Shown: positions 1 to 64,000 of the stretch, piece by piece | Layout of the letters: each line of letters starts with the position of its first letter | Numbering within the stretch: the stretch's first letter is position 1 | Assembly (NCBI GenBank): GCA_950295325.1 | Contig: OX485804.1 | Span: 46,314,001-46,378,000, forward strand | Direction of reading: 5' to 3' | DNA from: Polytrichum commune | Taxonomy: Eukaryota; Streptophyta; Polytrichopsida; Polytrichales; Polytrichaceae | Length of the DNA stretch: 64,000 bases | Notes under the pieces: model-generated | What the model was told of the DNA's origin: nothing | Database searches by the model: none | Seen by the model: only the letters and a program-made list of their open reading frames with translations | Position numbers and translations under genes: made by a program

Positions 1-810
1 GTTGGAGCTTATCATTAAGCCTGATAATCTGGACCCTGGATCTCTGTCAGTGGGGAAGGTGAAGAAAGTTATCCCAGGTCATTGCAATGTGTCATGGAGA
101 GAAGGGTCCAAGGATATGGTCATGGCTTCTAGTAGTTTTGCAGCTCCTCCGGATCCAACGGGCACAGATCAAGCCTTGATGATGAATATTGCCTGCAATA
201 TGGATCATCCCGTGCTTGAAAGTACTCAACATCATGTGACCAATAAGCTAGAGCAGCATTGCCACAGCTTAGGGTTCCTCCAGCAGGTGATGGCGCAGTG
301 CTGCAACCAGGATGCTTACTGCAGATCGGGTGTCCATTAAATCCAACTTTGCTCAATATTTCTGTAATACCCGGACCATTATCACAGCATTCAACCTGAT
401 TTTCATTAGTTATGCAACAGAGTTGATCAGGTGGAATTTATCACCAAACCTGATGATCTGGACCCTGGATCGCTGTCATTGGGGAGGGTGAAGAGAATTA
501 TCCCAAGTCTTCGCAATGTGACATGGAGAGAATTAGGATCCAAGGATATGGTCATGGCTTCTAGTAATTTTGCATCTCCTCCGGATCCAACAGGCAGAGA
601 TCAAGTCTTGATGATGAATGTTGCCTGCAATATGGATAATCCCGTGCTTGAAAGTACTCAACATCATGTGACCAAATAAGCTAGCTGAGCAGCATTGCCA
701 CAGCTTAGGGTTTCTCCAGCAGGTGATGACGCAGTGCTGCAACCAGGATGCTTACTGCGGATCCGCGTTCATTAATATTAAACCTTGCTCAATATTGCTG
801 TAATGTGGAG
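1..810 (+). repeat. Direct duplication of about 430 bp with a conserved open frame
   Basis: Copy 1 (1-375) and copy 2 (about 431-805) align over their full length at roughly 85% identity. In both, a plus-strand frame is open over about 80 codons: KPDNLDPGSLSVGKVKKVIP against KPDDLDPGSLSLGRVKRIIP, and MNIACNMDHPVLESTQHHVT against MNVACNMDNPVLESTQHHVT. One length difference in the open part is exactly 3 nt. I do not recognise the protein. It could be an exon of a gene that extends left of the window, duplicated in tandem, or part of an unknown repeat. Copy 2 stops soon after the shared part. Confidence 0.55.
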
Positions 811-1078
811 ATGAGGTTTAAGAGATAGCAGCTATGTAGCCAGCTGTTTCGTTTCAGTAATACCTTCAAGTGAAGTAGCCAGTCCTGCAGGTTCAAATAA
901 CATCATTATCATGCAAACCCATTTTCCATCAACTAAACAATGCCACTTCACTTACCCTGGCTGATGATAAATGCCTGCAATGATGATGGGCTGGTTCAAT
1001 TTTCTGTTAGTCACGTGACCACATTTCAGCTGCATTGATTGGAAGTGATTTTCGTAATTTGCACTGACTTGTATAACT

Positions 1079-1447
1079 CAGTGAACAGGGAGATTTTGGG
1101 CAATATCGGTTCAAGATCCTAGTGTTTTCAAGTCCAACCAGGTTACATGTTGATGTCTTTTGGATTTTCTCTGTCGACTTAAGGCATCACTGATGTGTTT
1201 TGACTACGTTAACGTTAACTTATTGAGCAAAATAATGTCACAACTATGACACTTTCTCAGTGGAAACTAAGAATGTCACAAAGTTGACAAACAAATATGA
1301 CATCAAATCCACTGGATTCCAGAAGTGCATATTCCATAGATGCCTCTAATATGATTGCAATTTGCCTAAAGTCTTCAACTTGAACTGGTTAATCCTCAAA
1401 CTCAACTGGCCCATTTGTACAAAGCGGTTGGATCTCCCCATTCATAG
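1079..1447. mobile_element. CCGGTT-rich MITE copy with internal insertion
   Basis: The left end CAGTGAACAGGGAGAT and the right side GATCTCCCCATTCATAGG pair as degraded inverted repeats. The interior keeps AGATCCTAGTGTTTTC, TTACATGTTGATGTC and AACTTGAACTGGTTAA. About 140 bp of extra sequence (near 1200-1340) separates the two halves compared with the copy at 26911-27140. Confidence 0.45.
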
Positions 1448-1448
1448 G

Positions 1449-4400
1449 ACTTGTCCACTTCAGTGATGGTGAAGGGTTTAAAATAGTTTGTGTCCTCTCT
1501 CATCATGTTTGATAAGCCAACTAAAACCAGGTATTCCAATAGGTACAAAGAAAGAACTGGGAGAGCTATCAGAAGTAGCCCATCAGGTTCTTGACAGTTA
1601 ATCTAGGCAAATCTTAAGAACTGACACTACGTGCATATGAGACAGTCTAAGCAACTCGTCTTGTGTTGGTGAGTTTTCTTGCAAATCTATTATAATGGTA
1701 ATTTTTTTAATTTTTTAAGAACGCAAGACAATTTTCACTAGCGCAAGACAAGTTGCTTAGGACTCATATATTTGTAGTGCGAGCATCTTGTAGAGTATAC
1801 CCATATTTGCAAACACTTTATTCGTAAATGTGAATACCACTCCACTTGAAAGATATCATAGATAAATATTATGGTTATAGCTATTATTAACCCCTATCAT
1901 TGCATTGCAAAATCTATTTTAAAAAGTTAGTTCCTTTCTATAAAAGAGAAACCATCTTGAGATAAAAGTTGTTTATAAAGGATTGGTACACAAATCTATA
2001 TAGTTGGTGCTTAAAATGAAGCTTAAAATACTTATATGGGCATTATAAAAGGGTTAACATCTAAAAATATCTCTTGAATATAATTTGGACTTGGATTATC
2101 ACAAAATTTGGTCATAATTTTATTATATAAAAGAGTAATGTGCCACAAAAAGTTGCAAAGAAAAAACTTTCATATGTGTCAAATACCGTCATTTGTGTCA
2201 ATGTCCTTTGTTATTAGCTACACTCATGTGACACTATAGAAATGTGGTGTGACTAACTTCAACAAATAATTGAAAATAAACAATCGACCTCATTGTGATT
2301 GAAGTGGGCTCAAGTAAACCTCAAACCTTCACCCTACCTTACAAAAAAAATTTTGATCAGACTTACCCTTCAACCTCCAACCAACTTGCAAAGGTGAAGA
2401 AGAGACCAAAAGTGGTCCCTTAGGCGGGTTAGGGTTTAAATGGAAGTTCAAATATGGGTATCACAGACTATGCCCATTGCCAAGTGCGTATCTGTGAGAC
2501 AAGTTGTATATGTGGTTAGATTCAATGATTTTCTATTACTTTAGTTGTAAGGAATCACTATTAGATTCTATGAGGCTTAAGCAACAACTTACCTGGTGTT
2601 GCCACAAAATTCACATTTTAGCTTTGCCGCTTGCTTGCTTGAGTGTTTGCCATCCTGCTAAAACTTCTTGCCCAAGACAAAGCAATTAATACCACTTGAA
2701 AGCCTTGATCACAGGTTTCATAACCATTATGGTGATTATTAGGGGTTCTGATACTATACAAACTTCAAGCCACTAGATTTGTAAACAAAGAGCTAGAGGT
2801 TTGGATATAATCCACAAGGAAGACATTGATGAACGAACCAACCTACAATTAAATTATTATTATTTTTCCACACGTATCAAAAGAATAATAAAAGAACATC
2901 AAGCTTGGTTCATAGCCATTTTTTGTTGCAATTGACCTTGTGAGTCCCAAAGACTACCCCAAGTCATAGCCTTATTATGTGTGGCAAAAAGCTATGTAAT
3001 AATGTGTAAGAGGAAAACCAAAATCAGCATACATGCCCAAATGGTCACAGAGCCTTGAGGTGCTATCCAAAACTAAATTCTGGAAGTAATATATCTAGAA
3101 AAATCCAAAAATCTAACAATTTAATTCAAATTATAAAATTACCAGTTAAATACACATGAAATATTGTATAATGAGCTCGGGATAATATTGAGTGTTGCTA
3201 TCAATGGGACATCCATAAGTTCCTTCTTGGTATCAAATGGACTACTTGTAGCTATCAGAGTCCCAAGGTTGTCATTGAGCTCAATGATGTCTACAATGAA
3301 GTCATGCCAATAAGTTAGAGGTCATGCTATTTAATTCTATTTCTTCAAGTAAATCTATAAGGCATGTAGCTATATAGGAAAGTGATCTATAGTAGATATA
3401 CAAGAGATTTAATCACATATAAAGGATACATTTCATTGATTTTATTGTCGAATTGGAGCTTTTAATACTACATGCTAGGTAGGGATAATCCTAGGGTGGC
3501 AACTATTTGTAGCACCCATTGGGACGACGTCTTTAGTACTTGCTGTAGAGATGCTAGAACGTTTTGAAGGAGCACTAAATTGGAGTTGCTTTCCAAGTAT
3601 TATAAACGTTCTATCATAGATTGTTCATCCTCCAAGAGCATCATCCTGAGGATATCCGGGTACTCATTTTACAAGATTTTTTTATGAGTCGTAGATTTCA
3701 GTTCAATATGACATTATCATACCTGAGATTTAAACTCTACAAAAAAAAACGGAGCACAACACCATCCATATGCTCTTGATGTCATGCTCAGATTATTAGT
3801 TCCCCCTCTTTGCACTTGTGGTTGTTGATTGCTAATACCAAGCCTTTTAGAAAGTTAGCATGGAGGAGTGTCTTTTAACAATGTTAAATATTAAGACTAG
3901 AAATTCTGAATATAAATATATTTATATTTATACATATGTTAAATGAGTATATATATATATATATATATATCCAAGGAGTTGATACCAAAAAATACCAGGG
4001 ATCTAGATGCATGGTGACCCACTAACTTATGCTTTAGAAAAAATGCTTCTTATTTGATCTTAAACATGTCATTTGAATGTGTAAACCTTTCTCCAATGCA
4101 GACACAGATGGTGTCAGTGAATTCCTCCCAATGCTCACCGTCCAAGCACCACATGATGAACACAGAAATCATCAACATATCATTAGATTCATCATCAACA
4201 TGAGTAGAAATGATCTAGAAACAGCCGGGTCATGCTGCCAGCATCCAGCTACTAGATGGCTAGCTATTACATGCATAGTAGCTACTAGGTGCCTTCATTC
4301 TCCAAGTCATGATCAGTTACCCAAAAAATCCTAACAAACCCACCAGTGTACCAACATACCTCCAGATTTCTGTGACTCAGGAAGCTGAAGACATACAGTA

Positions 4401-5060
4401 GTAATTCTTACCTCGGGACACAGGCTGATCGGTTGAGAGAAGAAAATAACAGTTCTGCATGCCACCAGCTGAGTACTAGCCACACGTCTGTCTAGCTACC
4501 AGTCATGGTTTGTAAAGTATTTAACTAACGTCCTCAGACAGACAGACTCACAGACCGACCACGGCACTGAGGCAGCAAAGCTAAGGAGACTTAGTAGTAT
4601 ATTTTGATCTAAGCTGGAACCGCCTTTCAATGAAACCAACAGGAAAAAGAAAACCAACCTCACTTGTCTGTCACCTGATACTAGAAGACTGATATTAGTC
4701 GTCCAACATCAGAGTGCTCGATAACATCATCCTGAACCCCACAACCTATCTTCTCTCTTGGAGGCGGCTGCAGGATCAATGGAAATTGTCTGCTTTTCCA
4801 TCCCCAACCTCATGACAAATATTTATTATCAGCCTATGTGCTCCCTCACCTTCGATATATAAACTTGAACGTTCAAGAGGAGCGACTGTAAGTTGATCAA
4901 TAGCATTTCCATCTCCACGAACTCACTGCCACTCATGTGCAAACGTAATACTACAACAACAACTACTTCAACTACGTCAACATATGAGAAGTTGTGATGG
5001 ATCAATGTTGGTGAGGAGTAAGGTGGAAGCTTGGAAGTTGTAAGGAAGTTACCTGAGAAC
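1449..5060. other. AT-rich intergenic stretch, no gene seen
   Basis: Only short chance frames. A TATA-like CGATATATAAAC at 4852-4863, followed downstream by a short frame with an ACA/ACT run, could be a decayed promoter and 5' UTR, but no downstream gene follows. Confidence 0.5.
3946..3970. repeat. (AT)n microsatellite
   Basis: An uninterrupted AT dinucleotide run within AT-rich intergenic DNA. Confidence 0.9.
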
Positions 5061-5062
5061 TG

Positions 5063-5089
5063 ATGGGTGGTGGGTGGTGGGTGGTGGTG
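5063..5089. repeat. GGGTGGT minisatellite
   Basis: About four copies of GGGTGGT give a G-rich plus strand with regularly spaced GGG or GG runs that could form a G-quadruplex. Confidence 0.75.
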
Positions 5090-5487
5090 TAGGGAGTGAG
5101 ATCAGGGGGCTCTGATTAGACTTTATATCAGCAAAGTTGATACTGAATATCCTGCCTGCCACATGCGGCATGCATGCAAGATATGTATTTGCCTCCCTTT
5201 CTCACAGGGCTGCCATCACTAGTATGAAGGTCGGTCTTCATGAGACACCGGCCTGACACTCATCAGCGCCCGGTATGTCAGATAATTTATAAACGCTGGT
5301 CTCGAGGCCGGTTTTATATAATAACACCGAAAATAAAATTCCCTGGTAATGTGTGTGTACCTGTCAAAATCATGTCCCTGGTCCATCTCTCACGCAGCTA
5401 ATATAATTAGGATTTGATCTGACGTCTCGATTCAATTATATGTGCATGTGTTATATATTTCTAAGTATAGGTTTGAGAAATGGCCAA

Positions 5488-5765
5488 TCAGTGCATTCTG
5501 ACAAGATCCTAGTGTATCCAAGACCCCACCGGGTACATGTTGACATCTTCCGGGATGTTTGCTTGGTTCTTAATTCATTTTGGCGTTGGCCTGATTGGCC
5601 TTCTGTCTCCGAAAAAAAAAACAAAAAAGACAAAAAGACAAAAAAAACAAAAGACATCTTCCGGGATTTCTTAATTAAATTGAGGAATGTTTTTAATTCC
5701 TCTAAATGGGAAGGTAATTTTAGTGAAGCCTTGAATTTGAACCGGCTATTTGAAAAATATTAAAT
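5488..5765. mobile_element. Eroded CCGGTT-rich MITE copy
   Basis: AAGATCCTAGTGTATCCAAG, GGGTACATGTTGACATCTTC and, after an A-rich insertion (5609-5655), AATTGAGGAATGTTTTTAAT and TTTGAACCGGCTATTTG match the family order. CATCTTCCGGGAT is repeated on both sides of the A-rich tract, suggesting slippage or a small duplication. Confidence 0.45.
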
Positions 5766-8470
5766 ATATTTGTTTGTATGGCCGCTTCTATCGCTGCAGT
5801 AACTTTGCTTTTGTACCGCTACCATCATTTATCTGGTGTACTTAATTTCCATACCGCTACCATTATTCATTTGGTGTACTATATTTTGTATTGAATTTTG
5901 TATGTTGGTACTTTTCAGGAGTCCAGTGCTCGTTTTTTAATACTCTATCAATATAATAACATGAGGATACGTGCGGCCAGTATTTACTATTGAATTTATT
6001 GCAGAGTGTATTCAAGTAGATTTGCTGGACATTTGCCATTGTGCTGTATTTGCAAGGTGGTTGGATATCATTGTTTTTTTAATGTCACAACTAATACTAC
6101 TGTAGTTCCTCCTACTATTCCTTTCCTCTCATATCACCTCAGTACCCAAATACTACTCTCAGTTCTCTCATCTCTGTCTCCATTTCTGAGAACACCTTTC
6201 GATCACCGCTTGACTCCTCTTGCCCAAGAACGTGCTCTGTTTCCCTTGAGTGAATTCGCCTTCCTCAAGCCTCCCTTTTCAGCACGACGAACCATCCGGG
6301 AATACCCTTCTCTTCCACGAAGAATACCTGCACATGGTAAATAAGGATGTTCAATTATGTAAGGAAACCTTGCATGATTATTTTTTCTGACTAAGCCACT
6401 ACTAAAACGATGTGCAACACACACTTATAGACAGTTAGCATATCCAAGTTGAAGCCATACAATTTGAGGTTTCTCGTGCTTGTTACCTTGGCACAAGGAT
6501 CAAACTAAGGTTGGCTTCAAAGCCTATGAGCACACAATCAATCCCTTCTAAACACATTTCTATCTGTTATCCATTCTTGAACACATCATGAAAATTTTGT
6601 TGCAACATGAGAATATTGCCTTGGTTTCAAGATAGTCCAGCTTTCTGCTACAATGAAGCAATCCTCTTCCTCACCCTCATTGTCGGCAATGTTGAAGTGC
6701 CACAATACATAGACATTCCTGTCCTTGTTGGATGCGATAACCGGAGCCAATCCCTCACATTGTGCTTGTTCAAGTACTTCTTCATCGAGTACTTCAAGTA
6801 CCTAGCATACAAAGAATACCAACCACACTAAGAATCTCACGTGAATTAATCTCAAGAATCTCAATTACTCCATGAACTGAACCACTTGCATATAATATTA
6901 TTAGGCCTGCTCTTGACTGCCATGTGGTATCTACATGGAGGGGCATCCAACATTTGCACCAAGAGAAGAGGACTTCATGCACAATCGGGCCATCTCAATG
7001 CAAAACTGTAGCCACCTCAGAAAAATGATAAACAAATTCTCGAAGGCCTGAGTATATATTGCACACGGCTACCACATGTATGCCAAATACCTTAACTTCT
7101 CGATTTCAGGTGCTCCTGCCTCAGTGTAAACGATCCTTCAAACAACCAATGTAGGCCTCTAAATTACAATCAACCTGTCCATGTAGCGTGCTTCTACTTG
7201 CAAGTGAACCCTAACCATCACTCAATTAACTTCCAAGTATTGTGAGATGCCGTGAGAGTGGAATAAATGAGAGAGGCCACAACACATACTTCTTGGAGAA
7301 GGTAACGCTCTCAGACGTAACACTGATCTTGTTCTTCTCACAGGCGATGTTGACAATCCTATGGCTCCAATGTGCGCAAGCTCTCCCTAGAATAGCATCT
7401 TCATTCCAAGATTAAAACTGTGCCTCTCACAGGACAAATGCTAGTGTCCAAGGAAATCAGCTGTACAGAGGTCTAACTTTGCCATTATCGGATCACGACA
7501 CTCTGTCAAACTAAAGGACCCAACACCCACCATACATTAAAAGCATCAAAACTATCAAGTCTCTTCGAAACCCTAGAATCTCCCAGCCTCTTGGCCTCTA
7601 TGTGCCACACCTTCGCATCCCTGTCTGATTCTTCTCGGGTGCGAAATCCCTGCAATCTGCTTCGCATTTCGAGTCGCAGGTGCCTGATTCAGTGCCTTAT
7701 TCGACCAATACAGTTCACATCCTCCCAAGTTCGCAGCGTAGTTGCACCGAGGCATGACCAACAATCACCTGCGCAGATACACTCAGAGCTCGTCATCCAC
7801 AAAGCCACATATTCATCCACATCCACGGCACATCTGGCGCGAAGGAACGGGGCAGGCCATTCGCACAACCATCGACGGATTTCCACTGGAGCATCCGCCA
7901 ACACCGATAGCAACGCAACCCTAATCCGGCCCTCGGCATCACCGAACACGGCCTACGTTGTGGTGAGTGTTTTACCCAGGTCTGCAAAAACCCATAGAAA
8001 CAAAAATCCAGATACTTTACTTTGCAATTCTTTTCATCCTGGTCTTATCTAATAGCTTGCGTCTAGGGATTGAAGTAGAGCAAATTCTCGCGATGGGTTT
8101 GAATCCTACTAACTTACGCTGAAGAAGCAGCTCAAGGAACCATCGTCAACGACTCACTCCAATTTGTGAGCACTCTTATTTAGTGGATTTTCGATTCAGC
8201 TTCTTCTCCAACAATGAAATATCATGTTCTTCTCTTGCAGCAATTGCCTGCGTAGATCACGATCACCAGCTTCATTTCAGTTTACCTCCAGTATGTTACC
8301 CAGTATTTTTTAGCATTTTGGAAGTTGGCTGCGAGTGAAGCATTACTCCAGACACTGCAGTCATCGAAATTCTTTCTGTATCGAACTCCGTATGGATGAG
8401 AGGCTCCACCGCAGCTCCCTGAGACTACCCTAAAGTCTGTTTAAGAGGCAAAGACTACCACCACTGCCAC
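5766..8470. other. Intergenic stretch with a gene-like C-rich part
   Basis: 7560-8300 is more GC-rich. It begins with a telo-box (GAAACCCTAGAA) and contains intron-like pyrimidine tracts ending in TGCAG (near 8236), as at the 5' end of a plant transcript. Frames at 7591-8052 (plus) and 7689-7949 (minus) resemble no family I know. It may be a decayed gene start or a captured fragment. Confidence 0.3.
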
Positions 8471-8520
8471 TTCGCTTAAAAAAATGGGGAGTGGCATCAG
8501 TGGTTGTTGTTGCACACAAG

Positions 8521-8850
8521 GGGAGGCCACACAGGTTCGAAAACGCCGGTTTCGGAACGGAGTTTGGCAATCCAAGGCAAAAGAATGTTGACCTTCACAT
8601 GTGCCTAACTTGGAGGAGCTGGGTTTCGAGGTTATTTTCAACTCTGATCGATTATGGGGGTTTTAAGTCTTGTTGCAAAACAGGCGTCTTGGATTGGAGT
8701 TGAAAGCGGACGATTATATCCAATAAAAGAGGGACCAATCTCAAAATCCAGCTCCTCGAAGTTAGGCTCATGTCAAGGCCAACATTTTTTTACCTTGGCT
8801 TACCAAACTTCATCCTGAAACTGGCGTTTTCAAACGTGTGTGGCCTCCTC
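8521..8850. repeat. Long inverted repeat (two arms of about 115 bp)
   Basis: The left arm 8521-8634 (GGGAGGCCACACAGGTTCGA ... GGAGGAGCTGGGTTTCGAGG) and the right arm 8736-8850, read on the other strand (GAGGAGGCCACACACGTTTG ... GAGGAGCTGGATTTTGAG), align along their length at roughly 80% identity around a loop of about 100 nt. It may be a foldback element or an inverted duplication. A CCGGTT-rich MITE fragment (8882-8930) follows it. Confidence 0.7.
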
Positions 8851-9447
8851 TACACTCATGCGCAATACTTCTAACAATGAATTGGGAGAACCAACCGCTA
8901 GTTACAAATGAACATGTGGACTTTGAAAAATAACCGATCAAAGTGCAGGACTTTACACAAATTTAAGGGTTGAGGGCAAAAATAGTCTACTCAACCAAAG
9001 AGTTGGTTTGAGCACCCTTTACCTTATGTAACGCGAGTGACTTTATTCAGTCAATGTCCAATGTGTGTCACCTACTTTAAGCCCAATTATTGTCACGATG
9101 GAAATGTAAACATGCATTGTATTATGTTATTAAGTTAAGGATCAGAAGCGTAACTCAAAGGTTTACATGGAGGTGGAAGTCAACTACAAAGCATTAGCCC
9201 AAACAAGTTTCACTTTGCAGCCGTGTGTATAATACAAATGGATCATCCTTGGTTTGAACTTTGAATTGACTTTATTTTGAAATTCATAAATTGCCGAAAT
9301 TGAATGATTTCAATTGCATAGACTTTCTAATGCAATTGCTAATAATTGGAAAAGAATCTGGCGGGATGCAAGTAACTACATAGACATGTTGATAGTTGGA
9401 GGTCCCTGTTTAACCTCACTTGTACATAGCATCTGAGGGGTTTATTG

Positions 9448-9640
9448 AACATAGTCGGTTGAGATCCTAGTGTTTCCAAGTACAACCGGTTACATGTTGA
9501 CATCTTTCAAATTTTCTTTAACAATTTAAGATATGTTCTTTAAATTTCTCTAAAATGATCGCTAATTTTTCTGAGGTTTTGAGCTTCAACCAGTTAATTT
9601 TCAAATTCAACCGGTTCATCTGTAACTAGCACTCTTCTCT
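9448..9640. mobile_element. CCGGTT-rich MITE copy
   Basis: GGTTGAGATCCTAGTGTTTC, CAACCGGTTACATGTTGACA, TCTCTAAAATGATCGCTAAT and CAAATTCAACCGGTTCAT occur in the same order as in 26911-27140. The outer ends are eroded. A partial second copy begins at 9708 (GGGGAGATTGAAG then AATCGGTTGAGATCCTAG). Confidence 0.55.
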
Positions 9641-10832
9641 CCAAGTTGATATGTGTGATTTCAAAAATGTCGATTAGCACGTTCACTAGAACGTTGACTA
9701 GCATCAATGTCTGGGGAGATTGAAGTACAAAATCGGTTGAGATCCTAGATTTAGACTACCTGTGAAGGGAGGCAAGCCATTCACAGCAACCACCAACTAA
9801 ATTTGTAAGCGGAGTAGAGCATGAAGATGGATTGGAACCCATATTACCGAGCTTCCACAAGAGCATCTGCATACACCATGGTGAGTAATACACATATTCA
9901 TGTATAACAACATCCTTACCTTCAACTTTAAAATGTTGTGCAAATTGAAATTCGGCAATTGAGATGTGCTAATTACATGTGCAAGAAGGTAAGGCATCGA
10001 TGCAGCCCTCAACATGACTAAACATGGACAGTCCACATATTGCAAAAGCTTCACAAGTAGTGGATTGAAAGAGAAGTGGATCAGTATCATTCATCAACGA
10101 GCATTTATTTGGAATCCACTTTGTGGCATTGAAATTTGTACAACTATGTGTTGGCAAGTCTAGCTCATTGTGAGAGAAGTGGATTATCGCAACCATAATA
10201 ACAACATATTGAGGTAGGATTTCATTCAAGTTAGTGCGGATGTTAGGTGTTATATCCCGGCAATGGCATTAAACCTGTGGTAGAAGGATTGCCGGGAAAT
10301 TACATCCACCATGAGAATTGGGAAGCGCATTAAATCACACATTTTTTATATCATTATCTGAGAAGGGCCTTCAAATGGTAACCGTTGCCAGGTTGTTCAA
10401 AAAATATTGAATTAATCAATGTTATGGAAGAAAACATTTAAATCAAATTTTTTGATCTAGTGACACCCCTCATTCCAAGCAACATGTATGTGAAGTGGTC
10501 AATTTCATATATAGTTGACAAAGAGGACAAAGCTTGAACATGGTGATTAGCAATCATAGTTTGCTCACAATTATAAGTTATAGATTATTTACCACAAAGC
10601 ATGTTATATATTTAGAACTTATGCAAGGGAGTTGATCCTTGTATGTTATTCAAAAAGATACTCAAATCATAAATAAACCCCAAATTAAATGGAAATTTCC
10701 ATTAAACAAACTCATTGTAGTACCTACTAGCCAGATGGTGAAAGTATATTTTTTGGGTATGTATATCCTAGTATAATGTATGTATATGTTAATACATATG
10801 AATATATTAATATATATATGTGTGTGTATGTA

Positions 10833-12053
10833 TAGTGACAAACGAAATTGAGTACTTTGTTGAAGAAGTCAACTTTGACAAGCCATTACAGACAATGTAG
10901 ATATTCTTTTGCAAAGCTCAAAAGTGAGTTTAAAAAAAAAAGTTATATATATGCAAAGTTATACATCATATTGAAAACTAGACAATCTTCTATAATTAAC
11001 AATCACCAACCATATACAAGTACTTAGTATTGTTCGATCTACTTCTTTGAACTTCAATAATCTATCCAATAGCCTCTAGCAGCCAATGCAACAGCAATCC
11101 TTCGTGGCATACTCTCATATAGTGCCATACAATCCTCTTCACTAAAATTAGAAGAAACAATGCACACACGCTCCACAATTCTTCAATTCCTCATGGAGGT
11201 GTAGAAAATTCATTCAAACGTCGTTTGAGAAGAGCCCAAAAATGCTCCATGGGATTCAAACTTCATCTACTCATTGAAAATAACACGTTTCCAATCATGA
11301 ACGGTCCAATTTGCATACCTGCAAGCAAACCTCACCCGTGCCTGAACATGTCTTCTTGTCAACAACGGCTTCTTCTGTTGCACATGTGCAGTGAAACCTT
11401 CCCATCGCAAAGCATGTCTCATAGTTACATTAGACACATTTTTACGTGAGTCATTTCGAATCTTTGTTGCCACCTTTGATGCAACTCCCAAACTCCCTTC
11501 CGTAAGCAAGGTGACACATCTCTGCCTCATCCTCGCAGTAAGGTGTCTTGGGCACCCTCCTTTTTGTGTCTCAAACTCCCTTGTGATCTCTTTTCTAAGC
11601 CTAACTACCCAAGATTGACTCATCCCAATTGCATCCGCAACTTTTTGTGTTGAATTGCCATTCCGAAGTTGCTCCAACGCTTGGAGTTGTTGCGACGCAG
11701 ATGAACGAGGCATACAGAAGCAATTGCACGAATGCTCACTATTACACAATCTCCAAATGCAAAGCGTCACAATGCACTAATGATCTAACGAAATTGAGCA
11801 TAAATCAGTATGCAAATGAAAATTGAAGTTTGGTTGGTGGCTCCAAAGAAAACTAAGTCTATGAACCCTAGCCACTTTGACATGGCTATTATCAGAAACC
11901 CTATTTTTTTTGAAATTTTCGTTTTACATACATGAAGAAGACTACTTTATACACATACTTTGCTTAATTACTTCGATGATATCAAATTTCAATCGCTAGA
12001 GATTGCTTGCCGAAATTGAATATCAGTTGAGTACTCAGTTTTGTTTGTCATTG
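10833..12053 (-). mobile_element. Tc1/mariner-superfamily transposon, TA target duplication
   Basis: The element is 1221 bp long. The left end, TAGTGACAAACGAAATTGAG, and the reverse complement of the right end, CAATGACAAACAAAACTGAG, both continue into TACT, giving 24-bp terminal inverted repeats with four mismatches. A TA dinucleotide flanks both ends (10831-10832 and 12054-12055), the target duplication of this superfamily. Inside, on the minus strand, is a deleted transposase gene of Tc1 type. The element is non-autonomous as it stands. Confidence 0.85.
11054..11713 (-). pseudogene. Tc1-type DDE transposase, internally deleted
   Basis: The reading frame starts MPRSSASQQLQALEQL and holds two helix-turn-helix segments (for example TQKVADAIGMSQSWVVRLRK). 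It then runs through KKPLLTRRHVQARVRFA to DWKRVIFNE, the region of the first catalytic Asp, where it stops. The next bases resume in another frame with NPMEHFWALLKRRLNEF, which carries the third catalytic residue (E of a DD34E triad), then a stop codon, a further frameshift and YESMPRRIAVALAARG, the typical Tc1 C-terminus. About 110-120 codons, including the second Asp, are missing. The wording of the N-terminus and of WTVHDWKRVIF resembles fungal Tc1 transposases more than the DD39D mariner-like proteins usual in plants. This is a judgement from memory of the families. Confidence 0.8.
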
Positions 12054-13599
12054 TATGTATCAATAAGTATGTTTGTACATATCAATACTCAATTCCCATC
12101 TGTAGTTAATTCCAATGCTTGCAAATAAATTATAAATCTAGGTACTGCAAATAGTAATAAAACTAATGCTCATGTCTTGGGTAAAAGTTTTCATAATGTC
12201 TACCATGGGGGAGGGTGAGAGTTTAAAGAAATATTGTATAACCCGATGGTTTCTATTGCAAGTCAAATTGCAAAGCCTCCTCATATCCCCACCCACATCC
12301 TCCATTCGAACTCAACGCCCTCCGTTGTTGTTGCCATCTCCCGCGCCCATTGCTATGTTTGTAGTCATCCTACTCCACTTTGTTGGAGCAGGCATGCCTT
12401 TAATCATCCTAGTCTTGGTCATGTTGGTCATCTTCCTCATCGTGTCCTTGCCACTCGTCTTCATTGTTGTGTCCTAGCCGTCCATCTTCACTATGTTCGC
12501 TTGCCCTACTCCCCCATCACCACGATTGCTCGTGTTTTTTGTGATATCCATCGTCGTGATCCTCTTTGCCATGTTTGCCTACCTTGCTCCCCATCGTTGT
12601 GGTTGCTCACCTTCGCCGTGGCCATCTTGCTTGTGATCTCGACCATCATGGCCCTCTTCACCCTAGTTGCCTACACTACCCCCCACCACTTCCCTCGTGA
12701 CCATCCCAGTGTTGGTCTCCTTCGTTGTGGCGGTCCTTGTCTTTGTCCATGGTTGCCTAGGTTGTTTGGCTCATTATGGCCATAGCCAGCCCTACCGGTT
12801 TGGCATCTTAGCCAATGTGAGGTGCCTTTCACCTGCTCTAGGCTAGGCATCCAGCGTCCATATTTGCCAACCCTTTTTGCTTGTACCATCACCTCATTAA
12901 AGAGGTTAGATTGGAGAATCCAAAGAACACTACAGTGACTGGGTGACACATTGCATGGCAACGTGATCTCTACCCTAACTACCTTTCTACTTTCAAAACG
13001 AAGGCAAGTATGCAGCCTCTTAGTTTTGTGCTTGAATTTTGGTTTGATGTCTTGTTTTTTTCAATGTCTATGTCTTAATTTACTTGAGGTTATGTTTCTA
13101 ATGTTGGTTTCCTCTTCCTTGTAGTAAACAACAATATATGTTGTTTCTTGTGGCACTCTTGAATCACCCACATAGAAATTGTCACCCTCCTCTTTGTTTA
13201 CTCATTGCTTTCATAGTTTTAGGTGTTTTATGGCCATGTTTTTCTGCCATGGGTGTGAGATTTAGGGTAGGATACCTCATCCATAGGCGGTCGCCACTCT
13301 TGCACTTCACAACCCTACCTTTTGTGTTTTTGGGGCCACTCGCTCTTCTTATTTTGTCATGCATGTTTGTAAGTTCTTTTGTAACATTTAAGTGCCCATA
13401 ACCCTTGTTGGTGTGTGGTTTTTGTTCTAAAATCCTTGCCAAGTCTTTTCCAAATGTAGGCAAAATTGTTGTTACCTAGTTTTTTGTGAGTCCCAAACAT
13501 TTGCTAGTAAGTATTTTGTGATTTTGTGTTGAAGCAAACCCTTTCTTGTGTTCAAGAAAACCCTTGCTTACGTTTGTAATGTTCATTGTGCATGTTTGG

Positions 13600-15480
13600 T
13601 TGAAATTTGACTCATCTCGTGGCCATAGCCATAGCCATAACCATGGCTCCTCTGTTGGTCCCACCCAAGGGTTTCAAATTTTGTACGTTTCTCTCTAGAA
13701 TGGATCCAAACACTACTAGCATAAGCCGAGTCCCTCCCTCTAATATTTTTATTTCAACAATTCTTGAGAATGGTGACCAACAAGCAGCTCCTATTGCTAA
13801 GAATACCTTTAAAAAAAAGTCTTATGATAAGAGTCATCAATTCCAACTCCTTTGGTTGCCTTTTTTTCCCTTAGGCAGAGCCTACCTACAAGGAATAAGA
13901 GTAACCAAAATATTTGCAAAAGTGTGTTCCAAGATTTATGGCAAGTCGATAATGTTAATGGCCAAGAGTGACAATTTGTGGAAACATCAAGGGAGGAAGA
14001 CCGCCAACAGACTAGGTCATGGGGGAGCCATTGGGGAGAAATACATGAATCAAAAATCTACTCACAACCAAAATGAGAGGTTATTTGTTGCCATTCCCAT
14101 AGATAGTATCCAAGCCCAAGTGGGTGAATCCACAATTAGATATAGGAAGAAGAAGTGGATTCAATTTGCCACCCTTTTTCACTTCTTAATCCAGGGTAGA
14201 CCTATCAGAAATTATGAGCAAATGCATGTGCTCTTTGAAACTTTTAAATTAAAGAATAATCCACATTGCGATTGGAGCGACAATAGTGGGTGAGAGATGG
14301 CAGAAGCTATAGAGTGTGTGGTGTTGAACAAAACAAAAGACGTCATACAAAATGCAACTTTTTTAGCTTGTTTATGATGAAGTAACTTCAATGGACTGTC
14401 AATCATGGATCAATTTCCATGGTTACAAAATGAGAGATTGGAAGTGAATCCTTTCTTTTTTTCATTTTAAAGTTGCTGAAGGTGGTATAGCAAATAGCCT
14501 TACCGTTGTCATGGTGAACATTGCTCATGTAGATGGAGGTCTATTTGACCAGAAGATCATAAAAAGGTTGATAACATTCAAGGCAAGTGGGGTTTCTACC
14601 TTCCAAGGTGTGAAATTGGGTGTTATTGTGCAATTGATCAATTAACATGCACCTTTCATGGTGGGAGTCATTGCATGGCACACCGCACCAACCGTACACT
14701 AGAGACCCTCTCTGAATTCAAGGTGCTGGGACATGTAGAAGATCTTTTGGCAATGTTATATTCATACTTAAGTTCCTCCCCCAAGCACACCCTAGAGTTC
14801 CAAAAACTTGTTGTTTGTTTAGAATCCTAAGCATATGGTAATTGAGCAAGAATAATAAGTTATGCTTACATACTTATTTTATTTTATTTGGTTTTCACCC
14901 AACTTTTGTTTTTGTTTGATTTGATATAATTCTTACAAAAGCCGTCATTTAAGCCGTTTTAATATTGATGCGCCCTGCATATAATATGGGAGTTGTATAC
15001 CCAAGGATTGTTGGTGTCTCCCACATGGTTGCAATGAGGTTTGTAGCCTTCCCAGGGCAGTGGGAAGAGGTGAACAAGATTGATTGTGAGGTGATCCCAA
15101 CCAACAAAGAAGTTGTGGATAGCTTTGGACATTGAGGAGTGGGTGCCTCCACCCCTTGATATCCACAACCTTGAGCTCCAAAGCTCTTTCTTCAAAATCA
15201 CCATGATATCACACGCTCAAGTTGCCATGTCTTTACCCATGACCAAAAACTTGATGTCATGGCTTTGGCGCAAACTTTCTAGCAATGTCCTCATCTCAAC
15301 AAAGCTCTCGGAGTTCATGAAAGTTGTTGAGATTGCTCACATTCAAGTGCTAGGAAGTGTGGAAAAATGAAAGAATATTTAGCTCCTTGTCGTTTTTGAA
15401 GAGCAAGTTGAGAAATCAGCTCACATGATCTAGACTTGGTGGTCTGCATGTTTGCACAAGACTTTCACACATTGAACACA
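13600..15480 (+). pseudogene. hAT-like transposase pseudogene with N-terminal zinc finger
   Basis: The open part 13607-14293 carries a degenerate BED/TTF-like finger region (VCSKIYGKSIMLMAKSDNLW) followed by RKKKWIQFATLFHFLIQGRP. After a stop near 14291 (TGG to TGA), similarity goes on in shifting frames: VAEGGIANSLTVVMVNIAHV, ASGVSTFQGVKLGVIVQL, HCMAHRTNRTLETLSEFK, and at the end the hAT dimerisation segment VEIAHIQVLGSVE followed by SLSFLKSKLRNQL (15323-15415) and LDLVVCMFAQDF (near 15435). The catalytic-region motif expected as FGADG is FKASG here. Several frameshifts and stops show a dead copy. Element ends were not found. Confidence 0.72.
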
Positions 15481-15571
15481 TTCCCTTACCAAGTAACAAT
15501 ATCAAATCGAAACAGTTAGAGGGTTTGCTATGAAGGGGAAGGGTAGATGAGTTCTAATGTATGTTGCTACA

Positions 15572-15852
15572 ACTACATTGTTTTGTCTAATTAGTGTGGG
15601 CCACACTAAAACCCAATTACCCACACTATTCTTTGAATATAATTTGAAGTGGCCCACTACAGTTTCCAGTGTGAAAATTTAGTGTAGTTTTATTCCATCT
15701 GCATATTTGGATGAAAATTCAAGGCAAGGCAAGGCAAGTACTATAAAATTACTAATGTTGACCAAGGAAAGCACTATAAAATTAATTTGGGCCACACTAA
15801 ATTCAAATCCATGTGATTTTCTACCCACACTTATTAGACAAAACAATGTAGT
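15572..15852. mobile_element. MITE with 28-bp inverted repeats
   Basis: The left end ACTACATTGTTTTGTCTAAT and the reverse complement of the right end are the same and go on as (T/A)AGTGTGGG, one mismatch in 29. Internal words GGCCACACTAAA occur twice. 281 bp, no coding capacity; target duplication not clear. Confidence 0.65.
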
Positions 15853-15869
15853 TTCTAAATGCAATAGCA

Positions 15870-18550
15870 GTGGATGTATGCACTGGTAAGGGGCAACTAG
15901 CAAGAACTAAGTAGTGGCTTGGAAAATGAAGTACTAGTGCGGTTCTAGTCCTATGAGAAGTACCCAATGTATTAAACGTGCGGTCAACTTTTGGAACATG
16001 ATGAGGGAGGGCATGAATTTATACCTCAAGAGTGTGGAGTCAAACTTTGAACCATTTGTGGCAAGGTTGAGGGTGTAGGTCTTTCATGACAGTTTGTGTA
16101 AGGTGTAGGAGTTGTTGGAGGAAGATGATAGCACATGTCAGGTCTTCAAATTACTGATTTTGTTTGGGTGGTGGATGGATTGTGCTAATGTGTGGTTTTG
16201 CACGTCGTTCCACATTGCAAAGGGCAAGGTCAAAAGACTGGGGTTTATCTCTCCTGTGGAACAATTTTTTGAACACACTAATTCTTAAATGTAGCCATAA
16301 AAATCGTGTTTTTTTGCATTATGTTAGCCATGATACAACAATTTCGGAGTTGGAGGTCACATGATACACTAAATATACCAATTAGTGAGGATAGTACTAA
16401 TGCAAGTCACAAGCACAATCTAGCCAAATCTCAAAGTTACCAAGGGCTAAAGTTGATACTGAGTGACACTAAACTCATGACTACGTTAAATTCCATGCTC
16501 ATTTACCATAGATTTCAAGAAAATTAATGCATGCTTGTGATTAGTGTTTGGCACATGCTTGTCAATGAATAGTGCCAAGTGCCGATACATTTAGTGATTA
16601 GTGTCAAGTGCCGGTGCTTTAAGTGAATACTGCCAAGTGCCGAGATGAACAATGCTTCCCATTCTTAGATCTAAGATATTTTGGTGGCACTAATTCATAG
16701 CGTAAAGGAATTTAATATCACCTTCACTAATTTCCCACACTCACTACTCAATATACTTAGTGTAGCTCCACATCGCCATACGATAGCCACATACATGCGC
16801 CACACAAGATTTCCGTATAGCCACATACATATACCTAGTAGGACCTCTTGTCGCATTTGCAATATATTAAGACATCCCACATCGCCAGATGAGTCTCCTT
16901 GAACTTCACTCAAAGTGTCTCAAAAGCTAGCCAATGGATGGGCCAAAGAGCCAATGAATAGACCCTTCTCTTTTCTTTTTTTAACATGACCTGCATCACA
17001 TATACAAGACAGTATAATTCATTCACCTGTTGTTTGATATATGGATTTCGCTTCCCCTCACAAGTAGTCAATGGCTGCCATTCCTGTGAATCTGGTAGAT
17101 GTTTTTTTTATTGATGTGGCCTCCTGACATAACACAAATGCTTTTCTATGAACTCACGACCAATTTTCAAGTTTAAGTGAAGATCGAATCAGCAAGATTG
17201 TAAGATATGTTGTCATGATGTCAGCAATTATTCCAGCTCCACAAACAATCTTAAATGTTTCAACAAATTGGGAATCATCTCACCTGGTTAGCAATTGCAA
17301 ATCAAAAACATTGCCATTTGAAGTTCCACTTTCAGAGTTAGGATACTAGAGCTTAAGAAAGTCTAGATGAAGATCTCTCTCTCTCAAAGGTAGATCAATG
17401 AGGCTAATGTGGACACCTCCAGTTTTGTGGTATCGTCCAAGCGGTGGATTCGAGCATTAGAAGCTTGAGCATGTTAGCAATTGCAAATCAAGACCAAAGA
17501 ATTTGAAATCGTTGAATTCGGAGTTGAAATCTTTCATTCGGAAGGTGTTGATCTAGGCTCAAGAATCAAAGATTTTCTACTTCCCAATGTGGTGTTGTAG
17601 GGGGGAACTTTTTTATTGTTCAATGTTGTGTAATGGACAACATCGTTAGCAAATTCTACATGGGTCATCTGCCAATGAAAATCATGTTTAGTGCCAATAT
17701 TGGTTGCGTCGTGTCTCTAGAGTGGTCAAATGTAAGATAAAATGTTGTTGAATTGTTTTTTTCATTATAGAATGCCCATAGTACAAGTCGGTCGCCACCT
17801 CACAGCCACATGCCGCCTCTTAATTACCCCAAGTTGTTGCCTCCTAATTTGCACACCTTGGGCACAAAAATCAAGCATGTCATAGCTCGGTGGATAGCAC
17901 TCCTCATTACAAAGGATGGTGGGTGTAGTTTGACTTTTGCAAAGGTGACTAACCCAAATATCATCAAGGCGGTAGCTAAATCAGCATGTATCACTCACCC
18001 ACCGAATTAAAATAATTGTACGATTGATTAGGAGCCCAAAATAGGTGTATGGTTAAAATAGCTAACCAAATTAGCCTTGTCTACCTTAAGTGATCACAAA
18101 GGCCCTCCTAATTGTACTCATTGTTGAACCTAGAATGGTTGATACTCATTTTGAGCACATGATCCAATCTCATTGTAACATATGTCTTTGTGGTGTCCAT
18201 TCTAATTTCTTACAACAAGCCTTGTAATTTGCCACTCAGATACAAGTTCCCCATTAAGAAGAGTGACTTACATAAAGCCCACACACTCGTATCAAGAACC
18301 AATTGGCAAGCACTAAATGTAAAGTAGGTATGTGGATGTTGTTCGGTTCATTTTTCTCATTCGTCACCTTCCCCCAATTAGAGTAACACAACGAAACGTG
18401 TATCACATGAACAAATCTACAATGAAGCATCAAGAAATATAGAGTGAAAACCCCATGATCTAGTTAAGATTATCGGAAGCGCATGTTCGTTGGTTTCACA
18501 CAGGATCCCAAGTATGACATGGATGCCTACACTCTGGCAACACTCTTTGG
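15870..18550. other. Intergenic stretch, no gene seen
   Basis: Decayed repeat DNA with short chance frames only, apart from the small tandem repeat at 16575-16645. The part 15940-16080 keeps a frame (NFWNMMREGMNLYLKSVESN) that may be old element sequence, unidentified. Confidence 0.4.
16575..16645. repeat. Degenerate tandem repeat of about 35 bp
   Basis: Three copies contain (G/C)TGCCAAGTGCCG or GTGTCAAGTGCCG, each separated by an AT-rich spacer with AGTGAATA or AGTGATTA. No gene is present. Confidence 0.5.
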
Positions 18551-18562
18551 AGGTGAGGCCTA

Positions 18563-18622
18563 GGACTTGTGTCGAGAGTTGGGTCGAGCAAACAACTAGA
18601 CCCAACTCTCAACACAAGTCCC
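18563..18622. repeat. Hairpin with 23-bp arms
   Basis: GGACTTGTGTCGAGAGTTGG plus GTC (18563-18585) pairs with 18600-18622 with one mismatch, around a short loop (18586-18599). It could be the centre of a foldback MITE or a small-RNA-type stem. Confidence 0.8.
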
Positions 18623-18703
18623 ATGATCTTCTGGTATAAAATAATCCAAGTCCGACTTTCACATTAACTAATCAGATTTTAATGGTTTTGTTGAGGCTCC
18701 AAA

Positions 18704-18808
18704 GTTGGGACTTGGCCTCCGTGTTGGGACTTGGCCTCCGTATTGGGACTTGGCCTCTGTGTTGGGATTTGGCCAACATGAGTGAGACTTGGGACTTGGG
18801 ACTTGGGA
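18704..18808. repeat. 19-bp and 7-bp minisatellites
   Basis: GTTGGGACTTGGCCTCCGT is repeated about 3.7 times (18704-18775), followed after a short gap by GACTTGG repeated about 3.5 times (18786-18808). The short unit is contained in the long one, so both probably come from one slippage-prone sequence. Confidence 0.8.
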
Positions 18809-18809
18809 C

Positions 18810-21088
18810 CCCATGTGAACCGGCCCTAGTGAGCATGCATATATAAGACAAGATGCAAGTATATTTTGTCTCCCATACAATTGGAGAGGGAAGACAATGG
18901 CAGTGGTCCGGTATGCTTTAGGGCATTCAAGCATCACAGAGGGAAGAACTCGTTTCATAACTACATGGAAGTGGCAGAGACACCGACACATATCCAGGAG
19001 TGGTCAATGCTGAAGTCCTCGACTGCATACCAAATCGAAGGCCCCCAAATTATATCCACTTCCTAGAGCCTTTCACCAAACCAAAACCAACACCGGAATT
19101 TTTTTTCTTTCCTTATAAGTATTAAAAAAGGGAAAAAAAACCAAAAAAAAAAACGCAACTTGACACACACATGACGACGAGTGTGTCCGGTTCTTGTCCT
19201 TGCCTTGCATTCTAATTTTCTGTTCTTTAGACCTAAAGAAATTGGAAGGACTTTGTTGTTATAAGTGTAAGAGCCTCCAACTCAGATTTCTGGAATAGAA
19301 ATTGCATTACGAGTTTGACTAAGTTGAGATATGAGTGCATCGAACAAGGCACCACGACTTAGTTTGGGTTGATCTTGGGATAAGTAATGTCTCCAATGTG
19401 CTAAATACTCACAATGAATGGTTTACTACATAAGTGTGGGAATAGTAAGTGAATGACACTTTTCATTCGGCCTTCCATGTGAAGGCCTTGCAATCTTGCC
19501 TTGCATAAATTTTTGAAAGTCTTAAGCTCTCAAGAAAAAGGCCATTGCATGAAGACCACTTTAGCATTTAACCTTAGTTGTCTTGTGGTGAATTCCACCA
19601 AACTTTGAATTTTCATGTTGCCTTTTGATGTTGATGACATTTGAGCTCAGTTCCGTCAACATTTGTTTTGTATTTAGCAGCCAACTTTATAGTGAAGGTG
19701 TGGGGGACAAACAAAATTATTTTTAAAAAAAAAACCCAAACCAAACCAAACCAAACCAAATAAAAAACTCTTCATTCTCACGAAATGAAAGAAGATCCAA
19801 CAATTGTAAAGTTGAAATTTTCAAGTTTGGGGCGTGAGCAAACAATGAAGATATTGTTCATTTTATATTTTAGGATGGTGGATGGATATGGACCTTGATT
19901 TAAAATAAACACACATGTACATACCCATACTGGAATTGAATATATGTGAAATTCATATGCCTTTCTAGAGTTGGTCAAAGTTCATGAACCGTATGATAGA
20001 TGTCTCTCATATTCCCCTCATATTAAGCTCGAATGGCATCATTGGAGCATGTGTTGCTTTGGATGTTACCCAAACTACATCAAATAGGGTCGTTAGTGTG
20101 ACCTTTTGAACAAAGTGGCTTACTATGTTAACTTAAGGCTCCTAGATACTAAGTTAAAGCCAATTTAAATTTTTTGACAAGTATAGACATGTGGAGACAT
20201 GTGGAACCATGTGAGTGTGTCTCCTTGCTTATTTAATGCAATAATTACTTTTCTCTAGCACTTTTGGTCCAATATTACATTTATTATAATGGTAAAAGTA
20301 TTGAATCATAGATATATATAAAATGCTAGAAAAATTAGTGTTTGTCATACTAATGACCCTATTTAGTGCACTAAATACACTTATTCTTATAACATACGAC
20401 ACCGACGGGCAAGAAAGTTTGCCTTCTTACTCAAGTCTCTAGAGAACTTCTACAAGGATCAAAGTTACATTGGAACCTTTTGCTCTCTTGAAATATGACA
20501 GGATGTGCACCCACCTATTCTTGAAATGTACAAGAACCTATATGCCAAGTGGGAGGCCTGGATGATGACGTGGATGGCGGATTAGGAAACTCTCTTGCCA
20601 AGAGATGACTCCTTGGGCCACTTGGGGACAATAAATGGTTAACATGCATTACCTTAAGGTAGAAGAAACGTCTTTCACGGACACTTTGAGCACTACAATC
20701 CTTTAACTATCCCAAACAAATGATCCAATTATTCATTGGATTAGTGATTATGTTGCAAGCATAACGGCATTGAGATCACATGAATCAAAGCATATCGGAA
20801 TACTATAGAAATGTTCAAAGTCACAAACAACATTTGACCCTTCCTGAGTACACCATCCCCTCCCAAATAGATAGTGTTGATCATTGACATTTTGTCTTTT
20901 TCAACCAATGAACTAAGCTTGTAATTCATAGAATATCACCGGATTTATTTTTCATGTTGAAGTTTTTTTAGTTGCCCACCTTGGAGAAAAGTAAATGTCG
21001 GAAATGGAGCATGTCATGGAACCGGGCACTTGGGATCACATGCTCTTTACCATGGTTCTCTTTCACTAGAGAGTCTTACGATCTACTA
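18810..21088. other. Intergenic stretch, no gene seen
   Basis: AT-rich DNA with A-rich tracts (19120-19155, 19720-19765) and no frame of note on either strand. Confidence 0.5.
19734..19762. repeat. (CCAAA)n microsatellite
   Basis: Five to six copies of CCAAA follow an A run. Confidence 0.85.
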
Positions 21089-21407
21089 CTACACTAAATA
21101 TGATATTTAGTGTTTGATACACTAAATACGAACGCATACACTAAATATCACTAACCCTATGAAAGTAAGTAACATTAAATGTAAACTCAAACACTAAATA
21201 GCAACTATGATAATATGTGGAAGTTACGTGCACAAATATAGTGTTAGTAAGAATATGAAAAAAAAATTAATAATGACAAAAGGAGAAGGGAGGTGGCGGT
21301 AGGGAAGGTGGCGGCGCATTTATGTCTAACACTAATTATCAAAGAATTGAAAATTAATGTTGAGCATGATAGGGTGGTAACAACACTAAATATCATACTT
21401 AGTGTAG
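21089..21407. mobile_element. CTACACTAAA MITE, copy 1
   Basis: The left end CTACACTAAATATGATATTT matches the reverse complement of the right end, CTACACTAAGTATGATATTT, with one mismatch in 20. The interior carries a purine-rich stretch (GGGAGGTGGCGGTAGGGAAG) that recurs in inverted orientation in the element at 57970-58322. 319 bp. Confidence 0.65.
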
Positions 21408-22783
21408 TTCTCGCATTAATTGAAGCTTGCAAATAAATTTCAGGTTCCTGGTACTTACCTCCCGTGACATAGAATCAAAGTCATTCGGTGTGAGCACACC
21501 TCATTTGGATTTGCTAATGTGCTCGTGCAGTTTTTCTTTACGATCAAACCCTAAAGACAACATGTATTTTAAATGCTTCAAGTGTCCCGGGGGTGGGCTT
21601 TTCATTGGAAACCTAAATGATGTGTGTGGGTTCACCATGAATTTAAACACTTTATATACGAGAAGATTACAGAGAAAAACATATGTATAGGTATTAACAA
21701 TAGGTTAGAAAATGGACTCGTGTATTTATATTGAGCTTTCCAATTTGATGTGATAATTGCCTCCACTACACACACAAAATGTAAATCATGAATTAATTGT
21801 GTCTTTGTTACATGTAATATCCATGTTCACTTTCTAATGGGAAAGTCATTGAACATTTTTCTAATTCATAGCATGTAACTTAATGATTGAATCATATAAA
21901 CAAAGACAAAGACAAAATCACAATAACTTAGCCACAATTTGGAGAGACAAATTCAAGGGAGCCCATGAGCATTTCAAGAGGTTCTAGCTTGTCCTAAAAC
22001 CCAAATGCGAACCCTAACAAGAATGGACAAGGGAGTCATTAAGGACTATGACCATATGACAATAATGAATGAATGTGAATTGGATGAAACAAACACATAT
22101 TGTCAAAAAAAAATCTAAATCTTAGGGGGCCCCTTTTGTACATCTACCTTTACTTCAAGATTCTTAATAGCCTTTTTAAATGTCCACACTACAGAAAATT
22201 AATACCTCTCCCTTATGTATACTATGTACACTAGTGCCTCAAATAAATACCCCTTCATACATGGTATGAAGAGTCCACCCCCTGGGCCAAGTGCCCACAA
22301 TAGGTTCACTTACTACCTTAATATGCACCCAAATAAATTTCTAAAGAGATAACAATACCAGTCCCCAACGCGGAAGCACATGAGGCTGCCCGTTGATGGC
22401 AACACCTTATTATGATAGACATACCCATTTCCGATGACCCCTCTAATCTTAATACATAGAGTCTTCTAAAACTGTGAAGAATCACACATGTAGCCTTCAC
22501 ATTCGGTGTGCGAGAATATTCAAAGCATAAATGTTCTATTTCTATTTTTGGAAAATACACTATTGAAGGGCTTACGTAGGCCTTCAAATGCGGTCACTCT
22601 ACTTAGTGATTGGTCAAACACAAGTATTTGAAATAGTGATTAGTCAAACACTAATTATTGATTGTGAAGTGGCTTGTAGTTAATAAGAATGAACACCTAA
22701 AGACATGTGTCATGATGAGATTGGATTATGTGCTCAAACACCATTCTAGGTTGGACAGTTTACGCATCGGAGAGGAAGGCTAA

Positions 22784-23151
22784 GGGTGAGTTTCCATGTT
22801 GGCCGCTTGACCACTAGATTCTAGAAATTAGTGGGTCAGAGGTGTTCGCATGTACTCAAGCTCAAGCCACCATCCAACCACAGTCCGGCGGTCCGCTAGA
22901 AATGAACCGCTAGACTTCCATGCATCCACCAAGGAATCTCCAACCCTACAAGTGCCAGTCACCAAAGGTTTTGAAAGGTCGGTTTTAGGAGGAGGAGGAG
23001 GAGTTAGTAGGTGGGCCCGGATTTCAAAAGATGGGAGTAGCTACTTGGCACATACGAACCCTACCCCACTAGATTCCCTCTACACTTGGACAGGTTTGTC
23101 CTTATTCACACTAGAATCTGATAGGCAAGCAACCTACATGAACACTCACCC
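22784..23151. mobile_element. GGGTGAGTTTCC MITE, TAA target duplication
   Basis: The left end GGGTGAGTTTCCATGTTGG matches the reverse complement of the right end, GGGTGAGTGTTCATGTAGG, with three mismatches in 19. TAA flanks both ends (22781-22783 and 23152-23154). 368 bp. A second copy is at 27405-27690. The 3-bp target duplication suggests PIF/Harbinger or a related superfamily. Confidence 0.65.
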
Positions 23152-23741
23152 TAAAAAATGACTCACAACTTCGGCATCTCAACTCCAAATCTGAAACTTG
23201 AACCTACAACCTTTGTGTGTTGCAAACAACAGACGAAACTGTCCGTGAAATTGGACGTAAAAATCAAACTAGCAAGGTAAAAAAAAAAAGTATACCTCAC
23301 CTTGACCGCTCGTAAAATTTGCATGTCAACTCCGATATTGGGATTTGGAAATGGGAGTCTGCATGATTCGTCCTTGCCGATCGATCGGACGAAAGTGTTC
23401 CTGGGCCGATCCAACGGCCGAGAATGGGTGTGGATTTGGAAGGGCGTGAATCCTTATCCAAGGGGTGGAGAAGGTACCCATGCATGCATGGGGCAGCAGA
23501 TATTAGCATAAAGAAATTCGCAAAACCAACTGCCTCTGGCACACTGCACTCTGGCTCTTTGGGGTCAATTGGGTGACTGGCTCCTTGCAATGACTTAGAT
23601 CTATGCATGCATGCCGGGCCCGTGGGCCAGCCGGACTCCTTGGAGTGTGGGAGCCGTACAGTCCTTTGCCCTAATTCTCCCCCTATTCCAATAATTGTCG
23701 TCTAGGACAGTGTGTGACCTCCTTTACACACATGGCCATCA

Positions 23742-24726
23742 GACTCGTGCCCCGATCGCACACCCGGGTTTCCGTCCGGCTCCAGCTATGAAATTGTTGG
23801 GGGTAATGTTGGAGAAGTAGATGTTGGCCCACCACTTTTCACACTGTTACACCCGGGGAGATGCGGACGGATGGTGTCATAGCCAGCCGGTGTGATCCAG
23901 CCTCTCGCCCGGCGTTGCCAACTGCTTACTTTCTTCATTAGTTGGAATACCAAGAGAAACACGGGAACATGCTTTCCAAGGGCCTAAATTAGGTGCCCAT
24001 GAGTCTCAAAAGTGTCACGTCCGCTAATTGCCGATATGATACTATTCGTCAACATAAATAAACTCGTACCCCCATCACACACTGAGGTTTCCGTCCGGCT
24101 CCAGCTATGAAATTGCGTGGGGGTAATGTTGGAGAAGTAGATGTTGGCCCACCACTTTTCACACTGTTACACCCGGGGAGATGCGGACGGATGGTGTCAT
24201 AGCCAGCCGGTGTGATTAGCCTCTCGCCCGGCGTTGCCCGCTGCTTACTTTCTTCATTAGTTGGAATACCGAGAGAAACATGGGAACGTGCTTACTCCAT
24301 TGTTTTTCCAAGGGCCTAAATTAGGTGCCCATGAGTCTCAAAAGTGTCACGTCCGCTAATTGCCGATATGATACTATTCGTCAACATAAGAAAAACTCAT
24401 GTCCCGATCGCACACCCGGGTTTCCGTCCGGCTCCAGCTATGAAATTGCGGGGGGGCAATGTTGGAGAAGTAGATGTTGGCCCACCACTTTTCACATTGT
24501 TACACCGGGGGAGATGCGGACGGATGGTGTCATAGCCAGCCGGTGTGATCAACCCCTCGCATGGCGCTGCCTGCTGCTTACTTTCTTCATTAGTTGGAAT
24601 ACCGAGAGAAACACGGGAACGTGCTTACTCCATTATTTTTCCAAGGGCCTAAATTAGGTGCCCATGAGTCTCAAAAGTGTCATGTCCGCTAATTGTCAAT
24701 ATGATATTATTCGTCAACATAAGTAG
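23742..24726. repeat. Three tandem copies of a unit of 320-333 bp
   Basis: Copies start near 23742, 24062 and 24395. All carry GTTTCCGTCCGGCTCCAGCT, GGAGAAGTAGATGTTGGCCC, GAGATGCGGACGGATGGTGT, TTAGTTGGAATACC and GTCACGTCCGCTAATTGCC (the third with small changes). Copy 1 lacks about 13 bp (the ACTCCATTGTTTTT part). Copies are over 90% alike and more GC-rich than their surroundings. I see no coding frame shared by all three, so this is satellite-like or a local amplification. Confidence 0.85.
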
Positions 24727-25135
24727 ACTTGTTTGAGTAGAAAATAATTCAGACTATAACATTTAGCGTAGCGCATGGAGATACTTGAGATGATATATTG
24801 CGTTTTAGATGATATTCTTGAGCGTACTAATGGCACTCATGTGTTTACATTTAAGTAAGTGAGAGGCAGTTTGTTCTTGAGTCTATGAATGCCAAGTGTC
24901 ATTTGTGCACACTTTGGTCAACTTGTAGGACATTGTGTAACACAAGTTAAGCATACACCTCATAACATTGTTGAACATACTTGTGCCAAGATATTAGTGA
25001 ACGAACTTGAACGCCAAGCATCATAATTGACACTAATGGTGAGGTTGTTGATCTTTAGTGTAACCTAGGATAAGCCTCAAAAAGTAAGATAGGTGACACT
25101 CCTACACATGTGACCCTAATCACCATAAATGATGT

Positions 25136-25360
25136 GCTACACCGTTTATGATATCTAGTGTCACTTACTATTCAGAATTATGCAGTGTTACATCTAATTA
25201 TTGGGAATGTAATATTTTATCAAGAAAAGTCATATATGCTCTATAATGTCTAAACAACCTATTCAACTTTTGCTAGTACAAATTGAACTCTTGATTAAGA
25301 AGTTATTGTACTATGTAATTCCAAATAGTAAGTGACACTAAATGCCATAAACGGTGTAGC
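25136..25360. mobile_element. MITE with inverted repeats of about 45 bp
   Basis: The left end GCTACACCGTTTATGATATC and the reverse complement of the right end GCTACACCGTTTATGGCATT go on as AGTGTCACTTACTATT over about 45 bp with five mismatches. 225 bp, no coding capacity. The whole element can fold into a hairpin. The target duplication is unclear. Confidence 0.65.
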
Positions 25361-25825
25361 ATGATACAACTTAGGCCTTCTTTAAAGCTTGGAAAAGGTG
25401 TAGGCTTTGGCACAAATGACAGACTTTATACGACAACTTTACAACATGATTTAACTGTCATATGAGATATTGTGGCAAAAGAAAACTATTGCACATACAG
25501 TAACCTTACTTAGCAATGGGCTCATGTATCGTGTTCCTTTTTAATTTTGGAGCTCGCTTACAAAGTGAACGGTCTTCAACCTGAGCCACATTGTTCCCTC
25601 TGCCACACTGATCCAACCGGAAAAAATTCAAGCTTGTCTTACTTGAAATATCCGGGATTAGGTTAAGCCTGGGGAAGTTTTATATGGTGTCAGAAGGATT
25701 ATGTGCACGGGGACACACATGGCCGGCAAGCCACCGCCAATGCCCAAATTGTATTTGAGGCGAGGTAGTCTCCTTCATAAGAGTAAATAGGAATGTGCAA
25801 TTACTCTCCTTGAGATGATATTGTG

Positions 25826-25866
25826 ACTTCTTTTTCTTTTTTCTTTTTTCTTTTTTCTTTTCCTTT
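25826..25866. repeat. (TTTTTTC)n tract
   Basis: Several copies of TTTTTTC or TTTTCTT form a pyrimidine-only stretch on the plus strand. Confidence 0.8.
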
Positions 25867-26196
25867 TGAGACAAAAAGCCAACAAGGCCAGCGCCAAATG
25901 CATTAAACATCAAGAACACGCGCTCACACTAAGGGGAGGCGGGGTCTCTCGGGCGCGAAACACCACCACGTAAAGAGTAACAACAATTGATTGTCTGGAA
26001 AGGGTCGAGAGGAAAGCACTTGGGGTTTTTTTTTATTTTTTATTGTGACTTGTTGTGCATCACATAATTTTCCAACACACGACAAGATGAAATCAAGGTT
26101 AAATTGTAACACTGTAGTGTCTTGCCACCACCAAAAAAAATTCAGCAACCCATTAGTAGTTGTTCTCTTTCAATTTTGACACATGTTACATGTTTA

Positions 26197-26769
26197 GGGT
26201 TGCTTCACACTATGGCTGAAGGTCGAGAGACCGTCGATTTCCACCAATCAGATTGCAAGAAACCAAGACTTCGGCCTCTCGACCCTTCACGTTGGAGACC
26301 AAAGTCCAAAGGCCGTTGCAATTAAAAATGCCTACATGGCAGTACTTTTTGACCAAGGCGATGGACTCTCGAAGGAAGTTTGGGTCAGATAGGAATGGAA
26401 ACCTGAACTATGGTCGAGAGGAAGTTGATTTTGTTTTCATAAAAAAATCAAAAACTAACAAGATCTTGGCCATTAGATTGGAGGGATTGTTTTGGACAAG
26501 GAGTAAAGTGGGACGCTCCTTCTTCCTTTGGACTTTGGGCTTGGCCTTTGGGAGGCTTCACACTATGGCCATCCAAGTCGAGAGGCCCTGGGAGTTCATG
26601 GCCAAAGGTTTGGACTTGGCCTTTGAAGGCTTCACACTATGCCCAGCCAAAGACTCCAATTCCTATAGTTTATTGGCTATTTTCACCTAATTTCTTTGGA
26701 CTCTCAACAAAGTTTGGCCATTCAATCCCACGGCCTCTCGACTTGGACGGCCATAGTGTGAAGCGGCCC
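26197..26769. mobile_element. PIF/Harbinger-like MITE, TTA target duplication (copy 3)
   Basis: The left end reads GGGTTGCTTCACACTATGGC and the reverse complement of the right end GGGCCGCTTCACACTATGGC, two mismatches in 20. TTA flanks both ends (26194-26196 and 26770-26772). The interior repeats the words TTCACACTATGGCC and TCGAGAGGCC several times in both directions. The open frame at 26253-26690 is non-coding element sequence. Confidence 0.75.
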
Positions 26770-26910
26770 TTATATGAAACACTGGTGTCGATAGCAGATG
26801 TTCGGCCCCACATTCTGTGAGCCAGGTAATAAATTACCAAAATTAAAGTGATGTGGCTGGAGCCACATATAGAGCCGACATATGGCACCTTACCCACACC
26901 TGAGGGCCAA

Positions 26911-27140
26911 CCAGTGATCGGGGAGATTTTTGGACATAATCGGTTGAGATCCTAGTGTTTGCAAGTCCAACCGGTTACATGTTGACATCCTCCGGTTTTC
27001 CTTTATTAAATTGGGGTATATTCTATAAATTCCTCTAAAATGATTGGTAATTTTCCTGTAGTCTTGAACTTCAACCGGTTATTTATCAAACTCAACCGGT
27101 TCATTTATAACTAACTGCCGGTTCTCCCCGATCATTGGGG
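26911..27140. mobile_element. CCGGTT-rich small MITE, best-preserved copy
   Basis: The left end CCAGTGATCGGGGAGA and the right end, as reverse complement, CCAATGATCGGGGAGA form 16-bp inverted repeats with one mismatch. The interior carries GGTTGAGATCCTAGTGTTTG, CCAACCGGTTACATGTTGAC and CTTCAACCGGTTATTTATC. The same words recur at about 1085-1447, 5490-5760, 9450-9640, 9708-9760, 8882-8930 and 57913-58370, so this is a dispersed non-autonomous family. The superfamily is not clear. Confidence 0.65.
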
Positions 27141-27154
27141 CCAATAGTGGCCAA

Positions 27155-27358
27155 CTACACTAAAATTATGATATTTTGTGTCACTTATTATATGGAGTTA
27201 CACAGTGCTATATCTTTTCACCGAGTCGAGTTGTTATTGTTCTATAATGTCCAAACATTCAATTTGACGTTTGTTGGTAAAATATGAGATATACACTAAA
27301 TAGATATTGCATTGCATAATTCAAAAGTAAGTGGCACTGAGTATAATATTGAGTGTAG
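27155..27358. mobile_element. CTACACTAAA-type MITE
   Basis: The left end starts CTACACTAAAATTATGATAT and the right end ends AATATTGAGTGTAG. Inward complementarity continues (TGTCACTTATTATATGGAGT against TCAAAAGTAAGTGGCACT). 204 bp, no coding capacity. It resembles the element at 25136-25360. Confidence 0.55.
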
Positions 27359-27404
27359 CTAGCATTCACTGTGGACACTACAAACCAACACAACATTTGC
27401 ACTA

Positions 27405-27690
27405 GGGTGGGTTTCCATGCAAGCCGCTTGCCCATTGGATTCTAGATAATAATGGGTTGGAGGCATTTCTCATGTAGGTAATCAAAAGTAACCAACCAAC
27501 TACATTATGGTTGCCTACTAGAATGTGAAGGGTTGTGACCATGGGCCGCTAGATTTCCATGCACCTACTAAACACTTGAAATAGCAATAGTTAATTGGCA
27601 CATTCAAACATGATCCCACCAGATTCCATCTACATTTGTCCCTATTCCCATCAAAATCTAGTGAGCGAGTGCCTACATGGAAACTCACCT
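27405..27690. mobile_element. GGGTGAGTTTCC MITE, copy 2
   Basis: The left end GGGTGGGTTTCCATGCA matches the reverse complement of the right end GGTGAGTTTCCATGTAGG. Internal words such as AGCCGCTTG, CCCACCAGATTCC and CCGCTAGA(T/C)TTCCATGCA are shared with 22784-23151. The exact ends and target duplication are ambiguous by one base. Confidence 0.6.
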
Positions 27691-27699
27691 TAGCAAGCT

Positions 27700-30069
27700 C
27701 CCAACAACTAGGTTTAGTGTCGAATCTCATGTTGGGAGGAACTCTCACTCTTCAGGAAATCTCGAAGCACCTATTGAGGATTATTCTCAGTCCCACAACG
27801 CAACTTGACAAAGGTTGAAGAATGTTATGGCCAATGATTGTACAATATGAAAATTGAAACACATACAAATTTATGGGAGCCATAACAAATAACGTTTGAA
27901 AAATTAAATCTCAAAAGTACCAGGATGCACAAACTAATTGCAATTTCATCCTTTCTCCATCTTTTATCACAGAGCATAACTTATTTCAATACATGATCGA
28001 CATGGTGTATCACATAACATTACTCAGCATGCAACTCTCATTTTGTGGGATGCTCAAAAAGTTGCATGGGGAGACGCAAGATTTAGACTAAACTCCCAAC
28101 ATCCGACTGTTATAATTTAAGGGTCCACATCATTGAATAATGTCATACAACAAGCGGATTCTAACCCAACATTTACCTTAGGTGCTTTGAATAGAAAGAA
28201 GAGGAACTCTGGCCTATAGGACCAGCGTGAATGGAGAGCTTGTTCGGGGAAGTGTTGCCAGCGTGGCCACCAAGACCAAGATGGCGCATGCTACCCTTGA
28301 TACCCTCTTTCGAGGGTAGACACAAAAGTAACAAGTACAAGTCACAAGAAACAAGTAAGATTAATATTTTGATTTGTTTTGTATGGTAATGTGGGAGGGT
28401 CGTGTGTTGGATATTCACTCCTTGAAGTTGGGGTATAGTGTGGGAAGTCGAAGCGATCTGTATCAGGTGGTGGATAGAGAAGAACACTAGCTAGCCCTCG
28501 CGGCTAAACAATGTTATGTACACTTGGGGCTCACAGAGGCATGCTTCGTCCGTGAATGAAAGGGGAAAAAAATATTATGACGTGTTGTTATGCATCACCT
28601 GTGTATTGGTTTCCAGTGAATCGGGAGGGGTGCGTCGATTGAATCGAGGTGGGACTGCTGCTGCTGCTGCGTTTGTAGTATGGGATCCGCATTAGATTGT
28701 TTCCCTGGACACAATCTGAAGGCCTAGGTGAGCCGACTCCAGCAGACTGACCTAAGTTGTAACTCAACCCAAGTGCCTCCAGCAGGCTTTCACGAAGAGG
28801 AAAGAAAAAGGAAAGAAAAAGGAAGGGAAGGGAAGGAAAGGGAAGGGAACGGAAGCCCTACACCACCACTGATGCCTCAGGGCCCCAGCTAGCTGCTGCC
28901 ATCCCGTCAAAAGATGCCTTTGATATATTATATAGACCAGGACTGCGGCTGGCAGAGGTCCGAACGGTGGTGGTACTCCTACAAGTAGTGTCACACAGTC
29001 AGCAGCTTGTAAGTGTCATGGGCATTGCCGTTAGGATGCTGCCTGACTCCCTTGCCAGTCTGCCATTGTAACATATAAATCGAAATCTACTTTCCTCCCC
29101 ACCCTCCCTCCCCCTCCCCCTCCCCTCGCGCTTGGCAGAATGAACCAAACAAGAGCTTTTGTCACCACTGGCGCAACTTGACAAGTGTTCGTGGAGCACA
29201 ATGTACTCCACCCCACAGCAAAACAACTTTCGTCGTCCTTCCTTCATTGCCTATTGTCCTTCCTCACCGCAGCACGTAGAGGTGTAGACTGACTAGGCCC
29301 AGCTCCCGTAACTAAGTTCACCACAGACTAGGGCCACGGCTCTTTCCACTTCTCGTAAGCTTAGGCCACGTGATGACGAGTACGAGAGAGAGAGAGGGGA
29401 GAGAGAGAGATGCTTAATTAATGGAGGCCCTAGTAGCGTTCCTCTCGTAATTCTCGGGGCTCGTAAGGAGTATCTTATTCATTATCAAAGTGACGATTCT
29501 CACGCTCGTCGCATGGTCATGCAGGCCAGGTCTCCCCGATTGTGTTGACTACTGAACATAGAATGTTTTTGGTAAGGTAGAGGGGCCCTTTCCCGCTTGG
29601 GTCCTTAAACCGCTCACTAGACCTATCCAAACAAGAGGTACATTATAGCTTCCAACCTGAAATTTCTATGTAATCATGGTGTACATTTTTGGGGTGAGTG
29701 GTTTTGGGTACCCCTATGAGTTCTCCTTCCAAAATTCATAACTAATTCAATATTAATCCAAAATTAATTATTCCAATTGGTCCAATTTCCAATGTACTTT
29801 GCACATCTTCCAAGATTGATTCCCCCTTAATAACTCCCCAATGAACATGCCAATCTGAAATTCGAGCGGGAATGTGCCCCGCTACCTTAGAGATGTTTTT
29901 GGTAGAGCGCATACTCGTCCATGTCTTTTTGGTATCCGTTCTTGGAGACATACCAAACCACATACCACTTGAACAAGAGTGTGTGATTAGGATCGATGCC
30001 CAAATTAGGCGCATCTACTATACATGTGTGTGACGATTTGTATGACACTCAATGAGCATTGGAGTAATC
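27700..30069. other. Intergenic stretch, no gene seen
   Basis: 28480-29560 is GC-richer with CTG, GGAAG and GA tracts and looks like low-copy DNA, but neither strand gives a recognisable protein. Sequence beyond 29600 is repeat-like. Confidence 0.4.
28795..28858. repeat. Purine-only (AG-rich) tract
   Basis: A run of GAAAG and GGGAA units, almost without pyrimidines, lies in a locally GC-richer area (28620-29560) that shows no gene I can support. Confidence 0.75.
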
Positions 30070-31330
30070 AGTTTGTGTAATTCGTGGTGTTGAATCCGTT
30101 TTGATCACGACCTATCAAAAAGAGGGAGTGGAAATAAATGCGTATGTGATATCGAGGATGGTAGTGCAGACAACTCCAACAACTAAGTTGACTCTTAAAG
30201 GACCAAGGGTGTTTCTCTCTTGATTTTACATAGGAATGACAAATAATGTTGGGCTAACTTTTAGTGTTGGTGACACAACACCACGGTGTACAATTAGTAT
30301 TGAGCAAGGCAATTAGAACTGGCGACACTAAATATGATGTTTAGTGTAGCTCTTGTTCTTGGGCACACATTTGTGTTTTGACACACTTTGACTAGGTAGG
30401 TGACCAAATGAGATTGCCTAGGATTAGCTACCCAGTTGTAGGCCCAAGGAAGAAATATGTTTGGGTTATTAATTACAGCCCAACATACAAATGCTCTTGA
30501 ACAATGATATGTTATGTGATCTATGGTATTGATTCCATTTTTAGCACAACCAATGAAACCAGAAAGTGAAAATAAAGTCATATGTGACAATGGTGTTTAG
30601 ATATATATGCAGTATGTATTCGAGTCTAGGTCATTTATACGAACTCAAATAATATCAATAATCTATTCTACATACATGTTTGCTTTAGTTGGAATAGTGC
30701 ATATGGTAAATAGACTAATTTTAGATAGGGTCTCTTTTAACACCTTTAGCTAAAGACATAAATAAGTAATCATTAATCCCCTTTGTATGACATCTTGAGG
30801 CTTGGATAAGGCCTCTCGGACCTCTAAGAACCATGAGTTTGTTTGTGCATGACATTATGTATGAACCCCAACAAGTGTTCACATAATATTTTAATTAGTC
30901 TTTAACATTGACTTCATAGATAGAACAACATATTAAAAGAGGAAGTTAGATTAAAATTGTATGTGATAACAATGGTTAGATCTACATGGTATGCATTTGA
31001 GTCTAGGTCAATGATACAAGCTCAAATCTTCCTATACTTCATGAACGGAGATGAAATCTCCGATTGGAATAATGCATATAATAAATGAACTACTTTTAGA
31101 TGGCGTTGCTTTAGAAAATTGGAGGTTTAAATACCATTAACTAAATTTGAAACCCCTTTGTGTTATAGCCTAAGGCCCCAAATGGGCCTCTTGGAACTTT
31201 AACGGTGAACCTTTGCCTACCACCATTGGCACAAGGGTGGAGAGGAGAAATACAATAAGGTGGCATCCCTATTGTGGGCACTTCCAACTCCACCAAATAA
31301 TTTGAAGTGTTGGATTGCTTGAGAATTGTC
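30070..31330. repeat. Degenerate tandem repeats of about 380-430 bp
   Basis: Words such as GAGTCTAGGTCA, ACTCAAAT, GGAATA(G/A)TGCATAT and GGCCTCT(C/T)GGA recur in the same order in 30590-30890 and 30970-31260, offset by about 380 bp. An older unit begins near 30070 (AAATAAATGCGTATGTGATA against AAATAAAGTCATATGTGACA). Identity is low, so the duplication is old. A minus-strand frame at 30294-30590 includes CAKNGINTIDHITYHC, which recalls the zf-RVT end of a LINE; that reading is weak. Confidence 0.4.
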
Positions 31331-31433
31331 TCATCCAATCAACAATTGTGAATCATGACAATTCATGTTTGCAAGTTTCACAAATGGAGTTTTTAAGTTT
31401 TAACAAATCGTGTCACAATTTGTGGGCTTTTTT

Positions 31434-31449
31434 GGGGGGGGGGGGGGGG
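31434..31449 (+). repeat. Homopolymer G run
   Basis: Sixteen G residues in a row follow a T run. It can be a real slippage tract, but length in the source assembly may be inexact. Confidence 0.85.
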
Positions 31450-32463
31450 TTGCCTACATGCTTGTTGGTTATCCAATTTTTGTTTGGTTAGCATAAGGTG
31501 TGTGAGGAATTTATTGACGTTTTTTATGGATAGCTTTCATGATGGTTATTTTTGGGGATATTAAGGTCTTTAAGATTCACTATTGAGTGTCCAAAATGTC
31601 ATATTTTAAACATTGTCATATGTGAAGTGGAGATATTCTTGTGATGATGAGGCTACAAATTATATCAAAGTCATAGGAATGAGTCATAACATGCATAACA
31701 AAAAAATTATAGTTTTAACTAGAAATCTAAAAATAGATTTGCAAAAATATTTTAAATGTATGTCTAAACATGCATCAAATAATTAAATCCCATTCAATGG
31801 GCAAGACCATTATGACCTACACCTCAGACTAACACCAAAATTTGAAAACAAACAAGTAATCTTTATAACTAGACAACATCCACCTCTCCCAATTTGAAAA
31901 TACCACCGCATTTAGTTCAAATTTTAAAGCTTTCCATCTTCAACGAATGTATTTTCTATTTAAGGGTTTCCTTTATTTTGCCAAAATAAAATTTCAAAGG
32001 GAGACAAAGTTCAACCGTGGCACCCACTAAACCATAGCCAAAGTTTGGAAAAAGAGATATTGAATTTGGAGTTAGGAACATCATGATCCAGGGTTGCATA
32101 ATTTGGGAAGGGCCATGATTCATTGAAAAGAGTCAACGCATCATGGATTCTTTGCTTTTTCATAAATTCCTGGCCTTGCCATCTCACACAGTTTTAAGAT
32201 AATGCAGTTTGTCAAATTCTGGACGAAAGTGTATCTTCATCCATATTTAACAATCCTAAGAATGCAAATAGGCTTCTTCACTCAAAAGATGATAGATAGC
32301 CACTGTGATTTTCTAGGAGTTGGAAACACACACGCAACAATCACACATCACCAGCTTGCTAAAACTCAAATTCACCCCCGTCAAGATCTATTGACCGGTA
32401 GGTTAATAATTTTTACAGAATAATTACAAGATCTGTACATCATCAAAGAGGTAATAAAATGAA

Positions 32464-33775
32464 TCAAGTATTAAGTAGCTGATTGACTACATTCTTGTAG
32501 CTCACTTTCTTCTTCTTTTCAGGTGGTCTGGAAGGTTGAGACTCTGCACTAGGCTGCCCTTCACCTATTCCCGACTTTGAGTCTTCACCATCCTTGACCC
32601 TTGGGTAGTAACCTTTTGCACTCGGCCTATCGTCCACAGCTGAGCATGTGCTCAGGCTCCAGTCTCTGTGACCACCTTCTTGGTGAATTGCAGGTGCCAC
32701 ATCTGCAGTCAAAAGTCCTTGTGATTTTCTATTCTCTAGTGATACTGCGTTAGAAATTGCCTCCCCAGCTCCACATGCTTGAGCTGATGATGGTTGTGAT
32801 CCTGGTGCTGGACCATCCTGTCTGTCTTGGCTTAGGTCAACTTGTTGATACGAATACTGAGATGGAAATAAGTCACTAAGCATTGCATTTATAGAATTCT
32901 GGGCAAAGTTGTTATATTCAGAACTGTTGCGATCAAGCCAACCTCCTGTTGTAACCTTCTCCATTGCCACTTGTGAGGCTCCATTGTCACCTCCTTGTCC
33001 ACTGTGTGCAGATTCGGAAGGTTCCTCCTCACTGTACACAAGATCCCCAGATTTCATTAAGGTCAACAAGTACAACTTCACGAACTACTTATCCCTCAAG
33101 ACCCAGACAGGCTGTGAGAGAAGTGATTAGAAACACTCCCATGGTCCCTCCTACATATTCACTTCCCTGGTCCTCAACAAATTAGAAGCTTATCACTTTG
33201 AAGACATCAGACGTTGTCTGATAAAAAAACATCCGCATACAAAGAAGGAAATAATAGGATCAGTCGAGTCAAAACAAGCTCCATACCTCTCCATTACTTT
33301 TCTCTTCTGTGCTGATCTCGTGGGCCTTCCTCTGGGCAGTTTCCCAGGTCTTTTGTGATCTTCATCAAGGCTCAATCGCCGTCTTGGTACAACCTCATCA
33401 CTATCAGAGGATGAATCCTTTTGTTTCTGAATACGACCACTTCTTCTCAACATCTTCTTTCCATCATCTGTGACTTCCTCCACATGTACAGATCTTGCTG
33501 GTGTATCATCTTGTCTTTTCTTACTACATCCCTTTTGAACTGGATTATTTTCTTGAAGGACCTCCTCTTCATCAGCCATTGCAGATACCTTTGCGCCTCG
33601 TCGCCCACTGGCACGCCCTACTCTGCCCATCACTTGCTTCTTTGGAATTGGCTTCCTAGGAGGTCTTACAATCTTCCGTTTACTTCGAGTGGACAGCCCT
33701 ACCTCCTTGACCTCATTGGATGCTGGCACTGCTTCTATTTGATCCTCTTCTTCAGATTCCAAAGGTTCTCCATGC
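32464..33775 (-). other. LIG4: LIG4 exons 27-28: charged plant-type C-terminal tail
   Basis: About 350 residues after BRCT2, rich in Lys, Arg, Ser, Glu and Asp (for example RSKRKIVRPPRKPIPKKQV and KDSSSDSDEVVPRRR), so probably disordered and with nuclear-localisation character. The very end, PEKKKKVSYKNVVNQLLNT, matches the conserved end of Arabidopsis LIG4 as I recall it (KKKKVSYRDVMNELL). This supports the stop at 32464-32466 as the true C-terminus. The two exons join in phase at 33287/33031 with a serine codon across the junction. Animal LIG4 has no such tail. Confidence 0.85.
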
Positions 33776-36700
33776 CTGCAACAAGATTATTCGAGGGCAT
33801 TGAGGGACAGTAGTAGATAACCACAAGTTTGTAATGTTGCAAGGGGTGCTGAACACGCAATTTAGAGTTTAAGAAGTAAAAAGTTTCACAGAAATTGTGA
33901 CAGAATGCTTCAATTTTACATGCCAAGCCAAGTTGAACAAATTGTCAAAAACGGGTTATAGGGTCTGCTGACACAGGACTATAGATCATGTTTCACCTCA
34001 GTTCGTATTTGTTCTCTGAGGGATGACGACAAGTGTTGCTGCTCAACGCATCCTCAATCCAGTGATGGTTCACCACATTCACCCGCTTCAATAATAACAG
34101 AGTTCTCTCCTCCAAAGATAAACTGCACCCAAAGAGAAGCCTCTTAGCAGCTCGCCTGAAGAATTATTCGTAGCAGTTATCGTCCACAGGAGTGGAGTCA
34201 AGATTGTAATTATCGCAATGTGTATCACTGATCCTAAACTGACTACCATTCATCAAAGCTCGAGTACATAGCACAAACCTTTGTAGAATTGCAGGAAACA
34301 GCATAGGACTGTCTTGTTCAGCATAAGCCACAACATGTGTCACATTACGAGTTAATTTCTCAGACACCAAGCCTTCATGCATCGTCACCTCCAATGCAAG
34401 TCTTTGCAAGGTTATAGCAGCCACTTGCTGTGTGTCTTGGTTTCTGCATTCAAATTCAGTTTCTCATAAGGTGTCTCCTGCGTGGTCCTGTTGTCCAAGA
34501 ACAACTACTCTGAAATGCAAGCTGTATCCCTGCACTCAAAAAAAGCAATCTATCTATGTTTGATGGCTACCAGAATGTAGTGACAGGACTAGCAGTACTT
34601 AAGGAGGATCTTGTTGTGTGGTTTTGCTTCTGACCATTGGCAACCCGCTTACAAAACTTTCCAACACAATCAAGAAAGTGAGGAGGTCTTTAGGTAAGAA
34701 AGTACATTGAATAGAGTGGGGGGAGAAAAAACACACAACAGCCACAAAAGTGGCACCAGGTTGGTGTGGGGCAATATTTCTTTTTGTAATGCTTCACCTT
34801 CTCCATATCATATTCTTGCTTGTTTGTATCCATGTTCTCAAACAGCTGCAATCATCAAACCTCTATCCTTCATCAGCAACTGCACTCCCTCAGATTCAGA
34901 ACTTGCTGTACCAAACAGAAAAAGAGTTTTGTACATCCAGATTCCTGTAACTATGTTTAAGGTTGTAGAAGTATAACAAGCAATTCATCTTGCCCTACTA
35001 TGAAAGGTACAAGTAAAAGGTCCTACCTGACGAATGTCTGATTTATCAACTCCAATGAAGTAAAAATCTCCAAATTCATCCACATCTGTCTTCATTTTCT
35101 CCTTTGTCCCATCTGACATATGCAAATAGTACCTGTCAACAACCACAACCAGATGGTATCAATAACTCTGCAGATGTCACGGCAAGGAGGTTGTGCAGTT
35201 GCTTGGAGAGAAATTAAATGCAAAGAAAATCCCAATAACAGAAACTGCAAAACTTCATGCATAGCATGACAAATAAAACTCAAAACTCACTTAGGCCCCG
35301 CAGGAAGAAGAGCTTTCTGAGATGTGCAATCTAAAAGCCATGAAATATGGATGACATCCCCATTCTTTGCAGCTGCTTGGTACTTAAGTCCTGTGCAGAA
35401 GAAAATTCACTCCGATCAAAACTAGGTTCCTAACACCAATTATTGCCTCAATGCCATTGAAAAACCAGACAAAGTAGCTTACACACAAAGACGTCTCCTA
35501 CAGTTATCAGCAGAATTGGTTTGAGAATGTCCCAATAGAGCATGAGAAATCAGGTGGAGTGTCTGCCCAAGAAGTAGACCAACCCATAAGGTCTTGTTCG
35601 TTGAATAAGACACCAGATAAATCATAAGAACATGTGCAAAAGAGCACATTCGCAACATAAGGCACAAGAGTCTCCTAACCTTTCTTTTCCAACGCTATTG
35701 AATGGGTCACAACACTATTGAGATTCATTGAGAAAGTTCCCCCATTCTCTACAACCAGTTTGTGCAGCTTCTCGGCTGGGTAGTCATTAGATGTGTTCAC
35801 AATATCTGAAGGACAAAGTTAAGCTCTGAACCCATTTGCCAAATTCCTGGCAAAATTATGCACATAAAATCCAAGAATGAAAAAAAATACAAACAGTCAA
35901 ACTGTTACCCTACAAGCAACACCCGCATTCCACTCAATTTATAAAAGGAAGCAGACAGAACAAACAAGCTCAATATCTGAATGACATGCAATTTAAGGAA
36001 AATCTGTGTAACGTTATCTAAATGAAGGGCATTTACTCCATACCAAGACAAATTCCTGTGCAAGAATCAATGTGCTCATACAGGTGAACCAGCAAGGATA
36101 CAGAAGACCAGGCGTTTAAATATATGAGTGGCCGGTTTAACTTGTGACACATCTGTCACCAACATGTGCGCAGGGATCACAGACAGCCGTTGAGAGTCAG
36201 GCTTTGCTTGCTTTGCCCTTTTGACTCGCCCCTTGAGTAAAGTACCACGTTCATCTCCAGCATTACCCACATTCCCACCTGTAGAATGTACAGTCTCTAC
36301 CAGCGCTGCATTCATAACAATGGAAGTGAATGCAGAATCTTGACATAAAGAACTAGAACTTCTTTGGACTGATAAATACAGGAAAACTAAGTTCATCAAC
36401 ATAAATCTTCTGGAAACAAGAAAAACTTCATGATAAAAAGGTCAATAGATAGACATAGGTGATTCAGAAACTTCAACTTCCTGAGACAATTAACCAAGAC
36501 TTTAGGAATGAACAGCACATCAACTGATAATGCAGTTAAAATGTTTGCCCACTATGAAAACTTCATCCTGCTGACAATTAAAAGTATCATCATGATCCAT
36601 TACTTTCCTCATCAATCCTAGACTCAGATGACAACTACCATTAGCATGTGAAATCATGCCAGTCAATCAACATGGTCCAAAGGTCTTCACAGTTACCATC

Positions 36701-39700
36701 ACCAGAATTAAATCAACTCTAAAGTCCTTAATTAAAAGATAATGGAAGAGAGACTTACCCTGAACATCGAGACAATCGTACCAAGGTTTATCGTATCGAA
36801 CCTTTTGAATGCGAGGAAATCTCAGGCTGTATGGTGCTGCAAAGACCTAATCATGTACAAAGGAGGAGAATTATTTTGACCTTAAAATGATTAACTAATC
36901 CCTCTCACAAAAGCAAAAAATTATGATCCTTGACAGCCCAGAGGCTGAATGGTTCAATTACAAAGCACATCCCATAATTTTATCACCTAATGGATCAAAT
37001 GTGTGCCATAGAACAACATGTGGTGCACATTATAGCACTTGATATGCAAAAACATAGCATTCATCTGCACCAAATTAACTAAAAGTGATGGACTGCAGTG
37101 AAATCATTGCATCACAAAGGAAAGAACAGAAGGGGATGGAATCAACTGTAGGAGAAATGGAAGTGACACTAACCTCTGACCGAATTGTACGGATGTCACT
37201 TGTGATTTGTAGTAGAACAGACCTGATACAAGTGGAAAACACTATCAACACGTTGCGGCAAACAAGCAAATAGCCTTCCAGAAGTTAACCTGGTGCACAT
37301 CTTCAAGACCACCTTCTAGATATTTTTGAAACATCCGAGAGGTGAAGGGGGCCTTACTTTTCTGGTTGATCAATCCAGACATCAGGCCGCTCTTTGGATG
37401 CATTAGTTGTCACATAGAAACCAGCTGGCCTACTACCCTTTTCATTCCGTCTGCAACCATCAGACACATTACACAAGGAAGAAATTCCAGTTTAGTGCAA
37501 CCGATTTTAAAATGCTGACAAAGTTTTATATGGAATTGCTGGTATATTCACAGGCTCACAATATAATAAAGGAACCAAACAAGAAACCTACAGAAGCAAA
37601 AGGAAAGAAACAAAACTCATCTTGCAGCACGTGTTCTATAATGAGAAAGTGGGCATTAATGAGGAACATAAAGTGCGATTAATGTTATGTCTTTGAAGGT
37701 ATTAAACCTTGTCTTCAAGAGGCAAAGCAGCAAAAGAGCTGCTTAAGGTACCAGCTAAACACAACTATAGAACATCCAGAAGGAAGTTCAAGAATCAGAG
37801 AACAACTACCTGAAATAGGGTCTAAGCTTGTGCAGTAGATTCTCAAGCTCATCATCTGTCAGGCCTGTTCCTACTCTGCAGAAAGAATAAAATCTGCACA
37901 GATAATGATGTTATCAATCTCTAGAATTTTGATTTCCAACTCTGTCCAGTGTCGCAAGATGCTTACATTGATTTTACTTACAAAAAATACATTACACTAT
38001 CATGATAAAGAAAACTTCAAGAAACTAAAGGAGAAACTTTCACTGAATATGGTGCAGAAGGGTGCCTACTTAGTAGGGTAGCCACCCTCTGTTGGCCGCT
38101 CCGCTATTCCACAAAGAAATTGAGCAACCTGCAAACAACAACAAAACGATGACTAAACAATGCTCACTATATAGCAAACAATTCTTCTGGATTGTAGCTG
38201 GTGCAATTGTGTGTTTGTGATAGCCTTAAAACAAGCTGCATATGGGAACAGTTGTTTGAGCATTTGAGTTTGTAAAGTTGAAGTAGAAAATGATGGACTA
38301 ATCTGGAAGGGCATGAATGAAAGTTTCTGAAAAGTTCTCTAGAATGGTGACTGACCTCACCACCACGCCTTCCAGACCCATAATATCCACCTGGAACCCA
38401 AGAGCTAATGTTATAGTAAGCACAAAACTGTACAGAACTATAATATAATGCCTCCAGCAAGCATCCAAAGAGTAAGTATCTACTTCTCACATGAGAAGCC
38501 AAGTGTAACTTGATGGTGCCAAACCTTATTTTTAGATCTCAAAATGAAAAGTCTTGACACTCTCTACCTTGTGAATTGCTTAGGACACACTTTTCTCCCA
38601 CTGAATGCTTCCAGCAGACTTCTGGAACATGACTTTGAAGAAAGATGGGAGCAATTAGTTACCTATAATGAGCACATCAAGGTCAGATTCAGAATGGATG
38701 TAATCAGGCTTAAGCTTCAGCCACTTTCCATTGCGATCACTGGGCTCCCATTTTGAATCAAGGTCCTTCAACACGACTCCTTCTTCTCTGCATATAAACA
38801 ATCAATCCATGCCAAATACTACAACCACAGAAGGAAGAACATTCTCTGGGTTTTCTGAAACTAGGAAGAGGTTCTACTGCTCCCTCTATATACCTATTAA
38901 ATTATATTATTGCAAATGAAACAAAAAAATAACAATCTTTCGCCCATCCCTTTCCTCCAACTCCCCCCCCCACAAGGCTTGCTAACAGAACACATACAAA
39001 ACCCTATCAGTGCTCTGTACACTGAACTTCCTACAAAACCATTTTTAGTGCGCTTCTTGGGAATAATTTATTTACACCATCCATGTCATATGAAACATTA
39101 TCCATGACGTTATTGAATCCAAAGATTGGACTACTCCACCACTCCACAACAAAACTTGGCAATTCACTTGGTTGAAGGAAATCAATATTTGTTCACAAGG
39201 CATAGAGGTCAAGGCATTCAGCTGCTGGACATTGCACACAGAACCCAGTGACACATGAAAGAAGAAATAAACTGCACTGCATAAAACACACCTGTTGTCA
39301 ATCGTCTCCTGGAAAAAGTGTTCCACTTGTTCAGCACTAGAAGCCAAAATTGACCAACGTGGTTCTCCTACAGACATACACCAACTCCTTAGAAAGATCA
39401 TTGACACAAGATCATTGGAACCTGCAAACTGTACCAATACAAAGGCACATTGATAGAAGGTGTCTACACCTTAAATAGGGAGGACAGACAATCAGACAGA
39501 AAGTCTCACCGGGAGCACGTTTGGAGTTCAGGCCCCCTGCCTCTGGAATGAGGAGCTCAAGTCGACCACTAAGAGGGCGGATAGATTTTTGAAGCAATTG
39601 TTGTCTTTCCCTCAATGGTCGATGTATGACACTACCGTCACCATCATAAAGTATGTCAAATGCAATATCTGTAGGTTTGCTTGTCAAAGAAATCCTTAAG

Positions 39701-42700
39701 TGTATTCTTAGAAATGTCTGACCTGTCGTCTAACATTTAAACAATCATACAAATGACCAACAATAGTTTGTATAGAAACTAGGGATCTATATACTGAACA
39801 GAGATTATAACGTAAGGGAAAATCACTCCTGAACAAACTTTCCCCTTGTTAACAAGCCTCAGACATCAATGTTCTGAGTTGCAAATCATTTTAACCTTGT
39901 CATGTCAAGCTCAAAAGTGGATCTGGGGAGGTCAATGGAGTCAAGCATCTGTGGAAAGGATACAGCAAAGCTGCAAAATGAACACACAGAGAAGAGTCAG
40001 AAACATATAACATATGAGTGCAAGGATGGCTTCATACTTGAACAACTGCAAATCAAGACGGAATATAACTTCTTCAACTTTGCAACACAGCCCCACCCTA
40101 ATTCGAAAGGTGGCCACTGATGCCTCTTATTCACCTTTTGAAATTTCCTTCAAGACATCATAAAACACAAGAACAAACCTCCAAATTGCACATCTGAAAA
40201 TCTCCAATTCTGGAAAATAAGTGATTCTGGCAAGTAGTCTTATACCTCCTGACCAGTGTCTAGACCATCCTTTGCTGCCTTTGCTGCAGTATTAGTCCCA
40301 AGAAAGCATTCAGATTGTTAGTGAAATTCCTCCAGAATCTATGAGAGACTCTTCATTTACAGTTCACAAGGACAAGCAGAAGGAGAGCACCAAACAGATA
40401 GAATTTCAACTGGAGAACTGGATCTATAGACATGAAGTAATTGTAGAAAGCCAATTCCCTAAAAGTTCCAGGGACATAATCGATAAGTGTATCTCAAGTT
40501 TTTACACGCATGGGTTCAAAGAATTTGCATTTGCACTGATATTTACTAAAATAACTTCCTAAATTGAAAGTATAGTTTCTATCATGCCATGATACCAGCA
40601 TAACAATTAACTAATAACTACTTCAAATGGAACAATCGATACTGAAGATTCTGGTGTAAGAAAGCAGGATGAATGAAGATTGTTGGCCTGAGGAATCCTA
40701 TAACATGCACAATTATGTCTAGATCAGACACAGAGACATCCTTAAAGTTAATCATACAGAATGAATCAGCAGAATGGCATTGTAAGTGGAAAAGAAGTAG
40801 CACTCACCAACTACACGATTTGTTCCAAACTCTGCAAACCGATTTGTTATTCGATCCCATACCAACATCTCCCCATCAAGTATGCACCTGCGTAGGTTAC
40901 AATATCAAGCACAACATTAAACAAGACAAGATTAAGCAATAGCACCATAATTAGTATGAAATTTGAGCCTGTGACTGATCCTAATCAAGTAGAAGTGAAA
41001 CACAAAGGTAATACAAGTCAAGGGTCCACTTTATCCAATGATCCAGACACTTCTCTAGAGAAAAGATTTGAATGCCCAGTAAACAGACTGTCGTAAGTAT
41101 CAAGATCATTGCACATTTACAGGAAACCAAGACTGAATCACAGAAATGGGTAAAGTGAACAGGCTTCCACTTGAGGAATAAAGGTGAGACAAATGTCAGG
41201 TAAGAAGGAGATCACATACTTGTAAGGAGATGTAATCAATATCATAATTCAAAACTAGTGCCCCACAATAGTGCAAGTAGCAAATAAGCAGTAACATAAA
41301 GGGATCATACACAGGGTCGTCAACAGGATAAGCAGATAGGAGATAAACTGGGAAAGAGCATGAACTTGTGAATCGGCATTCCATATTCCAAAGTCTGATA
41401 TAGCTCAAGTTGCACAACAAGAATGTGTGTTCTCTACCAATATCAGAACCATCACATCATTGATACTTACTTGTCAGGAATAATGCCTTGAACCAACACA
41501 TCTGCAATTGCTTCCTTGAACTCTGAATGATCATTAAAAGTCCTGCAAACCAGAGTACTCTTCAAAGTTAAGCAACAAACAGTGCCCAACATTGAGGGAT
41601 CATCCAAATGGACAACAGTCCACACGGGAGCAATGTATGCAACAAACTTTAAATTTTAAAGGGAGGACTGCCATGAGGCACATGCCTGGACCAGAAGTGA
41701 ATATTATTTCCATTCTTGTGGACTTGGATGCGGTCCCCATCAAATTTGCATTCCACCACAACTTCCTTTCCACGAAGCTGTACACATTTTACAAAATTAA
41801 TTGTGTGCACATATATACTCCTCTTTTCATGTGTCCAAGAAATTCAACGACACGGTGTATGCCAAGTCCATACCTTCTTCCAGGCTTCTTCAACATTAGA
41901 AACTCTTGCAGCTAATTGTGGCCGAACTGCCTTACCCACTTCTATATCCTGGCAAAAAAGGACACTTACTGTGAGACAAACTAGACACATCCAACATTTC
42001 AAAGTTATGAATGTTCAGCCTACACAACAGGTACACTTGCAAAAAACAACCCATGATTGCCACCATGTAAACTGGAACTGTTAAAAGAGTGACAGGTGTC
42101 TTCAATTGTTCTCTTTTGTTTATGTAATTAATGCTTCACATAAGACTTGACACATGAGAGAATACTGAATCCATTTGCATGAAGATGTTCTTCAATCGGG
42201 TCCAGTCAGTCACAAGATGTAATAAAACCAATTAGTCAAATTTCATTTGTCATCAGTTGAGATTCATTTGTCTCAATTCAAACTTTTCACCCTTAACATC
42301 CTTCTGAGACTTGAGGATTCATAAATGGATGAAATGGGACTTTCCTTTCCAAAATTTTGACCCAGCTGCCCAGATTTTCAAGTTTTAAAGTAAGCACCCA
42401 TTCAACCTTGAAAGATACTGAACCAAGAAAATCCAAAGAAATAATATCATTGTGAGAAACACGCCAGTGCACTGGCAGGGATGGAATAATATGCTTGAAA
42501 CAGCAGGATACATTTCCAAAGAATCTACTTCATCAAGCACCTAAAACCACACAAATTCTGCATAAAAGAAGTAATACACATTCCTGAAGTGAGAATTACC
42601 TGGCGCTTATTTCTTATATTTCGATCATGAAGCTTTTCACACACCAATTTCAGGTCACATGTGACATTGAAGAGATCCTCTGCATCAGGGTGAAACTCAC

Positions 42701-44296
42701 TAAACACTGTCTTCTCGCTCATTCCCAGTTTCAAATCTGCCATAACAATATAATTCCAGATTCAATCGAGTGCACATTTCAAAACAAACTACCCGAGTCC
42801 AATTCTCCTTCAGACACCCCAATCCACAACACTGTATCTCTTCAGCTTACTATTTGTCCTACAAAATAGACACACATCACACAGAAGTTGACTGAATGCA
42901 TACAAATTCATCAAGGACAGTTCTTCCAGGCTGTCTCACCTTTCAAAATGATCATTATGACCCATCTCATTTCCTGTGCATTTGTCTTGCTAATAAGCTC
43001 AGCCAGTACAGCAATCTTCTGCGCACTGTTAATCACATGCACACAAGAGATGAGAGTCTATGTGACTGCATAAACGATGATACATTACGTCCAGTCCAAC
43101 ACCAGAGAATATAACTTCCCAAACAGGATATAAGGCAAGAACAAACTTGTTTTCAGCTGCAGCCAATCGATTCAGAAGATCATTAATATCTTTGATCTTA
43201 AGGCCCCCGGATGCAGACTTCTGCCTACTGTAAAGAACCTGCAATTTAGCATCCAGACCCACTATCAATTTCCTGAAGTCAACATGACTGTGTGTAAGAA
43301 CCTTATCAGGAACGTGAACTCTCATGCCCACTAACAATCTGTGTGCAGACTAACGAGTCGTCTAGCCTTTCAGCGTCAAATCTGATCATTCATATTGATA
43401 AACACCTTGAAAGCAGAATTCTCGAAAATGTATCAGTAGGCTTTGAAAACCAATGGATTGCGATGTTTCGGGGCCAAGCGAATCCAAACACCATAATAGT
43501 GTTATCCTCTAACTCAACATGACCAACGGTCAGATTTGGTTGTTTTGCATACAACACCTTCCATGTTCGGTAAGTTTTCGGCGCATGCTTGGAGGTAGTG
43601 TGGAGGTTTGAACGAACAACATTCTATGTCGGTTCATTGAGGGTCATTCTGGCATACCAAGAGGTATAAAAATGAGTTTAGCTCTCAATGAACCGAAATG
43701 AGTTGCTCTTCATTCAACTTCAAACACTACCTCCAAGCATGCACCACAAGTGGAAAGACATTATTATAATTGTATACCAAAAAACCATCAGAAAATCATT
43801 GGGTACCAACTCCCGCCGGAAAGTACCCATTGAGTTAAAGGACAACTGTGTTAAATATCCGACACTTTTTGATGAAACACTGATTCAGCAACATTTGCAT
43901 ACAGCTTGAAGATTGTACTAGATACTGAGATTGCTAGGGCTTGAGAACAGGAGCCATCACCTCTGCAGCCACTAAAGGGAAATTGCCAGCATTGCCACCT
44001 GCCCTCTGACCTCCCTTACGCCAATTCAGAAGTTTCTTAGCGTCCTCAGATTCTTTGGAGAGGCCTAAAGCATCGGCCAATAATTTGGCTAGGACGGCTT
44101 CACGTAGGCCATAATTGGCACGCTCTTTGTCAAGGTCAGGAAGAATCAATCGCATTGCACTGAAGTACTCAGGGCCCATATACACATGCTCCAAAAATGT
44201 GCGGACATGCTTCCGCCGACCCATCGCCTTCTTGGACCTTATTATGGCCTCAAACATGCTACACAGAACCGCAAACTCCACAGTCTCTTCACTCAT
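32464..44296 (-). CDS. LIG4: DNA ligase IV, complete split gene (28 coding exons, 1272 aa)
   Basis: ATP-dependent DNA ligase IV, the nuclear enzyme that seals double-strand breaks in non-homologous end joining together with XRCC4. Coding exons in order: 43961-44296, 43147-43238, 42940-43025, 42600-42736, 41874-41948, 41686-41777, 41471-41542, 40808-40887, 40246-40283, 39964-39970, 39510-39668, 39292-39367, 38663-38787, 38356-38390, 38070-38128, 37810-37893, 37358-37450, 37174-37222, 36759-36846, 36090-36305, 35680-35805, 35291-35390, 35027-35132, 34706-34845, 34279-34443, 33997-34122, 33287-33775, 32464-33031. I joined them by hand from splice sites, phase and similarity to plant LIG4. The lengths sum to 3819 nt with no internal stop. 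All introns are GT-AG except intron 6 (GC-AG). The start MSEETVEF aligns with the start of Arabidopsis LIG4. The frame is open upstream to an ATG at 44422, but that extension shows no similarity. Arabidopsis LIG4 is about 1.2 kb codons long, so the length fits. Nothing suggests a pseudogene. Least certain are exon 10 (7 nt) and exon 24. Confidence 0.95.
33997..36305 (-). other. LIG4: LIG4 exons 20-26: tandem BRCT domains and XRCC4-binding linker
   Basis: Exons 20-22 code BRCT1, with the conserved tryptophan of a BRCT fold in GDVIHISWLLDC (W near residue 726). Exon 23 and the start of exon 24 code the linker DEFGDFYFIGVDKSDIRQLF (about 760-779), which corresponds to the XRCC4-interaction segment of human ligase IV. 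Exon 24 also carries YKKKYCP and the GCCVFF strand that opens BRCT2. Exons 25-26 complete BRCT2, with its tryptophan in NHHWIEDAL (W near residue 900). Exon 24 is the least conserved, but its acceptor at 34845 (phase 0) and donor at 34706 (phase 2, GTACTT) fit both neighbours exactly. Confidence 0.88.
39964..39970 (-). other. LIG4: 7-nt microexon (LIG4 exon 10)
   Basis: Exon 9 ends in GGT CAG GAG and exon 11 starts AT ATT GCA TTT GAC. Plant ligases have LCY before this point. The only sequence in between that restores both frame and residues is CTTTGCT, preceded by TTTTGCAG and followed by GTATCC. Including it gives QE-LCYIAFDILYDG, the expected motif III; skipping it shifts the frame. Gene finders would usually miss an exon of this size. 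Confidence 0.8.
43581..43745. repeat. Foldback element inside LIG4 intron 1
   Basis: Two arms of about 60 nt, 43581-43642 and 43685-43743, are reverse complements with scattered mismatches. Shared blocks include GCATGCTTGGAGGTAGTGT and CGGTTCATTGAG. Weaker complementarity continues outward (near 43500 and 43860), so the whole element may span about 43440-43880. It lies in LIG4 intron 1 (43239-43960). It is probably a foldback MITE; the inner stem-loop also has the size of a plant miRNA precursor. Confidence 0.65.
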
Positions 44297-44557
44297 CTTG
44301 CTCCCCTGTTCCTCAGACCTCAGACATTCAAATTGATTCCAACTTGTGCTCAATCCTCCACTTCCAAATCTCTCGCACTCCTGTCCTCGATCAGGTAATA
44401 TAAATGAAACACTCGCAAGCAATTAACAAACCCTGAATCCGGACACAGAGTTCGAGTAATCCTCCGCTCAATTCAATTTCTAGAACCAGCAGCATCTTCC
44501 ATCATTTCCAGCGTACCAAAAGCTCAATATTACTTCACCACTCCATGATGCCAATCG

Positions 44558-44567
44558 TATTTATATA
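44558..44567 (-). promoter_or_regulatory. TATA-like box of LIG4
   Basis: On the minus strand the sequence reads TATATAAATA, about 265 nt before the LIG4 ATG. This would place transcription start near 44530 and give a 5' UTR of about 235 nt. Position and sequence fit a plant TATA box, but AT-rich matches arise by chance and no transcript data support it. Confidence 0.4.
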
Positions 44568-44943
44568 AGTAAGTCAATCGATCGCACAGATCCTAAGTTC
44601 CTAATTGCGCAAACTGAAGAATTCCCCCGCCCCTGGAGCCTGGCCACTGTCGATAGAGAGACACACTCCCCAGACTCCTTGGGACCCCATATCTAGCGGG
44701 TAAATGCGGGGACCATAGGACGGGGTCTATATCCACGAGAACTTTACATTTATCCATCGGACGCAGCGCCGTTATACGGAGGTCGCTCCGGTTTTGAAAT
44801 TGGGGCAGCTTCCGTCTCAAGCTTCGGGACTTCCGGAGGACCTCCACGCATGTGTGTGTATGTGTAACTCTTTCGTTCGTGTATATACTACACCCCAACC
44901 TCTGTAATGTCAACCTCCGCAACGTCACTCCCTCTCTTATATC

Positions 44944-44955
44944 CCGAAACCCTAG
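44944..44955 (+). promoter_or_regulatory. Telo-box (AAACCCTA) upstream of LIG4
   Basis: The sequence GAAACCCTAGGG lies about 650 nt upstream of the LIG4 ATG, at the far edge of a locally GC-rich stretch (44590-44950). AAACCCTA telo-boxes are common in promoters of plant replication, ribosomal and cell-cycle genes, so this could belong to the LIG4 control region. A role is inferred only. Confidence 0.3.
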
Positions 44956-44969
44956 GGAACAGATGTGTT

Positions 44970-47649
44970 CATTTTAAATATCCCTCCTTGTTGTCACATT
45001 TCCCTCCCATATATCACGGCTTTTGACATCAAAATAATCCACCAAAGAATTTAAACCACACAATCACACACATCACATTGTCATTATTGTGATGTTGACT
45101 TTGTGTTATTCCATCATGTCACACGCTGCACTACACTCTATTATCATGCAACCATGTTAACACTATATGTTTCTTTAATATCACACATGTGATATTAAGG
45201 ATTGTTAGAGTGTACTCAAATTTGCTACCGTTGGTTCAAATCTAATTTGGCACATCTCTGCCTTAACCAATGTTTGTGTCATCTTTTAAGATGTTCCAAT
45301 CACACACTTGATGACATGTGTCAATTTGGTAAAAAAAAACAATGAATTTCCACTGAATCAGACGTGTTCGTAAGGGTATTTGATTAATAAATTTTGAATT
45401 TGTTGGATTGGCATCATGGAAGGGAATCTTTGGTGGGAAAACCTTAAATGGGTTAAATGAATCCACAACCAATTACCGCATCTTACAATGGGACCCCCCC
45501 CCTAAGATTATATTGAAAAAAATCAACTATCCAACATTCATAACATTACTCAATCATATGGCTCAATTTAGTGTTTATATTTAGCATCCAATAGGGGCCT
45601 CCGCTATCTTACCTTTGTGGAAAGAAACCAACACGCAACATGAATAATGGATAGTGCCACTATGAACAATGTCTTCATTAAATAATGTGGGGGTGAACAA
45701 TGCTTCCTATGAAAAGTGTTGGGAATAACTCCACCCAATGTGTCAACATGTGTGTACGAATAATAACTAAATATGACCACTTTGTTTTTGGGGCCCACAT
45801 AATATAATCATTTTATTTTAGAGGTCCAATAAACTTCTACAAACAACTAAATAATGTGATGGTGGTGGTCACGTCCAAACATCCGCGGGTTTTGTTTTAG
45901 TTGGATTCATTAGTTTGGGAACCCCCTCAAATAGTTATAAACTAAATAACAACATCTATTGAGAGCAAGGGGCGAGGAGGGGTATTGAAGCTAGAGATAA
46001 GGCTTGAAGAGTCAAGACTATATGGACTTATTAGATCATATGGGCATGCTTTCAACAATCATGAACATTGAAACAAAATTGAAGGATGCATAACACCACC
46101 AAGGCCATCAATGTAGTATTTAATATGTAAAATACTTACTCTAAACGTTTGATTGATGTGGCATTGTTAATTAAAGTGGTCTACATGACTTATCATGTAG
46201 GACCAAGTGTCATAAGCCACCCTCTCTAGTTGTTGCCCATGATTAGTAAGATAATTAATACTAGTCAATGATGATTAATGTTCATCACATTATCCAACTT
46301 CAATTGGGAATTCCACTTCCAAAAATGAGAGGGCTCCCACTTGAGGCATTAAAAATCTCTCAACACATGTTGAAGGAAATTGTGGGCACTGATAGCAGTG
46401 GTGCATAGGGTGCTAGTAGGATATGTCAGCAACAATGACCTGGGCCTTCCACGTTGTCACTTGGTAGCATGAAGCCCAATGGTGGCACCACATTACCCAT
46501 ATGGCATGTTATTGGCACTATTAAAATGGATTGTTGGCAATATTCATGAAGCTTGGTGATGGCGCCACGTTACCCACATGGCATGTCATTGGCAATATTA
46601 AGGTAGGTCGTTGGCTGCTCCAAGGTGGTTTGGTGGCTGAATGAGGTATTTTGAGTAGGTTGTTGGGTGGTAGACATTGAGAATGCATTGCCTTACATGC
46701 AACTTGTAATACCATTTTTCTGGCCATGGACTGGTAGTAAGCAAGAAAAAACTTTTTTTTATGATAAAGTAACTAAAATGATAGATGAAAGTTAGTTTAG
46801 GATGAAATCAGAAGGCTATAGCCGAGGAAAGTAGTTTTGGGAGTTGCAACCGCCGGGAGCTCCGAGCTTGATAAGCGGGCTATCGCCAAGGAGAAGATAG
46901 TTCTCGTTATATCTACTAAGGCCGTAGCCGTGGAGAGTCAGGCTATAGGCAATAGAGTTAGAATCGAATGTATTAGCTTATGAGTAGGATTAGAGTAGAG
47001 CATCACCGCCTGTGATAGGGGGATGCAAACAAACAAGTTGAATCAAAATTGATTGAGTAAATATAATTATGTTATGGATATGAGGTTGGCAATAGTCTGT
47101 GACCGAAGTGCTAGGTCGAGTGAGTGCATATTAGGAAGATGTATGAATCCAATGAGTGGAAAGAATGCAAAACGAGTGAAGGAAGCGAGTCAAGTGTGAG
47201 AGGTTGTTGAGTAAGTGTTGGTGCTACCATAATTCAATGATCAAAGTATATCGAGATTAAAAGAAGTTGTTCGAAGGAGGCATTGCTATAGTATCGAGAG
47301 CCTGAAATAGATCAAGAAGTAGCGAAGAAAGTTGTAGCCATGGCCGATGGAAACCAGAGGGTAATTGATAGTTAGAGAGATATGAGCACAATGTGGAGCG
47401 AAACCAAAAGAGGAACTCCTCGAGATAAGAGACTGACTATAGCCTGAGTAGAGATAATTACAAAGGGCCATAGTCTGTAGCATGGATACAATGACACAAT
47501 CACAATTGTAAGAAATTGAGGAAGAATATGTAAGAGCAATAGGCCATTGCCAAGAAAATCAAAATATGGCCAAGATGACAAAGGCAGGAGAGTCGGAGTA
47601 GCAACGAATGAGCCACCAAATCAATCAAGTCATTTTAAGGCATATAGGA

Positions 47650-47726
<77 letters not shown>

Positions 47727-50700
47727 TGTCGAGAGCGGCGTGAGAAGAAGAGATGGATCGCTGAGAGGCTTGGTCACAGAGAGCACCCTAACCGACTATA
47801 GCCTCTGTGTGTGTGAGAGAGAGAGAGAGAGACGTCCTAGGTAACTACCAGAACTGAAGTGACGAATGCACAAGAAAATCCAATTAAGTAACTTAGTATG
47901 ATATGATGATAAGGTAGTTCAGAGTGATCATTACCTAAAAAGACAAGAAGTTTAGAGGGATTACCGAGATATGATGAGAATCGGAGAATCAAGATGGTAT
48001 CAAATCGACAAGTAATCTAAGTAACAAAGAGCATGTTTTGATATGATTAGGAATGAGAAAGATATGGTTTGATGTGAGAGGAATTAGGCTAGCCGTCGAA
48101 GTAGATTGTATTGGAATCTAATGGCTGTAGCCTGTAAGTTATGTGATTATGTAAGAATGTTGCAGGAATCAAAGCAAGCCTTTGTATGTTGTGTGTGACA
48201 ATGAAGAGCACGAGATAAGTGAATTTCAATTATAGCTAATAAGTTATAAATGAGATAAAGTGAAGGAACCAATTCTTTGAGCAATATCATTTGAATTATT
48301 ATTGATGGCATTAAATGATCAATTAATGAAGGAAGAAGAGACTAACCCCAATAGGATGAAAATCCAATGGAAGACTATTGCCAAGATCCGGAAAGACTAT
48401 TGCCAAAGCTATTGAGCTTCATGACTACAGTAGGTCCAAACATAGAGTGATAGAAAATACCCTGAAGATAGGACGGAATCACTCACGACAGAGAAAGCAC
48501 CAAGGAACCATAAGAGTGGGAAATAAATGGAATTAAGAAGGAATGAAGTAAGAAAGACCTTAAGTTGTTATTGTGATCCTTAAATCCAATGTGACATTAA
48601 CCCTTATAGACACTATCTCAGTCTTCCTGGAGACTTAGTTCCTTGGATTTTATTGTTTTCAGTCATAGCAAAAACTTACTACACAACTCAATCAATTAAG
48701 CCACGTCACCTATGCCTTAAGGATTAAGCAAAATATCTCAAATTAAGTATCAGTAAAGAGCAATTACATTAGTACACATACGTAGCCACCATAAACGCAA
48801 ATGTAAAAGGAGCATATGTGATTTACGACCTCATCAAAGACATAGATACCAAAGTAATTGTCAGTCATTGGCTATAGGAATACCCAAAGTTTAGTTGGGA
48901 TCACAAAGTATTGACTTGATGGGAAGGAGTAAGGAGATTTCACAACTTAATGTGGAACATGAACAAAATTTACATGAAGAAGGCAAGTAAATATTTATCA
49001 AGAAGTTAATTGGTCTTACTTATCATTCCGAGTTCGAGAGGAGAATTTACGAGCTTCTAGAAGAACTACAAGTGGAGATATTCTCAAAAGTGTGGGATCA
49101 CGGAAGAGTTGGAATTGGGAAGTGGACGAACGATGCCAGAAATCATAACATTATTATTACAACAAGAAGGGATATCATGCAATTTGTACTTTGAACGAGT
49201 AATGGTCAATCTCTATAATGGTTTAGGAAAGTGTGAGCCCAAGATTGTGCCCACATGTCAACTTAATATTAAAAATTACGAAAACCTTAGAATTTATGTG
49301 TGCTTGAATTGTTAAAGAGATAAAAAAAAGTGAGGTGTTAAAGTTTAGACATAGTTAAGTTAGTTTAGATATAGTTGAGTTAAGGGTTGAGGTTTGAGTT
49401 ATTAAAAGAGAAAAATCAAAAACAAAGTGAAGTAATTTTTAATTAGAGTGTGAGTAATGCTAAGCTCAAGTGGCGTGAGGCCAAGGGTATTGGTTGTTTA
49501 GGCTTAGACTAATGTTCATTTAAGGGGGGGGGCTTCCCAATTGTGGATTAGAGCTTGATTTTTGGATCCAGCAGAGGGTCCATGGAAGGCTCGGGAGGAG
49601 GCCCATTTTTCCTCTCTCTCTCTCTCAGAAATGTGTGTTGTGGAGGCTGAAGGGCGGAGCCCTGTCGCAAGGCGGGATTTTTTTGGGAAAGGTATGCTGC
49701 TGAAAATGCTAGCGGAACCAGGCAGGTCCGCGAAGTCACGAGAAGGTGGGTAGCTGCAGAGCATTTTTTGCGAGGCACCTGGCGGCTAAAGATCCACCGA
49801 GAACCATAACATGCAGACAGAGAGGGAGTGTTAACGGTGGCGACCAACTCCAGAAAGGAGCGACCAACACATTGCGGCGAGGAAGTGAGTGTAGAAGCAA
49901 CAACCGGATTGCGGTAGAGGTTGACCTCTGGTTACTGAAATTGGCGAGAAGGGAACGTTCTACTCAAGCAAGGAGTTGCTTGTCTGAAAGAGGCAAAAAC
50001 ATGAGGCAGGTAGGACTTCATTGCGAAACCAGCCAAGATATATTAACACCGTTGTAATACAAGGATCTGAGTGGGCTCGGCGGCAGTAGCTGCGAGGGTC
50101 GGAAGATTGTCTCTGGTGTGGGTGCATTGGTGCCTCATAGTGGTTTAGTGGCAAACATCAATGAGTTGGTCAACTGTGTTTGAATCTCCGAAGTGGGCGA
50201 GGGAGGCATCATACCAGTTAGTGTGGCTCATTGATCACATTGCTGTCGGGAAAAGAAGGTGGTCGATACAGAGCTGACAATGTGATGTAGAATATGGGCG
50301 TCATGAAGTGAGCAGTGTGGGCTGGAGCATTTCGACCTTCTTGTTGGTTGCGCTGCCAAAGGAGGAAGGACGTCGGCCGCTACTAGGCTGGAATTCTGGG
50401 TCGGAGAGGGAGGTAGCAAACTGCCGACCGAAGCGAAATCGGGTTGCTTGTAAGGAACTACAAGGTTGTTGGCTATTTCAAACGCCCCAGGTAATTTCTC
50501 TGGGATCTTCAACTTGAAGCTGCTCATGTGCTATCAGGCCTCTGTAGGCTCAAGACTATGTTTCGAGATTCTTCTCCGAGAGGGGAATCCCAGTCAACGT
50601 TCAGATACAAGGTTGATCAAACATCCGAAGGGGAAGTCGACTCTCCTCGGAGAGAGAGAATTTGAATTGGGTCTGGTGGCGGAGGTGAACGACACAGAGC

Positions 50701-51600
50701 ACTCACAGAGTTGCTGAGGCAATTGGGGACCGGAGAAGGTGGTTGAATTGAACCGGGGATCAGCAGAACTAAGACGACTATGAGAACATCAACACTTTAC
50801 TTTAAAATTAGTGGTGCAATTGTGGTAGTGCTAAGTAGAAAGTAATGAGTAATTGATTAGATTAGTAACTGGATTGTGGTGATAGGAATGGGTAAGCCAA
50901 ATGCACAATTGGTGTGGCTTTTATACTATTAGGAGATAGGTTAGTTTAGTTAATTGCTTCATGGTTGTGGGTTGGAGGCTTGTGAGTGGGTGTTTATTGG
51001 ATGATCATGTGTGGTAATGACTATGAGGGAGAGGAGTATTTCTAAATACTTGTCACCTTGTGCTCTTGAATAAAAAGTTGTGTGTTCAATATTTACATTG
51101 TTGGAGCATTGGGAGCTTGGTCCTAAGGGGCTAAGTGGAGTCGATTGATTACATGTGAGCCTTAAGCTTCCACCCGGACTACGACGCATAAGGGTGGGGG
51201 TTTAGGGCTGACAGAAAGTTAAAGAAAAATGAACAAGGGAGAAGCAAGTTGGATGATTAAAAGATTCTCCTTGAGGGAAATCTAATTTGGTAGAAGTCGG
51301 AAACCATATTGCATACAAGAAGAAGATCATAGAGAGAATAATGTGCTTCTCCAAGAAATGTACTAGCGAACAAGTGAATATAGATGCACGTAGTTTAGGC
51401 CGGGAGGGCCAAAATAGGGTGATCTAAGATTGTGCTCAATAGTATTAATGTATGAAGAAATAGAAAACACGAGAGAGCGGAATAGCTCACCACCATCTAC
51501 AAGAGAGGTTGAGGCTGAATATAAACACACCAACCGGATGCAACATGAAGTATACCACAATACTGAAGACAATAGGGCCGAGAGACAAAAGAGAGAAAGA
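44970..51600. other. Intergenic stretch, probably old retrotransposon DNA
   Basis: 46800-48450 repeats words such as GGCTATAG, GCCATAG and CTATTGCCAA in a purine-rich plus strand. 49500-50770 is GC-richer. Both could be LTR or leader sequence belonging to the gag remnant at 51640, but I found neither a primer-binding site nor paired LTRs. A small inverted repeat (TTAATATCAC / GTGATATTAA, 4-nt loop) lies at 45175-45198. Confidence 0.35.
47652..47724. repeat. (GA)n microsatellite
   Basis: About 36 nearly perfect AG/GA units; a shorter tract follows at 47815-47832. The open frames across it (RERERE) are by-products of the dinucleotide repeat. Confidence 0.95.
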
Positions 51601-51639
51601 ACATAACATTATGAGAGAATAGATAAGCAAAGAGCCAAA

Positions 51640-52450
51640 GTGCTTGAAGTATCTAGATCACCCTCACAATCACTTGATGAACACCCAAACCAAACCCCAT
51701 CCTACAAATCCGGAAGCAACGAAGAAAGTAGTGAAGGACAAGGAGAAGGTGGAGACACTGTCACTCCTTTAGAAACATTTGAAGCAAAGACTGAAGAGGG
51801 ATACCCTCGGAATCTAAATTTTGCACAATAATCACAAGGTAGTTTGATAGGTGACAATCCCCTTGATATGGAGAACCTACAACAACTCAAAGTGGAAAAA
51901 CAACATCAAGTCGAATTAACCAAGAATTCGAGGAACGCTTATGACAAGTAAGAGATAGTGGACAAGGTTTCAACATCGGAGAACAATTTGCTAGTGGATT
52001 CCTTGGAGCAATAAATTCCGGAACAAACCTTGGAGGAGGAAGTAGAAACACCACCATGTCCAGAGGGATACCACCAATGCCTAGAAGGAGGGAGATCCCT
52101 CTTCCTATATACAAGGGGAAAATTGACCCCAACACCTACATACAAAAGATTATCAACATATGTCAAGAAAATCAAGAGGGGACCTATGCCAATAAACTAA
52201 GTTATTTTATGGTAATCCTCAAAAAGAAAGCACTAGAATGGTACGCTCAATTCCCCGTCAACCACTTTTGAATTGGGATGCCATGAGAGTGGCTTTCATA
52301 CAATGATTCCAATGAACCAAATCTAAGGGAGAGACCACTAACAATTTATCACATGTGAACCACATAAGAGATAATCCATGAAAGAATTCTATGAATGAGG
52401 TATGATGGCAACGGCAAAAATTCATCCTACACTTGGACAACATTGATGTG
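51640..52450 (+). pseudogene. Ty3/gypsy-type gag remnant
   Basis: The piece at 52056-52271 reads PLPIYKGKIDPNTYIQKIIN, ICQENQEGTYANKLSYFMVI and KKKALEWYAQFP, the retrotransposon gag core (a K-A-x-x-W-Y block after a long helix). Similarity goes on past a frameshift with NWDAMRVAFIQ, TKSKGETTNNLSHVNHIRDN and KFILHLDNIDVVYD to about 52450. An upstream acidic, Ser/Glu-rich stretch (51640-51831, PSYKSGSNEESSEGQGEGGD) fits the variable gag N-terminus. Stops and frameshifts interrupt it, and no protease, reverse transcriptase or integrase follows. I could not find the LTRs; 49500-51600 may be the untranslated leader. Confidence 0.65.
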
Positions 52451-53547
52451 GTCTACGACAATGACATGTGGTCGGCAATTTTTGAGCCCCTATTGACTAT
52501 GGCGGTGATCACTTGTGCATTGTATTTATTGTTTTTGGGTACAACCTTCTACAACCATGTTTTTTCATGGCTTGGTCTATGTCCCCTAAGATGTTCATCC
52601 CCTGAGTGTTGACTGCCCACCATCATCCCCCATGCACACATGTCAATCCACCTTTTATTTTTCGTTCTATCCACTTTCAGTGCGTGCATCGCATGTGCAA
52701 GTACAATTTACTTGAAACATATACGGATCCGACAAACTTGTGTTATGTTTTTACAGCTCATCAATTGTGGGCCACATCCCATGTGATGCATTCCCCCTCT
52801 ATGCATGCGTATGTGGTTGGCAATGCAATAGGATTACTTTGGCATCAAGAGCAGCTATGGCATGAGGTCGTTTCTTCATATGTTTAAACGAGTTCCATGT
52901 GACCTCGGCATCCATGGTTATTTGTGTGATATCTCACGACCTTTGCAAGACACGATTGCCTTGCACAAAACACACAATCTAAATATCTTTGGAAATATGC
53001 ATGCACTACATAAATTACAAGATTCCACGATTTAAAGACTATGGTGTACTTTGTTTTGTTACCGCAATAGCTTGCTTAGGGAGTGCTATCATGTGAGTTG
53101 TGAGTGATAACACATGAGCAATGAGGGAGGAATTGTTTTTGGTAATAAGCCCACTTCTATCCTATTACCATGGTATTTAGGCATAAATATTTTTATACTC
53201 AATAAATTGAGTTGGTTTGACGAACACACGACTCTATTGTTAAACTCAACAACTACAAGCTTGGCATGAGGGGATGAAAAATAAATCAAATGTTGTTTAT
53301 AGATTCAACTTCCACATCCATAAACACATGCAAACACATACCAAGTATTGAATTGCTCTATTAAAAAAATAAAGATTGCAAGAAAGGGTTAAAAAAAATG
53401 TTATTGGCATAGAAGGAAGAAAACAAAACAAATTTCTCACACAAACAAATGTCCATTATCCAACAATCCAATTTATTCAAATCCACACTATACCCAACCC
53501 AATCATATCAAATCCACTAACATCTTGTGTAAATGGCATTGTCAACT

Positions 53548-53960
53548 CACGGGGAGGTCACTCCATTTTCAAGTTGAAAACCACGTGCGAACAAAAAAAA
53601 AAAAAAACTTTTTCTAAGTTGCATCAACAAAATGGGTCAAACTTTTATCAAAAAAAAATTATGAATACATATACATGGTATCTATTACATAGTAAAAATT
53701 GATAACCAAATTTGATAATTTGTTTTTTCTAGAAAACATACCGTTTCTAACTAGAATGACGCATAATTGAACTAAAACAATTACTAGAAAAATGGAGATG
53801 ACTAAAATTTTCAAAAAAATATACAAAAGATATTATCAATGGATATGTATATATAGAAAAAATATCATAAATTTTAAAATTATCTATGGCATATAATATA
53901 GGGGTAGCAAACTTTGTTTGCACGTGGTTTTCAACTTGACAATGGAGTGACCTCCCCGTG
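53548..53960. mobile_element. hAT-type MITE, 8-bp target duplication, TIRs of about 47 bp
   Basis: The left end starts CACGGGGAGGTCACTCCATT and the right end is its reverse complement. The match continues through TCAAGTTGAAAACCACGTGC with only two mismatches over about 47 bp. The 8-bp target duplication TGTCAACT is perfect (53540-53547 and 53961-53968), which is diagnostic of hAT insertion. The AT-rich interior has no coding capacity. The intact duplication and long matching ends suggest a fairly recent insertion. Confidence 0.85.
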
Positions 53961-53969
53961 TGTCAACTA

Positions 53970-56900
53970 AACTCAATGTTACTTAACAATTTTAGCCTAC
54001 TAATCAAGATCATTACACTCATTTGCCTCATCTTACGTAAGGGTTATGAGCAATTAGTCTTGATCTAAGGCAAGGAATCGGGAATGTTGGTTGTGCCATC
54101 ATCTGAGTAACCCACTTTGCATATATAGGCAAAACCTTTGGACTGAGAGGAGAGCTCGTGTTATTATTTTTCTGCAAAATAAAATCATAGTTTTCATTAT
54201 CCAAGCACACATTTCAAATTTTGGGAGTCAAATTAACACAATGCAAGGACAAATTCTTAATTTATGTACTCAATCAATTTTTACTCTCAACCTTTTTTAT
54301 GGGCTCTTCCTTGGATTCGATGGAGGCATCATGGGAAATAAATCCACTAGAAGCAAAATTTGGTTATGCATCACACAATGGGGTTGGATAGCACAATGCA
54401 AAATCCTCTGCATACGTGAATAAATGGTGGGCACTAAGTCTAAAAACATTAATAGATGCACCTACCATTGAAATGGCTAGAAGTCAACACATTTGCACAA
54501 GCCACAAACAACATCATGATGAAAATAATATTGCCATTATGTAGAAGTATAAGCATCTAGAACAACAAATCGAAGAGTTGTCAAAGCCTTGACGAGGATT
54601 TGCATCAATTCAAAAGTTCTTCTCCTTTCCACCTCTCCATGACACTTTCCCATTCATCAATTGCGTGCTTGCCTATATCATATTGAAGTACACGTCCAAA
54701 GCCTCCACATCAACCACAAAAACTTGTCTTTTGGAAAACAAACTCAAACTTGAGAGTGGAGCGGGAGGAATAATATGATACAAAAACGACGAGTTTGAAA
54801 AATATTACCTTGTTGAATAGCATATTCATAGTCCACGTTGACAAAATAGGAAGGGATAAGTGATAGACTCTAGTGTATATTGTCAAAGTTGTATCAAGTG
54901 GAGAAACACAATGGAGATATTAGCCAATAAAGTTACTAACTTTTTTCACATATTTGAATTTTTTAACATAAGTGGGTTTTCATTTGCATCATTGTCCATC
55001 ATTGTGGCTATGGAAGTTTTTTCCAACTACATTGAAAAACTAACGATGAGCAAGAGGCACTACTCACTATTTTTTCCGGAGCCTTTATAAATCACAACGT
55101 ACATGAATTTGGGGTAGGCAAAGGGGCCTTATGTGTCGATGGACTAGGCGTATTTTTGGGAGGACTAGGAATGGATGCCACAACCACATTCTAAGATTCA
55201 AGTGTATTTTTATCCTTGTCGATCTTGGGGTCACAAGTGCATCCCAATGAACCTTCTCCTTCAAGCATTTCTCCACAATCTCAAACTCCTTCACAAAATT
55301 GTCTTACAAAATTCTTCACAAATTCCTTCACAAAATTTCCAACTGCACATCAATCCCAAACATTGAATGAACACATCAATGAACATATCCTGATATTAGG
55401 ACAAAAACAACAAGATGGCTAAGGGTTTACATGGAAATCATGTAAAGACGCTTCAATCAACTGTGCTTAATATTTGTTTTCTTTGACATCTCTCACATGG
55501 AAGCACAATGACTAACGTGTCATTATGTCTTAATTCTACCATTCTCACCATCTTGACTTAGAAAACATATTGTACTAGAGTTGTCACAAACATTTTCAAT
55601 TTATTTAAACTCATTGATTCCTCAATGTTCAACGATTTGTAATATGAAAGACGTTAACAATTCTCTCAAAGCATACAACAATAATGAAAGGAATCACCTT
55701 AAATTCATTCACCTCATTCATGAAGTCCAGACCAGTAGCTGGATTTGCTAGGGCTAACGATTTCTCAAACTAATTTTTGTTGAATCAATTTTATTGCTTT
55801 GTCGATCATTAGTGTAACCTAACATATGCCTCACAAGAGGGCAAGTGACAATGTTACGCATGTGACACAAAATACCATGAGGTGTAGCAGAGAGATATGA
55901 TTATCATATACAAGTGAACCTCCCATTCATCCAACATAAAATTCTTAAAATAATAAGCATCATGGATGTTATTGTTTTTGTTTATATGACATATAAATTA
56001 ATCTTTCAAACCCTAAATCTAGACCGAGTTAGTTACGATGAATAAGCCACTATCTTAAATAGGAGGTCAAGTTTTATGTTGAATGGATGAAAGATATGAT
56101 CGTAAGCAATAATTCTCTCCCTCCTAATTTTGCCAATTGAACCTTTAATATGGAGGAACATGCAAAAATGTATCATTGATTTGAGTGTCATAGTACTCAA
56201 ATAATCCATATAGAAGAGTCAACAATAGGCATAGATTATTGTGTTTTAGTGCAATCTCTTGTCATGTTTCTTCCACATGGTCAATGCCATTGAATTGTTT
56301 GTTGTTGTTGTTGTTGTGTTTTCTTTGTTTTCTTTTGTTTTCTTTTTCAAGCAAATGTAATGTTTTATTTCATTGTCAAATTACATACAAGGTCATCATG
56401 ACTTGAAACATAAAGAGGGGAAACTCTACATGATGCACATGGTGAAACCACACTAAAGAAGGGTATGACAACTAAGCATGATCAACTATATCAACTTTGA
56501 CCAAGGTGGGTGCCCCTTTGAGTATATCACACCAATCAACCAAATTTTTGGGTTGTAAAAAGTCCTTCATTGACAAATTCCCACTTATACAATCTAGATG
56601 TGATGGTCATAAGACATCACATCTCTCAACAATCCACCTTGAATGCTTTGGTGGTATGGACATTGATTATAAATCACAATGACAACTGGAAGATTGACCT
56701 TCCCTTGTTGTTGTTCCGTTCATACTTGTCTTGCCAACAACAAAAGCTCCAACATTGAGTCAAAGTGATTTGTTTATTTATTTTTACAACAAGAGCATAA
56801 ACCCTCCCATACAAACTTATTAAGTATCGAAACTAGAACGATTTTGAACACATAGTTCAATCTTGTCATAACACGCGTATGTATGGCGTATGTCTTTAAC

Positions 56901-57900
56901 TAAAAGCTTTGCTATATATGCCACTCATTACATGTCCTTGCATAAGACTAGTGTTTGGTCTAGGCCCCATGATCCTCATGACGGGTATATGTGGAGGCAA
57001 TCACACAAATACAATTCCCAAACTATTCGGAACAATGTTACATCCCCCTCATGCCCGTCCATTGTTGTATGCAACACATACACTAATGACCATTAGATAC
57101 CACAACATACTCATGTTCAATATCCACATAATATACAACATCCAACCCCATAACCAAGCAACAAAACCCCAAGGTTGAACCCTACAACAAGATGCCCAGA
57201 CCAACTCAATTCAAGGTATATACAACCATCAAGAATCGAACCCAACATACGTTGAATCTAGCACAAACACCTTGAACATAACAACACTAATATACCACCC
57301 AACCAGCAGAATAAACTTCCTTAACCTCACCCCGACCCCCTGATATCGTACCAATCAGGGACCACCTTCAACACGAGGCAATAACACCTTGTCCCATAGT
57401 CACCTTGCTGAATTTCCCCGCTCCAGGTTCACACAGGAACTCGCGGCTATGATTAAATTGCCAAAGTGTCCCTTACTCGTGCCATACCCTACGGATTGGC
57501 GTCGTGTGTCTCACTCTCTCGATCGAGACGCCCACAAACCTTATTATATGTGTATTGAGAATACGACACCGGCTATAAGAATTTTAGAAGAAGGGAAAGG
57601 GGAAAATAAAGGCCGGAGAAAACACTTTGCCAATTGCAAAGTCGTCCCCTCTTTAAGACCCTCGAAAGGACATCGGCACCTCTTTCGCTCCCTCACTTTT
57701 GAGTGTACGACGTACGGTGGAGTTCTCGAGTAAGCTTACCTGGTGCAGGTATGGCCACCATGAAAGCTTCATTGTTGTACTCAAAGGTAAAATGGCCGGT
57801 CTACCAATTACACCCTCCCTAGATGCATGGTGACCGATCTCTTTATTAAGATATTACTACTATATATATATAGAGAGAGAGAGAGAGGCTCCCAGCCTCC
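53970..57900. other. Intergenic stretch, possible LTR-element end near 57044
   Basis: On the minus strand GAGGGGGATGTAACATTG (about 57036-57053) has the look of a polypurine tract followed by an LTR start (TGTAACA), and 57300-57780 is GC-richer. No paired LTR or pol frame was found, so a retrotransposon here is only possible. The rest is AT-rich without genes. Confidence 0.25.
57861..57887. repeat. (TA)n(GA)n compound microsatellite
   Basis: A TA run passes directly into a GA run, a usual form of compound plant microsatellite. Confidence 0.9.
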
Positions 57901-57912
57901 CACCAATGAATG

Positions 57913-58370
57913 GGGAGTGGGGAGAACTAACCACTAGTTACATATGAACCGGTTGAGTTTGAGAAATAACTACACTAAAAAGGTTATTTAGTGTTTGATT
58001 ATATTTAATGTTGTTACCACTCTACCCTGCTCAACTACAGTAGTGTTGTTACCACCCTACCTTATCCTTGAAAATTAGTGTTAGACATAATTGTGTCGCT
58101 ACCTTCCTTGCTGCCACCTCCCTCCCTCTTACCATTGTTATTTGTTTTCTTCATATCTTTACTAACACTAAATTTGAACATGTAACTTCCAAAATTTTAC
58201 CACAGTTGATGTTTAGTGTTTGAGTTTACATTTGATGTTACTTACTTTCATAGGGTTATTGACATTTAGTGTATGCGTTTGTATTTTAGAGTATCAAACA
58301 CTAAATATCCTTTTTAGTGTAGTTGAGGTTCAAGGCTTCAGCATAATTATCAATCATTGTTAGATGAATG
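57913..58370 (-). mobile_element. CCGGTT-rich MITE split by a younger MITE
   Basis: 57913-57969 reads GGGGAGAACTAACCACTAGT and ATGAACCGGTTGAGTTTGAG. 58323-58370 continues with GGTTCAAGGCTTCAG and ATAATTATCAATCATT. Joined, they match the reverse complement of the family copy at 26911-27140, less its far end. Confidence 0.55.
57970..58322. mobile_element. CTACACTAAA MITE, copy 2, nested
   Basis: The ends CTACACTAAAAAGGTTATTT and, as reverse complement, CTACACTAAAAAGGATATTT form inverted repeats with one mismatch in 20. The interior matches 21089-21407 in the opposite orientation. The element interrupts a CCGGTT-rich MITE exactly between its GAGAAATAAC and GTTGAGGTTC segments, so it is the younger of the two. 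Confidence 0.7.
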
Positions 58371-61321
58371 TAGAAAGAGCACAAGAAAGAAAGAATGAAT
58401 GCAAGAAAGACGACTTCGATGTTGCCACCATCATGAAATATGATGTCGCTTGATTTTCAAGTTGGTCTATGTCTACGTATAATCATGAAACGTGCATTTC
58501 AAGAATTAGAGGGGCCCTTGATAACTATGGCCTCCTTTCAAAGGTGAACGCCTTGAATAGGTCCGGATAGAGCTGACATCACCTACTTCTCACAGCATGC
58601 CCGTAGGTTCCCACATGGTGAGTTGAAAATATCCAATTCGTTTGGATGCCTCCCCCCCCCCCCTTACGATCGGATCTGGATCCCAAGGGATCGTGGTTAA
58701 GAACTTGGGTTTAAGTCACATGACATAATTTAGAATGCATACCTCAAATAAGCAAGCAACTAAGTCACAAGAGTGCCATGCCCCAGTATTATCTTGCACA
58801 CATGCCCAATTATGGTTGGTAGTCCGACCAAGCCCAAACTTTGGCTCATTTTAGAAACCACTTTACATCAACATTAAACTCCAATTGCAGAGCAAGTGTC
58901 TAACACCATATGTGGTCAGTTTTGGTTGGTTGCCAAACTTTGGCCCACTTCAAAGACCACCCCCTGGGTCTTTTTCCAGGATGTGGATAACAAACGAAAA
59001 GAAAAAGCGAAAGATGTGAACATGTAACCGGCTGGATATGGGAACCCAAGGATCTCAACCGGACATGGGCTCGCACTTGAGATAATGGTCAAAGTGGGAG
59101 CAAAGGTAATAGTAGGGTAGTAGATAAGGGGTTGCGGTCTTTCAAAGGCCCGGCCAATGTTCATCTTCTTTGATATGGCATAAGGTCATTGGATGGGCCC
59201 TAGTTGTCGGATGTGTTCCTAGTGGCCCACACAAGATATGAGATCCATATTTTCACTATGCATTTCACTTTAGAATTTGTGTATATATATATATATATAT
59301 AGATAGATAGATAATGAATGGATGGATGGGGAGTAGTACAAGGGGTCTCGATTGAGTGCTTGGTGAAGGGTGGAGGACAATTATTGCACACAACCGTCCC
59401 TCTCATTCATCCAATGACACCACTTGACATTGTTGGAATCATTTATAGCCCAGGATTTAGTTTGCGGTTTGAATGTCTTTGGATGCTATTCTTTATTTCA
59501 AATGATTGGATCTTACTCATAAACAAATATATTTAGGCCCCTCGTGAGTGTATGTCGCTATTCAAATCACCTACCGCTTCCATAAGTTTGAATACATTTT
59601 GTCGTGCATGCTTATCTTTCTATATCTCATGAAATGCTTGTATCTCAAGAGACATTTTGGACACTTTGATTCCTCCAAGCTCATATTGAGCTTGGAAGTT
59701 CTCATGTATCTATGTTGTTTGAAGTTTGAGCCGATCGATTGAAGTTTATCATCAAAACAACGATGTTTGTGGGTATGATGAAATTTCGGAGTCTTTGATT
59801 TGAAATTTATTAGAGGAGGTCCAAGTGTGTGTGTGTTTGGGGTGTTTACAATTTATTTGACATTTGAGTGAGTACTAAAGTCATAAATCAATATAGTGGG
59901 AGGCGATTGAGATGAAAACAATCGCAAATGACGTTTTATTTACTTATTTTTCAATAAATTATCATATCTTGGGTGGATGAGAGGTATATCCATATGCAAC
60001 AATGTTCCTTGGCCTTGTTTAAGGATTATCAAGTTGTTTATGGAAAAGTGCAAAGGCTTGAGATGGACAAAAACGAGCAATCTCTTGTTTCTTGAAATGA
60101 ACATTGTTTGGGAATGGCCAAAAGATAACATCCACACAATTGTACCTATGCTCCAAACTGAAGTATAATGTTGTTGTGACCACAAATTGGGACGCCTTGG
60201 TAGTTAGTTTAACCTATGCATAGGCATAAATATGAGGTAACTAACACTACTCAACCAATGATGCTAAGCATCACTAACAAATGTAATCACATTGTCACAC
60301 ATAATTATACAAACTCAATCTTACATGTGTTGTAGTGCAAACGGATTGGCTCAAATTATAAGAATGTATGCCTCAAATGTTGAGAGATAGAAACATGCTT
60401 AACTTGGTTACTTATTTGAATTGGAAACTTGTACTTAAAAGATGTGTAGTTAGGTTAATTTTAAATCCAAAAGCAGACATGAAAAAAGGACATGTGTTTG
60501 ACAAAGACTGACTACATGCTAAAAATTTGTTAATTAATACATGGTTGAGTAGTCGACCCAATTTGGGGGGGGGGGGTATAGGAGCATGGAAGAAGAAAGA
60601 AAGTCTTCATGTTGACAATGGACGTGATATTCATATGAGTTCCATAATTGAAGTCTTGAAAAAAAAAATGAGTTCAACAAACAACATGTACGTATTCTAA
60701 ATTCCAAAGTCAACATCGTTTGGAAAACCTTTATGACCATTCAAGAAGGAAGAGAATATTTACACTTGAGAAAGGAAAAGGTATCCATACAAACTCCACA
60801 AATTAAGAGGAGAGTGACTACATCTAAATTCAAATTTGCTTATTATCATGTCGTAACTTAGGCTAGTTGTGTGTTGAGTGAGCTTAATTAACTCCTTTAT
60901 ACTTTAAGCATGTTCATACTTATTGTGTATTCTCTCTTTACATTAGATGATATGAAATCTTCATTAAACTTTTCCCAAGTTCAAATTTTGTGTTTGAGTG
61001 CGAAGAAAAATAATCCCATAAAACAAACAAGCTATCACTATCAACTAAACATTCATATCAATATCTACATTCACATTGTACAATTTCAAAAGACTATTTG
61101 TACGAGAGGCCCAAATCAAGCTCCAAAATCGTGTAGGGGTTAAGTAATATCCTAGGAGAAGTGGGCCAATAAGAAAGAAGTAAGCAAACAAGATGAGATA
61201 TTGTCATGGATGATTGAAAATTGGATGAAAATTACTTAGTGAGTGACAGTTATTGCAACATTGTGAATCTATAATGCCCAATTTTTCTTACACGAGGAAC
61301 AACAAATAATGGTAGGTTGAC
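58371..61321. other. Intergenic stretch, no gene seen
   Basis: AT-rich DNA with homopolymer C (58651-58664) and G (60564-60575) runs and a compound microsatellite. The word AGAAGTGGGCCAATAAGAAA at about 61157 recurs at about 63682, so part of this host repeat flanks the element nest on both sides. Confidence 0.45.
59282..59332. repeat. (TA)n(GATA)n(GGAT)n compound microsatellite
   Basis: A TA run is followed by AGAT units and then by GGAT units, with a few interrupting bases. Confidence 0.85.
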
Positions 61322-61408
61322 AATTAGTGTTCGGTGACACTACACGGGCGGTTGACAATTAGTATCGAGCAAGACAAATAGCATTGGTGACAATAAACAC
61401 GATGTTTA

Positions 61409-61907
61409 GGCCCACTTGACACACGAGACTGAGAGCCCGTAACCATTACACTTCAAGCACTCTCATTAGTGGAAAAGGCGGAGCCGGTCCAAGTTCACTT
61501 CACACTACGCTTGAGGGACCAACTGAGTATGTCAATGCAAGATGGATGTAAAGTCTACATGGATTCCTACACGGCATCGAATGGATAATGTTTCATGGTC
61601 ACATGAACTATTTTCAAACACCACCGCTTGGAGGTAGACCTAACACAAAACACAGTGACCATGGCATTCCGAACGCTCACAACTGTTGATTTATTCTATT
61701 TTATCATGTGTGAGGACCCATGTGCATAAAAATTCATTGAAATAGCATTTGGTTGAGGGCCTAGTCACATATGACTTCACACTACACTTGAGGGCCCGTG
61801 ACCTCACTACATGATTTGGGAGGTGTGTTGAGACGGCCTTTGGACACTTTCTTCTGGGCTCTCACAATTTCATGGTCACGGCTCTTGACTCGTGTGGGAA
61901 GTGGCCC
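61409..61907. mobile_element. PIF/Harbinger-like MITE, TTA target duplication (copy 1)
   Basis: The ends GGCCCACTTGACACACGAG and, from the other side, GGGCCACTTCCCACACGAG form terminal inverted repeats that go on inward with AGAGCC. TTA flanks both ends (61406-61408 and 61908-61910). There is no coding capacity. A weak internal inverted repeat surrounds 61600-61670 (TGGTCAC ... GTGACCA). The TTA duplication points to the PIF/Harbinger superfamily; a transposase source is not in this window. Confidence 0.72.
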
Positions 61908-62202
61908 TTAGTGTTTGGTGACACCACACGGGCGGTTTACAATTAGGGCCACTTCACACATGAGCCAAGAGCCGTGACCTTGTAATGGTGAGGACCCTTG
62001 ACTCTCATCCAAAGGCCGTACCATGGGTGTTGGGAAAGCCATTTTATGTAGTCTTTGGCCCTCAAGCATAGTGTGAAGTGAGAATGAACCATGTTGCGGG
62101 ACCATTGCATGTTTTGTTGGCGGAAAAAGAGGGGAGGATTTGGTTTAATATAATATGTCTCCAAGTTTATCAATTTAAGATAACTACTTGGTGGTGTTTG
62201 TC

Positions 62203-62272
62203 TGTCCTGGAATCTATCTTGGAATCTGTCCTGGAATCTGCCATGCAGTCTGTCCTGAAATCTGTCCTGCTG
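62203..62272. repeat. 12-bp minisatellite
   Basis: About 5.8 degenerate copies of TGTCCTGGAATC lie directly before a long hairpin inside the MITE at 61946-62546. Read on the minus strand they give FQDR repeats, which is only a by-product of the repeat. Confidence 0.8.
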
Positions 62273-62290
62273 AAAAAATATTAAAAAAAT

Positions 62291-62361
62291 CATGGTCTCC
62301 CGGAATTTGCGTCAAGCCCACCTCTTGGAGGTGGGCCTGACGCAAATTCCGGTAGACCATG
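62291..62361. repeat. Near-perfect 71-nt hairpin
   Basis: Arms of 34 nt (62291-62324 and 62328-62361) are reverse complements with two mismatches, joined by a 3-nt loop. The left arm starts CATGGTCTCCCGGAATTTGC and the right arm ends in the complementary GACCATG. The stem is close to perfect, unlike the older, decayed DNA around it. Confidence 0.9.
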
Positions 62362-62601
62362 CACCCTTATCCACAACTAGCCATGTAGGACTCCATGTAG
62401 ACTTTTCATCCACGAACTTTTCTTTGGGCCTTTAGGCCTTCACCTCCTAGTGTGAAGTGAACTTGGACGGTCTCCGCCTTTTCGACCAATGAGAGCTCTT
62501 ACATTGCCGTGGTCAAGGGCCTTCAGCCTTGTGTGTGAAGTGGCCCTTAGTATTGAGCAAGACAAATATAATTGGTGACACTAAACACGATGTTTAGTGT
62601 A

Positions 62602-63661
62602 CACCCTAACCTTGATAATGTCACACCCTCCGTTTCACCAAAAAGTGTGATATAAACAAGGTGTGACATACTTGATAATGTCACATTTTGTGCATAATGT
62701 GATATTATCAAAAAATATGTAGAAAATCAAAATATAATTACAATTTTAAAAAAATAACAAATACGAGACTTCAATGTTTTTGAATGTAAAATCTAATTCA
62801 AAATTGTGAATAACAACAAGAGCACATTATAATGTGTCATTGAGATCAGGTAAAGACCTCTCACTAGAGACAAAGAAGCTTCTAATGTCACATTGTTTTG
62901 TTGATGTTAAATGTGCAACACCAATTCTAATGAGTTTGTCATGGATTTTTTCCATTTCTAACAACTCATGAGTGCTGAAATATGAGAACCTTGGCTAGCC
63001 ATAAAATTCAAAACATCTTTAGCATATTTTTGTGCACCGCTTAGCTTCACTACTTTAGACTCATCATCACTGCTATCTCAATGGGTCCACTTCCATGGAA
63101 TCAAGAACCTGTTCGCCATCTTGCACTGATTGCACAAGCTCCTCAGTAGAAAATTCCACCTCAAAATCATCTTCACCTTCCATGTTTATGTACTCCAAAG
63201 GACAAAGCTTTTCTACAGGCTTGCCTTCAACATCCAAACCCAAATTTAATGCGGCGACGAGTCTACCCAATTCCAAAGTTGCTTCCTCCATTTTGGACTT
63301 CATACGTTCATCAAGATTGTTTATATATGCATTCTGTGGAGCTGCGAGAAGTTGATATGCGAGAGAAACCGTTGCTTCTTCGGCACATAAGATTCAAGAT
63401 TCAAGAACCCAAGATTCAAGCGGAAGCAGGTGAAGATGCCGACATCATCCATATAATTTGTTGTCCATCCGGCCTTTTTTCATCCATGTTACTTGTTATT
63501 ATCACACTTACACTACAAATTTTGAAAAAAAATGGTGACATTATCAAGGGTGATAGTGATAATAACGAGGGAGTTTTACACTATGGAAATCGGTTTCAAA
63601 CTTTTAGGTGACAATATCAAGGTGTTCTATTGACAAGTGTGATATTATCAAGGTTAGGGTG
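62602..63661 (-). mobile_element. Pogo/Tc1-like element with 25-bp TIRs and TA target duplication
   Basis: The left end CACCCTAACCTTGATAATGT and the reverse complement of the right end CACCCTAACCTTGATAATAT both go on into CACAC, one mismatch in 25. TA flanks both ends (62600-62601 and 63662-63663). More copies of the motif TTGATAATGTCACA lie just inside the left end, as subterminal repeats. The element is 1060 bp and encodes only a short C-terminal transposase-like tail on the minus strand, so it is a deletion derivative. It was inserted directly next to the repeat unit that ends at 62599. Confidence 0.7.
63073..63345 (-). pseudogene. Possible C-terminal tail of a pogo/Tigger-like transposase
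   Basis: The minus-strand frame reads NAYINNLDERMKSKMEEA, then LGRLVAALNLGLDVEG, then the acidic block LEYINMEGEDDFEVEFSTEE, and stops at 63073. Alternation of a short helical part, a Leu-rich part and an acidic EYIN..GED..F..EELV tail resembles the C-terminus of pogo/Tigger (DDE_1) transposases. Its position inside a TA-flanked element supports this reading. No DDE core remains, so the identity is tentative. Confidence 0.4.
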
Positions 63662-64000
63662 TAACTTATTAGTGTCGTCGGAGAAGTGGGCCAATAAGAA
63701 AGAGGCGAGCAAGTATGACCCTTAGGGCATCCCCAGGAGAGATAGAAAGCAACCCGCCAAAAATAATATATTATATGGTGTTTAGGGTGTTTGGGGAGCC
63801 CTCCATCTTGGGCGGGGCAGCTCATCTTGAGTCAGAGCCCACCAAAGCCTAGGCATACCCCCGGTATAATTAGGAAGCAATCAATAAGACAACGACACCT
63901 ATTATCTGACATGGGATAAAGTAGGATATCGGAGTATCTGATATTAAAGTAATCTCTTGGCGGGCCGGAGGAGGGTCGCCATATGAACCATTTATGATGT

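Follow-up and report, generated by a model that had tools for sequence, protein, structure and literature searches.

The DNA between positions 10833 and 12053 of the window (the whole analysed stretch of 64,000 nucleotides) is very probably a dead, internally deleted, non-autonomous copy of a resident family of Tc1-like DNA transposons in a moss or moss-like genome. Taken alone, this copy is an ordinary transposon relic, and the family, while real, is unsurprising, since a Tc1 element of this kind has already been described in another moss (PMC4054914). Of wider interest is the population to which it belongs, a chromosome-scale, multi-clade set of Tc1 elements, one of them nested in another, in a genome that is probably that of a moss; the published idea that such elements passed from fungi to mosses can be tested on these clades.

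The element in the window

The ends, the TA duplications and the terminal repeats of the element are as the earlier note had placed them (Table 1). Among 327,772 pairs of TA dinucleotides spaced 600–1800 bp apart in the window, only five show an inverted match of at least 19/24: one pair delimits this element, two belong to another element at 62.6 kb, and the last two are at 8.9 kb; thus, the terminal repeats are not due to chance. The family consensus begins with CAGTGAC, and the window copy with TAGTGAC at the left and CAATGAC at the right (complement) end, that is, its CAGT start, read as TAGT and CAAT, has one base altered per end.

Table 1. Features of the Tc1-like element (window coordinates)
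Feature	Position	Strand	Evidence or remark
Tc1-like (DD34E) element, internally deleted, non-autonomous (very probable)	10833..12053	-	1,221 bp; ends and repeats, genome matches, 6.4% from family consensus
TA target-site duplication, left	10831..10832	.	Read from sequence
TA target-site duplication, right	12054..12055	.	Read from sequence
Terminal inverted repeat, left, TAGTGACAAACGAAATTGAGTACT	10833..10856	+	20/24 vs right repeat
Terminal inverted repeat, right (complement CAATGACAAACAAAACTGAGTACT)	12030..12053	-	24 nt, 20/24 vs left repeat
N-terminal transposase remnant, 148 aa from ATG, helix-turn-helix domains	11267..11713	-	Pfam, both domains above cut-off
Internal deletion junction, 356 bp (family consensus 797-1152)	11260..11261	.	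Alignment to family consensus
C-terminal transposase remnant (NPMEHFWALLKRR ... SMPRRI)	11054..11260	-	At first out of frame with the first piece

The translation of positions 11054-11713, previously treated as one protein, contains three internal stops and lacks 356 bp compared to the family consensus. The Tc1 peptide motifs listed along with it are indeed all encoded on the minus strand, but not in one continuous protein: WTVHDWKRVIF closes the first transposase piece, SMPRRI lies in the last one, and NPMEHFWALLKRR is encoded between them, by the DNA of the junction, in a different reading frame. The N-terminal remnant ends with FNE and a stop where the family has FSDE; it matches the Pfam families HTH_Tnp_Tc3_2 (2.4e-10, 41 bits) and HTH_23 (9.6e-06, 25.7 bits), and no Pfam match to a DDE domain was found in it. 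The second catalytic Asp is deleted, and the codon of the first Asp has become one for Glu, with a stop after it. No microhomology is obvious by eye at the deletion junction. This copy is unable to make a transposase.

The family in the genome

The genome (407.8 Mb, 64 contigs) was searched with the window element, yielding 73 matching pieces, distributed over all seven chromosome-size contigs (42–78 Mb each); as only 40 of the 81 candidates were scored, the family counts are lower bounds. Related DNA is present in each of the 38 fetched loci (L011-L048), two of which, L041 and L045, lie on the same strand 14 kb apart and may together represent a single copy. Twenty-six of these loci and the window copy were set out end to end, and the other 12 were left out. 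The usual end of the 26 copies is CAGTGACGAAC, with TA outside. Target sites were checked in 20 of the 26 copies (L020, L026, L028, L034, L035, and L037 were excluded, and the end of L031 was shifted by one base before the count, after inspection of the alignment): 14, residing on six of the seven large contigs, have TA on both sides, and six, with ends as set here, lack TA at one or both sides.

The genome search for full-length copies, suggested in the earlier note, provided 19 longer copies for a consensus (six of the 26 were excluded for long insertions or unusual ends, and neither L044 nor the window copy was given a vote). The majority consensus has 1,588 bp and a single frame of 338 aa. 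Its terminal repeats begin with CAGT, CAGTGACGAAC being found at both ends, and agree in 22 of the first 24 bases and in fewer beyond. The catalytic triad is D148, D240, and E275, with exactly 34 residues between the last two, hence DD34E. The 19 copies diverge from the consensus by 5.0–7.4%, the window copy by 6.4%, and the mean pairwise identity among the family copies is 89.3% (190 pairs).

One copy, L013, retains an uninterrupted frame of 338 aa and all three catalytic residues (D, D, and E), being the sole such copy among the 26 and the window copy; the next longest frame starting with ATG has 189 aa. The L013 product matches HTH_Tnp_Tc3_2 and DDE_3 above the Pfam cut-offs, and HTH_23 just below it (24.1 vs 24.6 bits). 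Given the mean identity and a single intact copy, the sequences provide no evidence for current movement of the window family. Locus L044 is a shorter derivative (544 bp) lacking consensus positions 180-1232; its alignment reads as 22.2% divergence from the consensus, which we take for misalignment of its short sequence, and its two pieces are 88–89% identical to the window copy. An AlphaFold model built from seven sequences is too poor (mean pLDDT 47.2) to serve as support.

Class assignment and comparison with known elements

The presence of a DD34E Tc1 element on a plant chromosome is supported by the 34-residue spacing of the consensus (D240/E275) and the similarity of L013 to Sleeping Beauty; the spacing is a feature of the consensus, the window copy being devoid of the second Asp. 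Sleeping Beauty (Tc1-type, PDB 5cr4), an animal element reconstructed from fish, aligns with residues 109-337 of L013 (E = 2.2e-47, 40% identical), this comparison being confined to the catalytic domain. The DD39D triad of the plant mariner elements (PlantMar) does not fit the family, which has D, D, 34 residues, and E. PlantMar elements belong to the same superfamily, but are DD39D rather than DD34E, and are, according to PMC7325037, restricted to flowering plants and some oomycetes, with none in Bryophyta.

Tc1-like elements have been described in the moss P. patens (Physcomitrium patens), namely, PpTc1 and PpTc2, along with mostly fragmentary Tc1-like sequences from nine flowering plants (PMC4054914, 2014). 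Compared via its published size, ORF length, and ends, PpTc1 is nearly the same size as the family consensus (1,584 vs 1,588 bp), encodes a protein of exactly the same length (338 aa), and shares CAGT ends, TA duplication, DD34E, and multiple copies in a moss. It differs in the average identity of full-length copies (96.3% vs 89.3% pairwise here) and in the repeats, which are 33 bp long, vs 22 of the first 24 consensus bases and fewer beyond in our family (PMC4054914). PpTc2, compared by its description, also has 338 aa, DD34E, and CAGT ends, but is 1,709 bp long and is placed by its authors in the Tc3 clade (PMC4054914). PpTc1 and PpTc2 have been reported to be nearer to fungal elements than to those of plants, and transfer from fungi has been proposed (PMC7466625, 2020). 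Hence, an unrecognised plant Tc1 lineage, suggested in the earlier note, is not supported: such elements were described in a moss in 2014 (PMC4054914), their closeness to fungal ones in 2020, and the idea of fungus-to-moss Tc1 transfer is already in print for a moss (PMC7466625). In the open-access literature searched, we met no report of Tc1 elements from any moss but P. patens.

By analogy with other Tc1 elements, the family presumably moved by cut-and-paste with its own enzyme. The 338-aa transposase would bind the terminal repeats via two helix-turn-helix domains, the DD34E catalytic centre would excise the element, and the excised element would be pasted into a TA, which would thereby be duplicated. 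The window copy either could have been mobilised only in trans, by the enzyme of intact relatives, or could have lost its middle after insertion; both trans-mobilisation and the timing of the deletion relative to the insertion are what we infer rather than observe.

Other Tc1 clades

A search with the consensus protein produced 126 matches at 38–91% identity (119 of 950 first-look candidates were scored). The tree built from them has 45 rows: Sleeping Beauty (root), the family consensus, the window copy, L011, L013, and 40 loci from the 126 matches, of which 20 (L052-L071) were picked mainly for few stops and 20 (L074-L093) for identity spread; L025 was dropped, and stops were turned into gaps. 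In this tree, the window family (support 1.00) and a more diverged sister group (0.85) join as one clade (1.00). Separate clades, with support 1.00 each, are formed by the L052-type, L054-type, L062-type, and L069/L088-type loci, and L092 groups with none of these. Identity to the consensus protein of the window family ranges from 38 to 66% in the 40 loci outside it.

The L052-type and L054-type clades look younger, given DNA identity of 94.3–97.6% among six loci each. Loci L052 (contig C1, 29.37 Mb), L053 (C6, 19.17 Mb), and L054 (C6, 7.06 Mb) have unbroken transposase frames of 390, 391, and 340 aa, respectively; the frames of L052 and L053 carry an additional N-terminal stretch, which may be only leader read-through. 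In a scan of the ends of 20 loci, 11 had CAGTGAC-like or CAGTTA-like repeats (at least 20/24) beside TA, and in the other nine no such repeats were found at this threshold.

Nested insertion and residence in the genome

One family copy, L033, is inserted at a TA inside a Tc1 copy of the more diverged sister clade. When L033 is removed and one TA is kept, the joined flanks align unbroken to ten loci of the sister clade (803–810 columns, 80–86% identical); the joint is gap-free in the best sister locus, L061, and a 4-base gap lies beside it in L085. Aligned empty sites, also brought up in the earlier note, are therefore available for the sister copy L033 and not for the window copy, for which the genome search with its flanks found no paralogous empty site. 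Besides the two flanks themselves, this search returned 52 weaker, short matches; only one of them lies away from the TA/TG-rich stretch that surrounds the insertion point.

These data bear on two rival explanations. A contig chimera, with breaks at 10833 and 12053, was named in the earlier note as a refuting condition; nothing was found in its favour, and it is refuted by the related copies on all seven chromosome-size contigs, TA-flanked on six of them, and fungal DNA contamination is ruled out by L033, nested in another resident element; taken as a whole, an artefact of this kind is hardly conceivable. A recent arrival of a lone Tc1 element in this genome, by horizontal transfer from a fungus, would agree with the Tc1 (DD34E) type of the transposase, which is not the DD39D type of flowering plants, and with the report that the closest published plant relatives by build, PpTc1 and PpTc2, are nearest to fungal elements and possibly transferred (PMC7466625). 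However, related DNA in 38 fetched loci, copies 5.0–7.4% away from the consensus, further Tc1 clades at 38–66% identity among 40 loci, and the nesting of L033 in a more diverged clade make a single recent transfer very improbable. The diverged clades, the decay of the copies, and the nested insertion together speak for long residence of the family rather than a fresh transfer.

The host

The plastid contig C8 (146,561 bp) carries rbcL, a 297-aa frame with a Fer4_NifH match, which we take for chlL, and a 344-aa frame with an RNA_pol_L match, taken for rpoA; trnR-CCG is flanked by rbcL and by a frame that looks, by eye, like accD. Flowering plants are not known to carry chlL; early-branching mosses may keep rpoA. 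Among the best 60 of 84 matches each, psaA and psaB score highest against chains of 6l35, 7ksq, 7kux, 7xqp, and 8htu (1634 and 1672 bits, respectively), the last four presumably being P. patens structures too, followed by 9lut (1609 and 1634) and other chains (at most 1569 and 1601). According to the title of PMC7884438, 6L35 comes from P. patens. Rubisco was also compared with PDB structures and was not decisive for the host placement. A flowering-plant host was considered and rejected due to the chlL-type gene on C8, trnR-CCG after rbcL, and psaA and psaB being closest to Physcomitrium structures among the best 60 of 84 matches.

In PMC5877570, the absence of rpoA is described as typical of moss plastomes, and three of them have 122,890, 124,374, and 127,489 bp; C8 is larger than all three, and carrying both a chlL-type and an rpoA-type gene would be unusual for a moss plastome by that account. 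Table 4 of the same paper gives cysT as present in a hornwort and a liverwort and absent from two mosses, and a search of C8 for cysT gave no BPD_transp_1 family match. Judging by these genes, the host is probably a moss; an early-branching one would fit both the rpoA-type match and the 146.6-kb size of the plastid contig.

Origin of the family

With long residence preferred over a fresh arrival, both old vertical descent and an old transfer from fungi are possible. More broadly, fungi (or animals) may have passed such elements to the moss lineage long ago or more than once, with diversification in the host thereafter; this is a serious candidate, if somewhat short of an even chance. It agrees with several well separated Tc1 clades in one genome, with two other clades that look younger (94.3–97.6% identity among six loci each), and with the published fungal affinity of the P. 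patens elements (PMC7466625); at the same time, with Sleeping Beauty as the sole outside row, the tree looks the same under in-host diversification and under repeated entry. No relatives were found in two scans each of the viral_contigs and the prokaryote genome_contigs, which, being viral and prokaryotic collections, say little about relatives in fungi or animals. A more far-reaching picture, in which the host, probably an early-branching moss, is a Tc1 hot spot whose copies probably number in the hundreds, belong to several clades, some of them young, and entered repeatedly from fungi, and in which mosses serve as a standing cross-kingdom meeting ground, is speculative and on balance unlikely.

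Other features of the window

A second element of ~1.06 kb is located at 62600-63663; its inverted ends (TACACCCTAACCTTGATAATGTCACAC) are 27 nt long and 96% complementary. Its family gave 796 first-look candidates, of which 40 were scored, and most long matches are 97–98% identical, so that it looks very numerous and young. A weaker TA-flanked inverted pair at 8901-9626 (19/24), beginning with GTTACAAATGAACATG, is possibly another element. An exon-like frame on the minus strand at 43934-44422 matches the N-terminal domain of DNA ligase (Pfam DNA_ligase_A_N, 4.9e-16).
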